From: an uncultured Opitutia bacterium | GTDB lineage: Bacteria > Verrucomicrobiota > Verrucomicrobiia > Opitutales > Opitutaceae | Length of the DNA: 64,000 bases | NCBI GenBank assembly: GCA_903877135.1 | Contig: CAIRCN010000053.1 | Coordinates: 1 to 64,000, forward strand | Direction of reading: 5' to 3' | Shown here: piece by piece, positions 1 to 64,000 of the stretch | Layout of the letters: each line of letters begins with the position of its first letter | How positions within the stretch are numbered: the stretch's first letter is position 1 | Notes under the pieces: model-generated | What the model saw: only the letters and a program-made list of their open reading frames with translations | Told to the model about the DNA's origin: nothing | Databases searched by the model: none | Program-made: the position numbers and the translations under genes

Positions 1-246
<246 letters not shown>

Positions 247-318
247 TGCAGACTTCAATTCTAGGCGTTTATTTTACCTCCTTGGCTTGAGTTATTTTTC
301 CTGAATTTTTCTTCAATT

Positions 319-336
319 GCCCGATGCAAATCGGGC
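319..336 (+). other. 23S-5S spacer hairpin
   Basis: The sequence GCCCGAT-GCAA-ATCGGGC forms a perfect 7-bp stem closed by a GNRA-type tetraloop, seven bases before the 5S rRNA. There is no following T-run, so it is not an intrinsic terminator. A role in rRNA precursor folding or RNase processing is inferred from its position. Confidence 0.6.
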
Positions 337-342
337 TTCATT

Positions 343-458
343 TCCTGGTGACCACAGGCGAGGGGTTCCACCCGTTCCCATCCCGAACACGGCCGTTAAG
401 CCCTCAGCCGCCAATGGTAGTAGGACGTTAGGTCCCGCGAGAGTAGGTTGTTGCCAGG
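343..458 (+). rRNA. rrf: 5S ribosomal RNA
   Basis: About 116 nt with the 5S hallmarks: 5' TCCTGGTGACC pairs with the 3' GGTTGTTGCCAGG end, and the conserved loop 'CCCGTTCCCATCCCGAACACGG' region is at about 371-392 (loop C and helix III). 'GGTCCCGCGAGAGTAGG' near the end is also typical. It lies about 95 nt after 23S in the same orientation and is followed directly by a strong terminator. End positions are good to one or two bases. Confidence 0.95.
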
Positions 459-463
459 TTTAT

Positions 464-499
464 GGCCCGGTTCTTCGAAAGAAGGATCGGGCCTTTTTT
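464..499 (+). terminator. rRNA operon intrinsic terminator
   Basis: GGCCCG at 464-469 pairs with CGGGCC at the 3' arm; a further CTTC/GAAG pairing closes around a GAAA loop, and a run of six T follows at 494-499. It starts six bases after the 5S rRNA, as expected for the end of an rrn operon. The stretch from 500 to 725 beyond it shows no gene I can support. Confidence 0.9.
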
Positions 500-725
500 A
501 TGTTTTATGGTTCGTATCCCTGTCCGGCCCATGAGTTGATCATCACCGAAGCTCCAGGAAAATCCGGTAAACGGCCGGCGGGGGACCTCGTAGGCGACGA
601 GTGAGATCTCATGTACGATGTCGCAATGGCAGTATGCGTCCGGGGGAGGACCTACATCCTGGACCTTGATGGTGACCATTGGGTGACCAAAGTTGTCACC
701 AATGGGGACCGCGATGGGGGCGAGT

Positions 726-1170
726 TTCGATCCGCGCGGACTCCGCGACCGCTACACGAACTATTTTACCAACAACCGCGCCATCGCCCTCATCCAGCAG
801 TCCTACGCCATCGACAACCCACGGAAGTTCGCCGGCTACTGTGCGTAAACGGTTGTCCTCGGAGCCGGCCAAGGCATCTCAACCGCGTTCGTCTATCCTA
901 ACTTAATCTCCTCGATCCGCTGTCCAACGGATGGGGACCACCTCACTCGGGGCGACGACTTGGGGCGTGTTCGGCTTCCACGACAGTTTCAACGAGACCC
1001 AAAACTGGTTCGAAGAGGACTACATGGCGCTCAATCAGGCACCGATCGTGGTCATGATCGAAAACCACCGCACCGGGCTGGTCTGGAAAAACTTCATGGC
1101 CAATCCCGAGATCGCCACCGCGCTCAAGGCCATCGGCTTCCAGCCCGACCGCGATCCCGCAGTGAAGTGA
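726..1170 (+). pseudogene. Remnant of a glycoamylase-like (PF10091-type) gene
   Basis: Two pieces in different frames match the C-terminal part of the glycoamylase-like glucosidase family. Piece one (726-848) reads FDPRGLRDRYTNYF then NNRAIALIQQSYAIDNP, resembling the family's 'DFRG.RD.Y..YF.N...A...AYC..NP' block, and ends at a TAA. Piece two (about 946-1170) reads WGVFGFHDSFN, then YMALNQAPIVVMIEN and a TGLVW..FM segment, the family's terminal block. The roughly 100 residues normally between them are missing or scrambled. It has no start, two frames and an internal deletion, so it is a decayed gene. Family naming is from memory of the motifs. Confidence 0.7.
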
Positions 1171-1213
1171 CGCGCACCCGCACCGCTGCGCCAGTAACCA
1201 CCATCTCGATCTC

Positions 1214-1423
1214 ATGGAATACCACTCGCGCCATGATTCCATCAAACGACTGCCGCTTGCCGTCCTCGCTTCGTTGACGGGATTGCCGTCGCCGAAGCAG
1301 GATCTTGATGACTCCAAAATTTGGGAGGCATTTCAGAACGAGGAAATTCGGCGGATCGCCCGCTATTGCGAATGGGATGTGGTCACGACCTTGAATCTCC
1401 TCCGGATCCTTCGTCCTCGTTAA
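1214..1423 (+). pseudogene. Fragment resembling a PolB-type 3'-5' exonuclease C-terminus
   Basis: A 69-codon open stretch contains HDSIKRLPLAVLASLTGLP, a D.SKIWEAF segment and IARYCEWDVVTTLNLLRI. This resembles the end of the predicted 3'-5' exonucleases related to the PolB proofreading domain (PF10108-like), where 'LA.L.GLPGK.', then '.V..L...G...EI..YCE.DVL.TY.L' carries the last catalytic Asp. Nothing upstream in this frame supplies the rest of the domain, so I call it a truncated remnant. It sits just after the glycoamylase remnant, in the same decayed zone. Confidence 0.45.
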
Positions 1424-1608
1424 CCCGCCGTTCAACGTCAACGCCTTGGACCAGGAGCGGTTGAGGGACATGGTTCCTGTGCCTGGAGTCGTCTAGACCG
1501 GGCCACTTAAAAAAAATTCAGAACAGGTTAAGGTTGGTTTTATGGACCGGTGCGATGGTTGCGCAGGCTCTACGCCGTCTGCCTTTTAACCCCGGCCCAA
1601 AGTAGCTT

Positions 1609-2136
1609 ATGAAAACCGCCATCAAAATTATCTGCGCCCTCCTGCTCAGCGCCACTGCCCTGTGGGCCGTCGACGCCAAGAAAAACTGGAAAGCACCGGC
1701 GCATAAAATCTACGCCCAGCAGCTGTCTGATGAGATCATGACCAATAACCCTGACCTAATCAGCATCACATTCCATGGCGTGCCCCCGGGTCTGTCGAAG
1801 GTCTACACGATGTTTGCTGGCTCCTATCTGGAGCGCATTGGCAATCCGGACGATCCGGATGACGTGATGATCATCGAGCTCGGCATCACCATGCTCGATC
1901 CCCGCTGGCACCGCATGAAGGACCCAGCCAAGAAATTCGTCATGATGATGCCTCTGCGCAATGCCTCTGGCGAAAATATCGGCCTGCTGGTCGCCGCCTA
2001 CAAGAACCCCGAATTCAAGCCAAACGGCAGCAATGCCAAGCTTGAGGCAGAATTTTACGCTAAGGGCACCAAGCTGCGCGACGAGTTACAGGTGAAAATC
2101 CCCAGCTACGAAGGCCTGTTTACCCCGGTTAAGTAA
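1609..2136 (+). CDS. Secreted hypothetical protein
   Basis: A 175-residue protein I do not recognise. Residues 1-23 form a clear Sec signal peptide ([20 protein letters not shown] followed by VDA), so the mature protein is probably periplasmic or exported. The rest is soluble and mixed: Met-rich around '[13 protein letters not shown]' and '[11 protein letters not shown]', with no Cys in the mature part and no membrane helix. A TTAAAA-rich stretch at about 1505-1540 upstream could hold a promoter, but I cannot place one. It ends 19 bp before the chimeric propeller/PEPCK ORF and may be cotranscribed with it. Confidence 0.75.
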
Positions 2137-2155
2137 GCCTAGGCGTGCCCTCATC

Positions 2156-3421
2156 ATGAAATGCTTGTTCGCCGCGATCGCGGCCCTCACCTACCTCAGC
2201 CTCCCGGCCCAGCCATTCTACAGGATGGAGTCGGCACTTACCATCAAGAGCCCCACTGCGCCTTCCTGGGACTACCTCACCTACGACTCGTCGCGCGACT
2301 GCCTTTACATTGCGCGGCGGGACGACGGCATCCTCATTTACGATGCCAAGGCGAAGAAGATCACCGGGGTTATAGAGGACACCAAGGGTGGCAATGCTAC
2401 TGTGCTAGTGCCTGAGTTCGACCGCGGCTATGTCATCAACCAGGATGGCAGCGCGACAGTCTTTCAGCTTTCCACGCTGATGAAGATTGCCCGCACGCCT
2501 TTTGGCGAGAGCGCGGACAACGGTTTCTATGACCTCGTGACGAAGCAGATTCTAGTCACACAGGGCGACAACAGTCAGGCCACGTTTATCGATGCGAAAA
2601 CCGGCGCCGTTAACGGCGTCCTCAAGATTGACAGTGCGAGCCTCGAAGGCACGGCAGCAGACGGCGAAGGCATGACCGATGAGCCGCCCGCGCACGCCCT
2701 CGACTGGCAGGGCAAGGACTGGACGCCCGCGCTCGCGAAGGAGACCGGTGCCAAGGCCGCGCACCCCAACGCGCGCTTCACCGCCCCCGCCGCGCAATGC
2801 CCGACGATGGACGCCGACTGGGAAGAACCTGAGGGCGTGCCGATCAGCGCGTTCATTTTCGGCGGCCGGCGCGCGACGACCATGCCGCTCGTCTACCAGG
2901 CGTTCAACTGGAGCAGCGGCGTCTATGTCGGCGCCACCATGGGCTCGGAGATGACTGCCGCCTCCGCCGGCACGATCGGCAAGGTGCGCCGCGACCCGAT
3001 GGCCATGCTGCCGTTCTGCGGCTACAACATGGGCGACTACTTCCGCCACTGGATCAACATGCAGCGCAACCTCTCTGAGACGCCGCGCATTTTCCACGTC
3101 AACTGGTTCCGCAAGGACAAGGAGGGAAAATTTATGTGGCCCGGCTACGGCGAAAACATGCGCGTCCTCAAGTGGATCGTCGAACGCGTCCACGCCGGCG
3201 GTCGCGCCAAGGAGATGCCTATCGGCTGGGTGCCACGCTACAAGGACATCGACTGGGCGGGCCTCGACTTTCCCCGCGAGAAATTTGAGGAGCTCCAGCA
3301 CTTCGACCGCGCCGCCTGGCGCACCGAGGTGCTCGGTCACGAAGAACTGTTCCTCGACCTCCACTCGCACCTGCCGAAGGAGCTTCTGTTTGAGCGCGAA
3401 CTCCTCATCTGCCGCATGTGA
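2156..3421 (+). CDS. Chimeric ORF: YncE-like propeller N-terminus joined to the C-terminus of GTP-dependent PEP carboxykinase
   Basis: This is a continuous 421-codon ORF made of two unrelated parts. Residues 1 to about 171 start with a signal peptide ([20 protein letters not shown]) and read like a YncE/SMP-30-type beta-propeller (repeats such as [34 protein letters not shown]). From residue about 172 (GMTDEPPAH, near base 2671) it is the C-terminal part of GTP-type PEP carboxykinase: [44 protein letters not shown] and [13 protein letters not shown] are all diagnostic. The kinase part lacks the N-terminal half with the P-loop (usually ACGKTN) and the catalytic Lys/His/Asp set, so it cannot be an active PEPCK, and the propeller is cut short. 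It overlaps the next gene by 4 bp (ATGA). Probably a recombination product; expression is unknown. Confidence 0.8.
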
Positions 3422-4197
3422 GCACAGCACCACTCCCGCCGCCTCATGACCGGTTTTCGCCGCTGGGAGAAAGCTATGCGAAATTTCGCCCAACCTATCC
3501 GCGCGAAATCTTCGACTGGTTGGCCAACCTGATCGACTTATCGCCGGGTCGTGAAGTGGCGGACATTGGGGCCGGCACCGGTCTCTTTACCCAGCTCCTG
3601 CTCGCGCGCGCCCTCAGAGTCAGGGCCGTGGAGCCAAGCGCACCGATGCTGGAGGAGGCCATTGCGCGCTTGTCGGGCTACGACGGTTTCACGGCCGTGG
3701 TCGGCACGGCCGAGCAGACGAACCTACCCGCGACTTCGGTGGATGCAATTTTCTGTGCGCAGGCATTTCATTGGTTTAACCACGAGGCTGCCGTCGCCGA
3801 GTGGCACAGGATCCTTCGGCCCCGCGGGAGCGCTGTCCTTGTCTGGAACAACATCGATCAGAGCGATCTGTTTGGGCGGAGACTCGCGGATCTGATGAAG
3901 CGCTATGCCGTCGATGGTGGACGGACGATCGCCCTAGCGCTCGAGGTGCAGGCTGAGAACGTTCTCTTTGGAAAGTCCGCCTCTGCAAGGAAGATTTTTT
4001 CTAACCGGCAATTCATGGACTATGCCGGTTTCGTCGGCCGCACGGAGTCAGTGTCGTATGCGCCGAAACCGGGCGACCCACGCTTTACTGCGATGATCGA
4101 TGAACTCAGAGCTTTGTTTGAACAATGCCAGAGTGACGGGCAGGTCACGCTGCACTACAAGACGGTGGCACTTGTCGGACCCGTGCCCGCACCCTGA
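3418..4197 (+). CDS. Class I SAM-dependent methyltransferase
   Basis: A 259-residue cytosolic methyltransferase of the UbiE/Methyltransf_11 type. Motif I is [15 protein letters not shown] (about residues 43-57), followed by an acidic loop ([11 protein letters not shown]), a FCAQAFHWF segment (motif II/III region, as in yeast Tmt1/Crg1-like enzymes) and '[15 protein letters not shown]'. The substrate is not evident. The start ATG overlaps the stop of the chimeric PEPCK ORF by 4 bp, which would allow translational coupling. Whether this arrangement is ancestral or a result of the rearrangement upstream cannot be told. It faces the RraA-like gene with a 9-bp gap. Confidence 0.85.
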
Positions 4198-4206
4198 CAG
4201 CGCCAC

Positions 4207-4689
4207 TCAGACGTGCATGCACCGCGGGCTCACGACGATGCCGTCGTCATCCGCATAGAGCCACTCGCCCGGCCGAAAAATCACATCGCCGAAGCTCACC
4301 GGCACATCGATGGCGCCCGTGCCTAGTTTGGCGCTTTTGCGAGGATTGGAGCCGAGTGCTTTGATACCGATAGTCACATCTGCGAGCGCCGCCACATCGC
4401 GCACTGCGCCGTGAAGGATTACGCCGCTCCAGCTGTTGGCGTAAGCGAGCCCGGCTAGCACGTCGCCCAGCAGCGCCGTGCGCAGCGAGCCGCCGCCATC
4501 CACCACCAGCACCGCGCCAGCGCCAGGCGTTGCGAGCAATTGTTTCAGGAGGGCGTTATCCTCGTGGGTTTGCACGGTGCGCATCGGCCCGTGAAACGCA
4601 CGCAGGCCGCCAAACTGAAGAAACTGCACGGAACAGCTCTGCAAGTCGGGTTCCATGCGGTCCATCAAATCCGCCGTGGCAATTTTCAT
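4207..4689 (-). CDS. RraA-family protein (RNase E inhibitor-like / 4-hydroxy-4-methyl-2-oxoglutarate aldolase-like)
   Basis: A 160-residue protein starting MKIATADLMDRM, the typical length and opening of RraA proteins. The fold-defining pieces are all visible: GPMRTVQ, a VLVVDGGGSLRTALLGD turn (the metal/oxaloacetate-binding G.....ALLG.....A), WSGVILHGAVRD with the conserved Arg-Asp, then GSNPRKS and PGEWLYADDDGIVV. Members act either as RNase E regulators or as class II aldolase/oxaloacetate decarboxylases; sequence alone does not decide. A longer start (ATG at 4716 with GAGG two bases upstream) would add nine residues that the family usually lacks, so I chose 4689. Confidence 0.85.
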   Translation of the reverse strand: MKIATADLMDRMEPDLQSCSVQFLQFGGLRAFHGPMRTVQTHEDNALLKQLLATPGAGAVLVVDGGGSLRTALLGDVLAGLAYANSWSGVILHGAVRDVAALADVTIGIKALGSNPRKSAKLGTGAIDVPVSFGDVIFRPGEWLYADDDGIVVSPRCMHV

Positions 4690-4819
4690 GGGTGTCGAGG
4701 TTGATTGACGCTGCATTACCTCGCACTGCAAGTATGGATCAGGTCCTCCGAGTAAAAAGGGCTGAAATTTTCAGCTTTCGTTTTGACCGTCTGACCCTAC
4801 GGTTCCCCGTTCCTGTGCC

Positions 4820-4907
4820 GGAGAGGTGGCAGAGTGGTCGATCGCGCCGCACTCGAAATGCGGTTTACCGAAAGGTAACGGGGGTTCGAATCCCTCCCTC
4901 TCCGCCA
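4820..4907 (+). tRNA. tRNA-Ser (anticodon CGA)
   Basis: The cloverleaf folds with a GGAGAGG/CCTCTCC acceptor stem, a D arm (GCAGAGTGGTCGATCGC), an anticodon stem CCGCA/TGCGG around CTCGAAA with anticodon CGA at 4854-4856, a long variable arm (TTTACC-GAAA-GGTAAC) and a T arm with GGTTCGAATCC. CCA is encoded at the 3' end. The long variable arm and anticodon identify tRNA-Ser reading UCG codons. It lies between two minus-strand genes. Confidence 0.97.
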
Positions 4908-4910
4908 GTT

Positions 4911-5969
4911 TCACTTGAGCGAAGCCATGTCGATCACGAAGCGATATTTCACGTCGCTCTTGAGCATGCGCTCATAGGCTTCGTTGATCTGATCCATGCG
5001 GATCATCTCGATGTCGGAGGTGATGTTGCGCTCGCCGCAGAAATCGAGCATCTCCTGCGTCTCCGCGAGGCCGCCGATCAGCGAGCCTGACAGGCTCTTG
5101 CGGCCCATGATCAACGCGAACGACGAGACCGGCAGCGGCTTCTCGGGCGCGCCAACGAGCGTGAGGTTGCCGTCGGGTGCGAGCATGGAGAGATAGGCGT
5201 TGATGTCGTGCTCGGCCGAGACCGCATCGAGGATGAAGTCGAAAGTGCCCGCATGCTTCGCCATTTCGTCGGCGTTGCGGGAGATGACGACTTCATGGGC
5301 GCCGAGGCGGATCGCGTCGTCGCGTTTCGAGGGCGAGGTCGTGAAGACGACGACCTGTGCGCCGAAGGCGCGGGCAAACTTCACCCCCATGTGGCCGAGG
5401 CCGCCGAGACCGACGATACCGACTTTTTTGCCGGGGCCGACCTTCCAGTGACGCAGCGGCGAAAACGTGGTGATGCCCGCGCAGAGCAGCGGCGCGACCG
5501 CGGCGAGGTTGAGATTCTTCGGGATCCGGAGGACGAAGTGCTCATCCACGACGATGCCTTCGGAGTAGCCGCCGTAGGTCGGCAGGTTGAGATGTTTGTC
5601 CATCGAGCCGTAGGTCATGACCATGGTCGGCGAGAACTGCTCGAGGCCCTTGCGACACATCGGACAGGACAGATCGGCATCCACGAGGCAACCGACGCCG
5701 GCGATGTCACCGGGTTTGAATTTGGTGACCTTCGGACCAACCTTCGTCACGCGGCCGATGATTTCGTGGCCGGGCACGGCCGGAAATTGCGTGAAGCCCC
5801 ATTCGTTGCGGGCGAAATGGAGGTCGGAGTGGCAAACACCGCAGAAGAGAATCTCGATCTGCACGTCGCGATCGGTCGGCTCGCGGCGCGGGATCGTGGT
5901 GGCGGCGAGCGGCGATTTGGCGGCGGTGGACGAGTAGGCTTTGACGGAGTAGGCGCGTGGTTTGGACAT
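4911..5969 (-). CDS. NAD(P)-dependent zinc alcohol dehydrogenase (YahK/cinnamyl-ADH type)
   Basis: A 352-residue medium-chain dehydrogenase/reductase that oxidises or reduces alcohols/aldehydes in the cytosol. The catalytic zinc site is intact: CGVCHSDLH (Cys46), PGHEI (His68) and PLLCAGIT. The Rossmann turn is [10 protein letters not shown]. The structural-zinc lobe is changed: where YahK-type enzymes have four Cys (C..C..C.......C) this protein has Asp99, Cys102, Cys105 and Ser113, so two ligands are lost. It is the first of a minus-strand group with a cupin and a broken aldo/keto reductase, together resembling an aldehyde/xenobiotic reduction cassette. It ends 3 bp from tRNA-Ser. Confidence 0.92.
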
Positions 5970-6015
5970 AAGAGTGTTGGTTTTAAGAGGTGGTGAGTTT
6001 GGATTCCGCGCAAGG

Positions 6016-6411
6016 TCAGGCGAGATATTGTTCGTCGGAAACTTTTTCGAGCCACTCGACCGGTTTGCCGTTGAGGGATTCCTGGATGGCGATGTGCGTC
6101 ATCGCCGTGGCCAGCGCGGCGCCGTGCCAGTGTTTTTCGTGCGGCGCGAAGATGACGACGTCACCCGGACGGATTTCCTCGATCGGTCCGCCCCAACGCT
6201 GCGTGCGACCGCAGCCCGCCGTCACGATCAGAGTCTGACCGAGCGGATGCGTGTGCCACGCGGTGCGAGCGCCGGGCTCGAACGTCACGGCGTTGCCGGC
6301 CGTGCGTGCCGGATCGGTCGCCGGGAACAGCGGGTCAATTCGCGCCGTGCCGGTAAACCAGTCGGCCGGGCCTTTGGCTGACGGTTGCGATCCACTTCGT
6401 TTGATTTCCAT
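6016..6411 (-). CDS. Cupin-domain protein
   Basis: A 131-residue single-domain cupin. Motif 1 is visible as '[22 protein letters not shown]' (split here: WHTHP then G.TLIVTAG.G) and motif 2 as [17 protein letters not shown], giving the usual His/His/Glu-or-Gln/His metal site. Related small cupins are often next to alcohol dehydrogenases and aldo/keto reductases, as here, with unknown substrates. I start at the ATG at 6411 (MEIKRSGSQ); an upstream in-frame start would add 15 unconserved residues. The AKR pseudogene upstream on the same strand ends 41 bp before this start. Confidence 0.85.
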
Positions 6412-6452
6412 GGTGGATGAAGTTGCTTCGGTTCTCACGGTTTCGCCAGCAC

Positions 6453-7481
<1,029 letters not shown>

Positions 7482-7488
7482 CTACATC

Positions 7489-7557
7489 ATGGAGCATACC
7501 GAGGTGGAGTTCACGCACGACATGTGTCCGGAGTGTTTCGCGAAGTATCACCCTTGA
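7489..7557 (+). pseudogene. Tiny remnant resembling the tail of a PAS sensor/response protein
   Basis: A 22-codon stretch reads FTHDMCPECFAKYHP before TGA. Many PAS/histidine-kinase or phosphatase regulators end with 'SHGICPECAKKYYP', and this looks like that tail, with no recognisable gene upstream. It lies in the 219-bp gap between the AKR pseudogene and dnaE. The match is short, so confidence is low. Confidence 0.3.
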
Positions 7558-7664
7558 TTTGCGCATCCATCGTAAGACTGAAGGTGGGCATGGGCAGGAT
7601 GCCGGTGAGTTCAATCGACCGGGTAGACAGCCTGGAGGCAATGTTGTCGAACGACCAATGCCCT

Positions 7665-11219
<3,555 letters not shown>

Positions 11220-11298
11220 AAGTCCGCCTAACCAAAACCATCCCGCCGTCCGCGCAAGGCCCAATCCCGGTCCGGCGTGCCGCGCGGGAAAAATGCCA

Positions 11299-11328
11299 TT
11301 GACGCGAACTAAACGGCTTGGCTTATTG
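11299..11328 (+). promoter_or_regulatory. Candidate sigma-70-type promoter for rpsU
   Basis: TTGACG at 11299-11304 and TTATTG at 11323-11328 are separated by 18 bp, 34 bp before the rpsU start and in the dnaE-rpsU divergent gap. The -10 box is imperfect, so this is a candidate only. Confidence 0.4.
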
Positions 11329-11362
11329 CACAGCTTTTCCCTTTCCTACACCCGCCTGACAC

Positions 11363-11560
11363 ATGTCCATCGAAATCAAAATCCGCAAGAACGAGCCGGT
11401 TGATCGCGCGATTCGTCGCATGAAGAAGAAACTCGACCGCGAAAACATCATCAAGGGTGTCCGCGCCAAGCGTTATTACGAAAAGCCCTGCGAGAAGCGC
11501 CGCCGCAAGAACAAGGTCCAGGCCTTCACCCAGATGCTGCGCCGCCGCTACGAGAGTTGA
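11363..11560 (+). CDS. rpsU: 30S ribosomal protein S21
   Basis: A 65-residue basic protein, the family's usual length. MSIEIKIRKNEPVDRAIRRM, then KKLDRENIIKGVRAKRYYEKP and a KRRRKNK stretch followed by LRRRYES match bS21 along the whole length. It binds near the 3' end of 16S rRNA on the 30S platform and helps mRNA engagement. It has its own candidate promoter and a strong terminator, so it looks like a single-gene unit. Confidence 0.97.
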   Translation: MSIEIKIRKNEPVDRAIRRMKKKLDRENIIKGVRAKRYYEKPCEKRRRKNKVQAFTQMLRRRYES

Positions 11561-11587
11561 TTCTCGCAGTTTTTGACCATTATGGCA

Positions 11588-11623
11588 GCCGCGACTGTGG
11601 ATCATCCCACGCGCGGCTTTTTT
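11588..11623 (+). terminator. Intrinsic terminator after rpsU
   Basis: GCCGCG (11588-11593) pairs with CGCGGC (11612-11617), with an inner GTGG/CCAC pairing, followed directly by six T. It lies 27 bp after the rpsU stop. Confidence 0.85.
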
Positions 11624-11659
11624 CGTGCAATTGCAGCAAGTTAGCGTCTGTCTATTCGC

Positions 11660-12610
11660 GTGAAACCTTTGATTTCACTCTCCACGAGTTGGTGCTCTAC
11701 GCGTTTTACCGACGGGTATGAGATGGCGCAGGAAATGGCAGCGCTGGGGTTCGAATGGATCGAGCTCAGCCATGGCATTCGCATCACCCTGGTGCCTGGG
11801 TTGCTGCAGGCGATCGAGGAAGGTGTCGTTAAGATCAGTTCGACGCACAATTTTTGCCCGCTGCCCACCGGGATTGTCCACGCGGCCCCCAATCTTTTTG
11901 AGCCGTCTTCGCTCGACGCGCGTGAGGTGGAGCAGTGGCTGCGGCACACGAAGCGTTCGATCGATTTTTCGGCCCAGGTGAAATCGCCGACCTTGGTTTG
12001 CCATCTTGGCAGTGTGCGGTTTTTCTGGCTTAACCCGGCTCGGAAACTGCGGGCGTTCCCGCACCGGCATCCAGAGGTCAAGATCCCTGATGGGCTCGAG
12101 TATCAGGCTCTGCTCACGAAATCGCTCGCCAAACTGCGCAAGCGGATGGTCCCATATTGGGAGCAGATGAAGCTGAATTTGGGCAAGGTTTTTGAGCATG
12201 CGGCAATGAAAGGCGTGCGCCTGGCTTTCGAAAATCGCGAGAAGTTCGAGGAATTGCCGATCGACGAGGATTACGCGGAGTTTATGGCCGGACTGCCGGC
12301 ATCGACCCCGGTTGGCTACTGGCACGATACGGGGCACGGCGACATCAAGGAGACCATGGGGCTGCTCAACCACCGGAAACACCTTGAGAAAATGGCGCCG
12401 CGTTTGCTGGGGTTTCACCTGCACGACGTGGATGCCCATGGGCAGGACCACCATGCGCTCGGCTCGGGTCACGTCGATTTCAAGATGGTCAGCACGTTCT
12501 GGCGGCCGGAGCATACACTCGCGCTCGAATTTGGGCCGCGGGTGACGGTCGAAGAGGTTCGGGAGTCGAAGGTGCGCCTCGAGGCGCTGGTGGCTGCGGC
12601 CGGACTGTGA
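11660..12610 (+). CDS. Sugar phosphate isomerase/epimerase-like TIM-barrel protein
   Basis: A 316-residue protein of the xylose-isomerase-like / AP endonuclease 2 superfamily, with a GTG start. Metal-ligand positions of the barrel can be seen in order: LAFENRE (Glu), GYWHDTGHGD (Asp, His), LGFHLHDVDA (His, Asp) and LALEFGPRV (Glu). These enzymes isomerise or epimerise keto sugars, or dehydrate polyols, with a divalent metal; the substrate here is unknown. It is flanked by rpsU and, tail to tail with a 5-bp gap, by mutY, so neighbours give no clue. Confidence 0.8.
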   Translation: MKPLISLSTSWCSTRFTDGYEMAQEMAALGFEWIELSHGIRITLVPGLLQAIEEGVVKISSTHNFCPLPTGIVHAAPNLFEPSSLDAREVEQWLRHTKRSIDFSAQVKSPTLVCHLGSVRFFWLNPARKLRAFPHRHPEVKIPDGLEYQALLTKSLAKLRKRMVPYWEQMKLNLGKVFEHAAMKGVRLAFENREKFEELPIDEDYAEFMAGLPASTPVGYWHDTGHGDIKETMGLLNHRKHLEKMAPRLLGFHLHDVDAHGQDHHALGSGHVDFKMVSTFWRPEHTLALEFGPRVTVEEVRESKVRLEALVAAAGL

Positions 12611-12615
12611 GAGTC

Positions 12616-13650
12616 CTACGGCACGCGTCCTGCGAGAATCTCGCGCACCCAGCGGCGGTGCGGGCCTGAGAGCGAAAGCAGATCGAGGTCTTCCAAGGGC
12701 ACCCAAACCAAGCCGGGCCGATGCCGGCCGCGCGGGGCTGGGGCGGCATGAATCGACTCAGTGATCTGAAACCGCGTGATGCTGCGCTTTTTCCGCGCGA
12801 GCAACGGTCGCCGGCGCGTGACATCTTCGGCGAGGCCGGCTTGTTTCGCGGTGGGCAACTCGTGCAGGTTTGCGAGGCGGTGCGCGCCGGCGGCGGCGCG
12901 ATGCAGCAGCAGCGTGCCGTTGCATTCGCACCAGACGCGGGTGACTTTACGTCGCTCGATGGGCTTAGCGGAGATTCGCGGCAAGGCTTCGGGCGCTCTC
13001 TGGCGAGCGGCGACACAGAAAACCCGGACCGGGCAGGTAGGGCACCGCGGATTTTGCCGCATGCAAACGGTGGCGCCGAGTTCCATCATCGCTTGATTGT
13101 GGTCGCCCGGTGCGGCGGCGGGCAGGAGCGACTCGGCGAGCGGTGTGAAATATTTTGCGGCGCTCGCGCTGTCGCGAAACACCGTGCCGTCGGCGGTCAG
13201 CCGCGCGAGGATGCGGACGACGTTGCCGTCCACGCAGGCGGCGGGGGCGCCGAAAGCGATGCTCGTGATCGCCGCCGCGGTGTAGGGGCCGACGCCCGGC
13301 AACTCGCGCCACTCGGCAGGCGTGCGGGGCGGCGTGGACCGGGCGACGATTGCTTGGGCCAGCCGGTGCAGGTTGCGAGCGCGCGAGTAGTAGCCGAGGC
13401 CCTCCCAAAGCTTGAGCACCTGCGCCTCGGAGGCGGCGGCGAGCGCCGAAAAGTCCGGCAGCGCGGCGAGCCAGCGGGCGAAGTAGGGGAGCACGGTCTT
13501 TACCTGCGTCTGCTGAAGCATGAACTCGCTCACTACGGTCTTGTAGAGCGACGGCGCCTCGCGCCACGGCAGCGGCCGCGCCTGCAGGCTATACCAGGCG
13601 CGCAGCGCGCGCCGGAAAGCGGTTCGTCGGTCGGTCAGAGAGTGGGACAC
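12616..13650 (-). CDS. mutY: A/G-specific adenine DNA glycosylase
   Basis: A 344-residue base-excision repair enzyme that removes adenine opposite 8-oxoguanine. The N-terminal catalytic domain has SEFMLQQTQV with Glu42, the helix-hairpin-helix LPGVGPYTAAAI, and VDGNVVRILAR with Asp141. The 4Fe-4S loop is C196-X6-C203-X2-C206-X5-C212, exact MutY spacing. The C-terminal part (from about 235) is a NUDIX-like domain for 8-oxoG recognition, ending 'HRRWVREILAGRVP'. It starts 84 bp from the divergent rnhC gene. Confidence 0.95.
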   Translation of the reverse strand: MSHSLTDRRTAFRRALRAWYSLQARPLPWREAPSLYKTVVSEFMLQQTQVKTVLPYFARWLAALPDFSALAAASEAQVLKLWEGLGYYSRARNLHRLAQAIVARSTPPRTPAEWRELPGVGPYTAAAITSIAFGAPAACVDGNVVRILARLTADGTVFRDSASAAKYFTPLAESLLPAAAPGDHNQAMMELGATVCMRQNPRCPTCPVRVFCVAARQRAPEALPRISAKPIERRKVTRVWCECNGTLLLHRAAAGAHRLANLHELPTAKQAGLAEDVTRRRPLLARKKRSITRFQITESIHAAPAPRGRHRPGLVWVPLEDLDLLSLSGPHRRWVREILAGRVP

Positions 13651-13734
13651 GCCGGTTCAGGACGCACGAAAGGCCGTTCCGGCCCAAGCAGAATCTTTTT
13701 GTGCTTCCCGGGGTTTTTGTGGCCAACTGAGTCC

Positions 13735-14745
13735 ATGCCCCAAAAGCAGACCTACGACGAAGAGCCGCCCAAGAAGCTCGCCTCCTATACGACGAAGCTC
13801 GACGACGCGCAGATGGAGAAGCTCCGCGCGATCTGCGAGGCGCGGAGTTTCATGCCGTTCGAGGTCGCATACACGCGCTTCGCCTTTAAGTCCGATCCGG
13901 CCCGCATCAACGTCGCCGCCTACACCAGCGGCAAGGTCGTCATCGCGGGCAAGGGCACGGAGGAGTTTGTGACGATGACGCTCGAGCCCGAGGTCACCGG
14001 GGCGGCGAAACTGGGCTACGACGAGGTGCTGCATCCCGACTGGTTCGAGTCGCACGCCGGCCTCGACGAGAGCGGCAAGGGCGACTTTTTCGGCCCGGTA
14101 ATTGCCGCGACGGTGATCGCGGACAAGTCCGCCATCGAGGAGTGGCGCAAGGCGGGCGTGCAGGACTCCAAGAAAATCACCGAGAGTAAGATCATCGAGC
14201 TCGACCGGCTCATCCGCGGGACGCGCGGCGCCGTCGCGCGGACCTGTTTTTGCGGCATGCCGAAATACAACGACCTGATGATGCGGCCCGGGGCGAACCT
14301 CAACCGCTTGCTCGCCTGGCAGCACGCCACCGCGCTGGAGCAGGCGCTGGTGGTGAAGCGCGTGCCGTGGGGGCTGCTCGACCAGTTTACCAAACAGCCG
14401 CTGGTGCAGCGGGAGCTCGCGAAAAAGGGCGTGAAGGACTTCGAGCTGAAAATGCGTACGAAGGCGGAGGAAGATCCCGTGGTGGCCGCGGCGTCGGTCG
14501 TCGCGCGGGCGGAGTTCGTGCGACAGATGCACGCGCTCTCCAAGAAATTTGGCGCGAAGCTCCAAAAAGGCGCCGGCCCGCTGGTAAAACAGCAGGCCGA
14601 CGAGATCATCCGGAAGTTTGGCGCGCGCGCGCTGGGCGAGTTTGCCAAGCTCCATTTCCGCACGGCCTACGAGGTCGTGAAGGCCGCGGGCAAACTCGAC
14701 GAACTGCCGCTGCCGGAGCCGAAGGAAAAAATCGAGTGGCAGTGA
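13735..14745 (+). CDS. rnhC: Ribonuclease HIII
   Basis: A 336-residue RNase H type 2 enzyme that cleaves RNA in RNA/DNA hybrids. The N-terminal about 100 residues match the TBP-like substrate-binding domain of RNase HIII, and the catalytic part begins GLDESGKGDFFGPV (Asp111, Glu112), the HIII-specific DE(S)GKGD motif, then QDSKKIT, a LLDQF Asp, and VAAASVVARAEF. I use the ATG at 13735 because homology begins there; the frame extends upstream only as an antisense shadow of mutY. Its stop is 11 bp before the rnhB start, so the two are almost certainly cotranscribed. Confidence 0.95.
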   Translation: MPQKQTYDEEPPKKLASYTTKLDDAQMEKLRAICEARSFMPFEVAYTRFAFKSDPARINVAAYTSGKVVIAGKGTEEFVTMTLEPEVTGAAKLGYDEVLHPDWFESHAGLDESGKGDFFGPVIAATVIADKSAIEEWRKAGVQDSKKITESKIIELDRLIRGTRGAVARTCFCGMPKYNDLMMRPGANLNRLLAWQHATALEQALVVKRVPWGLLDQFTKQPLVQRELAKKGVKDFELKMRTKAEEDPVVAAASVVARAEFVRQMHALSKKFGAKLQKGAGPLVKQQADEIIRKFGARALGEFAKLHFRTAYEVVKAAGKLDELPLPEPKEKIEWQ

Positions 14746-14756
14746 GCTGACGGTCC

Positions 14757-15524
14757 ATGCCAAAACGCCGCCAGCTCCGCCGGTTTGACCTTCGGCACAT
14801 TGAGGGCGTGACCAGCCTGATCGGCGTCGATGAGGCCGGGCGCGGGGCGCTCGCCGGGCCCGTCGTCGCCGGCGCGGTGCTGGTGACGAAGGAGTTTCTT
14901 GAGGGGCGCTGGGCCGTCGTGAAGTCCGGACGGGTGAACGATTCCAAGCAGCTCACCGCCGCCGGGCGCGAGGAATTGTGGGCAGAGTTCGAGACGCTGG
15001 CGGGGCTTGGCCAGATCCACGCACAGTTTGGCGTCGCCGACGTGGCGGAGATCGAGCACTTCAACATTCTCGGCGCGACCAAGCTCGCGATGCGGCGTGC
15101 CATCGAGGGAATTTATCCGCCGGGCGCGTTCGAGCAGAAGACGGAGCCGGACCTGTTCACGCCGGCCGAGGAGGTGCGGAATTTCCAGCCGACGGTCTCC
15201 GCAAAAATCCTGATCGACGGGCTCCCGCTGCGCCATTTTCCCTATCCGCACCAGGGCGTGGTGAGTGGCGATGCGCGCTCGCTCTGCATCGCGATGGCCT
15301 CGATCGTCGCGAAAGTGACGCGGGACCGGCTGATGAACGAGCTCGATGCGAAGCACCCGGGCTATGGCTTCGCGCAGCACAAGGGCTACGGCACCGAGGA
15401 GCATCGCGAGGCGGTCCTCCGGCTCGGCCGCTGCGTGCAGCACCGCGACCTGTTCCTCAGAAAACTCTACGCCGGCCGGATCGACCCGGCGCAGGGCGAT
15501 TTTCTGGGCGAAGTCGGGGTTTGA
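14757..15524 (+). CDS. rnhB: Ribonuclease HII
   Basis: A 255-residue enzyme for removal of single ribonucleotides from DNA. Motifs are GVDEAGRGALAGPVV (Asp25, Glu26), NDSKQL, LIDGLPL (Asp154) and SIVAKVTRDRLM, and GYG(F)AQHKGYGT is typical of HII. It is longer than most RNase HII (about 200-215 residues): residues about 121-148 form an extra segment ahead of Asp154 (PPGAFEQKTEPDL...). It directly follows rnhC. The C-terminal about 12 residues overlap nothing. Confidence 0.94.
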   Translation: MPKRRQLRRFDLRHIEGVTSLIGVDEAGRGALAGPVVAGAVLVTKEFLEGRWAVVKSGRVNDSKQLTAAGREELWAEFETLAGLGQIHAQFGVADVAEIEHFNILGATKLAMRRAIEGIYPPGAFEQKTEPDLFTPAEEVRNFQPTVSAKILIDGLPLRHFPYPHQGVVSGDARSLCIAMASIVAKVTRDRLMNELDAKHPGYGFAQHKGYGTEEHREAVLRLGRCVQHRDLFLRKLYAGRIDPAQGDFLGEVGV

Positions 15525-15688
15525 GGCGCCGCGGGCGCGGCGGCCGCCGGCGAATTTTCATCAGCGATGACATGGGTGCGGGCATTATGTGATGGCCGGA
15601 ACGCGCCGGATGCTGCTAGCGGTAGGAGGCGATCTTCCCCATCGGGCCGCGCCTTTGCGGGCGCGTTCGGACCGGGGAGGCAGCGAAC

Positions 15689-18600
15689 ATGAACCCCCGG
15701 ATTTTCCTTATGGCTACCATTGCTGCTCTTGGTTCGAAGCTCGTGGCTGCTCCGGCGCCCAACCCGAACGACGATTGGGCCGGTGCCGGCCCGCCGCATC
15801 CCGCACTGAAGGTCGGCGAGATTCTGCCGCCGCGTGTGCGCACGCCGCAGTTTCCGCTGAAGGACGCGCGCACGCTGTTCACCGCCGCCGAGATCGCCCA
15901 GGCCCGGGCCAACGTCACGAAATATCCCGCGGCGAAAAAAGTGGCCGACGCGATTCTCGCCGAGGCCGCCTACTGGGTGGACTGGACCGACGAGGCGCTG
16001 CGCACGTTGATCTCCACCGCCGAGGTGCCGCGTTCGTTCGAGGTCTGCCCCGAGGGCTGCCCCGTCCACGGGAAAAAAATCTTCGAGAATACCACCAAGT
16101 TTTACCCGTGGATCGTCGATCCGAAAAAACCGTTCCAAGTCACCTGCCCGGTGGGGGGTGAGACCTATCCGAGCAATGACTACGGGAGGTTTTACCGCAG
16201 CGGCTTCAAGGACCGCAGCGATTTCAGCGGCCCCTACGTCGATGACGGGCGCGGCTGGGTCGCGTCGAATGGCCAACGCTACTGGTTCGTCGCGCACTGG
16301 AACCACTGGATCTGGACCCAGCACGACACCTCGCCGCATCCGAACATCATTGGCGGCCTCGCGGCGCTCGGGCGCGCCTACTTGCTGACCGGAGAAAAAC
16401 GCTACGCGCACAAGGCCGCCGTCATCCTCCACCGCAACGCCGAGGTCTATCCGAACATGGACCACGAGAGCCAGTCGCGCTACGGGCAGCTCATGGCCGA
16501 GAGCGCCGGCTCGCGCTACACCGGCAAGATCATCAACGCCATCTGGGAAACCTATTTCGTGGCGCAGTTCGCAGAGACATATGACGCCATCTGGGAAACG
16601 CTCGACGGCGACACCGCGCTCCTGACGGCCGCCGGCCGGACCGGGGCGGAGCTGCGCGGGTTCATAGAGGCCAATGTTATCGAGGACGGCATCGACGCGA
16701 TTTACGAAAAGCGCGCCCGCGGCAACTACGGCATGCATCAGCGCGCCCTGCTCGTCGCCGCCATCGTGCGCCAGCACGGCGACAATGCCCGTTATCTCGC
16801 CGACCTGCTCGACCGGCCCGAGGGTTCCTCCTACCTCGGAATGCGCCCCGCGCTCTACACGCTGGTGTGGCGCGACGGCCAGCCCTACGAGTCGCCCGGC
16901 TACAATCTGCTCTGGGTGCAGAATCTCACCGCCGTCGCCGAACTGCTCCCGAAACTCGGCGTGGACATCTCCACACTGCCGCGGCTGCACCGGCTCTACG
17001 ACGCCCCGCTCGCAGCCATCGCCATCGGCCGGCACACGCCCGCCATCGGTGACACGACCAGTATCTATGGCGGGGTCGTGGGCGAGGCCGCCTCGGTTTA
17101 CCAGCAGGCCTTCCGCACCTATGGCGATCCGCGTTATGCAGCGCTGCTGGCGGGCTTCGGCGCGGCAGGGGCCAACGGGTTCAAGGATTTCACTTCGCTG
17201 CTCCACCCGCCCATCGAGGCGGGGCAGGCGCCGGCTGCGGGCCGACGTGTGGCGCCGCAGGCGTCGCGCCTGCTGTCCGGCTTCGGCCTCGCGCTGCTCA
17301 ACGACGCGGCCGACGAAACCGCGGTGTCGCTCTACTTTGGTCAGCACGTCAACCATTCGCATTTTGACCGGTTGCACTTCGACCTTTTCGCGCGCGGCCA
17401 GCCGATGACGCCCGACCTCGGCTATCCGGATGCGATGAATGCCTTTGTCCCCGGGGTCTGGACATGGTCGGTGAACACGATTTCGCACAACACAGTGACG
17501 GTCGACGCCTCTGCGCAGCCGGGCAACCCCCCCGGCATGGTCGAGCAGTTCGCCGACGCCGGCTGGGTGCGTGGCATCGAGGTCAGCGCGGCCGGCACCT
17601 ATCCACAGTGCTCCGATTATCGCCGCGGCCTGGTGCTGGTGGACACTGCCGATGGGCGCTATCTCGTGGATTTCTTCCGCGTCGCCGGCGGGAAGCAGCA
17701 CGACTATTCGCTGCACGGTCCGACGGGTCAGGCCACGCTCGCCGACGACAAGTGGTCGGCCCCCGCCAAGGGCACGCTCGCCGGCGAGAACGTGGCGGTC
17801 GGCGCGCTCTACGACGATCGGAAGCTGGCGGCCGAGGGCGAGAAGGTCGGTTATTTCGAGTATCGCGGCTCGGGTTTCCAGCACCTGTTCAACGTCCGGC
17901 AACGGCTCGCCGGCGACGCGATCGTGGACTACGTGCACGAGAAAGACGCCACTGCGGCGCTCCGGATTCGCGTCCTCGCGGCGCCGGGCCAGACGCTGCT
18001 GACGGCCGATGCACGGGTGTCGCCGGTGAAAAATCCGTCGCCGCTCAAATTCCTCATCGCGCGGCACGTGGCTGTCGCCGGCCAGCCGCTCGCAAGCGAA
18101 TTTGTCGGCGTGCTCGAACCGCACACCGTCGGCGCGAAACTCATCGCGGGTGTCACCCGGCTTGAGTGCAGCGGCGGCGGCACCGCGCTGCTCATCACAC
18201 ATGCCAACGGCGAGCGCGACGTGGTGATTCACGATGCTGTCAGCGCGGCGAAGAGCGTCGCGCTCGACGGCGAGAGGATTTTCACGGACGCCCGGCTGGC
18301 CGTCGTCCGCCTCGGGGCGGCCGGGGCGCTGGGCCGCGTCTTTTTCGCGGGCGGGACGTCGCTCACCGTGGGCGGGCGGGTGTTCACGGCGGCGCCAGCG
18401 ATCACCGGCCTCGTGAGCGCTATCGACACAGCGCACACTACCGTGCGGGTGCGCACGCCGGCCGACGCGACGGCGCTGGCGGGGCGCATGGCCAGCTTTG
18501 GGAATGAGATCGCCCACACGGCGCACCAGATCAAGGCGGCGCACCGCGAGGGCGACGACCTCGTGCTGGAGCTGCGCGACGATGTGCTCGTCGGTATCCT

Positions 18601-18856
18601 GCGGGTCACGGCGGTCACCGATCGGCGGCTCGACACTCGCACCCGGCTCCCATTCGCCGCCAGCTATGTCGGCGCGAGCATATTCGACACACAGTTCCGG
18701 CTGATCGGGCGCGTGCGCGCGGCGGATCAGGACCATTTGGAACTGGCCGAAGCGCCGGCCGCCGGGGCGGAACTCGCGGGTCGCGATGTGTGGATCGGCA
18801 GCGTCGGCCCGGGCGACCAACTGGAGCTGCCGGCGGTGTTCAACTGGCAACGTTGA
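15689..18856 (+). CDS. Secreted heparinase II/III-like polysaccharide lyase
   Basis: A 1055-residue protein preceded by a good ribosome site (GGGGAGG, 7 bp before ATG). Residues 1-21 are a signal peptide (MNPRIFLMATIAALGSKLVAA). The middle has an (alpha/alpha) toroid with YGMHQRALLVAAIV and SPGYNLLWVQN, and the C-terminal half is the heparinase II/III-like beta-sandwich: VNHSHFDRLHFDLFARGQ, PDLGYPDAM and TISHNTVTVDAS carry the conserved His/Tyr/Asn set. The last about 200 residues are an extra beta-rich tail. It should cleave acidic polysaccharide (alginate, heparin-like or similar) outside the inner membrane; which one is not readable. A histidine kinase gene follows after 33 bp. Confidence 0.85.
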   Translation: MNPRIFLMATIAALGSKLVAAPAPNPNDDWAGAGPPHPALKVGEILPPRVRTPQFPLKDARTLFTAAEIAQARANVTKYPAAKKVADAILAEAAYWVDWTDEALRTLISTAEVPRSFEVCPEGCPVHGKKIFENTTKFYPWIVDPKKPFQVTCPVGGETYPSNDYGRFYRSGFKDRSDFSGPYVDDGRGWVASNGQRYWFVAHWNHWIWTQHDTSPHPNIIGGLAALGRAYLLTGEKRYAHKAAVILHRNAEVYPNMDHESQSRYGQLMAESAGSRYTGKIINAIWETYFVAQFAETYDAIWETLDGDTALLTAAGRTGAELRGFIEANVIEDGIDAIYEKRARGNYGMHQRALLVAAIVRQHGDNARYLADLLDRPEGSSYLGMRPALYTLVWRDGQPYESPGYNLLWVQNLTAVAELLPKLGVDISTLPRLHRLYDAPLAAIAIGRHTPAIGDTTSIYGGVVGEAASVYQQAFRTYGDPRYAALLAGFGAAGANGFKDFTSLLHPPIEAGQAPAAGRRVAPQASRLLSGFGLALLNDAADETAVSLYFGQHVNHSHFDRLHFDLFARGQPMTPDLGYPDAMNAFVPGVWTWSVNTISHNTVTVDASAQPGNPPGMVEQFADAGWVRGIEVSAAGTYPQCSDYRRGLVLVDTADGRYLVDFFRVAGGKQHDYSLHGPTGQATLADDKWSAPAKGTLAGENVAVGALYDDRKLAAEGEKVGYFEYRGSGFQHLFNVRQRLAGDAIVDYVHEKDATAALRIRVLAAPGQTLLTADARVSPVKNPSPLKFLIARHVAVAGQPLASEFVGVLEPHTVGAKLIAGVTRLECSGGGTALLITHANGERDVVIHDAVSAAKSVALDGERIFTDARLAVVRLGAAGALGRVFFAGGTSLTVGGRVFTAAPAITGLVSAIDTAHTTVRVRTPADATALAGRMASFGNEIAHTAHQIKAAHREGDDLVLELRDDVLVGILRVTAVTDRRLDTRTRLPFAASYVGASIFDTQFRLIGRVRAADQDHLELAEAPAAGAELAGRDVWIGSVGPGDQLELPAVFNWQR

Positions 18857-18889
18857 CCGCGTGCCGCCGGTTCACCACAACACCTAGCG

Positions 18890-20062
18890 ATGCCCGGGAA
18901 AAAACACTCCTCGCTCGACCGCGTGCTTGGCCGGCTCGATTCGCTCGACTCCGTCAACCTCGCGAATCTCGTGCAGCGCCTGGCCCGCGAGCGCGGGCTC
19001 TTCGAGGACATTTTCAACGCCCTGCAGGAGGGTGTGCTGGTGATTGGCGCCGACGGCGAAATCGAATACGCCAACACCTCCGCCCAGCGGCTCATCGGGC
19101 TCGGCGCCGACGAGCTGACGGGGCAGACGCTGTGGCGGCTCGTGCCCGGGCTGCGGCCGTCGCTGGGCGGCGCGCTCGACGACGTCGCGGCGTTGCCGGT
19201 GGTGGCGCGGGAGTTCGAGCTAACCTATCCCGAGGCGCGGACGGTGCGGCTCTACCTGGTGCCGTTCCGCGGTGTGGGGCGGGGGGCGGCGCGGCGTTTC
19301 GCCGTGATCCTGTCGGACATCACGCGGGACAAGCAGACGACCGAGGAGCGCATCGAGAACGAGCGCACGTCGTCGGTGCTCCTGCTGGCCGCTGGCGTCG
19401 CGCACGAGCTGGGCAACCCGCTAAATTCGCTCACGATCCACCTGCAGTTGATCGGGCGAAAGTTGAAGAAACTGCAGCTTGCGCGCGACGCCGACTCGCT
19501 CGCCGACTCGATCCGGATCTGCCAGCAGGAAGTGACGCGCCTCGATGGCATCGTAACCAATTTTCTTGAGGCCATTCGCCCGCAGCAGCCCGATCTCGCC
19601 GAGGTCAACCTGGCAGACGTGCTCGCCGAGGTGCTGGCGTTTCAGCAGCGGGAACTCGCCGACCGCGGCATCACTGTCGAGGCCGAGACGCAGGCCGAGC
19701 TGCCCGTGGTGATGGCGGACCGGAATCAGGTGAAGCAGGTGTTTTTCAACCTCATCGCCAATGCCGTCGAGGCGATGCAGCCCGGCGGCCACCTGCGCAT
19801 CCGTTCGCGCACCGACGACGAGAACGTTTACCTGCTCTTCGGCGACAGCGGCGTCGGGATCAAGCAGGAGGATCTCGTCCGGCTGTTTCAGCCCTATCAC
19901 ACGACGAAGCCCGGCGGGCACGGGCTCGGCCTGATGATCGTGCAGCGCATCATGCGCGAACATGGCGGCCAGATCGGCCTCGAGAGCAAGGAGGGCATCG
20001 GCACGCTCGTGACGGTGCAGTTTCCCCGCAAGGACCGGCGCGTGCGCATGCTCCAGAACTGA
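18890..20062 (+). CDS. PAS-domain sensor histidine kinase (NtrB/AtoS type)
   Basis: A 390-residue cytosolic kinase with no membrane segment. Residues about 35-145 form a PAS domain ([31 protein letters not shown]). The HisKA box is [18 protein letters not shown] with phosphoacceptor His172, and the ATPase part has N box [11 protein letters not shown]1 DSGVGI, F box LFQPYHTTK and G2 [10 protein letters not shown]. The H box HELGNPL is typical of kinases paired with sigma-54 regulators. The likely partner is the NtrC-type gene at 25089, 5 kb downstream, with unrelated genes in between. Confidence 0.92.
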
Positions 20063-20085
20063 ACCGCGCGAAGCCTCATTTACCC

Positions 20086-22041
20086 ATGAAGAAATCCGTT
20101 CCCCTGAACGCCATCTGGCAACTCATGCACGCCGAGCCCAACCTCGGGCTCACGGCGGGCTGCTCGGCCCTGCCGTTCGACCAGCGCTGGGTGCCGGCAC
20201 AGGTGCCGGGCGACGTGCACCTCGACTACCAGCGCGCCGGACTGATCGGCGATCCGTTCTACGGGCTCAACCACGATCACCTCCGCTGGATGGAGGAGAT
20301 GGACTGGTGGTATCGCACCGACCTTACGCCGCCGGCAGTGGAGCCGGGGAAGCGCCTGCACCTGTTGTTCGAGGGTCTCGATGTCTTCGCGACGGTTTTT
20401 CTCAACGGCACGGAGGTCGGGAAGAACAACAACATGTTCACGCCGCTGCGCATCGACGTGACCGACCACGTCAAACCCGGCGCGAACCGGCTGGAAGTGT
20501 GCCTCGGCGCGCCGCTATTCCCGCCCGACCGGCCGGCGCGCACCTCCGAGGTGCGCGGCTACGGGCAGATTACGCGCCTCCAGGTGCGCAAATCCCAGTC
20601 GTGCTACGGCTGGAACATTTCGCCGCGCATGGTCACCATCGGCATCTGGAAACCGGTGTCGTTTCTCCTCGTGGACGAGGTCGAGATTGCGGATGTCTTT
20701 GTGAGCACCGTTGGGCTCAAGGATGGCACGGCGGAACTCGAGGCGCTGGTCGAGCTGCGCCACAACCATGGCCAGCCGGGCATGGTCGAGTGCGATCTGA
20801 CGGTGGCCGGGCAGACGCGCACGGTCCGCCTCGCGTGCGACCCGAGCGGCGGACGGCACTTCGAGCGTTTCAGCGTGCCGCAGGCAAAGCTCTGGTGGCC
20901 GCACAACCACGGCGCGCAGCCGCTCTACGAGTGGAGCGCCACGCTCCGCCGCGGCGGGCACGAACTGGACCGACGCAGCGGGCGTTTCGGCATCCGCACC
21001 GTCGCGCTCATCCAGGAACCCGATACCGATGGCGGCATCTCGTTCGTCATCGCAATCAACGGCCGGAAGATTTTCCTGAAGGGCATGAATTGGACGCCGT
21101 CCGACGCGATTTTCGCGCGGGTGGACGCTGCCCGTTACGACCAGCTCCTCGCGGCGGCGAAGGGGGCGAACATCAACGCCATGCGCGTCTGGGGCGGCGG
21201 CATCTACGAACACGACTCGTTCTACGCGAAGTGCGACGAGCTCGGCATCGTGATCACGCACGACTTCATGTTCGCGTGCGGCTGCTACCCGCAGGACCAG
21301 GCGTTTCTCGTCGAGGCGCGCCGCGAGGCGGAGTTTCAGGTGCGGCGGCTGCGGCACTTCGCGTGCGTCGTCGCGTGGTTTGGCGACAACGAAAACGACG
21401 TGCTCGCCGACAACAGTTTCAATTACCCGGCCTACCGCCACAACCGCCTGAGCAAGGAGGTGCTGAAGTCTGCGGTGCAGACGCATGCGCCGCTCACGCC
21501 CTACGTGCCGACGTCGCCCTACTCGCCGGTCACCTACGACCAGAACGCGCCGAAGGAGGGCGACTGCCACATCTGGGGCCACGGCATGTCCTACAAGGCG
21601 GATTTTTATGTGAAGCAGCAGACGCGCATGGTCACCGAGATCGGGCACCTCAGTTTCCCGGCCCGCAAGGTCATCGAATCGTGGGTGCCGCGCGAGAAGC
21701 TGTGGCCGGTTTGGAACGACGAATATCTCACGCACGGCGCCGACTGCATCCGGCTCGACCGGCAGGCGCGCTACCGGCTGAATTGGGACAACATCCGCGA
21801 GCGCGGCTGGGAAGAGCCGAAGGACCTCGACGATGTCATTGAGAAAACACAGCGCCTGCAGGGCGAGGCGTCGAAATTCTGGATCGAGTTTTATGGCAAC
21901 CAGCCGACGTGCTGGGGCATCTTCCTGTGGAATCTCGCCGACAGTTGGCCGCAGATGTCGGACGCCTACATCGCCTATCCGTTCGCGCCCAAGGCGAGCC
22001 TCGGCTATGTGCGCGACGCCTACGCCGCGCTGCAGCGCTGA
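20086..22041 (+). CDS. Glycoside hydrolase family 2, beta-mannosidase-like
   Basis: A 651-residue enzyme without signal peptide, so likely cytosolic. The N-terminal sugar-binding domain has the beta-mannosidase signature 'GLNHDHLRWMEEMDWWYRTD' (YGLN.....W..E.DW.Y), then FEGLDVFATVFLNG. The immunoglobulin-like domain follows, and the TIM barrel has MNWTPSDAIFAR, MRVWGGGIYE and WFGDNEND with acid/base Glu436, and MVTEIGHLSFP with candidate nucleophile Glu518. It is shorter than usual beta-mannosidases (about 800-900), lacking C-terminal sandwich domains. It follows the kinase by 23 bp and may share its transcript. Confidence 0.88.
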   Translation: MKKSVPLNAIWQLMHAEPNLGLTAGCSALPFDQRWVPAQVPGDVHLDYQRAGLIGDPFYGLNHDHLRWMEEMDWWYRTDLTPPAVEPGKRLHLLFEGLDVFATVFLNGTEVGKNNNMFTPLRIDVTDHVKPGANRLEVCLGAPLFPPDRPARTSEVRGYGQITRLQVRKSQSCYGWNISPRMVTIGIWKPVSFLLVDEVEIADVFVSTVGLKDGTAELEALVELRHNHGQPGMVECDLTVAGQTRTVRLACDPSGGRHFERFSVPQAKLWWPHNHGAQPLYEWSATLRRGGHELDRRSGRFGIRTVALIQEPDTDGGISFVIAINGRKIFLKGMNWTPSDAIFARVDAARYDQLLAAAKGANINAMRVWGGGIYEHDSFYAKCDELGIVITHDFMFACGCYPQDQAFLVEARREAEFQVRRLRHFACVVAWFGDNENDVLADNSFNYPAYRHNRLSKEVLKSAVQTHAPLTPYVPTSPYSPVTYDQNAPKEGDCHIWGHGMSYKADFYVKQQTRMVTEIGHLSFPARKVIESWVPREKLWPVWNDEYLTHGADCIRLDRQARYRLNWDNIRERGWEEPKDLDDVIEKTQRLQGEASKFWIEFYGNQPTCWGIFLWNLADSWPQMSDAYIAYPFAPKASLGYVRDAYAALQR

Positions 22042-22059
22042 CGGCAAGGCGCGGCCAAC

Positions 22060-22749
22060 TTACTTCGCAGGCTCAGCTGACGGCGGCGGTTTCGCGACGT
22101 CAGCCGACGGGGCGACGGAGCGGAGCGTGATGACGTGTTCCTCTTTCTCTTTTCCGACGCTGAGGCGGAGTGTGAGGGGAAGCTCGTCGGAGGTGGCACC
22201 GAGTTGCGAGATCATCGGATCGAGGTCCACGACCTGGTCGGGCGCCAGTTCCACGTGGTCGGGGCGGGCGACGAAATTGCCGAGGTCGGAGTTGACGTCG
22301 AGGATGCAGATGTCGAACGACTCCTTGGAAAGATTGCGCAGATGAATCCGGAGGGCCACGGGCGGGAGATGGCTGCCCGTGTGGAGCCCGCGCACGGCAG
22401 GTGCCGAATCGCCGCTGTCGCCACCGCTGGAATTACCACGCGAACCGCCGCCGCCGCCACGACGACCACCGCCTCGTCCGCCACCACCACCCCAGCGACT
22501 ACCGCTGCCTTTGTCTTCGTCGTCTCCGCCACCTGAACCACCCCGCATACCGCGGCCCAGAGTGGCGTTAGCCAGCAGGCGCCCGCCAAAGAAGGTCGTC
22601 TCGCCTTGCAGGGCGATTTGCTTTGGTTCGGGGCGTTCGATGTCGCCCGAAAGTCGGTTGCGCGGCGGGCTGTCGCAGCTGGAAGTGGCCAGCGCGAGGG
22701 CTGCTACTGTGAGAAAAGAAAGAAGCGAGGAGCGGATTAATTGGGCCAT
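22060..22749 (-). CDS. Gly-rich secreted or lipid-anchored hypothetical protein
   Basis: A 229-residue protein I do not recognise. It starts MAQLIRSSLLSFLTVAALA followed by LATSSCDSP, a signal peptide with a Cys that could be a (weak) lipobox. Residues about 65-115 are a low-complexity Gly/Arg/Ser/Asp stretch (GGGGGRGGGRRGGGGG). The C-terminal half is a small beta domain (VALRIHLRNLSKESFDICI, LTLRLSVGKEKEEHVITL) that may bind a partner. The ATG at 22749 is chosen because the signal peptide starts there. It points toward the GH2 gene tail to tail. Confidence 0.7.
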   Translation of the reverse strand: MAQLIRSSLLSFLTVAALALATSSCDSPPRNRLSGDIERPEPKQIALQGETTFFGGRLLANATLGRGMRGGSGGGDDEDKGSGSRWGGGGGRGGGRRGGGGGSRGNSSGGDSGDSAPAVRGLHTGSHLPPVALRIHLRNLSKESFDICILDVNSDLGNFVARPDHVELAPDQVVDLDPMISQLGATSDELPLTLRLSVGKEKEEHVITLRSVAPSADVAKPPPSAEPAK

Positions 22750-22933
22750 GGCGTCTGCAATTTGACGGCTATAGTGGGAGTTGGTTGCAGGACATTGGCC
22801 CACGGTCCGCAGGTCCCCTATCAGAATGCACCGGATGCCACCGAGATAGTAGGAAAAACGAGGCAGCACCCGTCGCTGCCGGCGGTGAAGGCGCTGCCGG
22901 AAGGCGAACGTAAGCAGGTTGGCTGCCGCCGAC

Positions 22934-22974
22934 CCTAGGCCATGAACAGTCAGCTACTGTTCACTTGATCTAGG
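22934..22974. promoter_or_regulatory. Nested palindrome, possible operator
   Basis: TGAACAGT (22943-22950), spacer CAGCT, ACTGTTCA (22956-22963) is a perfect 8-bp inverted repeat; CCTAG at 22934 and CTAGG at 22970 extend the symmetry. It lies in the 291-bp gap between the Gly-rich gene (reading away) and the Kelch pseudogene. No T-run follows, so an operator for a dimeric repressor is more likely than a terminator. The rest of this gap shows no gene. Confidence 0.45.
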
Positions 22975-23040
22975 CTTGAGTGCTCTTTCGGGTAATGCCC
23001 CATAGCGTCCGGTTAAGATTCGGACTAGATTGGCCGAATC

Positions 23041-25034
23041 ATGGCTGCGGCTCGTATTCCCTCCACCGCGGGCAGAATAACCATTCACTGGTTTTCTGAT
23101 ATTAGCCTATTTTGGCTCGCTCTAGCTCTTGCACCACTTGCGACGGTTTGCACGCAGGCGGAGGATCGAGCCGAGATCGCCCACCTGAGCGAGACCGAGA
23201 GCCGGATCGGCTTGGTGCCGATGCGTGTGTCCAGCGTGGTCGATAAGGACAAGCTGGATTCCAGACGGTAGGCATTAAGCGTTAACGCTTCCAGCCGGAT
23301 CGTAAACTTCTCGGCCCGCGGGGTGTCCGGTCCGGGGAGCCAGATGCTGATCATGGGATTTGTCTTCTCCGGTGACAACAAGAGCCTGCTCGTGCGCGGC
23401 GTCGGTCCGGCCCTGGCGTCCTTCGGCGTCTCAAGCGCTCTCGCCGATCCCCGGCTGATGTTGTTCGGCCCGAATGGCATGATTGCCGCGAACGACGACT
23501 GGCAGATCGACTCCGGCGGTCAGCCCAATGGTCAGTTCATCGCGGCATCCGCGGCGCAGGCCGGCGCGTTCGCCCTGTCGAACGGCAGCAAGGACTCAGC
23601 GCTGGTCTTTACGATCAACCGTAGTGCCTATACGACTGGTTTGACGGGTTCAAACGGCGCGACGGGCGTTGCGCTCATGGAAATCTACGACACAGACCAT
23701 GAGCTTGGCTCGCGCCTGATCAATGGATCCGCCCGGATGAACCTCACTCCTGATGGAGGCCCGCTCATCGCCGGCTTTGTCATCGCGGGCAACGCACCGA
23801 TAACCATGCTCCTCCGCGGAGTCGGCCCGACCCTGTCGACCTTCGCCGTAACTGGTGCGCTGGCCGATCCGAAGATATCGGTTTTTTCGGGCAGCACCCA
23901 GGTAGCCAGCAACGATAACTGGGAAACGGGCGCCAGCACCGCGTCGCAGCTTGTCAGCACCTCAGCGCAAGTAGGCGCATTCGCGCTGCCTGCCAGCAGC
24001 AAAGATGCGGTCCTGCTCCTCAAACTCCAGCCCGGCCCTACACGGTAATTCTCACCAGTGCCGACAACTCGACGGGCGTGGCGCTCGTCGAGGTCTACGA
24101 GGTTACCGCGGATAACGGCGAGGTCATGGCAGGGAGTTTCACCGCCACTGGATCCCTTGGCACGGCGCGGTGTGATCAAACGGCGACGCTGCTTCCTGAC
24201 GGCAATGTGCTTATCACGGGCGGCGAATCTTTCTGCGATGATGACTTTGCGGGGGAAGACTCCATCGGCGACGGCGGCCTCGCGAGAGCGGAACTGTATG
24301 ACCCCTCCACCGGAACCTTTGCGCCCACCGGATCGATGACCACGACCAGGATAGACTTTTCGGCGGTGCTGCTTCCCGACGGCAAGGTCCTCGTCGCGGG
24401 AGGAGAAACTCTTGGCGACGGTGTCCTCGCCAGCGCGGAGCTCTATGACCCCCGCACCGGAACCTTCACGTCGACGGGGTCGATGACCGCAGCACGGACA
24501 GACTACGCGGCCGTGCTGTTGCCGAACGGCAAGGTCCTCGTTGCGGGAGGAGAAACCATCGGCGATGGCGTCCTCGCGACCGCGGAACTCTACGACCCCG
24601 CCACCGGAATCTTCACGTCAACGGGCCCGATGACGACAGCACGGACTGCCTACGCGGCTGTGCCGCTTTCGAGCGGCAAGGTCCTCATTGCGGGTGGACA
24701 GACCACGGGCGATGGCGTCCTCGCGACCGCGGAACTCTATGACTCCGCCACCGGAATCTTCACGTCGACCGGGTCAATGATGACAGCACGGACCGACTAC
24801 CCGGCTGTGCTGCTACCGGACGGCAGAGTCCTCGTCGCGGGAGGAGTAACCATCGGCGACAGCCGCATCGCGAGCGCGGAGTTGTATGAGCCGGCTACCG
24901 GAACCTTCGCGTTCACGGGGTCGATGATAACAGCGAGGACCGACCACGCAGCTGTGCTGCTTCCGAACGGCATGGTCCTCGTTGTGGGGGGCGACAACAG
25001 CGACCCTCTCGCGAGCGCTGAGCTCTATCAGTAG
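23041..25034 (+). pseudogene. Secreted Kelch-repeat protein gene, interrupted by an amber codon and a frameshift
   Basis: Three open pieces form one gene of about 660 codons. Piece one (23041-23271) has a signal-peptide-like start and ends at TAG (23269-23271); the same frame continues directly with VNASSRIVNFSARGVSGPG. Piece two (to about 24036) holds two copies of a beta domain (MGFVFSGDNKSLLVRGVGPAL and AGFVIAGNAPITMLLRGVGPTL). It hits TAA after LQPGPTR, but one added base near 24034-24040 restores YTVILTSADNSTGVALVEVY. Piece three (24078-25034) is about six Kelch-like repeats of 49 residues (LLPDGKVLVAGGE....ASAELYDP.TGTF). The protein would have been exported; as written it cannot be made whole. 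Confidence 0.85.
24312..25034 (+). repeat. Tandem 147-bp Kelch-coding repeats
   Basis: Units begin at GGAA(C/T)CTT at 24312, 24459, 24606, 24753 and 24900, an exact 147-bp (49-codon) period; the last unit is cut by the stop codon. The units are highly similar at the DNA level (for example GGCAAGGTCCTCGT, GCGGAACTCTA), so recombination between units is possible. A more diverged unit precedes 24312. Confidence 0.9.
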
Positions 25035-25088
25035 TGTGTCATTTTTTCCCTATTGACCAATCTGTCTGCAAAGGGTGAGTGATAGAAC

Positions 25089-26459
25089 ATGGTCCCAAGC
25101 GTCTTGATCGTGGATGACGAGAAGCATACCCGCGAGGGTCTGCAGCAGGCGCTAGCCGAATCCTACGATGTTTCCGTCGCAGCCAACGCCGACGAGGCCG
25201 CCAACTTGATCGATGCCCAGCCGTTTGATGTGGTGCTTACCGATCTGCGCATGCCGGGAAAGTCGGGGCTCAAGGTCATCGACAAGGCGCTGGCGCAGCC
25301 GAACCGCCCCGCAGTGCTGATGATGACGGCCTACGGCAACATCGAGACAGCCGTCGAGGCGATGAAACGCGGCGCCGTCGATTTCCTCACCAAGCCGGTG
25401 AACATTGAGCGGCTCGAGGTCCTGATCCAGCGCGCCCTGAAAACCAAAACGCTCGAGGTTGAGGTCAAGCAGCTCCACGAGCGGCTCGACGAGAAATTCA
25501 GTTTCAGCGAAATCATCGGCAACTCGCCGAAACTCCAGGCGGTGCTCGACCGCGTGAAGCTCGTCGCCCCGTCGCGCGCGACCATCCTCATCGAAGGCGA
25601 ATCCGGCACGGGCAAGGAATTGATCGCGCAGGCCATCCATCAGTCGAGCCCGCGGGCCCGCGCGCCCTTCATCGCGGTGCACTGCGCGGCGTTGTCGGAG
25701 AATCTGCTGGAGAGCGAACTGTTCGGCCACGAGCGTGGGTCGTTTACCGGGGCCAACGAGCGCCGCATCGGGCGCTTCGAGTCGGCCGACCGCGGCACGT
25801 TGTTCCTCGACGAGATTGGCGAAATCTCGACCTCGACGCAGGTCAAACTGCTGCGCTTCCTCGAAACGAAGTCGATCGAGCGCGTGGGCGGCTCCAAGCC
25901 CATCGACCTAGATGTCCGCCTCGTCGCCGCCACCAACAAGACGCTCGAGCAGCTCGTGCGCGACGGCAAATTTCGCGAGGACCTGTTTTTCCGGCTCAAC
26001 GTCGTCCGCCTCACCATGCCGCCGCTCCGCGAGCGTCCCGAGGATGTGCCGCTGCTGCTGGCGCATTACATCAAGGTGTTCTCCGATGAAAACGGCGTGC
26101 CGCCGCTCGCGCTGGAGGCGGGGGCTCTGCGCACGCTGCAAGCCTACACCTGGCCCGGCAACGTCCGTGAACTCCGAAATTTTTGTGAAAACGCCGTCGT
26201 TCTCCGCCGCGGGGGCAGTCTCAGCGAATATGATCTCGAACCGAAATACCGCAGCGCCGCTGCCACAGGCGCCGGACAGGTGATAGGGACGGCTGCGGGC
26301 AGTTCGCTGTCCGTCGAATTGAACGAAAAGCGTCTCTTGCGGGAAGCGCTGATCAAGGTGCGGGGCAACCGCACGAAGGCGGCCAAGCTCATGGGCATCA
26401 GCCGCCGCACGCTGCATCGCAAGGTCGCCCAGTGGCCTGAACTCGACGTGACGGACTGA
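25089..26459 (+). CDS. NtrC-family sigma-54-dependent response regulator
   Basis: A 456-residue three-domain regulator. The receiver (1-120) has VLIVDDEK and phosphoacceptor Asp52 in VVLTDLRMPG. The AAA+ domain has Walker A GESGTGKE (170-177), the sigma-54 contact loop as GSFTGA (217-222, a Ser variant of GAFTGA), Walker B GTLFLDEIGE and the R-finger region FREDLFFRLNV. The C-terminal Fis-type helix-turn-helix is RTKAAKLMGISRRTLHRKV. It activates sigma-54 promoters when phosphorylated, probably by the kinase at 18890. The next gene's earliest ATG overlaps this stop, but the signal-peptide start is 102 bp on. Confidence 0.94.
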   Translation: MVPSVLIVDDEKHTREGLQQALAESYDVSVAANADEAANLIDAQPFDVVLTDLRMPGKSGLKVIDKALAQPNRPAVLMMTAYGNIETAVEAMKRGAVDFLTKPVNIERLEVLIQRALKTKTLEVEVKQLHERLDEKFSFSEIIGNSPKLQAVLDRVKLVAPSRATILIEGESGTGKELIAQAIHQSSPRARAPFIAVHCAALSENLLESELFGHERGSFTGANERRIGRFESADRGTLFLDEIGEISTSTQVKLLRFLETKSIERVGGSKPIDLDVRLVAATNKTLEQLVRDGKFREDLFFRLNVVRLTMPPLRERPEDVPLLLAHYIKVFSDENGVPPLALEAGALRTLQAYTWPGNVRELRNFCENAVVLRRGGSLSEYDLEPKYRSAAATGAGQVIGTAAGSSLSVELNEKRLLREALIKVRGNRTKAAKLMGISRRTLHRKVAQWPELDVTD

Positions 26460-26560
26460 TGAATTTGTGTGACTTCGCATCAGTGGCGGCCCGTGTCCGT
26501 CCGGCGATCCGTGTGGCGCGTCTAGAAAAGTGTAACGGCTTGTTTCAAGGCACCAATGCC

Positions 26561-27433
26561 ATGCATACACTACTCCTGTCGTTTTTGCTGCTGTTCCTGC
26601 CAACGGCGTTGGGGGGTGAATTGCGCGTCGTCGGTTCGGATTTGCTGGGGCCGGAGTTTGCGACCGCGCTGCGCGACTATGCCCGGCGCAATGAAGTCGA
26701 TCTCAAGCTCGAACTGGAGCGCAGTCGCGCGGGACTGAGCAAACTCAAATCCGGCCAGGCTGAAATCGCCCTACTCGTGCTCCCGACCGGCGAGTCTCTG
26801 CCGTCCGCGCCGTGGCACAGCGTTACTCTGGCCTATCACGCCACGGTCGTGCTCGTGGCGGCCGACCTGCCGCTCACGCAGCTCAGGTTCAGCCAGCTCG
26901 CGGGCATTTTCGGGAGTAATTCGTTCGCGAACTGCACGCGCTGGGGCGAACTCGGCCTCGGCGGCGAATGGGCCGGGCGCACCATCACGCCGCAGGCCTC
27001 GGCCTCTGGGGCCAGACTCTCGACCGAGCTCTTTCGTCACCTAGTGCTGCACGACGGGCCGCTCAAGTCCCTCGTCGTGCAGCAGGATTCCATGTCCGCG
27101 CTCCTGCGGAAAATGGTGGTGGATCAGGGCGGCATAGCGCTGGTGTCGGCTGTGCCGGCCGACGCAAAAGACCTCAAAACCGTGCCCGTGGCGATGGGCG
27201 AACGCGACATCGCCTTTGGCCCGACCCCGCAAAACCTGCACGCCGGCGACTACCCGCTGTGTTTGCCCCTCTGGCTCGTGGTCCGGCGCGATGCGATCCC
27301 GGCGTCCTTCGCATTTCTGCGCTTACTGCTAGGCGATGAAGTGGCGGCGACGCTGGAGCGCGTGCAGCTTTCACCCGTGCCGAGCATGGCACGCAACCAG
27401 GTGAGCTTCGAGCTTGAGCAATTACTACGGTGA
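26561..27433 (+). CDS. PstS-like periplasmic substrate-binding protein
   Basis: A 290-residue protein with signal peptide MHTLLLSFLLLFLPTALGG; cleavage leaves ELRVVGSDLLGP, like the phosphate-binding PstS/PBP family ('l.i.GS.t..p'). Other family-like parts are 'VVLVAADLPLTQLRFSQLAGIF' split as LPLTQLRFSQLAGIFGS and ARLSTELFRHLVL. The expected anion-contact residues cannot be confirmed by eye, and no ABC transporter genes are next to it, so it may be a stand-alone sensor-type binding protein. I choose 26561 because an upstream ATG at 26459 would bury the signal peptide behind 34 residues. Confidence 0.75.
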   Translation: MHTLLLSFLLLFLPTALGGELRVVGSDLLGPEFATALRDYARRNEVDLKLELERSRAGLSKLKSGQAEIALLVLPTGESLPSAPWHSVTLAYHATVVLVAADLPLTQLRFSQLAGIFGSNSFANCTRWGELGLGGEWAGRTITPQASASGARLSTELFRHLVLHDGPLKSLVVQQDSMSALLRKMVVDQGGIALVSAVPADAKDLKTVPVAMGERDIAFGPTPQNLHAGDYPLCLPLWLVVRRDAIPASFAFLRLLLGDEVAATLERVQLSPVPSMARNQVSFELEQLLR

Positions 27434-27524
27434 CAGCTGGAATCTCCCAAGTCCCGTTTCCGTTTGCGTTCCCGTGCCGCGGCGGATGGATGTTGCCAAC
27501 CGCCGCTCACCCAGTCGCTCCATC

Positions 27525-28907
27525 ATGAAAATGCCATGCCGCCAATCCCTCCGCTGGCTCGCGCCGGCGTTTGTGCTTTTGCTCGCCGCGAATCTCTACG
27601 TCTTCTTCACGCGCGGGTGGGAAGATTCGCTCTACCCGGCCGACTACGCCACGCTCTATTATCCGCTCGATGCGCCGGGCCTGCGCGGGTGGACGGTCGA
27701 GCCGGACAACGTCCTGCGGCTCGATCTCGCCTGGAACCAGACGCCGGCGCAGTGGCAGCTTTTTGTCGATGGCAAGCCGACGCAAACGATGCCCGGCGCG
27801 GTGCCGCGACTGCACATCGCCGGCCCGATCTTCGACGGCTCCACGAGCGCGCCGTTGGAGAGTTTCAAGCACCGTTACATGCTGCGTCCGCTGCCGGCGG
27901 GCACCGGGCCAGACCTCGAATTCACGGTCAATGAAATCGCCGCTGAGTTTTACCGGAAGAACGGCATGCAGTGGGCCAACGACATCTATCTGGTCGAGAC
28001 CGACCTGCCCGTGGGCAAGTTCGAGCGCCGGCCCGTCAGCTACTGGGCGGACGACTACCGCTATGTGGGCGTCGAGGCGCTGGCGGCGGCGGACCGCGCG
28101 GTGCGCGAGCAGATGGACGTGCGCGACACCGACGACACGCTCACGCGGATGGACAAGGTCGTCCGCTACCTGCGCACGCATCTCGCCGACGCGGGCGGCG
28201 TGCCGAAGGACGATTTCCGGTGGATGGACCCGTATCACATGGCGCAGGAGATGTTCGCCGGCACGGGCAAGGGCTGGTGCACCCAGAACGCCCAGATCTA
28301 CACCTTCTATGCGAACCGCGCCGGCGTACCGACCCGTTTTGTCTTTGGGGCCAACACCCAGAGAGACCGCGTCATCTACAACGGCCACTCGTGGGCCGAG
28401 TCGTGGGTGAAGGAGCAGAACCGCTGGACCTACGTGGACATCACTCAGTCGATCGTCGGCGTGCAGGACCGGAAGGGCCGAATGCTGAACTCGGCCGACA
28501 TCCTCAACCTCTGCGAACACGACACGTTCGACGGCGTCACGGCGCGCATCTTTAAGGATTGGCATTGGAAGAACCTCCCCGTTGAGGCCAAGCCGCTGAC
28601 GGCTGTCACCGTGCCGTTCACAGCGGTCAACTGGCTCGCCCGTCAAGAGTTCAACCGGCAGGCGATCATCAAATACCGGCATCCGCCCAACGTGGAGGAC
28701 ATCCGCGATGTTTACTCGATGCTGCTCAAGGACCGCACGTTCGCCTGGACCAATTTCAAGCGCTACCTGTTCGACCCGCCGCTGGCGTATTCCAAATTGC
28801 CGACGGATGGTCCGCACACCTATTTTGTGCGGCAGTCGCTGTTCATCGCGCTCGCCGCAGTCACCATGGCACTGCTCGGGGCGGTCTGCACCAAACCGCG
28901 CGCCTGA
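27525..28907 (+). CDS. Membrane-anchored transglutaminase-like protein
   Basis: A 460-residue protein with an N-terminal membrane segment (LRWLAPAFVLLLAANLYVFF) and a second near the C-terminus (SLFIALAAVTMALLGAV), so the large middle part probably faces the periplasm. That part has the transglutaminase/protease triad: Cys252 in KGWCTQNAQIYTF, His288 in YNGHSWAESWV and Asp305 in TYVDITQS. Such domains act as peptidases or crosslinking/deamidating enzymes; the target is unknown. I start at ATG 27525, just before the first membrane helix. It is in line with the binding-protein gene 91 bp upstream. Confidence 0.82.
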   Translation: MKMPCRQSLRWLAPAFVLLLAANLYVFFTRGWEDSLYPADYATLYYPLDAPGLRGWTVEPDNVLRLDLAWNQTPAQWQLFVDGKPTQTMPGAVPRLHIAGPIFDGSTSAPLESFKHRYMLRPLPAGTGPDLEFTVNEIAAEFYRKNGMQWANDIYLVETDLPVGKFERRPVSYWADDYRYVGVEALAAADRAVREQMDVRDTDDTLTRMDKVVRYLRTHLADAGGVPKDDFRWMDPYHMAQEMFAGTGKGWCTQNAQIYTFYANRAGVPTRFVFGANTQRDRVIYNGHSWAESWVKEQNRWTYVDITQSIVGVQDRKGRMLNSADILNLCEHDTFDGVTARIFKDWHWKNLPVEAKPLTAVTVPFTAVNWLARQEFNRQAIIKYRHPPNVEDIRDVYSMLLKDRTFAWTNFKRYLFDPPLAYSKLPTDGPHTYFVRQSLFIALAAVTMALLGAVCTKPRA

Positions 28908-29052
28908 TAGTTGGGCCGGATGAGTAGGGTGGCGCATTGGGAAAATCGCTTGCTTCATCCCGGCGCCCGTGAACACTGCGCACCGACTAACACCGGCCCA
29001 CCAAGCCTCCAAGCAAACCTCGCGGGCCTCGGCCCGCTTCGCCTCCGCCTAC

Positions 29053-31068
29053 ATGGACGACACGCCCGATAAAGAAAATCCACCCAAGGATTTCAATAAA
29101 CTCGATCTGAGCCAACTCCAAGGATTCAGCTTCGGCACCCAATGGACCCAGGACAAATCCCCCTCCGGCGAACGGCGTGAACAGGGGGATCGTCCGCGCC
29201 GCGACAGCGGCCCGGATCGTCGTGAAGGCCCCGGCAGTGCGCCAGACCGGCGCGACCGACGCGCTTTCCGCAAGCCTGCCGACGAGGTGGGCGCGGCCTC
29301 GGCCCGCCCCCCCGGCGAGGGAGTGGCCGGTGACCGCCGTCCACAGATGGGCGACCGCGGTCCGCGGCGCGAGTTTCAAGGTGGGCCGCGCCGGGATGGT
29401 CCAGGTGGCGGCGCCGAGCGTGGTGGTCCGCGTTACGGCGGCCGCGGCGAACAGCAACCGGAGCAGCGCGGCCCCTACGAGAGCCCGTTCTTCGCGGTCT
29501 CGTTCTATCCCGAGGACACGAGTTTCAACGCGCTGGCCAAGACGATCCGCTCCTCGTGCCGCACCATCGAGTTGTTCGAGATCGCGCGCACCGTAGTGGC
29601 GAAACTCGACCGCTTCGTCGTCGTGCTCACTCGCAAGCCGGCCTTCGCCGACCCCGCGGCTCCGGCCTCCGCCGCGCCCGACCAGCGGCTGATCTACCTC
29701 TCCGTGCCCGATGGGCTGCCGTTCGATACCGAGGAGGCCTCGATCGCGCACGTGCTGGGCAAATACCTCGGGAATTTCTTTGATCTGGCCGATGTGGAGG
29801 TCGAGCCGCCGAAGGGGAATTTCCAGGTCATCAACCGGTGCACTGTCACCGGCGAGCTGCTCGGGCCTCCGAATTACCACCGTTACACGCAGATCGTGCA
29901 GCAGCATTTCGCCGCGAAGATCTCGCGGATGTCGCTCGAGGCGTATCGCGGCCGCATCGAGACGGTGCGCGATCCTGAAGTGGTCGCGCAGTGGCTCGCC
30001 AAGATGAAGAAGACCACGCGCTACACGTGGAAACTGACGTCACCGGCCCCCGCAAAACCCCCGGCACCGGCGCCGGAACCGGCCGCCGAACCCGCCGTCG
30101 CGGTTGAGGGCGTGCCAGCTCCCGAGGCGGCTCCCGCCGAGGTGCCGCCGGCACCCGTGGCGCCTTCGTTCGACAATTTTGAGGACGCTCGCGCCTATCT
30201 GTTTGCCGAGGCGCGCGACAAGGTGGTGCGGCCCGTCGAGACGGCGCGCTTCCACGGGAAAATCGCGGAAGACCTACCGCCGGGCGAAATCCGCGCGGCG
30301 ATCGAGGGGGCCTTGGAGCGCCAGCGGCGTTTCCCGCTCGACACCGCCAACGCACTCCGCGGCCGCCTGCGCCGCGAGCATTTCACCATCTTCAAGAAGG
30401 GCTCGAAGGGCGTGAGCTACGTTTGCGCGGTGAAGCGCAAGTTTCGCGTGCCCGGCCAGACGTTTGCAGAGAGCATCGCGGAACTCATCTCGTTCATCGA
30501 GTCGCACCCGATGGTGCGGGCGAGCGCGCTGCCGGAGAAATTTCTCGGGCTCAAGCTGCCCACGGCGCCGAAAGCCGCCGAGCCCGCGGTGGCGCCCGTC
30601 GAGGGCCAGCCGGTGTCCGAGGCCGTCCCCACCGCGCCCGAGCTGGTGCTCACCATCGAGCAGCGCGCGAAGTTTGCCCGCATGCAGGGCGACCTGCGCT
30701 GGTTGGTGACCGAGGGCTATGTCACGGAGTTCATCGACGGCCGCTTGTTCGCGCCGCCGCCGATGGTTGAGGCCCGCAAGCGCGAGGTCGAGGCCGAGGA
30801 CAACGATCCGGAAAACTTCCCTGAGGTTCCCGCCGATTCGCGTCCGCCGATGGCGTTTTCCACCTCGGTCGCGGCACCCGCGCCCGAGGTGGTGGAGCCG
30901 TCTGCCGAGCCTGCGCCGGAAACCGTGCCGGTGGCGGAAGCCGCTCCGGTGGTGGTCGAGCTGGTTGCCGCACCCGCGGCTGAACCTGCGCCGGTGATCG
31001 AACCGGTCGCAACGATCGCGGCGGAACCGGCGCCTGCCGCCCCGGCCGACGAGACGCAGAAATCCTGA
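29053..31068 (+). CDS. Unrecognised protein with Arg/Gly-rich N-terminus and Pro/Ala-rich linkers
   Basis: A 671-residue protein I cannot assign. After DFNKLDLSQLQGFSFGTQWT comes a disordered Arg/Gly/Asp-rich region (about residues 35-140; GGPRRDGPGG, GGPRYGGRGEQ). A folded part follows (about 145-330; FFAVSFYPEDTSFNALAKTI, VINRCTVTGELLGPPNYHRY), then a Pro/Ala linker, a second basic folded part (about 375-520; LRREHFTIFKKGSKGVSYVCAVKRKFRVPG) and a Pro/Ala/Glu-rich tail. No signal peptide or membrane helix. The RG-rich stretch suggests nucleic-acid binding, by inference only. The frame is open to an earlier GTG at 28969; I prefer the ATG at 29053. Confidence 0.7.
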   Translation: MDDTPDKENPPKDFNKLDLSQLQGFSFGTQWTQDKSPSGERREQGDRPRRDSGPDRREGPGSAPDRRDRRAFRKPADEVGAASARPPGEGVAGDRRPQMGDRGPRREFQGGPRRDGPGGGAERGGPRYGGRGEQQPEQRGPYESPFFAVSFYPEDTSFNALAKTIRSSCRTIELFEIARTVVAKLDRFVVVLTRKPAFADPAAPASAAPDQRLIYLSVPDGLPFDTEEASIAHVLGKYLGNFFDLADVEVEPPKGNFQVINRCTVTGELLGPPNYHRYTQIVQQHFAAKISRMSLEAYRGRIETVRDPEVVAQWLAKMKKTTRYTWKLTSPAPAKPPAPAPEPAAEPAVAVEGVPAPEAAPAEVPPAPVAPSFDNFEDARAYLFAEARDKVVRPVETARFHGKIAEDLPPGEIRAAIEGALERQRRFPLDTANALRGRLRREHFTIFKKGSKGVSYVCAVKRKFRVPGQTFAESIAELISFIESHPMVRASALPEKFLGLKLPTAPKAAEPAVAPVEGQPVSEAVPTAPELVLTIEQRAKFARMQGDLRWLVTEGYVTEFIDGRLFAPPPMVEARKREVEAEDNDPENFPEVPADSRPPMAFSTSVAAPAPEVVEPSAEPAPETVPVAEAAPVVVELVAAPAAEPAPVIEPVATIAAEPAPAAPADETQKS

Positions 31069-31135
31069 AGGCCAATCGGCGCCCCGCCCACGCCGCGCTT
31101 GCGGCCTGTGGCGGCGGGCGCATGCTGACGCGACC

Positions 31136-32356
31136 TTGTCGAACGAAGCGCCCGTCATCGCCTATTTGTTCAACACGTTTCCGAATCCCACGGAGACGTT
31201 CCTGCAGCGCGAAATCGTCGCGATGCGCGGGCACGGCCTGCAGATGCGGCTCTACTCGCTGTGGGGCGGCGGGACCACGTTTCGCGGCCTGCCGGTCACA
31301 CGGTTCAACAAGTGGCGGCTGCTGACGCTGTTCTGGCTCATTCCCTACGAAGCGTGGCGGCGGCCGGAGGTGCTGCGGCAACTGCTGCGCGGGCTGGTCA
31401 CACGGCGGCCGCCTTCGTTCCTGAATTTCTGGGAGAACATGCTGGGCGCCGGGTTCTCGTGCGTGGTCGCCCGGGAGTTTCGGCGGAACCCGCCGGCGCT
31501 CATCCACGCGACGTGGGCCGGCGCACCGGCGACGGCCGCGTGGCTGCTGTGGCGGATCGACGGGCACCGGTTCAGCGCGGCGGCCCACGCCTACGATCTC
31601 TACCGCCACGGCGGCGACTGGTGGCTGCGCGAGAAACTGGAGTGCGCGGCGTTCGTGCACACCTCGACGGAGATGGGCCGGGCGGAGTTGGAGGAGCGCG
31701 GGCTGGCGCCGGATAAGATCGCGTGCATCCGCCGCGGTCTCGAGCGGCTGCCCGCGCTGAAGCCGTTGCGCGCCGTGCGCACCCCGCTGCACTTGGTGTG
31801 CGTGGCGCGGCTCGTGGAGAAAAAGGGACTCGACCACCAACTGCGCGTCTACGCGGCGCTGCGCGCGGCGGGAGTGGCGTTCGAGGCGCGAATCATCGGC
31901 GAGGGACCGCTGCGGGCCGAACTTGAGCGGCTGGCGGCGCGGCTCGGCGTGGCGGGGAGCGTGACGTTTTGCGGGCACTTGCCGCATCACGAGGTGCTCG
32001 GGCAACTCGCGTGGGCTGATGTGCTCCTGCATACCGGCGTCATCGCGCCCAGCGGCGATCGGGACGGGCTGCCGAATGTCATTCCCGAGGCGATGTCGGC
32101 CGGCGTGCTCGTGGTCACCTCGCCGGAGGCGGCGACCACGGAGGCGGTCACGGACGGGGTGACGGGCCTCGTGGCGCCAGCGATGGCGCCGGAAGCGTGG
32201 GTGGCCGCGCTGCGGCGGCTGGCGGCGGAGGACGCATTGGCCGAGGCGTTGCGCACGGCGGCGCACCGCTGGGTCGAGGAGAATTTCGACGCGCGCAAGA
32301 ACGCGGGCCGGCTGCTCGCGCGTTTCGAGGCGGCCATCGGGCGCAGCACGCCATGA
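31136..32356 (+). CDS. Glycosyltransferase family 4-like
   Basis: A 406-residue GT-B glycosyltransferase, first gene of the surface-glycan locus. It opens IAYLFNTFPNPTETFLQREI, typical of colanic-acid WcaL/AmsK-like GT4 enzymes, and has LVCVARLVEKKGLD, FCGHLPHHEV and GLPNVIPEAMSAGVLVVTS with the E-X7-E sugar-nucleotide motif. It would add a hexose to a lipid-linked glycan on the cytosolic side. The start is TTG at 31136. Its stop overlaps the next gene's start by 4 bp (ATGA), so the two are coupled. Confidence 0.88.
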   Translation: MSNEAPVIAYLFNTFPNPTETFLQREIVAMRGHGLQMRLYSLWGGGTTFRGLPVTRFNKWRLLTLFWLIPYEAWRRPEVLRQLLRGLVTRRPPSFLNFWENMLGAGFSCVVAREFRRNPPALIHATWAGAPATAAWLLWRIDGHRFSAAAHAYDLYRHGGDWWLREKLECAAFVHTSTEMGRAELEERGLAPDKIACIRRGLERLPALKPLRAVRTPLHLVCVARLVEKKGLDHQLRVYAALRAAGVAFEARIIGEGPLRAELERLAARLGVAGSVTFCGHLPHHEVLGQLAWADVLLHTGVIAPSGDRDGLPNVIPEAMSAGVLVVTSPEAATTEAVTDGVTGLVAPAMAPEAWVAALRRLAAEDALAEALRTAAHRWVEENFDARKNAGRLLARFEAAIGRSTP

Positions 32357-33375
32357 TTTTCTACGACGTCACCAAGTCGGCCGCCGCGCGCCAGCGCTCG
32401 GGGCTCGTGCGCGTCAACCGGCGTTTGCGCGAAGAACTGGGCGACGCGGTGCGCGAGTCGGTCTGGCCGGCGCCGGGCGCGGAGGCGAAGGCCGGCGACT
32501 GGTGGGTCACGACGGAGCTGTTTTCCGAGGAGGAGCGGCCGGGGCTCGGGGAGTTTCTGCGCACACGGCGGTGCCGCGCCGGGGCCGTGTTTCACGACGC
32601 GATCCCGTTGAAGTTGCCGCACATCACCTGGCCGCTGGCGGTGGCCCGGCATCCGGGCTACCTGAAACTGCTCGCGCAGTTCGACCGCGTGTGGGCGGTG
32701 TCGCGGGCGAGCCGGGAGGAACTGCTTGGCTACTGGCGCTGGCTCGGGCTGGAGGCGGTGCCGCCTGTGGAGGTGTTGCCGCTGGGCGCGGATTTCGAGC
32801 GCACACCGCGGGTGACCGCGCCGGCGCGAGACGGCGTGACGCCGGCGCTGCTGAGTGTGGGGATCTTGGAGCCGCGCAAGAATCAGGCGTTCCTGCTCGA
32901 CGTGTGCGAGGAACTGTGGGGCGAAGGGCTGCGGTTCGAACTGCACCTCGTGGGGCGGGTGAATCCCAACTTCGGGCGCCCGCTGGCGGCCCGCATCCGG
33001 GTGTTGGCGAAGAAAAATCCGCAGCTCTGCTATCACGACGCCGCGGATGACGCGGCGCTGACGGCGCTGTATACCGGGGCGCGGGCGACGGTGTTGCCGA
33101 CGCTCGCGGAAGGGTGCGGGCTGCCGCTGCTGGAGTCGCTCTGGGCGGGTGTCCCGTGCGTGTGCAGCGATCTGCCGGTGCTGCGTGAAAACGCCGATGG
33201 TGGCGGCTGCATCGCGGCGGCGGTCAACGACCGCGCGGCGTGGAAAGCGGCGCTGCGCGGGGTGCTGACGGACGGCGCGCTTGTCGCGCGGCTCGCGGCC
33301 GAGGCGCGGTCGCGCGCGTTGCCCACCTGGGCCGGCACGGCCGCGGCGCTGCGCGCGAGTCTGGCGCAAAGTTGA
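32353..33375 (+). CDS. Glycosyltransferase family 4-like
   Basis: A 340-residue GT4 enzyme. FHDAIPLKLPHITWP, RVWAVSRASREELL, LLSVGILEPRKNQAFLL and EGCGLPLLESLWAGVP (E-X7-E) support the assignment. It is translationally coupled to the preceding GT4. It is a clear paralogue of the GT4 at 34661 on the other strand: both share FHDAI, the YWRWLG segment, PLG.D and the RKNQ block. The donor and acceptor sugars are not readable. It converges with the alpha-oxoamine synthase gene 18 bp away. Confidence 0.87.
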   Translation: MIFYDVTKSAAARQRSGLVRVNRRLREELGDAVRESVWPAPGAEAKAGDWWVTTELFSEEERPGLGEFLRTRRCRAGAVFHDAIPLKLPHITWPLAVARHPGYLKLLAQFDRVWAVSRASREELLGYWRWLGLEAVPPVEVLPLGADFERTPRVTAPARDGVTPALLSVGILEPRKNQAFLLDVCEELWGEGLRFELHLVGRVNPNFGRPLAARIRVLAKKNPQLCYHDAADDAALTALYTGARATVLPTLAEGCGLPLLESLWAGVPCVCSDLPVLRENADGGGCIAAAVNDRAAWKAALRGVLTDGALVARLAAEARSRALPTWAGTAAALRASLAQS

Positions 33376-33393
33376 GCGCGCCTCGGGTGGCGC

Positions 33394-34590
33394 TCAGAGT
33401 TTTTTCAGCGCATACGCCATCGCCTCGCCGACCAGGTCGAGCTGGGCGTCGGTGTGGCTCGCAGAGACGGCGGTGCGGATGAGGTCCTTGCCCGGCGGAA
33501 CGGCGGGGGCGATGGACAGGACGGTGAAGACGCCTTTTTCGCGCAGCGCCCGCCAGAAGAGAAAGGCGCGCTCCTTCGAGCCGAGCACGATGGGCACGGC
33601 GGGCGTTTCGCTTTCCCAAGTGTCGAGTCTGAGGTTTTTCAGGATGGCGCGGTATTTGCGGGTGTTGGCCCAGAGGCGTTCCAGGTGCTCCGGCTCGGTC
33701 TGCATGACCTCGAGCGAGGCTTGGGCGCAGGCCGCCTGGCTGGGGCTGACTGCAGCGCTGAAAATCGTCTGCTTGGAGTGCGAGCGGAGGTATTCGATCA
33801 CTTCGCGAGAGGCGGCGACGAAGCCGCCGGTGCTCGCGAGCGACTTGGACATGCTGCCGCAGATGAGGTCGATTTTCCCGTTGAGGCCGAAATGATCGAC
33901 GGTGCCGCGGCCCTGGCGGCCGAGGACGCCGAAGCCGTGGGCGTCGTCGAGGACGGTGAAGCAGCCATTTTCCGCGGCGATCTCGGCGAACTCGCGCAGG
34001 CGGGCGACGTGGCCCTCCATCGAGTAAACGCCCTCGAGCACGAGGAGTTTGGCGGCGGAGGAGTGGGTGGCGGCGATCACCGCGCGCAGCTCGTCGGGAT
34101 TGTTGTGGGAGAAACGCTCCACGGTCGCCAGCGAGAGGCGGAGGCCGTCCCAGAGGCAGGAGTGGATGTTCTTGTCGGCGAAAACGACGTCGCCCTTTTG
34201 GGCAAAGGTGGAGGTGGCTGCCATACAGGATAGGTAGCCGGCGGCGTGCACATGGCAGGCCTCGGTGCCGAGAAAGGCGGCGAGCCGCTCCTCGAGTTCG
34301 ACATGGTAGGCGCGCGAGCCGTTGGAGATGCGGGCGCCGGTCGTGCTTGTGCCCCACTTGAGCATGGCGGCCTGGCCCGCCGCGATGACTTTGGGGTGGA
34401 AGGTGAGGCCGAGATAGTCGTTGCTCGAGAGCATGATCATCTCGCGGCCGTCGAGCTGCACGATGGTGCCGTGCTGGGACTCCATGGCGTGATAGTATGG
34501 AGCGTATTTCAGGCGCATCTTGGTCGCGTAATCGTCGCGGCAGCGCGCCAGCACGCCTTGGTGAGATTTGGAGAAGAAAGAAAGCGCCAT
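33394..34590 (-). CDS. Alpha-oxoamine synthase, serine palmitoyltransferase-like
   Basis: A 398-residue PLP enzyme that condenses an amino acid with an acyl-CoA/ACP and loses CO2. Family marks are LSSNDYLGLTFHPKV, ARISNGSRAYHVELE, DDAHGFGVLG (Asp216, His218) and the PLP lysine Lys249 in CGSMSKSLASTGGF. The opening 'GREMIMLSSNDYLGL' and the Lys motif look more like serine palmitoyltransferase than like BioF or KBL, but substrate choice is inference. It is the last gene of a five-gene minus-strand run that includes GT, MBOAT and SGNH genes. The frame is open well upstream; ATG 34590 gives the family-length protein. Confidence 0.85.
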   Translation of the reverse strand: MALSFFSKSHQGVLARCRDDYATKMRLKYAPYYHAMESQHGTIVQLDGREMIMLSSNDYLGLTFHPKVIAAGQAAMLKWGTSTTGARISNGSRAYHVELEERLAAFLGTEACHVHAAGYLSCMAATSTFAQKGDVVFADKNIHSCLWDGLRLSLATVERFSHNNPDELRAVIAATHSSAAKLLVLEGVYSMEGHVARLREFAEIAAENGCFTVLDDAHGFGVLGRQGRGTVDHFGLNGKIDLICGSMSKSLASTGGFVAASREVIEYLRSHSKQTIFSAAVSPSQAACAQASLEVMQTEPEHLERLWANTRKYRAILKNLRLDTWESETPAVPIVLGSKERAFLFWRALREKGVFTVLSIAPAVPPGKDLIRTAVSASHTDAQLDLVGEAMAYALKKL

Positions 34591-34660
34591 GAAAGCGTGC
34601 GACGCTAAGGAATGGCGGACGCGCTTGGCAAACCGAAAGGCGGGCGAGACGAAACGGATT

Positions 34661-35839
34661 TTAGCGGCGCGGGAGCGGGCGCATCCACGCCAGCAGCTCG
34701 CGCGTGTAGCCGGCCCAGGACTTGAAGCTGCGCGCCCGGGCCGCCGCGGCCAGCGCGGCGAGTTCCGCGGGCGCGTCGAGCAGGCGGGTGAGGGCCGCCG
34801 CGAGAGCGGGGGCATCGACGGTGTCAAACGCGAGGCAGCCGCCGCCCCGGGCGGACTCGCCAATGGCGCCGCGGGCGGAGCAGACACAGGGTTTGCCGCG
34901 TGCGAGGCTCTCGATCACCGGCAGGCCGAAGCCTTCCGCAACGGAGGGGTAAACGGTGAACGCGCAGGCCGCGTAGGCGGCTTCCAGAGCCGCTTCCGGG
35001 ACCGGACCATCGTAGCGCAATGGCCGGCCCGCCGCCTGGAGTTCGCGGAGGTGCCGCAGCGCCGCGGCGCCGGTGGCCGTGTGGGCGTGGCCGATCATCC
35101 GCAGCTCGAACTGGCGGCCGAGTTGCCACAGGCTTTCGCAGGCGACGAGCAGAGCGGACTGATTTTTGCGGCCTTCGATCGTGCCGACGCAGAGGATGAC
35201 CGGAGTCGCGGCGGGTGGAGAAAAAGGTGCGGGTGGAGCGGCGGGCAGATCGACGCCCAACGGGATCGCGACGACCGGAGGCGGGTTCACCGCGCCGAGC
35301 CAGCGCCAGTAGTCCACGAGCGAATCGCGCGAATCCTCCGAGTTGGCGGCGATGCCGTCGAACAGCAGCAGCTCGCGGAGGTAGGCGGGAAAACGCGCCA
35401 CGGTCACCGCCGGGCTCAGTTCGGGGAAGCGCAGCGCGATGGCGTCGTGAAACACCGCCACCCGCGGTCCGCGCACTTGGGCGAAAATAACAGGGAGCTG
35501 CCGGGCGACCGCGGGGCTGAACAGTTCCGGTTCGATAAATCCGGGGAAATCGCCGTCGAGGGTGTCGACCGGCGTCTGTCGCGTGAAGCGCCGCCAGCGG
35601 CCACGCCACCGCGCGGAGGCGGGCCACTGGGCGCCGCGTTTGCCGCCGGCGTCGTGACGGGCGAGGCCGGCGCGCTCCCAGGGCTCGAGGGCGCGCCAGG
35701 CCCGGAGATACGGATCGAAGGTCACGGGTGTCGCCTCCGTGCCGAGGTGTTGCCAGAGCGCGCGGGCCACCCGCTGGATGCCGGTGCGGGCGCGCGTGTG
35801 GCTCGTGTGGGTCAGGTTTAGCAGCAGAGGGACGGACAT
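34661..35839 (-). CDS. Glycosyltransferase family 4-like
   Basis: A 392-residue GT4 enzyme: LNLTHTSHTRARTGIQRV (acceptor-side loop), AVFHDAIALRFPEL, ILCVGTIEGRKNQSALL and EGFGLPVIESLARGKP (E-X7-E). It lies 6 bp after the SGNH gene in the same minus-strand operon. It is a paralogue of the enzyme at 32353, in opposite orientation on the other side of the oxoamine synthase gene, with an N-terminal extension of about 50 residues relative to it. Confidence 0.88.
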   Translation of the reverse strand: MSVPLLLNLTHTSHTRARTGIQRVARALWQHLGTEATPVTFDPYLRAWRALEPWERAGLARHDAGGKRGAQWPASARWRGRWRRFTRQTPVDTLDGDFPGFIEPELFSPAVARQLPVIFAQVRGPRVAVFHDAIALRFPELSPAVTVARFPAYLRELLLFDGIAANSEDSRDSLVDYWRWLGAVNPPPVVAIPLGVDLPAAPPAPFSPPAATPVILCVGTIEGRKNQSALLVACESLWQLGRQFELRMIGHAHTATGAAALRHLRELQAAGRPLRYDGPVPEAALEAAYAACAFTVYPSVAEGFGLPVIESLARGKPCVCSARGAIGESARGGGCLAFDTVDAPALAAALTRLLDAPAELAALAAAARARSFKSWAGYTRELLAWMRPLPRR

Positions 35840-35845
35840 GGCGGG

Positions 35846-36967
35846 TCAGCGGGCCGGAGCGGTTGCAGGAGCTCCCAGAGTGGAAATCGCGAGTGCGAAC
35901 AGCCGGCGCAGGCCGGCCTCAAGCAGATGGTCGCCGTCCTGAAAATCGCCGGGGCCGACGCCGGCGCGAACCGGATCGTAGGAGCCGACCAGCGGCGTGC
36001 CGAGCTTGTAGGCGAGGAGGCGGACGCGCGCCTCGACCGCGACAAGGTGATTGTCGGGATGGCGGAGAATTTCCCGGTAAATGGCGGGATGGTAGGGCGG
36101 GAGGACGAGGACCACTTGCGTGCCGCCGCGCTGGAGAAATTTCAGCCAGTTTTCAAATTGCTGCCAGAGAGCGGTGTCGAGGCGGGCAAAGGTGCCGTAG
36201 CGGCGGAGGTCGCGCTGGCTGGCCAACTGGCGGAGGGCGGTGTCGCGAGATTCTTCGGCGGAAATCAGCCGGCGGTCGGCCGGCGGGAGGATCGAACCAT
36301 CGGGCAAAATGAGGTTGGCGGAAACGTTGCTGGCGTCGGTGACAAACACGCCTTCGAGAGCGTCGCGCAGCACATCGTTCAGCCGCGCGGCGATCGGCGC
36401 GAGCGAATAACCAAGATAGCCGACCGACAAATCGCGGGAGGCGGCGTGCGGACTGAAGATCGGCGGCACCGGCGGTGTGCTCAGCAGAGCGACAGCGTTT
36501 TCCATGCGGGCGAGTTCGACGGCGCGCGCGCGCCAACTGCCGAAGTCGGTGTCTTTATCGAAGAGCCAGGGGTCCGCGAAGACGAGGCAGACTTTGGGCC
36601 AGAGGTGGCGGCGCGCAAGGATGCCGCTGGTGATCAGGTGGTCGGGCAGGGCGGCGCCGGAGATGGAGAAGTTGACGAGCCGCCGGCCGCCAAACAGGGC
36701 GGCGCCGACGCGCAGACCGTGGCTGGAACCGAAGACGGCGAGGTCGGGCGCGGTGGGGAGCAGGTCCGCGATTTTCCAGCGCAGGGCGTGTTCGTCGAGG
36801 TTGCCGGGGAAGACGACGTTGTGACCGGCGGCGAGGCCGCGGTAGATTTTCGCCTCGAAAGGATCGGCTGCAACGACGGGCGCACACGATCGGGCCAGCA
36901 GCCAAAGCGCGCCGGCCGCGAGCAGGAGGCTGGCGGCGGCGAGCCGGAGGTAGGCGGAGGCGCGCAT
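35846..36967 (-). CDS. SGNH-hydrolase-like membrane-anchored O-acyltransferase partner
   Basis: A 373-residue protein with an N-terminal membrane anchor (LRLAAASLLLAAGALWLLA) and a periplasmic domain. FGSSHGLRVG (Ser81/Ser82) looks like the SGNH nucleophile block and GDFQDGDHLLEAG near the C-terminus like the Asp-x-x-His block, as in DltD, AlgJ/AlgX and similar partners. VLVLPPYHPAIYREI lies between. It starts 1 bp after the MBOAT gene, the usual pairing for O-acetylation of an exported polysaccharide: the MBOAT passes the acyl group across the membrane and the SGNH protein transfers it. Confidence 0.8.
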   Translation of the reverse strand: MRASAYLRLAAASLLLAAGALWLLARSCAPVVAADPFEAKIYRGLAAGHNVVFPGNLDEHALRWKIADLLPTAPDLAVFGSSHGLRVGAALFGGRRLVNFSISGAALPDHLITSGILARRHLWPKVCLVFADPWLFDKDTDFGSWRARAVELARMENAVALLSTPPVPPIFSPHAASRDLSVGYLGYSLAPIAARLNDVLRDALEGVFVTDASNVSANLILPDGSILPPADRRLISAEESRDTALRQLASQRDLRRYGTFARLDTALWQQFENWLKFLQRGGTQVVLVLPPYHPAIYREILRHPDNHLVAVEARVRLLAYKLGTPLVGSYDPVRAGVGPGDFQDGDHLLEAGLRRLFALAISTLGAPATAPAR

Positions 36968-36968
36968 G

Positions 36969-38504
36969 TCAGAATTGGAAATAGAGGAACGGCGAGGACT
37001 GGGCGAGCGCGGCGATGCTGAGCGCCAGCATCAGGCCGGTGGCGACCGCGATTTTCCAGTGCAGGGGCGCGTCGGCGGGGGCCATCTCGGCGCGCGACAC
37101 GGGGACGCTGGCAGTGGTGTCGGCGGGGCTGATCTGCAGCCAGCGCAGCAAGCGCGGGCCGGCGACCGCGCCCACGGCTGCGGCCAGCAGCACCAGCAGC
37201 GCCAGCGGCGGGGCGGAGATGCTGGGGAACAGTCCGCGGGCACGCACTGCGGAGCCGAACGGTTCGATCCAGTTCAGCCAGGTGGTGGGCACCGAAATGC
37301 CGTGGAGGCCGAACAGGCTTTCGCCCATGAGCCGGACGGTGGCGAGATCGGGCGAACGGAAAAGCACCCAGCCGAGCACCACTACGGCGAGCGTCAGGGC
37401 CTGATCGCGCAAGGCCTCGAAGCGAGTGGCGGGCGGAGCGTCGGCGCGCCAGCGGTGCCAGAGATGATTCACGCACAGGGCGGCACCGTGCCAGACGCCC
37501 CAGAGGACAAATGTCCAGCCCGCGCCGTGCCAGAGGCCGGCGAGCGCCATGGTGACGAACAGCGCGAGCAACTGGCGCGCCGGGCCGTGGCGGTTGCCGC
37601 CGAGCGGGATGTAGCAGTAGTCCCGCAGAAAGCGCGACAGCGTGATGTGCCAGCGGCGCCAGAATTCGATGACGCTGCGGGCGGTGTAGGGCGCGGCGAA
37701 GTTCACCGGCAGGCGCAGACCGAAGAGCAGGGCGAGGCCTATCGCCATGTGGGAGTAGCCGGAAAAATCGTTGAACAGCTGCAGGCTGTAGGCGAGCAGC
37801 CCGGTCCATGCCTCGACGAGGCGCAGCGGCGTGCCGTGCGCGGCGAGGCCGAACGCGCTGTCGGCGACCGGGGCGAGTGTGTCGGCTATCACGCATTTTT
37901 GAAACAGGCCGGCGGCGAAGAGGCTGAGGCCGAGCGCGCACTTGCGCGGATCGAGCCGGAAGGTGGTGTCTTCGCGCAACTGGGGGATGAACTCGCCGTG
38001 ATGCACGATCGGCCCGGCGATGAGCTGCGGGAAAAACAGCACGAAGAGCGCGAAATCGAGGAAGCGGACGTCCTTCACCTGCCCGCGCCAGACATCGACC
38101 AGAAACGCGATTTTCTGGAAGGTGAAAAACGAAATGCCCAGCGGGAGCACGATGTCGGAGAGCGTGACGGTGGCGGGCGTGAGCATGCGGAGGGTGTCGA
38201 GGAAGAAATTCCAATACTTGAAATAGAAGAGCAGGCCGAGGTTCCAGCAGAGGCCGGCGACGAGCCAGGCGGTGCGCCGCGCCGCCGGGCCGGCCGCGAG
38301 GCGGCGGCCGAGGGCGAAGTTGATGACGAGCGAGAAGGCGAGCAGCGGGACAAAACGCCAGTCCCACCAGGCGTAGAAAAAGAGCGACGCGCCCACGAGC
38401 CAGGCCATGCCGGCCGGCGGACCGATCAGTCGCAACGCGCCCCGCCAGCCGAGCCAGACGACGGGCAGAAAGAGGAAGACGAATTCGTAGGAATTGAAAC
38501 GCAT
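36969..38504 (-). CDS. MBOAT-family O-acyltransferase (AlgI/DltB-like)
   Basis: A 511-residue multi-spanning membrane protein of AlgI length. Diagnostic parts are FNSYEFVFLFLPVVW at the start, GASLFFYAWWDWRF, LPLGISFFTFQKIAFLVDV, FNDFSGYSHMAIGLALLFG, EFWRRWHITLSRFLRDYCYI and LAGLWHGAGWTFVLWG with the catalytic His326. The N-terminal block is that of the alginate O-acetylase AlgI. It works with the SGNH gene 1 bp downstream and lies 7 bp after a GT-C-like gene. Confidence 0.95.
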   Translation of the reverse strand: MRFNSYEFVFLFLPVVWLGWRGALRLIGPPAGMAWLVGASLFFYAWWDWRFVPLLAFSLVINFALGRRLAAGPAARRTAWLVAGLCWNLGLLFYFKYWNFFLDTLRMLTPATVTLSDIVLPLGISFFTFQKIAFLVDVWRGQVKDVRFLDFALFVLFFPQLIAGPIVHHGEFIPQLREDTTFRLDPRKCALGLSLFAAGLFQKCVIADTLAPVADSAFGLAAHGTPLRLVEAWTGLLAYSLQLFNDFSGYSHMAIGLALLFGLRLPVNFAAPYTARSVIEFWRRWHITLSRFLRDYCYIPLGGNRHGPARQLLALFVTMALAGLWHGAGWTFVLWGVWHGAALCVNHLWHRWRADAPPATRFEALRDQALTLAVVVLGWVLFRSPDLATVRLMGESLFGLHGISVPTTWLNWIEPFGSAVRARGLFPSISAPPLALLVLLAAAVGAVAGPRLLRWLQISPADTTASVPVSRAEMAPADAPLHWKIAVATGLMLALSIAALAQSSPFLYFQF

Positions 38505-38511
38505 GGCGCGC

Positions 38512-40020
38512 TCAGGGAGCCGCGGAGAGTTTCCAGAAGCCGATGCCGGAGACTTCGCCGACCTTTTCCCATTTGTCCGGCATGTGTTCTTGCAGGGCGG
38601 AATCCTGCTCGCCGGGGAACAGCAGAGCGTAGAGCGGCCGGCCGGAATGGCGGAGTTTGCCGGCGTAGAGCCGGAAATCTTCGGGCGGGATCAAGTCCCA
38701 CCGCAAAATGGGAAAATCGGTGTAGTAGTAAACCGAGCCGCTCGCGAACATGCAGGCGACGAGGGCGTTTTTTGGGAGGTGCGCGTTGGCCCAGCGGGTG
38801 GCGTCGAGGTAAACGGTTTCGTAGCGGCCGAGGTGCAGCACATCGAGGCGGGGGTTCCAGTAGAGGGCGGTGCCGAGCGCCCAGAGCAGCCAGCCGGCGG
38901 CGGCGGCGTGCCGCCAGCGGGCGGTCAAAGCCGCTGAACTGGCGCGCGCGCAAATTGCGTCGAGCCCGAGAAGCGCACTGAGAATCAAGGCGGGCACGGC
39001 GGGCAGAATGAAGCGCAGGCACCACCAGGTTTCGTGGGAGACGGAGTAGAAGGCGTAGAAGAGCAAAAACGCGGCGGCCCAGAGGGCGAGCGCCAGCAAG
39101 GTGCGGGTTTGCCCGCGCCACCGCAGCAAGGCTGCCAGCGGGAGAATCACAACGCCGGCGGGCAACAGTCGCACGAGCCAGTGTCCGAAGTGCGCGAGCG
39201 TGGGCCAAAACCACTGTGTCTCCAGCAAAGGCGTGATGTCACCGTAGCCGGAGCGCAGCGCGCCTCCGTAGAGGGCGTGGTTGAGGTAACCGAGCCAGAG
39301 GGCGCCCGGCAATCCGCCCAGCGCGGCGGCGGCGAGGCGGCGCCAGTCGCCGAGCAGCATGAGCAGGCAGGGCAGCAGGAGCGCGTTCGACGGGCGCACC
39401 AACACCGCCACCGCGAACGCCGCGCCGCAGGCCGCGGCCCAGCCCAGCTCGCCCCGCCGGGCACGGAGCGCCGCCCAGACGGCGATCAGGCACCAGGTGG
39501 CGGCGAGCGTGTCGCTCAGCGGTTGCAGCGAGCTGAAAAGAAAAAGGGGCGAGCAAGCGAGCGTGGCGGCGCCTGCGGCGGCGAGGGTGGGGGCGAGGCC
39601 CAGTTCCCGGGCCGCGAGGTAACAAAACCACACGGCGGCGAGCGCACTGCTGAGGATGACGAGCAACGGCCCCGCGTTCCAGCCGGTGAGCAGGCCGGCG
39701 AGCGCGAAATGCAACGGCAGACCGGGCGGGTAGGTGGGGACGAATTTTCCCGGCGGCTGGCTCGGCCAGAAGCCGAGAGGCATGAAGTGAAAGACGGAGT
39801 TTCCAGCGCTGAGCTCGGGCACGAGCCGTTGTTCGGCCACGAGCCGGCCCTGGGCGAAGAGCTGCGCGCTGTTCAGGTAGCCGGAGGAGTCGGAACCAGC
39901 CGCCACCGCGGTGGTGTGGGAATGGAGAAAAACCGCGTAGGCGGCAAACGCTAGAACGAGCAGCCAAACCAGCCAGCGGGGCGCGGTAATCGGTGGACCG
40001 GAGGGATTTGGATTTGACAT
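38512..40020 (-). CDS. GT-C-type membrane glycosyltransferase (GT39/GT83-like)
   Basis: A 502-residue membrane protein with about 10 predicted helices. The first periplasmic loop after helix 1 has AAGSDSSGYLNSAQLFAQGR, the Asp-containing loop of lipid-P-sugar-dependent transferases, followed by FVPTYPPGLPLHFALAG, typical of ArnT/PMT-like enzymes. The C-terminal about 110 residues form a soluble periplasmic domain (DATRWANAHLPKNALV). The donor is probably a polyprenyl-phosphate sugar. It is the first gene of the minus-strand operon and is divergent from 40121 across a 100-bp AT-richer gap that must hold both promoters. Confidence 0.8.
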   Translation of the reverse strand: MSNPNPSGPPITAPRWLVWLLVLAFAAYAVFLHSHTTAVAAGSDSSGYLNSAQLFAQGRLVAEQRLVPELSAGNSVFHFMPLGFWPSQPPGKFVPTYPPGLPLHFALAGLLTGWNAGPLLVILSSALAAVWFCYLAARELGLAPTLAAAGAATLACSPLFLFSSLQPLSDTLAATWCLIAVWAALRARRGELGWAAACGAAFAVAVLVRPSNALLLPCLLMLLGDWRRLAAAALGGLPGALWLGYLNHALYGGALRSGYGDITPLLETQWFWPTLAHFGHWLVRLLPAGVVILPLAALLRWRGQTRTLLALALWAAAFLLFYAFYSVSHETWWCLRFILPAVPALILSALLGLDAICARASSAALTARWRHAAAAGWLLWALGTALYWNPRLDVLHLGRYETVYLDATRWANAHLPKNALVACMFASGSVYYYTDFPILRWDLIPPEDFRLYAGKLRHSGRPLYALLFPGEQDSALQEHMPDKWEKVGEVSGIGFWKLSAAP

Positions 40021-40120
40021 GAAAAACTCGCGTTCTGTGATGCGGCAAGCTGCCCATGGCCATAAAAAAATACAAGCACTTGCCGGATCGCGCCGGGCGC
40101 GTCGCACCGCGGGTGCGGCC

Positions 40121-41728
40121 ATGATGGCTCCGGCCGAGAACACTTGGCGGCGGGCGGTGCGGGTGGGCTGCACTTGGCGCGGGGCGTGTCTGCTATGCAT
40201 GGCGCTTTTTCTGGCCGCCATCGCGCGCTTCTACATTCCGCCGACCGGCTTCTCGAGTTTGATCGCGATTGGTGCGAAGCTCGACAGCCACGCGGTCACG
40301 GCGCTGCGCGACGTGCCGCATTATGTCTATGAAGACTCGTGGGGCTACGACGGCAGCTATTACGTGCAGATCGCGCTGCATCCGTTGCTCGACGAGCCGG
40401 CGCTCGCGGGCGCCATCGACAATCTGCCCTACCGGGCCAAGCGCATTCTCCTCTCATGGCTCGCTTGGGGGCTAGGCGCGGGACAGCCGGAGTGGATCGT
40501 GCAGGCTTACGCGCTGCTAAATGTCGTGAGCTGGCTCGGGCTGGCGACGCTGCTGTGGCGGTGGTTTCCGCCGAACAGTCTGGATAATTTCCTGCGGTGG
40601 GCGGGCGTGATGTTTTCCCACGGCGTATGCATGAGTGTGCGCGACTCGCTGGCGGACGGGCCCAGCTTGTTGCTGGTGGCGGTCGCAGTGATGCTCGTGG
40701 AGAAAGGTCGTCGCAACGCCGGCACCATGCTGCTGGCGGTGGCCACACTGGGCAAGGAAACGAGTTTGCTGGCGGTGCCGGCGCTGTTGCGTGGGAAAAA
40801 GAAAACAGGCTGGCGGCGCGCCATCGGACTGGCTGTCCGCTCCGTGCTGGTCGCGCTGCCGTTGCTCGCGTGGATGATCTATGTGCGTTGGCGCGTCGGT
40901 CCGGTGGGTGACGCGGGGCTGGGCAACTTCGCACTGCCGTTGACCGGGTGGCTGGGCAAATGGTCCGACACCGTCGCGGATCTCCGGCGGCCGGGTTTTT
41001 CGTGGTCGCACCTCGCGACGCTGCTGGCGGTGATCGCGCTGACGGTGCAGTGCGCCTTTGTCGGTTTGCGCTGGCGGCCGACGGAGATTTGGTGGCGCGT
41101 GGGCGCGCCGTTTGCCGCGCTCCTCGTGCTGCTGGGCCAGCCGGTGTGGGAGGGCGCACCGGGCGCGGTCTTCCGGGTGCTGCTCCCACTGACGCTGGCC
41201 TTCAACGTCCTCGTGCCGCGCGGGCGCCGCTGGCTGCCGTTGCTGCTGGTGGGAAATCTTTCGGTGATGACGGGTCTAGCGGAACTCTCGCCGCCCGACC
41301 AATACTACCGGCTGCACGGCCGGCACGCCGACATCGCGGCGTTACGGGTCGAGATGCGGGGCTGGCACCAGGGAGAGTCGAAGGCCGGCCGGTGCTGGCG
41401 TTGGAGTGCGTCCGAGTCGTCGCTGGTGCTGACCAACCGCGGCACGACACCGCTGGCGGTGCATTTCTCGGGCTGGGGCCGGGCGGTGGACGCACGTCGC
41501 ATCACGGCCGCGTTCGACGGACGCGAGGTGTGGCAAGGGGCGCTGGCGCCGCGGGTGACGCCGGTGGATTTGGGTTCGGTCCTGATTCAGCCTGGCGAAC
41601 ATGTGCTCGCGTTCACGAGCGAGCGCCCCGGAGTGAAGCCGTCACTGGAAGATCGGCGCACGCTGTCCTTCGCGCTCTACGATTTGGAAGTCGCGGTCAC
41701 GCCGGCCGGCGGCCAGTCTCCGCCCTGA
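40121..41728 (+). CDS. Multi-spanning membrane protein with C-terminal beta domain
   Basis: A 535-residue protein with about 9 helices. The first loop after helix 1 has YEDSWGYDGSYYVQIALHP, with the Asp-Gly loop seen in GT-C transferases (DGqyY..iA), so a membrane glycosyltransferase is likely. The last about 140 residues are soluble and beta-rich (LVLTNRGTTPLAVHFSGW, ALAPRVTPVDLGSVLIQPG, RTLSFALYDLEVAV) and resemble the tail of the protein at 47979. The start is set at ATG 40121; an earlier ATG at 40019 overlaps the divergent gene. A methyltransferase gene follows after 3 bp. Confidence 0.72.
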   Translation: MMAPAENTWRRAVRVGCTWRGACLLCMALFLAAIARFYIPPTGFSSLIAIGAKLDSHAVTALRDVPHYVYEDSWGYDGSYYVQIALHPLLDEPALAGAIDNLPYRAKRILLSWLAWGLGAGQPEWIVQAYALLNVVSWLGLATLLWRWFPPNSLDNFLRWAGVMFSHGVCMSVRDSLADGPSLLLVAVAVMLVEKGRRNAGTMLLAVATLGKETSLLAVPALLRGKKKTGWRRAIGLAVRSVLVALPLLAWMIYVRWRVGPVGDAGLGNFALPLTGWLGKWSDTVADLRRPGFSWSHLATLLAVIALTVQCAFVGLRWRPTEIWWRVGAPFAALLVLLGQPVWEGAPGAVFRVLLPLTLAFNVLVPRGRRWLPLLLVGNLSVMTGLAELSPPDQYYRLHGRHADIAALRVEMRGWHQGESKAGRCWRWSASESSLVLTNRGTTPLAVHFSGWGRAVDARRITAAFDGREVWQGALAPRVTPVDLGSVLIQPGEHVLAFTSERPGVKPSLEDRRTLSFALYDLEVAVTPAGGQSPP

Positions 41729-41731
41729 ACC

Positions 41732-42649
41732 ATGGACTGGGAACCGTTCCTGAAAAAATTCCGCCACGTCCGCGAGCTTGCGGCGGAGAACGCGCGGCTG
41801 CGCGCCGAGCTGGCGCCTTGGGCCGGGTTTCACCCGCCGGGGCATTTCTACTCGCCGCTGCCGTCGCGCGCGGAGGTCGCGGAGGTGTTCGCCCGCGGTG
41901 GCTTCGGGCCGCCGTTCGCGGCCATCGATCTCAACGAAGCCGGGCAACTCGCCCTGCTGGAGAAGCTGGCGGGCTACTATCCCGAGCAGCCGTTTCCGCA
42001 GGAGCCCACGGCGGGGCACCGGTATTATCTGAACAACCAGTCGTTCGGTCCCCTCGACGCCATCGTGCTCTACGGCATGATGCGGCACGCGCAGCCGAAG
42101 CGCGTGATCGAGGTGGGCTCGGGGTTCAGCTCCGCGGCCATCCTCGACGTGAACGAGCGGGTGCTCGGCGGACGGGCCGAGCTGACGTTCGTCGATCCAG
42201 ACATGAGCCGCGTGCGGCCGTTGCTGCGGGCGGGCGACCAGGCCCGCGTGACCCTGATCGAGCGGTGCGTGCAGGACGTGTCGCTGGAGGTGTTCGCGGC
42301 GCTGGAGGCGAACGACATTTTGTTCATCGACTCCTCGCATGTGAGCAAGGTCGGCAGCGACGTGAACCGGCTCTATTTCGACGTGCTGCCGGCGCTGCGC
42401 GAGGGCGTTTACGTGCACATCCACGACGTCGCCTCGAACCTGGAGTATCCGCGCAACTGGTTTGAGGAGGGGCGCGCGTGGAACGAGCAATATCTCCTGC
42501 GGGCGCTGCTGATGTATAACCGCACGTTCCGCATCGAGCTGTTCACCAGCTGGCTGTTCGACCGGCAGCAGAAACTTTTCCGCGAGCGCATGCCGCTGTG
42601 CCTGAGCGATGGCGGGCAGATGTGGCTGCGCAAGGTCGCCGCTGGGTAG
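41732..42649 (+). CDS. Class I SAM methyltransferase (Methyltransf_24-like)
   Basis: A 305-residue methyltransferase. VIEVGSGFSSAAILD is motif I, LTFVDPDMSRVR the acidic loop, NDILFIDSSHVSKVGSDVN the motif II region with conserved Asp-Ser-Ser-His, and GVYVHIHDVASNLEYP follows. This HD-rich pattern is that of O-methyltransferases of the Methyltransf_24 type found in glycan loci. It is 3 bp after the membrane protein, so it is translated from the same message, and may methylate a sugar on the same glycan. Confidence 0.85.
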   Translation: MDWEPFLKKFRHVRELAAENARLRAELAPWAGFHPPGHFYSPLPSRAEVAEVFARGGFGPPFAAIDLNEAGQLALLEKLAGYYPEQPFPQEPTAGHRYYLNNQSFGPLDAIVLYGMMRHAQPKRVIEVGSGFSSAAILDVNERVLGGRAELTFVDPDMSRVRPLLRAGDQARVTLIERCVQDVSLEVFAALEANDILFIDSSHVSKVGSDVNRLYFDVLPALREGVYVHIHDVASNLEYPRNWFEEGRAWNEQYLLRALLMYNRTFRIELFTSWLFDRQQKLFRERMPLCLSDGGQMWLRKVAAG

Positions 42650-42667
42650 GCGGTCGCGTCGGCCGGT

Positions 42668-43552
42668 TTACTGGGCCGCGAGGTGGCGCGCGAAAAACCC
42701 GAGGATGCGGGCCTGCAGCGCTGGCGCTTGAAACGGATCGCCGCCGTGGCCCGCGCCCGGCAACACCACGAGGGTCGCCTCGACGCCTGCGGCCCGCAGT
42801 GCCGCGCACAGATCTTCGCTTTGCTTAAGCGGCACCAGTGGATCTTGGGCGCCGTGCAAAACGAGAAACGGGGCGGCGGCGGGTGACACAAACGCGAGCG
42901 GGCTCGCCTGCCGCTGGGTTTCGGCGGAGGGAGTGGCTCCGAGCAGCGCGACGATGGTCGCTGTCTCCTTCGCCAAGGGGCTGGTCGGGGGAACCATTCT
43001 GGCCCGCGCCAACAGGGTGGGCATGTCGGTCGGGCCGAAACAGTCGCACACAGCCTGCACTCGGCTGAGGCCGCGCTCGGCGGGTTCCTCCAACTCTGCC
43101 ACGCCACTCGTGGTGCCCAGCAGGGCCGCGAGATTCCCGCCGGCGGATTCGCCCCACACGCCGATGCGGCCCGGATCGAGATTGAACTCGGCGGCGTGAG
43201 TCCGGAGGAAGCGGATGGCCGCCTTGCAGTCGCGGATTTGGGCCGGGAACGGCGCTTCCTGGAGCAGACGGTAGTTGAGGCTCGCGGTGGCGAAACCATG
43301 CGCGCCCAGAAACGCCGCCTGGTTTCGCGCCTTGTCGCCTCCGCGCCAGCTCCCGCCGTGAATCCACACGACGAGCGGACGCGGCCCGGTTGCTGGGTCG
43401 GGCAGATAGAGGTCGAGCGAGCGCGACTTGCCGCCGGCGGGCGCGTATTCAAGATCGCGGATGATGCGAAGGTCGGATGACGTTTCGATTCCCGCACCGG
43501 CCAGGGTAGTGGCGGCGAGGACGAGGAAAAACAGGAGCGATTTCAATCTCAT
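42668..43552 (-). CDS. Secreted alpha/beta hydrolase (carboxylesterase / BD-FAE-like)
   Basis: A 294-residue esterase with signal peptide MRLKSLLFFLVLAATTLAGA. The oxyanion motif is VVWIHGGSWRGG, the nucleophile Ser136 in GVWGESAGGN, the acid Asp237 in LHGAQDPLVPL and the base His269 in LPGAGHGGDPF. This is the esterase/lipase layout of feruloyl or acetylxylan-type esterases. In this locus it could remove acyl groups from glycan, but that is inference. It is the last of a four-gene minus-strand operon, 15 bp after the PIG-V-like gene. Confidence 0.88.
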   Translation of the reverse strand: MRLKSLLFFLVLAATTLAGAGIETSSDLRIIRDLEYAPAGGKSRSLDLYLPDPATGPRPLVVWIHGGSWRGGDKARNQAAFLGAHGFATASLNYRLLQEAPFPAQIRDCKAAIRFLRTHAAEFNLDPGRIGVWGESAGGNLAALLGTTSGVAELEEPAERGLSRVQAVCDCFGPTDMPTLLARARMVPPTSPLAKETATIVALLGATPSAETQRQASPLAFVSPAAAPFLVLHGAQDPLVPLKQSEDLCAALRAAGVEATLVVLPGAGHGGDPFQAPALQARILGFFARHLAAQ

Positions 43553-43567
43553 GGCGGGCCGTCGCAC

Positions 43568-44713
43568 TCAAGTGAACCAGTAGCCGTTCACGAACAGCGT
43601 AGTGGACAGTGCGAGCAGGCCCGCCGAAAGGCCGAGTACGGGAATTTCCGCCGCGGGCCAGCGGCGCAGCGCCCACGCCCCGCCAGCATACAGCGGGAAG
43701 ATGACGCACACGAGCCGTGGGATCGATTCGAGGTGGTTGGCGCTGAGGTTGAGCAGCAGCATCAGCGTCGCGAGCGCGAGGTAGCTCGGGCGCAGCCGTG
43801 CCCAGAACCCCAGGCCGAGGAGGCCCGCCGCGACGGCGGCGTGACCGACAAACCACCATTGGTGGAACACGGGAAAATTCCGCAGATAATACCGGCCGAA
43901 CGGCACCCACGGCCAGTTGAGTTTGCGGCCCCACGCCGCCTGAGCCTTGAGAAACAGGAGAGCGTCGCCGAAGCGCCAGAGCAGAAACAGGCCCCAGATA
44001 ACAATCCCCGCCAGCGGGAGCAGGCAGAGGGCGGAGCGCAGCACGGGCCGGCCGCGCTGGAAATACGGAGCGCGCAGTCGCAGGTCGTAGTATTCGATGA
44101 GCAGCGGCGCGGCCAGGAGCAGGCCGGCGTTGCGCGTGAGCGCCGCGCCCAGCCCGGCGAGCCCGGCGACTAGCCAATGACGGCGCCGCGCGGCGCAGAG
44201 GCAGGCGAGGACGAGAAAGAGGAACGTCGCCTCGGAGTAGATGATGCTGAAGAAAAAGCTGACGGGCCCGAAGAGCAGCAGTCGCACGGCCCGGCTGCCG
44301 TCACCCGGCGCCAACGCGGCATCGCCCTCGGCGGCGTCGCGCTCGAGGAGTTGCCACAGCAGCACCGCGGCGCCGAATAGGGCGAGATTGGAGAGCAGGA
44401 AACCCGCGGCAACCGTGCCTCCGGGCAACCAGCCGCCCAGATGGACGAGGAGCGGATAGAGCGGGAAAAACGCCACTGTCGTCATGACACCCTCGGTGTA
44501 ACTGTAGCCCCGGTCGGCGATCGCCAGAAACCAGGTGGCATCCCAGCGCGTGAAGCCCCCGAGGAAATCCGGCTCACCGATCTGGAATTTCCCCTTCGCC
44601 ACGATCAGCGGGCTCAGCCAGCCGATCAGCGCGACGAGGGCGCGGGAACCGAGAACGAGCAGCGCGAGTTCGAGCCAGGGCGTGCGGGGCGAAGCGGGGC
44701 GGGGCGATTCCAT
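43568..44713 (-). CDS. PIG-V-like integral membrane mannosyltransferase
   Basis: A 381-residue membrane protein with about 8-9 helices. FTRWDATWFLAIADRGYSY is the RWD..W loop of PIG-V/GPI mannosyltransferase II-like proteins and is followed by TTVAFFPLYPLLVHL, another PIG-V mark. SIIYSEATFLFLVLACL also fits. Such enzymes use a polyprenyl- or dolichyl-phosphate mannose donor. The donor-making gene lies 13 bp upstream in the same operon, which strengthens the call. Confidence 0.85.
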   Translation of the reverse strand: MESPRPASPRTPWLELALLVLGSRALVALIGWLSPLIVAKGKFQIGEPDFLGGFTRWDATWFLAIADRGYSYTEGVMTTVAFFPLYPLLVHLGGWLPGGTVAAGFLLSNLALFGAAVLLWQLLERDAAEGDAALAPGDGSRAVRLLLFGPVSFFFSIIYSEATFLFLVLACLCAARRRHWLVAGLAGLGAALTRNAGLLLAAPLLIEYYDLRLRAPYFQRGRPVLRSALCLLPLAGIVIWGLFLLWRFGDALLFLKAQAAWGRKLNWPWVPFGRYYLRNFPVFHQWWFVGHAAVAAGLLGLGFWARLRPSYLALATLMLLLNLSANHLESIPRLVCVIFPLYAGGAWALRRWPAAEIPVLGLSAGLLALSTTLFVNGYWFT

Positions 44714-44726
44714 GGCGGAGGGAAAA

Positions 44727-45461
44727 TTAGGCGCTGCGGGGCCGCGGGCGGCGGCGCAGGCCGTTTTGCAGCAGCAGGCGCCAGACCATGAAAATCGCCT
44801 CGCGCACGATGTGGCCGGAGAGTTTCGAGTGACCTTCGCGGCGCTCGGTGAAAATGATCGGCACCTCGACGATGCGCAGCCCCTGGCGCCAGAGCTTGTG
44901 GGTGAGTTCCATCTGGAAACTGTAGCCGTTCGAGTGCACCGCGCCCAGGTTGAGCGCGGTCAGCGCGCGCCGGTGAAAACATTTGAAGCCGCCGGTCGGG
45001 TCGGTGAACGGCATGCCGGTGATCACGCGTACGTAGAGTGCGGCCATTGTGCTGAGCAGGAGCCGGCGCATCGGCCAGTTGATCACGCGGATGCCGCCGA
45101 GGTAACGCGAGCCGAGCGCGAGATCGGCCGTGGTGGTGGCCTCGAGCAGGCGCGGGATGTCGGCGGCGTCGTGCGACAGGTCTCCATCCATCTCAAGGAT
45201 GTAGTTGTAACCGCGCTGGAGCGCCCAGGCGAAGCCGGCGCAGTAGGCCTGCCCGAGCCCGCTCTTGCTGGCGCGATGCAGGACGAAAATTGAGGGATGC
45301 CGCACGGCGAACCCGTCGGCGACGGCGCCGGTGCCATCGGGCGAATTGTCATCGACGACCAGCAGATCGACGGCGACGGGCAGGGCCAGAATCCGCGCGA
45401 CCAAGTCCGGCAGGTTTTTGCTCTCGTTGTAAGTCGGGACGATGACGATCGGGTTGGGCAT
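44727..45461 (-). CDS. Polyprenyl-phosphate mannosyltransferase (DPM1/Ppm1-like, GT2)
   Basis: A 244-residue GT2 enzyme without membrane helices. IVIVPTYNESKNLP, VVDDNSPDGTGAVAD, GLGQAYCAGFAWAL, EMDGDLSHDAADIP and LALGSRYLGGIRVINWP are classic for dolichol/polyprenol-phosphate mannose synthases, as is FTERREGHSKLSG. It would load mannose from GDP-mannose onto undecaprenyl phosphate. Its operon neighbour is a PIG-V-like mannosyltransferase, a natural user of the product. Confidence 0.92.
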   Translation of the reverse strand: MPNPIVIVPTYNESKNLPDLVARILALPVAVDLLVVDDNSPDGTGAVADGFAVRHPSIFVLHRASKSGLGQAYCAGFAWALQRGYNYILEMDGDLSHDAADIPRLLEATTTADLALGSRYLGGIRVINWPMRRLLLSTMAALYVRVITGMPFTDPTGGFKCFHRRALTALNLGAVHSNGYSFQMELTHKLWRQGLRIVEVPIIFTERREGHSKLSGHIVREAIFMVWRLLLQNGLRRRPRPRSA

Positions 45462-45467
45462 GGTCGC

Positions 45468-47108
45468 TCAGAAACAGGCGATGGCGTCCAGGCGGCGGCG
45501 GTAGCGCGTGCCGATGACAGCCGGGGAGAACATCTCCTCGATAGCCGCGCGGCCGGCGGCGCCGATTGCTGCGGCCAGCGCGCGGTCGGCGAAGAGCCGG
45601 CGCATCCACTCGGCGGCGTGGGCGGCGTCGGGCTCGGCCCAGGTCTGGCCCTTGGCATAGGGGCCGCGGCTCTGCGCGATGGTCGTCAGCGTGCAGCGCA
45701 CGGGGCAGCCGGTGTGCGCGTTGACGAATTCGGCGGTGCCCGACCAGTCGGTCGAAATCACGGGCTTGCCGAGAAACATGCACTCGGCGATGGCGAGACC
45801 GAAGCCTTCGGAGCGGTGCAGCGAGACGAAGCAGTCGCAGGCGGACTCGAGCTGGTAGACCTCGTCGCGGGTCAGCGTGTCGGTGAGGAGCACGGTGTTG
45901 GGTAGATCGCGCACGCTGTCGCGGAGGGCGGTGAAGTCGGCTTCATTGCCGGCGACATTTTGGACCTTCACCACGAGGGCGGCGCCCTGGCCGGCGAGGC
46001 CGGACTGGCGGAAGGCCGCGATCGCCGCCGCGGGGTTCTTGCGCTCGGAGTAGGAGTTCAGGTCGTAGAGCGCGAGAAAGAGAAACTTGCCGGCGGGCAG
46101 TCCGAAGCGTGGACGGAAATCACCCTGCGGCCGCGCGAAGGAAATCGCGTGCGGCATGGTGAGGACGGGCACGGGGGACTTCAGGGAGATCGCGGCGCGC
46201 ACGAAATCGCTCGGACACCAGACCTCGTCGAAATAGGCGAAGTTCTCCAGCCACGCGTCGGGAAACTCGGGTAGTTCCCAGGCCCAGTAGGCGATGTTGT
46301 ATTTGCCGGCGCGGAATGGTTTCCCGTGATGGTGGTCGAGGTCGCGCGAGGCGGGCGGGTCGAGGTGGACGACGTTGATGCGGTGCGGGTTGGTGTCCTG
46401 CAGGCGCGCGGCGTAGGTCTGGTCGCCGAGCCGGTTCCTGCAGTGGAGCTTGAGCGGCACGAGCGCGGTCGGCAGGCTGGCGGCGTCGGCGGCGCGGACC
46501 ATGCAACGGGCCGACTCGCCCACGCCGAGGTCGGCGGCGAGGAAACCCGCGATGTTGAGGCCGAGGCGCGCGTGCCGACGGGCGAATGCCGCGGAGTAGG
46601 GCGCGGAGCGAATGGAAAAATCGAAGACCGTCTCGCCGTCGGCGGTCGCGAGGGAAAGAATGCGGAGCTGGCGGTTTTTGTTTTGCGAACGGAAGCGTTG
46701 CAGGGGTGCCAGGCGGGTCATGCGGCCGAGCCAGGCGAGCAAGTTGGTCAGACCCACGCCGCAGAGCCGCAGCCCGATACGCGGACCGCGATTGGCGCAT
46801 TGGGCGGAAAGGGGGATCGACACCTCGAACGGACCGGGCCGCAGGTCGCGCAGGCGGGCCACGATCCGGCCGTCGAGGAGGCAGTCCAAGCCCGGGGCGG
46901 AGGACTCGAGTCCGCGCACGTCGGGATGCGGGTGGATTTCGCCGCGCAGCGTCAGCCCCGCTAGCCCTTCGCAGGGCGGAAGCTGGAGCACGGCGGTTTC
47001 GCGCAGCCAAGCCGAGTCGGGGCGGAACTCGTCGAAAAAGAGTCCGGCGTAGTGCGAGAAGCGCCACGAGGTGGCGGCCGCGAAGGAAGTGGAGCGAGCC
47101 GTGCGCAT
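45468..47108 (-). CDS. Glycosyltransferase family 4-like with N-terminal extra domain
   Basis: A 546-residue protein. Residues 1 to about 195 form a separate beta-rich domain (VLQLPPCEGLAGLTLRGE, GPFEVSIPL) that I do not recognise, perhaps for carbohydrate binding. From about 200 it is a GT4 enzyme: NIAGFLAADLGVGESARCMV, IAYWAWELPEFPD, VWCPSDFVRAAI, YSERKNPAAAIAAF and HRSEGFGLAIAECMFLGKP (E-X7-E). The opening 'GVGESAR' and 'YWAWELP' are typical of mannosyltransferase-like GTs in rhamnan/O-antigen loci. It is first in the four-gene operon; the next gene starts 6 bp on. It is divergent from the methyltransferase gene at 47179. Confidence 0.85.
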   Translation of the reverse strand: MRTARSTSFAAATSWRFSHYAGLFFDEFRPDSAWLRETAVLQLPPCEGLAGLTLRGEIHPHPDVRGLESSAPGLDCLLDGRIVARLRDLRPGPFEVSIPLSAQCANRGPRIGLRLCGVGLTNLLAWLGRMTRLAPLQRFRSQNKNRQLRILSLATADGETVFDFSIRSAPYSAAFARRHARLGLNIAGFLAADLGVGESARCMVRAADAASLPTALVPLKLHCRNRLGDQTYAARLQDTNPHRINVVHLDPPASRDLDHHHGKPFRAGKYNIAYWAWELPEFPDAWLENFAYFDEVWCPSDFVRAAISLKSPVPVLTMPHAISFARPQGDFRPRFGLPAGKFLFLALYDLNSYSERKNPAAAIAAFRQSGLAGQGAALVVKVQNVAGNEADFTALRDSVRDLPNTVLLTDTLTRDEVYQLESACDCFVSLHRSEGFGLAIAECMFLGKPVISTDWSGTAEFVNAHTGCPVRCTLTTIAQSRGPYAKGQTWAEPDAAHAAEWMRRLFADRALAAAIGAAGRAAIEEMFSPAVIGTRYRRRLDAIACF

Positions 47109-47178
47109 GAAGGGTCGGCAGAGGGAATGCGGCCGCGTTTGCCTTGGCAAAGCTTTATCCGGCGGTTTCGATGGCGGC

Positions 47179-47913
47179 ATGGAGCCCGCCGAATACCGCA
47201 AGATGGCCGCCGTCGAGGACGGCATGTGGTATTACCGCGCGCTGCACGCGCATGTCGGACGGGAACTGACGGCGCACTGTGGCGGCTGGGCGGCGAAAAT
47301 TCTTGATGCCGGCTGTGGCACCGGCGGGCTGATCCGGCGACTCACCGCGACGGAGCCGGCGTGGCGGTGGTCGGGCGTGGATGTTGAGCCGCTGGCGTGT
47401 GCGCTGGCGCGAGAGCGGTGCGCGGGCGAGATTCGCGAGGCGTCGGTGACCGCGCTGCCGTTCGCGGTGGGGGAGTTCGACGCGGTGGTCTCGGCCGACG
47501 TGCTCTATCATGTGGACGACGACGCGGCGGCGCTGTGGGAGGCGCACCGCGTGCTGCGCCCGGGCGGAATGCTGGTGGTCAACGTGCCGGCGTATCGCTG
47601 GCTGTGGTCCTACCACGACGCGGCGACGCAGGCGCGGCGTCGCTACGGGCGGGGCGAGGCGATGGCGAAGTTGCGGGCGGCAGGTTTCGGCCCGGTGCGG
47701 GCGACGCACTGGAACGCGCTGCTGCTGCCGCTGGTGGCCTTGCGGCGAAAATTACTGCCGGCGCCCGCGGGCGGGAGCGACGTGCAACATTATCCGCCTG
47801 CGGTCGAGTGGGTGTGCAACCTGGCGATGGCGGGCGAAAGCGCGTGGTTGCGCCGCGTGGGCCGGCTGCCGTTCGGCACTTCGATTTTGGCCGTGGCGCA
47901 GAAGACGGGCTGA
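47179..47913 (+). CDS. Class I SAM methyltransferase
   Basis: A 244-residue methyltransferase of the type found in glycan loci. It starts MEPAEYRKMAAVEDGMWYYR, where 'Y..M...ED..WW' is usual, then ILDAGCGTGGLIRRL (motif I), GVDVEPLACALARER, DAVVSADVLYHVDDD (motif II) and VLRPGGMLVVNVPAY (motif III). The acceptor is unknown. I choose ATG 47179 because the conserved part starts there. It leads a plus-strand run of four genes. Confidence 0.85.
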   Translation: MEPAEYRKMAAVEDGMWYYRALHAHVGRELTAHCGGWAAKILDAGCGTGGLIRRLTATEPAWRWSGVDVEPLACALARERCAGEIREASVTALPFAVGEFDAVVSADVLYHVDDDAAALWEAHRVLRPGGMLVVNVPAYRWLWSYHDAATQARRRYGRGEAMAKLRAAGFGPVRATHWNALLLPLVALRRKLLPAPAGGSDVQHYPPAVEWVCNLAMAGESAWLRRVGRLPFGTSILAVAQKTG

Positions 47914-47978
47914 GGGCCGCCAAGTTTTGCTTTGAGTCCACGGGGCTGGCTCCCAATAAGGGGCGCACCATTAGCTTC

Positions 47979-50195
47979 ATGATTTATTTCCTGACGGCCT
48001 GTGCGCTGCTCCTGCATCTTCTGTTTTGGGGCGTGGGCTTGGCCCTGTGGGTCACGCCGGGGCGGTGGCGGCGGTTCTGGCCGGTGTTTTGCGCGCCGAT
48101 GGGAATCATGCTGCAGTCTCTGGTCGTCTGGGCAGGCGCCTACGCCGATCTGCCGGGCACCGACGCCTACGGGCGGTGGAGCGAGTTGGTTCCGGCGGTG
48201 CTGCTGGCGGGCGCGTGGTGGCGTTTTGACATGGGCCGGAGCGTGGCCGGCTGGCGCAGCGTGCGGCGGTTTTGGGGCGTCGGGTTGGCGATGGCGGTAT
48301 GCCTGATTTTGCTTGTGGGGCCGTTGTCGCGGACCGCGAAATCGCTCACGACGGCGTCGCTTGGCAGTTGCGATGCGGCGGACTACGCGGCCGGGGCGCG
48401 CGTGTTGCAGGAGTTCGCGCACAGTGATCGCAGCGGATTCATCGGGTTGACCGAGGTGGTCAGCGTGCGGTCCGCGGACAATTTTTTCGATTTCTGGCTG
48501 CGGTTGAATCATTTCACGCCCTCGGCGCTGATCGCGCTGAACGGCTCGGTGCTGGGGCTGGCCCCGTATCGGATCACAGGCCTGCTGACGGCAGTGCTGA
48601 TGGTGCTGACGCTGCCGCTGGTTTACTGGCTCGCGCGCACGTTGGTGCAACTGCGGCCGTGGGCGGCGGTGGCGGTGGGGCTGCTTTACGGGCTCAGCCC
48701 GGTCACCTGGTATGCGGTGTATCATGTGGCGACCGGCCAGTTGATCGCGGCGCAGGCGATCGCGCTGCTGACGTGGGGCGGGGTGGTGCTGTGGCGGCAG
48801 CGCGCGGATTGGGCGCGAGGGCTGGCGCTGGGCGGAGTGCTGTTCGCCGGCTACGCGCTGGTATTGGGCGCCTACAATTTCATCTTGCTGGTCTGTCTGG
48901 TGCCGGCGGCGGCGTTTGCCGGCGGGTGGGCGCTGTGGCGCGGGGAGACGCGGCGGCTGGCGCGTTGGCTCGCGCTCATGCTGGTGCCGCTGGTGCTCGC
49001 GGGGCTGGTCCAGGCCGAGCGGGTCGCGGGGCTGATCGAGAGGTTTTCGCTCTTTAAACAGTATGACTTTGGCTGGCATATTCCGGTGCTGTCGCCGGAG
49101 GGCTGGCTGGGCATGGTGGGCGACGAACGGCTGGGCGCGTTGGGCGGTGGTGCGCGCTGGCTGCTCATGGGGGCGGCGGTCGCCATGATGCTGGCGGGGT
49201 TGATCGTGGCTGTGAGGCGGCGGTCGGTGGCGGCTTGGGCGGTGGTCTGCCTGACGGTCCCGATTCTGATCGGCTACGGTATTTTGGAGGAGCGGGGTGC
49301 GTGGCTCGGCACCAACGCCAGCTACGATGCCTATAAACTTTTCTCCGTTTTTTTCCCCGGACTACTCGCGGGCTTCTGCGGCTGGATGACATTTTTCTCC
49401 TCGTCGCGGCCCGTCGTGCGCGGAATCGCGCTGGCGTTCGGCGTCTTGGTGCTAGTCCTCAACCTACATGCGGCTTACCGGTTCGGGAGCCAAATGGCGA
49501 GCGATCCGCTGGTCGTGGACCGCGAACTGGCGGCGGTTCAGAAACTCGAAACCATGCCCGCGGTTGACTCGCTGAACATGAATGTGGACGACGGCTGGGC
49601 GCGGCTGTGGGCGAATTCCTTCCTGCTGCACCGGGCGCAATATTTCCCGATCCACACCTACGAGGGTCGGCTCAACAGCGCGCTCAAGGGCGACTGGGAT
49701 CTCAACGGCGGCCTGATCCGCGTCAAGGTGCCGGACGCGGAGGGCTGCGTGGTCCTCAACGCCACTTATTCCGCGGTGAACACGCACAGTCCGCACTATC
49801 TCCGCGCTGAGTTCGGCGACGGCTGGTTTCAAATGGAGCGATTGCCGCGGTTTCCGACGCGCTGGCGCTGGAGCATGGGGGCGGCGAGCTTGCGCGTGCA
49901 CAATCCCCAGGCGCGGGCGCTCCGGGTGATCGTTTGGCTGAAAACACGCGGAGTGATCGCGCGCAATCTGGACGTCTTCGTCGGTAGCCGGCCCTGCGGA
50001 AGCGTGCGGGTCGGCGCCGACCTGAAGTTGGTGGAGCTGCCGGAAATCTCCGTGCCGCCGGGGGACTCAGTCGTCGAACTCCGTTGTCACGAGCCGCCGG
50101 GACCGGCCGGGCCGGGAGACGCGCGCACGCTGGGATTTGTGGCCTACAGCATTGAACTCGACGTGCTGTCCGAGGGAGTTCCCGCCGAAAAATAA
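47979..50195 (+). CDS. Large multi-spanning membrane protein, GT-C-like, with C-terminal beta domain
   Basis: A 738-residue protein with about 12 membrane helices in residues 1-500 (for example LTACALLLHLLFWGVGLALWV, ITGLLTAVLMVLTLPLVYWLA, ALVLGAYNFILLVCLVP). The remaining part is soluble, and the C-terminal about 100 residues form a beta domain (LRVIVWLKTRGVIARNLDVF, LPEISVPPGDSVVELRC, ARTLGFVAYSIELDV) similar to the tail at 40121. A lipid-linked sugar transferase role fits the context but no catalytic loop is certain. It is 35 bp from the aminotransferase gene, so probably cotranscribed. Confidence 0.7.
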   Translation: MIYFLTACALLLHLLFWGVGLALWVTPGRWRRFWPVFCAPMGIMLQSLVVWAGAYADLPGTDAYGRWSELVPAVLLAGAWWRFDMGRSVAGWRSVRRFWGVGLAMAVCLILLVGPLSRTAKSLTTASLGSCDAADYAAGARVLQEFAHSDRSGFIGLTEVVSVRSADNFFDFWLRLNHFTPSALIALNGSVLGLAPYRITGLLTAVLMVLTLPLVYWLARTLVQLRPWAAVAVGLLYGLSPVTWYAVYHVATGQLIAAQAIALLTWGGVVLWRQRADWARGLALGGVLFAGYALVLGAYNFILLVCLVPAAAFAGGWALWRGETRRLARWLALMLVPLVLAGLVQAERVAGLIERFSLFKQYDFGWHIPVLSPEGWLGMVGDERLGALGGGARWLLMGAAVAMMLAGLIVAVRRRSVAAWAVVCLTVPILIGYGILEERGAWLGTNASYDAYKLFSVFFPGLLAGFCGWMTFFSSSRPVVRGIALAFGVLVLVLNLHAAYRFGSQMASDPLVVDRELAAVQKLETMPAVDSLNMNVDDGWARLWANSFLLHRAQYFPIHTYEGRLNSALKGDWDLNGGLIRVKVPDAEGCVVLNATYSAVNTHSPHYLRAEFGDGWFQMERLPRFPTRWRWSMGAASLRVHNPQARALRVIVWLKTRGVIARNLDVFVGSRPCGSVRVGADLKLVELPEISVPPGDSVVELRCHEPPGPAGPGDARTLGFVAYSIELDVLSEGVPAEK

Positions 50196-50230
50196 TTTGT
50201 GACCACAATGCCGCGCTGCCAAGACCAGTC

Positions 50231-51337
50231 ATGCCCGCCCACCCTCTGCTGACCGCCGATCCCAAGGCCGACTACCTCGCCCATGCGGACGAAATCCGCG
50301 CGGCGGTCGAGCGCGTGCTGGCGAGCGGGCACTATATCCTGGGGCCGGAGGTGGAGGCGTTCGAGCGCGAGTTCGCCGGTTATCTCGGCGGCGGGCAATT
50401 GATCGGCGTGGCCAACGGCACCGAGGCGATCGAACTGGCCTTGCGCGCGGTCGGCGTGCAACGCGGCGACGCGGTCGCGACTGTGGCCAACACGGTTTCT
50501 GCCACGGCGGCGGCCATTGAGCAGATCGGCGCGCGGCCGGTGTTTGTCGAAATCGAGGCGGACACGATGGTGATGTCGGCCGTCGCGCTCGCGGCTGCAC
50601 TGGCGCGCGGGCCGGTGAAGGCGGTGGTGCCGGTGCACCTCTACGGTCATCCGACGGCGATGCCGGCGATCATGGAACTCTCCCGGCGGCACGGCGCGAA
50701 AGTGGTCGAGGACTGCGCGCAGTCGCATGGCGCAGCAGTCGCGGGGAAGAAGGCCGGCGCCTGGGGCGATGCGGCGGCGTTCAGTTTTTATCCGACGAAA
50801 AACCTCGGCGCGCTCGGCGACGGCGGCGCGGTGTTCACGCGCGATGCAGGCACGGCCGACGCAGTGCGGCTACTCCGGCAATACGGCTGGCGCCAGCGCT
50901 ACGTGAGCGAAATTCCCGGCCGCAACAGCCGGCTCGACGAGTTGCAGGCGGCGATTCTGCGCGTGAAGCTGCGGCATCTCGACGCCGGCAACGCCGCGCG
51001 GCGTTTACTGGCCGCGCGCTATCTGGCACTGTTGCGTGACGCGCGGCTGCGTTTACCCGAGTGGGCTTCTGATGCCGAGCCGGTCTGGCATCAATTCGTG
51101 GTGCGCACGCCGCGCCGCGACGATTTGCGTGCTCATCTCGCCGCGCGGCAAATCCACTGCGGCGTGCTCTATCCTGTGCCGCTTCATCGCCAGCCGGCTT
51201 ACGCCCGGCCACAGCTGCTTCTGTCCGAGACGGAGCGCGCCTGTGCGGAAGTGCTCTGCCTGCCGGTGCATCCCGCCATCACGCCGGCGGACGTTGACAG
51301 AGTTTCCGAAGAAATCCTTCGTTGGGCCAAGTCATGA
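50231..51337 (+). CDS. DegT/DnrJ/EryC1/StrS-family sugar aminotransferase
   Basis: A 368-residue PLP enzyme that aminates a keto sugar nucleotide. GPEVEAFEREFAGYLG, GVANGTEAIELALRA, PVHLYGHPTAMP, VEDCAQSHGA and FSFYPTKNLGALGDGG with PLP lysine Lys190 are all family marks, as is the QYGWRQRY..E.PGRNSRLDE block. FdtB/QdtB-like 3-aminotransferases read like this, so a dTDP-3-amino-6-deoxyhexose is possible, but no FdtA/QdtA ketoisomerase is seen in the window. The stop overlaps the next start by 4 bp. Confidence 0.92.
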   Translation: MPAHPLLTADPKADYLAHADEIRAAVERVLASGHYILGPEVEAFEREFAGYLGGGQLIGVANGTEAIELALRAVGVQRGDAVATVANTVSATAAAIEQIGARPVFVEIEADTMVMSAVALAAALARGPVKAVVPVHLYGHPTAMPAIMELSRRHGAKVVEDCAQSHGAAVAGKKAGAWGDAAAFSFYPTKNLGALGDGGAVFTRDAGTADAVRLLRQYGWRQRYVSEIPGRNSRLDELQAAILRVKLRHLDAGNAARRLLAARYLALLRDARLRLPEWASDAEPVWHQFVVRTPRRDDLRAHLAARQIHCGVLYPVPLHRQPAYARPQLLLSETERACAEVLCLPVHPAITPADVDRVSEEILRWAKS

Positions 51338-52299
51338 TTCAGTCCGCCCCCGCGCTCAGTTTTGTCATTCCGCTCTACAACAGCGCGGAAACGATCGGCG
51401 CAGTAGTGCGCGGCCTCGAGGCGCTGGCGGTCGCGGGCGGCATGGAAATCGTGCTGGTGAACGACGGTAGCCGCGACGCGACGGCAGGCGTGTGCCGGGA
51501 GTTGGTGCGCACGGCGCGGGTGCCGGTGATTTACGTCGAACACGCGCGCAACTACGGCGAGCACAACGCCGTGCTCACCGGCTGGCGGCTGGCGCGCGGC
51601 GCGCACATCGTGAATCTCGACGACGACGGGCAGAATCCGCCCGCGGAAGCGGCGCGGCTCTGGGCCCACGCCAAGGCGACCGGGCTGGATGTGGTTTTTG
51701 GGCATTATGCGACGAAGCAGCACGCGGCGTGGCGGAATTTGGGCAGTTGGTTTGCCAATCGCATGACCGATTGGGCGCTGGAGAAACCGCCGGGATTTTA
51801 CCTGTCGAGTTTCCGGTGTGTGACGGCGTTCGTTGCGCGCGAGGTCGCCCAGCACTCCGGACCGTATCCCTACATCGACGGGCTGATTTTGCAGGTGACG
51901 CAGCGCATCGGATCGCTCGAGGTGCGGCACGAACAGCGGCGCGTGGGTGAGAGCGGTTACACGCTGCGCCGGCTGATGCGGTTGTGGCTGAGCGCGTGGG
52001 TGAATTTTTCGGTGCTGCCGTTGCGCGTGGCGACGGTGCTCGGCCTCTCGATGGCGGGCACCGGCGTGATCGGTGTCGGCTGGGTCATCTGGCTGCGTGT
52101 GATGAACGAAGGCCCGACCTTCGGGTGGGGCTCGATCATGGCGGCGTTGCTGGTGTTTTCCGGCACGCAGCTAGCGCTGCTCGGCCTGATCGGCGAGTAT
52201 ATTGGCCGAATGTTTCTCACCGTGAACCAGCGCCCGCAGGCCGTGGTGCGCGAGATTTTCAGGAGTGCGCCGGTGGGAGAATCCGCTCCCAACGGCTGA
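51334..52299 (+). CDS. Polyprenyl-phosphate glycosyltransferase (ArnC/GtrB-like GT2)
   Basis: A 321-residue GT2 enzyme with two C-terminal membrane helices (VLGLSMAGTGVIGVGWVIWL and IMAALLVFSGTQLALLGLIG), the layout of ArnC and GtrB. LSFVIPLYNSAETIG, VLVNDGSRDATA, NYGEHNAVLTGWRLA, IVNLDDDGQNPP and SSFRCVTAFVA support it. It would attach a sugar, probably the amino sugar made by the coupled DegT enzyme (ATGA overlap), to undecaprenyl phosphate. Its 3' end overlaps the convergent GT2 gene by 41 bp. Confidence 0.9.
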   Translation: MIQSAPALSFVIPLYNSAETIGAVVRGLEALAVAGGMEIVLVNDGSRDATAGVCRELVRTARVPVIYVEHARNYGEHNAVLTGWRLARGAHIVNLDDDGQNPPAEAARLWAHAKATGLDVVFGHYATKQHAAWRNLGSWFANRMTDWALEKPPGFYLSSFRCVTAFVAREVAQHSGPYPYIDGLILQVTQRIGSLEVRHEQRRVGESGYTLRRLMRLWLSAWVNFSVLPLRVATVLGLSMAGTGVIGVGWVIWLRVMNEGPTFGWGSIMAALLVFSGTQLALLGLIGEYIGRMFLTVNQRPQAVVREIFRSAPVGESAPNG

Positions 52300-53221
52300 A
52301 CTCGCGGTCGATCGCCGCCTCCATGCCGGCCAGCGCGAGCGGCGGCGGCGTGCGCCGCAGATGCAGCACGTAGGCCAGCGCCTGCCGCGCCGTGGCGTGC
52401 TCGGTCGCGGGATGCGGGTCGGTCCACTGCCGGTCAAGATAATGCCAGCACCAGCGGCGGGCGGCAAGATAGCCAAGCTCGGCGCGCCATTTTTCGGCGA
52501 GGCGGCGGCTGTTGGCCTCGTCGTGAAGTTTGCGGCCGGGCGAGGCGCTGATGTGGTGGCGGATGACGCTGCGGAGCGCGAGGACCGTGGTGCGGCCGAC
52601 GGCGCGTGCGCGGAGGCAAAGATCGACATCCTCGCCGCCGTTGATGAATCCTTCGTCAAAGCCGCCGAGTTCGCGCCAGAGTGTGCTCCCGATCAGCAGG
52701 CAGGCGCCGGTGACTGAGACAGTGCGCCTGGCGGGGAAAAGCGCGCGCCACCAGTGTGGTGGGAGCTGGCGCTCGTGCTGCGGCTTGCCCTGGAGATCGA
52801 TGAACATGCCGGTGTGATCGACCGCGCCGGTGCGGGCGTCGAGCTGGATGTTACCGGCGACACCGGCGCGCGGGCCGAGTCGGCGTTGCGCGGCGAGCAT
52901 GGGCTCGAGCCAGCGCGGCGTGAGGACGAGGTCGTTGTTGAGGAGGACGAGGATGTCACCGGTGGCCAGGGCGGCGGCGCGGTTGTTCGCGGCGGCGTAG
53001 CCGAGGTTGCGCTCGTTGAGGAGGACGCGGAACGGCGGCCCGAGGGTGGCGAGCCAGGCGCGCGTGCCGTCGGTGCTGCCGTCGTCCACAAGGATAATTT
53101 CGTGCGCGAGGCCGGCGGGCAGGGTGGCCTGCAACGACTCGACGCACGCACGGGTGAGCGCGAGGTTGTTGAAAAGGGGGATGACGAAGCTGACCGACAC
53201 GCGAGGGGAGCCTGTGGCCAA
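52259..53221 (-). CDS. Glycosyltransferase family 2
   Basis: A 320-residue GT2 enzyme of the rhamnosyltransferase/WbbL-like kind: SVSFVIPLFNNLALTRACVE, ILVDDGSTDGTRAW, NERNLGYAAANNRAA, ILVLLNNDLVLTP (DxD-like NND) and GGFDEGFINGGEDVDLCLRA. The last gene of the nine-gene minus-strand run, 25 bp after rmlA, so a rhamnose acceptor/donor role is plausible. The start is uncertain: TTG at 53221, or GTG at 53200 just ahead of SVSFVIPL. Its 3' end overlaps the ArnC-like gene tail to tail by 41 bp. Confidence 0.87.
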   Translation of the reverse strand: MATGSPRVSVSFVIPLFNNLALTRACVESLQATLPAGLAHEIILVDDGSTDGTRAWLATLGPPFRVLLNERNLGYAAANNRAAALATGDILVLLNNDLVLTPRWLEPMLAAQRRLGPRAGVAGNIQLDARTGAVDHTGMFIDLQGKPQHERQLPPHWWRALFPARRTVSVTGACLLIGSTLWRELGGFDEGFINGGEDVDLCLRARAVGRTTVLALRSVIRHHISASPGRKLHDEANSRRLAEKWRAELGYLAARRWCWHYLDRQWTDPHPATEHATARQALAYVLHLRRTPPPLALAGMEAAIDREFSRWERILPPAHS

Positions 53222-53246
53222 TCACGGCGTCTGCAAGACCGACGCC

Positions 53247-54134
53247 CTACGATTTTTCGCTGGCGATACGGAGCAGGTAGGCGCCGTAGGCGGACTTGCC
53301 GAGTTTCTTGATGTTAGCCTCGAGGCCGGCGCGGTCGATCCAGCCCTTTTTGTAGGCGATTTCCTCAAGGCAGGCGATTTTCAGGCCCTGACGGTTTTCG
53401 ATCACGCTGACGAATTGCGCGGCCTCGAGGAGCGAGTCGTGGGTGCCGGTGTCTAGCCAGGCGGTGCCGCGGCCGAGGAGTTCGACGTGAAGCTGGCCGG
53501 CGGCGAGGTAGAGGCGGTTGAGGTCGGTGATCTCAAGTTCGCCGCGGGCGGAAGGTTTCAGGCTGCGCGCGAGGGCGACGACCTGGGCGTCGTAGAAGTA
53601 GAGGCCGGGGACGGCGTAGTGGGACTTGGGCTGGGCGGGTTTTTCCTCGATGGAGAGCACGCGGCCGTTGGGCGCGAACTCGACGACGCCGTAGCTTTTC
53701 GGGTCGGCCACATGGTAACCGAAGATGGTGGCGCCGGTGGTGCGGGCACCGGCCTCGGCAAGCGAGTTCGCGAAATCGGCGCCGTAGAAAAGGTTGTCGC
53801 CGAGGACAAGGGCGGAGGGTTCCGCGCCGGTCAGGAAACCGGTGTCGGCAGCGATGTGGAACGCCTGGGCGAGTCCGTCGGGGCTGGGTTGCTCGGCGTA
53901 GGAAAGTTGCAGACCAAAGTTGGAGCCGTCGCCGAGGAGCTTGCGGAAGAGCGGCAGGTCGGTGGGCGTGGAGATGACGAGGATTTCGCGGATGCCGGCG
54001 AGCATCAGGACCGACAGCGGATAGTAGATCATCGGCTTGTCGTAAACGGGCATGAGCTGCTTGCTCACGGCGATGGTAAGCGGGTAGAGCCGGGTGCCGG
54101 AGCCGCCAGCGAGGATGATGCCTTTGCGCGACAT
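53247..54134 (-). CDS. rmlA: Glucose-1-phosphate thymidylyltransferase
   Basis: A 295-residue nucleotidyltransferase making dTDP-glucose from dTTP and glucose-1-phosphate. [20 protein letters not shown] is the G.G.R nucleotide motif, then [28 protein letters not shown] with the metal Asp, FEYHV-type [25 protein letters not shown] and [12 protein letters not shown]. Full length for RmlA. It lies 32 bp after rmlB. Confidence 0.97.
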
Positions 54135-54166
54135 GGTGGATATGGGATTGAGGCGAAGAATGAGAG

Positions 54167-55234
54167 TTAGCGGACGGTGCCGAGGCGGTGGCGGGCGTAT
54201 TTTTGGGCGGTAATGTCGGCGGCCCAGGCGCGGTGGGCGAGATACCAGTCCACGGTCTTCTCGATGCCAGTGTCGAAGTTTTCCTTCGGCTGCCAGCCGA
54301 GTTCGCGGCGAAGCTTGGCGCTGTCGATCGCGTAGCGGCGGTCGTGGCCGGGGCGGTCGGCGACATAGGTGATCTGTTGCGCGTAGGGCCGGCTGTCGGC
54401 GCGGGGGGACATACGGTCGAGAAGGGCGCAGATGCGTTGGACGATCTCGAGGTTCGGGCGCTCGTTGAGGCCGCCGACGTTGTAGGTCTCGCCGATGCGG
54501 CCGCGCTGGAGCACGAGCCAGATGGCGGCGGCGTGATCCTCGACATAGAGCCAGTCGCGGATTTGCTGGCCGTCGCCGTAAACGGGGAGTGGTTTGCCCT
54601 CGAGGGCGTTGAGGATGACGAGCGGGATCAGTTTCTCGGGGAAGTGATACGGGCCATAATTGTTTGAGCAGTTGGTCGTGAGCGTCGGGAAGCGGTAGGT
54701 GTGCTGGAACGAGCGGACGAGGTGATCACTAGCGGCCTTGGAGGCGGCGTAGGGCGAGTTGGGCTCGTAGGGGCAGTCCTCATTCCACGGGGCATCGCCG
54801 GGCTGGAGCGTGCCGTAGACCTCGTCGGTCGAGACGTGGAGGAAACGGAAGGCGCTTCTGCGCGGCTCGGGGAGCTTGGCCCAGTGGAGGCGGGCGCAGT
54901 TGAGGAGGCGGAGCGTGCCAACGACGTTGGTTTGGATGAACGGCTCGGGCGAATCGATAGAGCGGTCGACGTGCGATTCGGCGGCGAAGTTGACGATAGC
55001 GTCGATCTGGTGCTCAGCGAGGAGGCGCGTGACGAGCGCGGTGTCGCCGATGTCGCCTTGCGCGAAAACGTAGCGCGGATCGCTGGCGAGGTCGACGAGG
55101 TTGGCGGGGTTGCCGGCGTAGGTGAGCGCGTCGAGGTTGACGAGGCGGGTGAGGGGCGAGTTCGCCTCCAGCAGGCGCTGACGGATGAAGTTGGAGCCGA
55201 TGAAGCCGCAGCCGCCGGTGACGAGGAGATTCAC
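54167..55234 (-). CDS. rmlB: dTDP-glucose 4,6-dehydratase
   Basis: A 355-residue extended SDR making dTDP-4-keto-6-deoxyglucose. The NAD motif is [15 protein letters not shown], then [30 protein letters not shown] with the Asp-Glu pair, the YAASKAASD YxxxK motif, [18 protein letters not shown] and RDWLYVEDH. Full length. It lies 43 bp from an NRS/ER-like gene upstream and 32 bp from rmlA downstream. Confidence 0.97.
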
Positions 55235-55277
55235 GGTGAAGTTGAAAAGTGAATGTTGAAGGTTGAAAGACCGGAGA

Positions 55278-56150
55278 TCAGACGGCGGCTTTCCAGCGGG
55301 CGAGGTCGCGGGCGACGGCTTCGTGGACTTCGGTCAGGGCGATGCTGGTGGCGGCGAGTTTGGCGGAGGTCATTACGCAGTTGGAGCGCGGGGTCTTGGC
55401 GGCGACATGCATGAACTCATCCTCGCTTTTGAAGAAGACGTAGTCTTTCACGCAGACGCCGCTCTGCCGGATGAGAGCGACGACCTCTTGGGTGGTGACG
55501 TGGCCGGGGTTGGTGACGTTATAGGTGCCGAAGGGGACGCGTTTTTCCCAGCACGCGAAGGTGGCGGCGACGAACTCCTCCAACTGCGAGATCGAGTTGG
55601 CGGCCTCGAGCAGACGCGAGTAGCGCATGAGCTTGGTGAGGTAGTTGCGGGGGCAGTCCACCTCGTTGAAGGGGATGCGGAGGCGCCAGATGAACAGGTC
55701 GGGCCGGCCGGCGAGGATTTCTTCGCCGAGGGCCTTGGTGCCGCTGTAATAGGAGCAGTTGTTCTGGCGGAAGGTGAAGTTGGGGGTGTCGGTCTCGCTG
55801 AAGCCGGAGCCGTCGGGCCGCGCGCCGGTGTAGATGCAGCCGGAGGAAACGTGTCCCCAGGGGACGCCGGCCTCGGCGCAGGCCTGGGCGACGAGGCCGG
55901 GTAGGACGGCGTTGCCGAAGAGGCACTCGGTCTTGTGGAGTTCGCACGCATCGACGTTGGGTTTGCCGCTGTAGCCGGCGGCGTTGATCAGGAACTCGGG
56001 GCGGTCGGCCTTCAGCGCGGCGGTGAGGGCCGCGGTGTTGGCATAGTCCAGTTCGCTCCGCCGCAGGTTGCGAAAGGCGATGCCTTTGCGGGCGAGGAGC
56101 GCCTGATAGGCGTGGCCGACGTAACCGGAACCTCCGAGCAGATAGATCAT
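55278..56150 (-). CDS. NRS/ER-like epimerase/reductase (RmlD-like SDR)
   Basis: A 290-residue extended SDR. GGSGYVGHAYQ binds NAD(P), and YSGTK (Tyr135, Lys139) is the YxxxK motif. The series INAAGYSGKPNVDACELHK, SSGCIYTG, GFSETDTPNF, LRIPFNE..CPRNYLTKLMRY and YNVTNPGHVTTQEVV closely follows the C-terminal epimerase/reductase half of plant RHM and NRS/ER ('NAAGVTGRPNVDWCE', 'TGCIFEYD', 'NFTNPG'). NRS/ER alone does both the 3,5-epimerase and 4-reductase steps to dTDP-L-rhamnose, and no rmlC or rmlD is visible here, so I infer this gene does their job with rmlA and rmlB. Confidence 0.82.
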   Translation of the reverse strand: MIYLLGGSGYVGHAYQALLARKGIAFRNLRRSELDYANTAALTAALKADRPEFLINAAGYSGKPNVDACELHKTECLFGNAVLPGLVAQACAEAGVPWGHVSSGCIYTGARPDGSGFSETDTPNFTFRQNNCSYYSGTKALGEEILAGRPDLFIWRLRIPFNEVDCPRNYLTKLMRYSRLLEAANSISQLEEFVAATFACWEKRVPFGTYNVTNPGHVTTQEVVALIRQSGVCVKDYVFFKSEDEFMHVAAKTPRSNCVMTSAKLAATSIALTEVHEAVARDLARWKAAV

Positions 56151-56204
56151 GAAGGGAGCGAGTGAAAACGTCGCGGCGGTGGGAACAAGGTTTTTCCCGG
56201 GCGC

Positions 56205-56957
56205 TCAGCGGCGGCGGTAGTCGCCGCGGCTGAAATATTTCTCTAACCAGACGTAGGCGCAGATGAAGAAGTAGCGGCTACCCATCTCCTTGATCTTGAG
56301 CTTGGCCTCGCCGTATTTGCGGTTTTGCCAGGAGATGGGCGTGATCGCGTAAGTGAAACCGCGCACGATCGCCTTGAGCGGCAGCTCGACGGTGAGGTTG
56401 AAGTGACGAGCAAGGATCGGGCGGCAGCCGTCGATTACGGTGCGGCGATAGGCTTTGAAGGCGTTGGTGGTGTCGTTGAGCGGAATGGCGAATCCGACGC
56501 GGACGAGAAAATTCGCCAGACGGTTGAACAGCAGTTTCACCCGCGGGTAGTCGACGACTTCCCCGCCTTTGATGAACCTGCTGCCGAAGGCGCAGTCGTA
56601 GCCTTCGTTGAGCAGTCGCCAATATTTCACGGCGTGGGCGGGCGCGTCGGAGGCGTCGGCCATCATGATGACGACGGCATCGCCGGCGCTGTGGTCCAGG
56701 CCCCAGATGACGGCGCGGCCGAAGCCGTTGAGGTCGCCGTTTTGCGTGGGTTTGAGCGTGGGATATTTTTCCCGGAGCCGGAGCAAGGTGGCCCAGGTGC
56801 CGTCGGTGCTGCCGTCGTCAACTACGACGATCTCGTGGGGGACGTTTTCGACGGTGAAAGCGCACACGAGGTCGTCGATAGTCGAAGGCAGCGATTCCTC
56901 CTCGTTGCGCGCAGGGATAATGACCGAGTAAAGCGAGAGCGGCGGGGCGGAGGGCAT
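56205..56957 (-). CDS. Glycosyltransferase family 2 (dolichyl-phosphate-mannose synthase-like)
   Basis: A 250-residue GT2 enzyme. YSVIIPARNEEESLPSTI, IVVVDDGSTDGTW, DLNGFGRAVIWGL, VVIMMADASDAP and AFGSRFIKGGEVVDYP are the GT2 blocks; NDTTNAFKAYRR and WQNRKYGEAKLKIKEM are those of polyprenyl-phosphate sugar transferases. It lacks strong C-terminal membrane helices apart from a possible one at FFICAYVWLEKYF. An earlier in-frame start would add 50 unconserved residues, so I take ATG 56957. It is 14 bp after the methyltransferase gene. Confidence 0.87.
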   Translation of the reverse strand: MPSAPPLSLYSVIIPARNEEESLPSTIDDLVCAFTVENVPHEIVVVDDGSTDGTWATLLRLREKYPTLKPTQNGDLNGFGRAVIWGLDHSAGDAVVIMMADASDAPAHAVKYWRLLNEGYDCAFGSRFIKGGEVVDYPRVKLLFNRLANFLVRVGFAIPLNDTTNAFKAYRRTVIDGCRPILARHFNLTVELPLKAIVRGFTYAITPISWQNRKYGEAKLKIKEMGSRYFFICAYVWLEKYFSRGDYRRR

Positions 56958-56971
56958 GGGCGCAGAGCGAG

Positions 56972-57643
56972 TCAAAGCGGCGGCTTGCGGGCCACGATCA
57001 GGAATTGCCGGCCCCATATCCGCCAGAGCCACGGCATCGCGATATAAAGCCGGACGAAAAAAAGCGGATATTCGGGCGCCTTCACCATAGTGAACGGCAG
57101 AAAGCACGGATGAATCAGGTCGATCTGGTAACCTTCAATCTCCACGGCCTCGCCAAGCGAGGCTTCGGTCAGGTAGACGTGATGGTCGAAGAAATCCCAA
57201 TATTCGCCATGGAGGTATTTTACGTTGGGCCCGACGGCAATCAGGAGGCCGCCGGGTTTGAGGCACCGCAGGGCGTGGCGCAGAGTTAGGCTCAGGGAAT
57301 TTTTATCGGGCAGATGCTCGAAAAAATTACTGGTGAAGACGACGTTGAGGCTGTTGTCAGGCAGCGGCCAGGGGGCGGAGCAGTCTTGCTGGAGGAACTC
57401 GGTCCCGGCGGCGAGATGGCGGCCGGCGTCGGGATTGAGGTCCATTGCCAGCTTCCGGGCCGCGCGAATGTTGTTGATAAACTCGCCGTAACCGCAGCCA
57501 AGGTCGAGCACGGTGGCGTCCGTGCGAACCCACCGTGAGAAAAACGACGCGGTCAGAATTTTCCAGACTTTGTCGCGATATGCGGCGGTGCGGACGAAGC
57601 GCCGATGGTAGATTTTCGAGAGTTCCTGAGGCGTGTTGGTCAT
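56972..57643 (-). CDS. Class I SAM methyltransferase
   Basis: A 223-residue methyltransferase. TVLDLGCGYGEFINNI is motif I, LAMDLNPDAGRHL the acidic loop, LNVVFTSNFFEHLPD motif II and CLKPGGLLIAVGPNVKY motif III. PNVKYLHGEYWDFFDHH is typical of methyltransferases next to GT2 and epimerase genes in glycan loci. The acceptor is unknown. It is 12 bp after the epimerase gene upstream and 14 bp before the GT2 gene. Confidence 0.87.
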   Translation of the reverse strand: MTNTPQELSKIYHRRFVRTAAYRDKVWKILTASFFSRWVRTDATVLDLGCGYGEFINNIRAARKLAMDLNPDAGRHLAAGTEFLQQDCSAPWPLPDNSLNVVFTSNFFEHLPDKNSLSLTLRHALRCLKPGGLLIAVGPNVKYLHGEYWDFFDHHVYLTEASLGEAVEIEGYQIDLIHPCFLPFTMVKAPEYPLFFVRLYIAMPWLWRIWGRQFLIVARKPPL

Positions 57644-57655
57644 GGCGCGGGGAGA

Positions 57656-58726
57656 TCAGCGGGGCGCTGAGAGGTCCAGCCACTCCGGGTGGGCCTGGGC
57701 GTGGGCGGCAATTTCGTCGAGGATGGCGGCGGCGGGCGTTTTTGGGTGCCAGTCCCAGAGGCGCGTGGCCTTGGCGTGGTCGAGCACGATCCATGGGATG
57801 TCGAAGGGGCGCGGGGTGCCGTCGGGCGCGACGGGATGCGGGCCGAAGTGCGCGGTGCACCAGTCGCTGAGCTGTTTCAGGGACATCGCGGAGGCGGCGC
57901 CGCCGGAGAAATTAGCGATGCGGTCAGCGGCGGAAAACCGGGGCGCGGCAAACTGTTTTTCCAGCAGCGGAACCAGATCGCGGGGGTGTAGGCAGTCGCG
58001 CACCTGATGGCCGTGGCCGCCGAAGCCGAGGTATTTGAGCGGGCGCCGGCGCAGCCAGGCGTTGATCCAGTAGGCGAAGATGCCCTGGTCGGCGCGGCCG
58101 AACTGCCCCGCACCGGCGAGCACGCCGCAGCGATTGATGAACACCGGGAAACCGAATGCCGCGCCGTATTCGAGAGCGAGGGCCTCTGAGGCGAGCTTGG
58201 TGGCGCCATAGAGCGACAGCGGCGCGGTGGTGGAGAAGGTTTCGTCGAGGCCGGCGGCGGTGAGGCCGGAAGGCAGGCGGGCGGCGAGCGGCGAGGGACG
58301 AAAGGCGCCGTCGGCGGCGACGACCTCCAGCGTGGTGAGCGGCTCGATGGCATAGACGCGGCTGGTGGAGAGGAGTATGAAGCCGGCTTTGTGCGCCTTG
58401 CAGTATTCGAGGAGGTTGAGGGTGCCGCCGAGGTTATGGTCCACGAGCTCGCGCGAACTGGTGCGGCCGTCGATGCCGGCGAGCACACTGGGGTTGGCGG
58501 CGGCATCGATGACGAAATCGGCGGCGGGCAGCGCGTCGATGTCGCGGGCATAGCGCAGGTCGGCTGTGATGACCTTGACGCCGAGCTTCTGCAACGGCTC
58601 GAGGTTGGTTTCGCTGCCGGGTCGGATATAGTTGTCGAAGCCAGTGATCTGGTGTCCGGCGGCGACCAGCGCCCGGGCAAGAGTGTTGCCGACGAAGCCG
58701 CACACGCCGGAGGTCAGGAGTTTCAT
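57656..58726 (-). CDS. NAD-dependent sugar epimerase, CDP-paratose 2-epimerase-like
   Basis: A 356-residue extended SDR. TSGVCGFVGNTLARAL binds NAD, FDNYIRPGSETNLEPL matches the 'NL.R.GS..NL..L' loop of CDP-paratose 2-epimerases, and LYGATKLASEALALEYGAAF holds the YxxxK motif. CGVLAGAGQFGRADQGIFAYWIN and GFGGHGHQVRDCLHPRDL also fit that group, but divergently from the gene at 59466. Sugar specificity is therefore open. It is 12 bp from the methyltransferase gene. Confidence 0.82.
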   Translation of the reverse strand: MKLLTSGVCGFVGNTLARALVAAGHQITGFDNYIRPGSETNLEPLQKLGVKVITADLRYARDIDALPAADFVIDAAANPSVLAGIDGRTSSRELVDHNLGGTLNLLEYCKAHKAGFILLSTSRVYAIEPLTTLEVVAADGAFRPSPLAARLPSGLTAAGLDETFSTTAPLSLYGATKLASEALALEYGAAFGFPVFINRCGVLAGAGQFGRADQGIFAYWINAWLRRRPLKYLGFGGHGHQVRDCLHPRDLVPLLEKQFAAPRFSAADRIANFSGGAASAMSLKQLSDWCTAHFGPHPVAPDGTPRPFDIPWIVLDHAKATRLWDWHPKTPAAAILDEIAAHAQAHPEWLDLSAPR

Positions 58727-58779
58727 GCGCGGTGAAACAAACACGCCGGCCGCCGGGGCGGAAGGCCAAACTTGCAAAC

Positions 58780-59403
58780 CTAGTGGGGTGGGGTGGCGGC
58801 TTCGGCGCGCGGGGCGCGGGCGCCTTGGGCGGTGGCCTGACGTTGCGCCTCCTCGTAGGCTTTGCGTTGTTCCAACCCGATCTCCAGCAGATCGGTCACG
58901 AGCATGCGGGCCTCGCGTTCTTGAAAGGCAGGCGTGCCGGGGGCGGGTGGCGGTGGCTGCGGCGGTAGGGACGGATTGGCCGGGGCCGCCGCGGGTGTGG
59001 TGGGCGGCGGTGCACTTGCGACGGGCGGAGTGATGTTGGCGCCGGGGATGACCACGCTCTTGCGGAGCGAAATGGTCAGGGTGCGGCCGCCGACGCGGAT
59101 CACGGCCTGGTCGAGGTTGGCGTCGTAGCTGAGCGCGGTGACGTCGTTGACGGTGGCGCCCAGCGGAATCCAGACGCTCTTTTTATCGCTGACGCGCGTG
59201 ACGCTGAGCAGGCCGCTCTTGTCCTGGGCCACGTAGCCGGACAACTGGTAGCCGTCCGTGGCGGCGCCGGCCGGGGTGGCCGTGGTCCCGCGCGGCAGGA
59301 AGGGCGAGTCCTTGGCCGTCGCGTCGGCCGCGGCACACATTCCCGGCGCCAGGGCGAGCGCCGTGGCTGGAAGCAAAAATCGGAGGGAAGGGAACCGCAA
59401 CAT
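58780..59403 (-). CDS. Secreted hypothetical protein with Pro-rich linker
   Basis: A 207-residue protein I do not recognise. A signal peptide (RFLLPATALALAPGMCAAA) is followed by a small beta domain (GYQLSGYVAQDKSGLLSVTR, SVWIPLGATVNDVTAL, GGRTLTISLRKSVVI) that vaguely recalls GspC/PilP-type periplasmic domains. A Pro/Ala linker (about 130-155) and a charged C-terminal helix (REARMLVTDLLEIGLEQRK) complete it. It sits between two epimerase genes, an odd place for an export-apparatus-like protein. Confidence 0.7.
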   Translation of the reverse strand: MLRFPSLRFLLPATALALAPGMCAAADATAKDSPFLPRGTTATPAGAATDGYQLSGYVAQDKSGLLSVTRVSDKKSVWIPLGATVNDVTALSYDANLDQAVIRVGGRTLTISLRKSVVIPGANITPPVASAPPPTTPAAAPANPSLPPQPPPPAPGTPAFQEREARMLVTDLLEIGLEQRKAYEEAQRQATAQGARAPRAEAATPPH

Positions 59404-59465
59404 GGGTGAGGCTTAGAACTGACGCAGAAAGGAAAGTTTCACAAGCCGGAGATTATCCCCCGCCG

Positions 59466-60527
59466 TCAGGCGCGCGGGCGAGACTGCCAGGCGGCGACGA
59501 TCTGACGGATGGTCTCCTCCAGCGATTGGGTGGTGTCCCACGCCGGGTAGTGCGCCCGCATCTTGCGCAGGTCGCTGTAATAGCAGATGTGGTCGCCGAT
59601 GCGGTTCTGGTCGATGTAGCTGTAGGTTTGCTTTTTGCCCGTGAATTTTTCGGCGAGGGCGAAGGCCTCGAGGATGGAGCAGGAGTTGGCCTTGCCGCCG
59701 CCGAGGTTGTAAACTTCGCCGGCGCGCGGCGCGGCGACAAACGCGGCCATGAAGCGCGCTACGTCGAGCGAGTGGATGTTGTCGCGGACCTGCTTGCCCT
59801 TGTAGCCGAAGACGCGGTATTCGCGGCCCTCGAGGTTGCATTTCACGAGGTAGCTGAGGAAGCCGTGGAGCTCGACGCCGGTGTGGTTTGGCCCGGTGAG
59901 GCAGCCGCCGCGGAGGCAGCAGCAGGGCAGGTTGAAATAGCGCCCATATTCCTGCACCATTACGTCGGCGGCGACTTTGGAGGCGCCGAAGAGCGAGTGC
60001 TTGGACTGGTCGATGGTGAAGGTTTCCGTGATGCCGTGTTCATAGGCGGGGTCGGCATAGTCCCAGCGGGTGTCGAGTTCGCGCAGGGCGATGCGGTTGG
60101 GGGCGTCGCCGTAAACTTTGTTCGTGCTCATGTGGACGAACGGCGACTCGGGCGCGGCTTGGCGCGTCGCCTCAAGCATGTTCAGCGTGCCGACGGCGTT
60201 GGTGTCGAAATCGTCGAACGGGATGGCCGCCGCGCGATCGTGGCTCGGCTGGGCCGCGGTGTGCACGATGACGTCGGGCCGCACCGCTTTCAAGAGCGCC
60301 AGCACGCTGACGCGGTCCCGGATGTCGAGCTCGTGGTGCACGAAGCCGGGCAGCTCGCGCGCGAGCCGCTGCTGGTTCCAGCGCGTGTCGCCCTGCGGGC
60401 CGAAAAAGACGGCGCGCTGGTTGTTGTCCACGCCATGGACGGCGAAGCCGAGTTCGCGGGCGAAATAGACGCAGACTTCGGAGCCGATCAGGCCGGAGGA
60501 GCCGGTGACGAGAAGGGTTTTGGCCAT
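59466..60527 (-). CDS. CDP-paratose 2-epimerase-like enzyme (RfbE/Tyv type)
   Basis: A 353-residue extended [21 protein letters not shown] binds [23 protein letters not shown] is the RfbE-specific loop, [12 protein letters not shown] the active-site block and [20 protein letters not shown] the YxxxK block. [20 protein letters not shown] and [15 protein letters not shown] are close to CDP-tyvelose epimerases that turn CDP-paratose into CDP-tyvelose. CDP-sugar precursor genes (RfbF, RfbG, RfbS) are not in the window, so the substrate could differ. It leads the nine-gene minus-strand run; ATG 60527 is the homologous start. Confidence 0.9.
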
Positions 60528-60653
60528 GGGAAAGGAAGAGGCGGATGAACGGCCCCAGCAAAGCGTCCCGAGGTGGGCTTTCGAGTTCAATCGGCGGTCA
60601 AAAGGCTTGTCGCTCCGGGAGAACTCACGGACATTGGGGCCAATCCGACTGCA

Positions 60654-62069
60654 ATGAGCATGAGCATGGCCGAACATTTCGACTGGGTCAGCACGCACGA
60701 CGCCGCGGCGCGCCGCGTGCAGTCGGGTTTTCACCGCCAGATCGCGGAGCAGCTGAGGCACCTGATTCCGGCGGGCAGCCGCGTGCTGGAGGTCGGTTGC
60801 GGGCGAGGAGACCTGCTGCGTGCGCTCCAGCCCGCCCGCGGCCTGGGGCTCGACCTGAGCCCGCGCATGCTCGAGCGGGCACGCACCGCCGATGCCGCCG
60901 GAAATTGCGAGTATCAACTGGGCGACGCCCACGCTTGGCGCGAGACGGAGAAGTTCGACTACATCGTGCTGGATTATCTGGTGGGCTATCTGTCCGACGT
61001 GCAGGCCGCGCTGGAAAACCTCCGCGCCGCCGCGCATCCGCGGACGCGGCTGTGCCTGACCTCGGTCAACAACGTCTGGACGCCGGTGCTCCGGCTCGGC
61101 CAGTGGCTCGGGGCCGTCACCCGCCAGCCGCCGAGCAACTGGCTTTCGACCAAGGACCTCGTCAACCTCCTTGAACTCTCCGGCTGGGAGGTCGTGCATC
61201 AGAGCACGGAGCAGTTGTTCCCGTTTCGCGTGCCGCTGCTTTCGGGATTTTTCAACCGGTTCCTCGTGCGGCTGCCGGGGCTGCGGCATTTCGGGTCGAG
61301 CCTCTACGTCGTCGCCCTCCCGGCGCCGGAACCGCTGGCGGGCGACCTGAGCTGCTCGGTGATTGTCCCGGCGCGCAACGAGTCGGGCAATATTCGCGCG
61401 GCGCTGGAGCGGATTCCCGTGCTCGGGACGCGGACCGAGGTGATTTTCGTCGAGGGACATAGCCGCGACGACACCTGGGCGGCTATCCAGCGTGAAGTCG
61501 CCGCCTACCGCGGGCCGCTGGAATTACACGCAATGCAGCAGCCCGGCCGCGGCAAGTGGGACGCGGTGCGCACCGGTTTCGCCGCGGCGACAGGCGACGT
61601 GCTAGTCATCCAGGACGCCGACCTCACGGCGCCGCCGGAGGACCTGCCGAAGTTTTTCGCGGCGGTGGCGTCGGGGCGGGTCGAGTTCGCCAACGGCAGC
61701 CGGCTCGTCTATCCGATGGAGAAGGAGGCAATGCGTTTCCTGAATCTGCTGGGCAACAAATTTTTTGCACTCGCGCTGTCGTTCACGCTCGGCCAGCCGA
61801 TCAAGGACAGCCTGTGCGGCACGAAGATGCTCCTGCGCCGCGACTACGAGCGCATCCTCGCGCGGATCGCGGTGCTGGGGGACTTCGATCCGTTTGGCGA
61901 TTTCAACCTGCTGTTTGGCGCGGCGCTGCTGAAGCTGCGGATTCGCGACATTCCGGTCCGCTACAAAGACCGCACCTACGGCGCGACGAACATCTCGCGC
62001 TTCCGCCATGGCTGGCTGCTGTTGAAGATGACCGCCTTTGGAATGCTCAAGCTGAAGTTTGGCAGGTAG
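60654..62069 (+). CDS. Fused SAM methyltransferase - GT2 glycosyltransferase
   Basis: A 471-residue two-domain protein. Residues about 10-200 are a class I methyltransferase ([43 protein letters not shown]). From about 233 a GT2 domain begins: [55 protein letters not shown] (split), [30 protein letters not shown] and [17 protein letters not shown], like polyprenyl-phosphate sugar synthases. The fusion implies that methylation and glycosyl transfer act on the same product. Start chosen at ATG 60654; ATG 60660 and 60666 are also possible. It is divergent from the epimerase across 126 bp. Confidence 0.87.
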
Positions 62070-62217
62070 TCCGTTCGTGGGGCCCCAGTCTCTTGTTGTC
62101 GCAAATTAAATTCGCGGGTGTCACCTCAGAATTGTGGGGTTGCCCGGATTTGACGGACACGCGTTGAAACCAATTTCACCTCGCTAGGGCGCTTGGTCGC
62201 ATGCTCATCTGTGGACG

Positions 62218-63840
62218 ATGACTACGGATGGAACGGCGCCCCACGCGGCCTGGCCCGACCCGCCTCCGGCTTTCCCGCGGGAGCGCGGCTGGATGCGCTG
62301 GGGCTTGGTTCTCCTGGCCGTCCTGCCCTTCCAGCTTCCGCTTTTTCAACATCTGCTCATCAACCCGGCGGCCACGGGTTTCTTGGATTATGACTCTCCC
62401 TATTATCTGGCCAACGCCCGGGCGATTTTCGAGCGGGGAAACGGCTGGGCCTATCCCAACCCTTACGACCCTGATCCGCAGGCGTCGGTGATCTATTTTC
62501 ACTGGCTGATTTGGCTGCTGGGCTTTGGGGTGAAATTCATGCGTCTCGATCCTGGCGCATTGTTTGCTGCCATGGGTGTGGTCGGTTCGATCGTCTGCAG
62601 TGCGCTCACTTTGCGGCTTGTGGAACTGGTCTTGCCCGATTCCCGCCACCGTCCGGGATGGTTTCTTATCACGATGTGGGGAGGCGGCATTGTCTGCCTC
62701 TGCACCGCGCTTATCAATCTGAGCGGTGGTCAGCCGGTGTTTCAGGACCTGTTTCGGTTTGACGCCAGCGAAGGCTGGTGGGGGCCCAATTGGGGTCGCA
62801 ATCTCATCCTTCCGATGGAGGCAGTTTACCACTGCTTGGTGGCGGCTATTTGGATCGGAGTGTTGCAACGGCGCTGGCGGTTGGTGCTGGGAGCGGTGGG
62901 CGCACTGGCGGCCACGCATCCGTTTTCCGGCCTGCAGCACCTGCTGATCGTCAACGCCTGGCTGGGCGTACTGGCCGCGCGGGAACGCACACTTGCCGCA
63001 TGGGCCAGGATCGGAGTCGCTGCGGCGTTGCTGGCGGTGTTTGGTCTCTATTATTTCTGGTTTCTCAACCTGTTTCCGGCGCACCGCGCATTGATCGCGA
63101 TTTGGTCAACCGCGCATCAGGTGACGATGACTTACGTTCTGTTGAGCGTCGGACCGCTGGTGGTGATTGCGTTCTGGCGGATTTGCCGGGAGCACGGGGC
63201 CCTCGACGAACGCGGCTGGTTCTGGCTGACCACATTTTCCGTGACGTTCCTGCTGATGCGGCACGACTGGTTCATGGCCCCACACCAACCCGCACACTTC
63301 AGTCGCGGCTACCTCTGGTTCCCTCTGTGGTTGTTTGCTCTGCCGCAACTGCAGGAATGGGGTTGGTGGTGTGCACGAGTCCAGCCGCGCCTATTGAGGT
63401 TGGCCCTGTTTGGGCTGGTCGGCGGCCTGTGCCTTGCGGACAACACTGTCTTTCTCGGTCGCGAAATGGACAACGGGGAACTGGAACGGCTCGGGTTATC
63501 TGAAAATCAGCGCGAAATGTTTGGCTGGATCGACCGGGCGGGGCTGCGCGGCGTCTTGCTTTGTTACGACACTCGCGCGAGTTACTATTCTGCGACCTAC
63601 ACCGGAGTGCGCCCGTATTTTGGCCATCTTAACAACACCCCCGAAATAAATCGGCGCTGGCGCGAGGTGGCCGCCTGGCATCGCCGCGGCCAGGTCGGCG
63701 CCTGGTTCAAGACCATCGATTACGTCCTCATCGACCGCACCAACCCACCGGCCGCTTTCGACTGGTCGCAGTGGCGCGAACTCCACCGCAACTCCAAATA
63801 CATTTTGCTGGGGCGAACGGTGGCGTCGCGCCTGCGTTGA
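62218..63840 (+). CDS. Multi-spanning membrane protein, probable GT-C glycosyltransferase
   Basis: A 540-residue protein with about 11 helices. The loop after helix 1 has TGFLDYDSPYYLANARAIFERG, the Asp loop (YDSPYY) expected of GT-C transferases, followed by a Tyr/Pro-rich region (AYPNPYDPDPQASVIYFHW). It also has LAATHPFSGLQHLLIVN and ends with a soluble periplasmic part (ENQREMFGWIDRAG...). No family can be named with certainty. The 148-bp gap upstream shows no terminator, so it may have its own promoter. Confidence 0.72.
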   Translation: MTTDGTAPHAAWPDPPPAFPRERGWMRWGLVLLAVLPFQLPLFQHLLINPAATGFLDYDSPYYLANARAIFERGNGWAYPNPYDPDPQASVIYFHWLIWLLGFGVKFMRLDPGALFAAMGVVGSIVCSALTLRLVELVLPDSRHRPGWFLITMWGGGIVCLCTALINLSGGQPVFQDLFRFDASEGWWGPNWGRNLILPMEAVYHCLVAAIWIGVLQRRWRLVLGAVGALAATHPFSGLQHLLIVNAWLGVLAARERTLAAWARIGVAAALLAVFGLYYFWFLNLFPAHRALIAIWSTAHQVTMTYVLLSVGPLVVIAFWRICREHGALDERGWFWLTTFSVTFLLMRHDWFMAPHQPAHFSRGYLWFPLWLFALPQLQEWGWWCARVQPRLLRLALFGLVGGLCLADNTVFLGREMDNGELERLGLSENQREMFGWIDRAGLRGVLLCYDTRASYYSATYTGVRPYFGHLNNTPEINRRWREVAAWHRRGQVGAWFKTIDYVLIDRTNPPAAFDWSQWRELHRNSKYILLGRTVASRLR

Positions 63841-63849
63841 TGTGCCGGC

Positions 63850-64000
63850 TCAACGACCGCCGGTGGCGCGGGCGACCTCGGCGCCCCAGGTGCCGGCGAT
63901 GGCGGCGCCGTATTCCTCGAAACCGCCGGTGGCTAGCGGGCCCGTCAGGCGCGGGCGTGGGTTGCCGATGCGCCCGGTCGAGTAAAACGCCTCGTCGGTC
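63850..64000 (-). CDS. C-terminal end of an unidentified protein (partial)
   Basis: An open minus-strand frame of 49 codons runs in from beyond the window and stops at 63852-63850: FYSTGRIGNPRPRLTGP, then GGFEEYGAAIAGTWGAEVA and a final RATGGR. Codon use and GC3 fit the neighbours. I do not recognise it and the rest lies outside the window. It is tail to tail with the gene ending at 63840. Confidence 0.5.
   Translation of the reverse strand, partial: TDEAFYSTGRIGNPRPRLTGPLATGGFEEYGAAIAGTWGAEVARATGGR

Follow-up and report, generated by a model that had tools for sequence, protein, structure and literature searches.

The open reading frame at 2156–3421 (+) of the window, a 64,000 nucleotide stretch corresponding to positions 1–64000 of contig C53 of its own genome (G000), is probably a recent, chance, in-frame product of deletion or rearrangement in a decaying strip of DNA beside an rRNA operon. 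The ORF listing and translation give a single frame of 421 amino acids with no internal stops, with residues 1–170 matching the N-terminal half of a beta-propeller-type protein, and residues 171–421 the last 251 residues of a GTP-dependent PEP carboxykinase (PEPCK). The proposed event would have removed the second half of the propeller and the first ~357 codons of the inherited pckG, a copy that may have become dispensable because an intact pckG of another clade, located on contig C6, can supply the enzyme. If translated, the hybrid product, with a computed mass of ~47 kDa, would probably be misfolded and perhaps exported, with its open frame at most letting ribosomes reach the overlapping start of a methyltransferase gene through putative translational coupling. 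No result presented here requires a function for the hybrid protein, and it may well have none.

The N-terminal half of the propeller-type protein occupies 2156–2665 (+), comprising 170 codons assigned from homologue matches, with a signal-like start judged by eye only, and the C-terminal third of pckG occupies 2666–3421 (+), comprising 251 codons and the natural stop, as assigned from Pfam, NCBIfam, and PDB matches. Comparison with the pckG genes of relatives places the junction of the two parts within ~2662–2673 (+), where TGGGAAGGCATGACCGA in the pckG of G001 corresponds to GGCGAAGGCATGACCGA in the window, confirming an initial sequence-only reading in which a frame open throughout joins two unrelated families. 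The bases GAAGGC at the join, seen on the pckG side, may have aided joining by microhomology, as proposed in the sequence-only reading. The right edge of the PEPCK part is sharp, with similarity to the relatives' pckG stopping at the pckG stop codon (3419–3421). As a random join keeps the reading frame one time in three, the in-frame state of the join is by itself no evidence beyond chance.

Residues 8–170 of the hybrid align at 52% with the N-terminal half of a 354 residue propeller-like protein of the relative G010, with the alignment covering only approximately half of this homologue and so falling short of a complete propeller. The sequence-only reading had named this part a YncE propeller, however it scores only 16.2 bits against the YncE family (NCBIfam NF052280, cut-off 400), the whole hybrid gives a trace of 12.4 bits, far below the cut-off, and Pfam assigns no propeller family to the N-terminal part. 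The uninterrupted G010 homologue is likewise a weak YncE match (51.7 bits against the cut-off of 400). The likeness to YncE-like beta-propeller proteins (NF052280, Pfam YNCE) is confined to the resemblance of the first 170 residues to half of the G010 protein, whereas the hybrid differs from them in having half a protein only, in a group where even the uninterrupted homologue scores far under the cut-off. Judged by these alignments, "propeller-type" appears a reasonable description and "YncE" a loose label. The propeller half alone is matched in 18 of 95 genomes, its own included.

Pfam recognises the C-terminal domain of PEPCK_GTP (PF00821) in residues 171–415 (E = 7.5e-101, profile positions 112–352 of 357), PEPCK being the only family it assigns to the whole hybrid, and NCBIfam PRK04210 matches residues 171–417 over model positions 360–603 of 612, with a score of 368.1 bits that does not reach the whole-protein cut-off of 504. 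All 23 PDB matches listed for the hybrid are PEPCK-GTP chains, starting at chain position 331 or later, with the best match beginning at 361 and that to 1khb at 374. In comparison with the PEPCK-GTP enzymes (PF00821, PRK04210; e.g. PDB 1khb and 9e32), residues 171–421 of the hybrid form a standard C-terminal third, but the first ~357 residues, including the P-loop and metal site, are absent, with half a propeller in their place. The N-terminal P-loop, metal-binding, and PEP-binding residues, whose roles and places we take to be those usual for the family, are missing from a match that begins only at model position 360 of 612, in agreement with the earlier suggestion that the kinase catalytic motifs had been lost. 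Lacking the P-loop and metal-binding part, the hybrid is expected to have no PEPCK activity and is presumably catalytically dead as a PEPCK.

Apart from the fragment, the genome yielded a single pckG, intact and located on contig C6 (L004, 2048–4195), a second copy for which the sequence-only reading had advised a search. The possibility that the PEPCK third is a copy of this gene was rejected, with the third showing 80% protein identity to the C6 pckG (a 20% difference) compared with 87% to the pckG of both G001, a genus-mate, and G019, and with the two lying on opposite sides of a split with a support of 99 in a tree of 27 sequences. In this tree the fragment falls with G001, G019, G027, G002, G025, and G026, its exact place within that clade being weak (support 41–42), and the C6 copy pairs with G023 (support 89). 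Four of the 29 relatives with loci (G007, G013, G055, and G045) failed the motif filter and lie outside both the tree and the invariance count given below; only relatives for which a locus was available in addition to matches were included, and G028 is represented by a partial frame.

A cation-efflux gene lies no more than ~1.1 kb upstream of pckG in six of nine relatives (G001, G002, G025, G026, G027, and G031); the exceptions are G019, in which the two genes are ~6 kb apart, G022, which is at a contig edge, and G023, in which the stretch fetched contains no match. The cation-efflux gene of the window's own genome lies on contig C56, with no pckG match in the 18 kb fetched around it, and with the nearest long frame, which is convergent, ending ~45 bases from it. 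Given the difference in clade and the lack of a pckG at the customary location, the hybrid appears to be all that is left of the inherited gene, with the C6 gene probably an incoming pckG from another clade and the inherited copy lost bar its last third on C53. The argument from inherited place is weakened by the cation-efflux neighbourhood not being universal (G023, G019, G022). Frames neighbouring the C6 pckG have no match in the pckG surroundings of the nine relatives, when frames of at least 150 aa are compared at E 1e-15 and >45% identity. As an observation in its own right, the C6 pckG is the only intact copy, differs in clade from the remnant, and lacks the neighbourhood usual for the gene, pointing to a probable gene displacement.

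Deletion-fusion pseudogenes are a general notion in bacteria. The hybrid is similar to these in that two truncated genes are joined amid broken genes, with an intact copy of one found elsewhere, but differs in being in frame and undecayed. Each of its two parts lacks sequence present in homologues, with the missing pieces absent from the draft assembly (97.29% complete): across the assembly, the missing N-terminal part of pckG matches only the intact C6 gene, and the sole match to the missing C-terminal half of the propeller is a distant paralogue (33%) on C56.

Since several neighbouring genes are also broken, the hybrid is best regarded as one scar among several in the decaying strip beside the rRNA operon. 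The contig starts within the 3′ end of a 23S rRNA (1–251 (+), Rfam RF02541, cut at its 5′ end), followed by a 5S rRNA (344–459 (+), Rfam RF00001). A glycoamylase (PF10091) remnant at 723–1107 (+) consists of two pieces in two frames (profile positions 65–104 and 162–221 of 221), with the middle of the domain missing and with PF10091 otherwise without a match in the genome. The PolB-like 3′-5′ exonuclease (PF10108) at 1193–1393 (+) is truncated to profile positions 102–167 of 213, with no other PF10108 match in its own genome and none in G001, G025, or G010. Beyond the hybrid, an aldo/keto reductase at 6456–7448 (−) contains two in-frame stops and looks like a young pseudogene; a G025 frame without interruptions shares 83% identity with it over 331 aa.

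Other features of this strip were also considered. A repeat of ~87 bp at 632–717 (+) is 91% identical to DNA at the beginning of a DDE_3 transposase-like frame on contig C5, with a shorter match on C22 (52 bp, 85%); this repeat, also located at 1501–1587 of L198, contains the near-palindromic GGTGACCAAAGTTGTCACC and is possibly a small mobile element. The open frame at 1609–2136 (+) encodes a small protein of 175 aa with homologues (60–62%) in G010 and G025. A conserved pair of small protein and propeller was set aside as weak support: in G025 a small-protein homologue is followed by a paralogue of itself and then by a propeller frame, at which locus the propeller half of the hybrid has no match at 1e-3, and G010, the source of the closest propeller, carries the small-protein homologue and the propeller on different contigs. 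Insertion with flanking direct repeats was rejected, with none of the repeats listed flanking the PEPCK part. A 48 base match on C51 across the junction, gapped, 40/49 identical, and sitting in a frame judged by eye to be a mannose-1-phosphate guanylyltransferase, was taken as chance.

The foremost alternative, although an unlikely one, is an assembly chimera, with the join at 2662–2673, or the left 2.7 kb of the contig, wrongly assembled from two places or strains. In its favour, 2.7 kb separate the join from the contig end, which falls within a 23S rRNA, the assembly is a draft (87 contigs, 97.29% complete), and GC3 shifts at the join from 0.76 in the propeller half to 0.88 in the PEPCK third, with the flanking small protein and methyltransferase genes at 0.74 and 0.69 respectively. 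However, the sequence common to both sides amounts to at most ~6–9 bases, which is short for an assembler to bridge unaided, contamination is given as 0.02, and the nearby genes are broken in ways that one wrong join cannot explain. Were the join a chimera, the two missing halves would also be expected at other places in the assembly, where searches detected neither; a gap in the draft could, however, conceal them.

The PEPCK part shows none of the sequence decay or relaxed selection associated with pseudogenes, with the fragment differing at 0 of the 89 columns that show no variation among 26 intact sequences, namely C6 and 25 relatives. Four residues are private to the fragment, compared with two in G001, two in G019, and six in G027, and its terminal branch is not long, at 0.084 compared with 0.052 for G001, 0.068 for G019, and 0.111 for G027. 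Pairwise dN/dS between the fragment and nine others is 0.08–0.23, and 0.06–0.26 for the intact pairs computed. By a rough estimate, 48–98 changes would be expected at the invariant positions had the whole terminal branch been free of constraint; as none is seen, any such free period would, again roughly, amount to less than ~3–6% of the fragment's terminal branch. This lack of decay implies a recent join or continuing constraint on the PEPCK part. The sequence-only reading had described the C-terminal part as conserved and the event as recent, of which the conservation stands, and the recency is one of two readings, with continued constraint fitting equally well. The unchanged invariant columns fit a recent chance hybrid, but would be just as likely in a hybrid maintained by selection, and to this extent count against our preferred explanation.

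A selected fusion, in which the hybrid is made and used, for example as an exported nucleotide-binding or scaffold protein, is nevertheless very improbable in our judgement. Its frame is open throughout, its start is signal-like by eye, and its PEPCK part shows no sign of relaxation, but a recent, unselected event also accounts for these observations, and the hybrid lies amid broken genes without the PEPCK catalytic core and without half of the propeller. The layout is also found in none of the relatives searched: a search of 57 genomes of the order, its own included, returned matches in 50, and in none of the 56 other genomes does a match span both parts, the propeller-type and PEPCK-type matches lying in separate places, leading us to reject a conserved two-part protein for the order. 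Homologues with the same layout, raised by the earlier reading as evidence that would count against it, were thus not found in these relatives. Four PEPCK matches start just before residue 171 (at 151 in G012, 152 in G010, 163 in G018, and 164 in G021), in frames of 611–697 aa. In a scan of a wider collection, the P-loop motif lies in the matched frame for 76 of the best 80 of at least 590 loci, three are cut near a contig edge, and the remaining locus (L042) is a 637 aa frame without the P-loop motif as defined here; as far as could be judged, these best 80 are ordinary PEPCK. The plasmid collection yielded one distant match, to the PEPCK part only, and searches of the open-access literature in PMC revealed no such hybrid.

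The class I methyltransferase at 3418–4197 (+) has a GTG start that overlaps the TGA stop of the hybrid by four bases (GTGA, 3418–3421), with methyltransferase similarity beginning within the first 12 residues in the alignments shown. Both features would suit a frame kept only as a leader, its translation feeding the overlapping methyltransferase start, an explanation we consider highly unlikely, with such upkeep not needed if the event is recent. The right edge lying exactly at the pckG stop, together with the GTGA overlap, is tidier than random insertion would produce and suggests an earlier pckG-methyltransferase operon or selection, which counts against a chance product, as does the absence of any such operon from the pckG loci of the nine relatives. 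The methyltransferase, matched at 1e-20 in 7 of 57 genomes including its own, has no match in those nine loci, in L004 around the C6 pckG, or in the G010 propeller locus. A newborn gene, in which an exported half-propeller and PEPCK C-lobe became fixed after displacement of the inherited pckG by the other-clade copy and was kept via co-translation with the methyltransferase, seems scarcely probable.

Whilst we favour a recent chance product of deletion or rearrangement, the hybrid calls for caution in annotation, with automatic methods liable to label it a PEP carboxykinase. It likely records that a core gene of gluconeogenesis was replaced by a family member from another clade, the hybrid preserving the final trace of the original gene.
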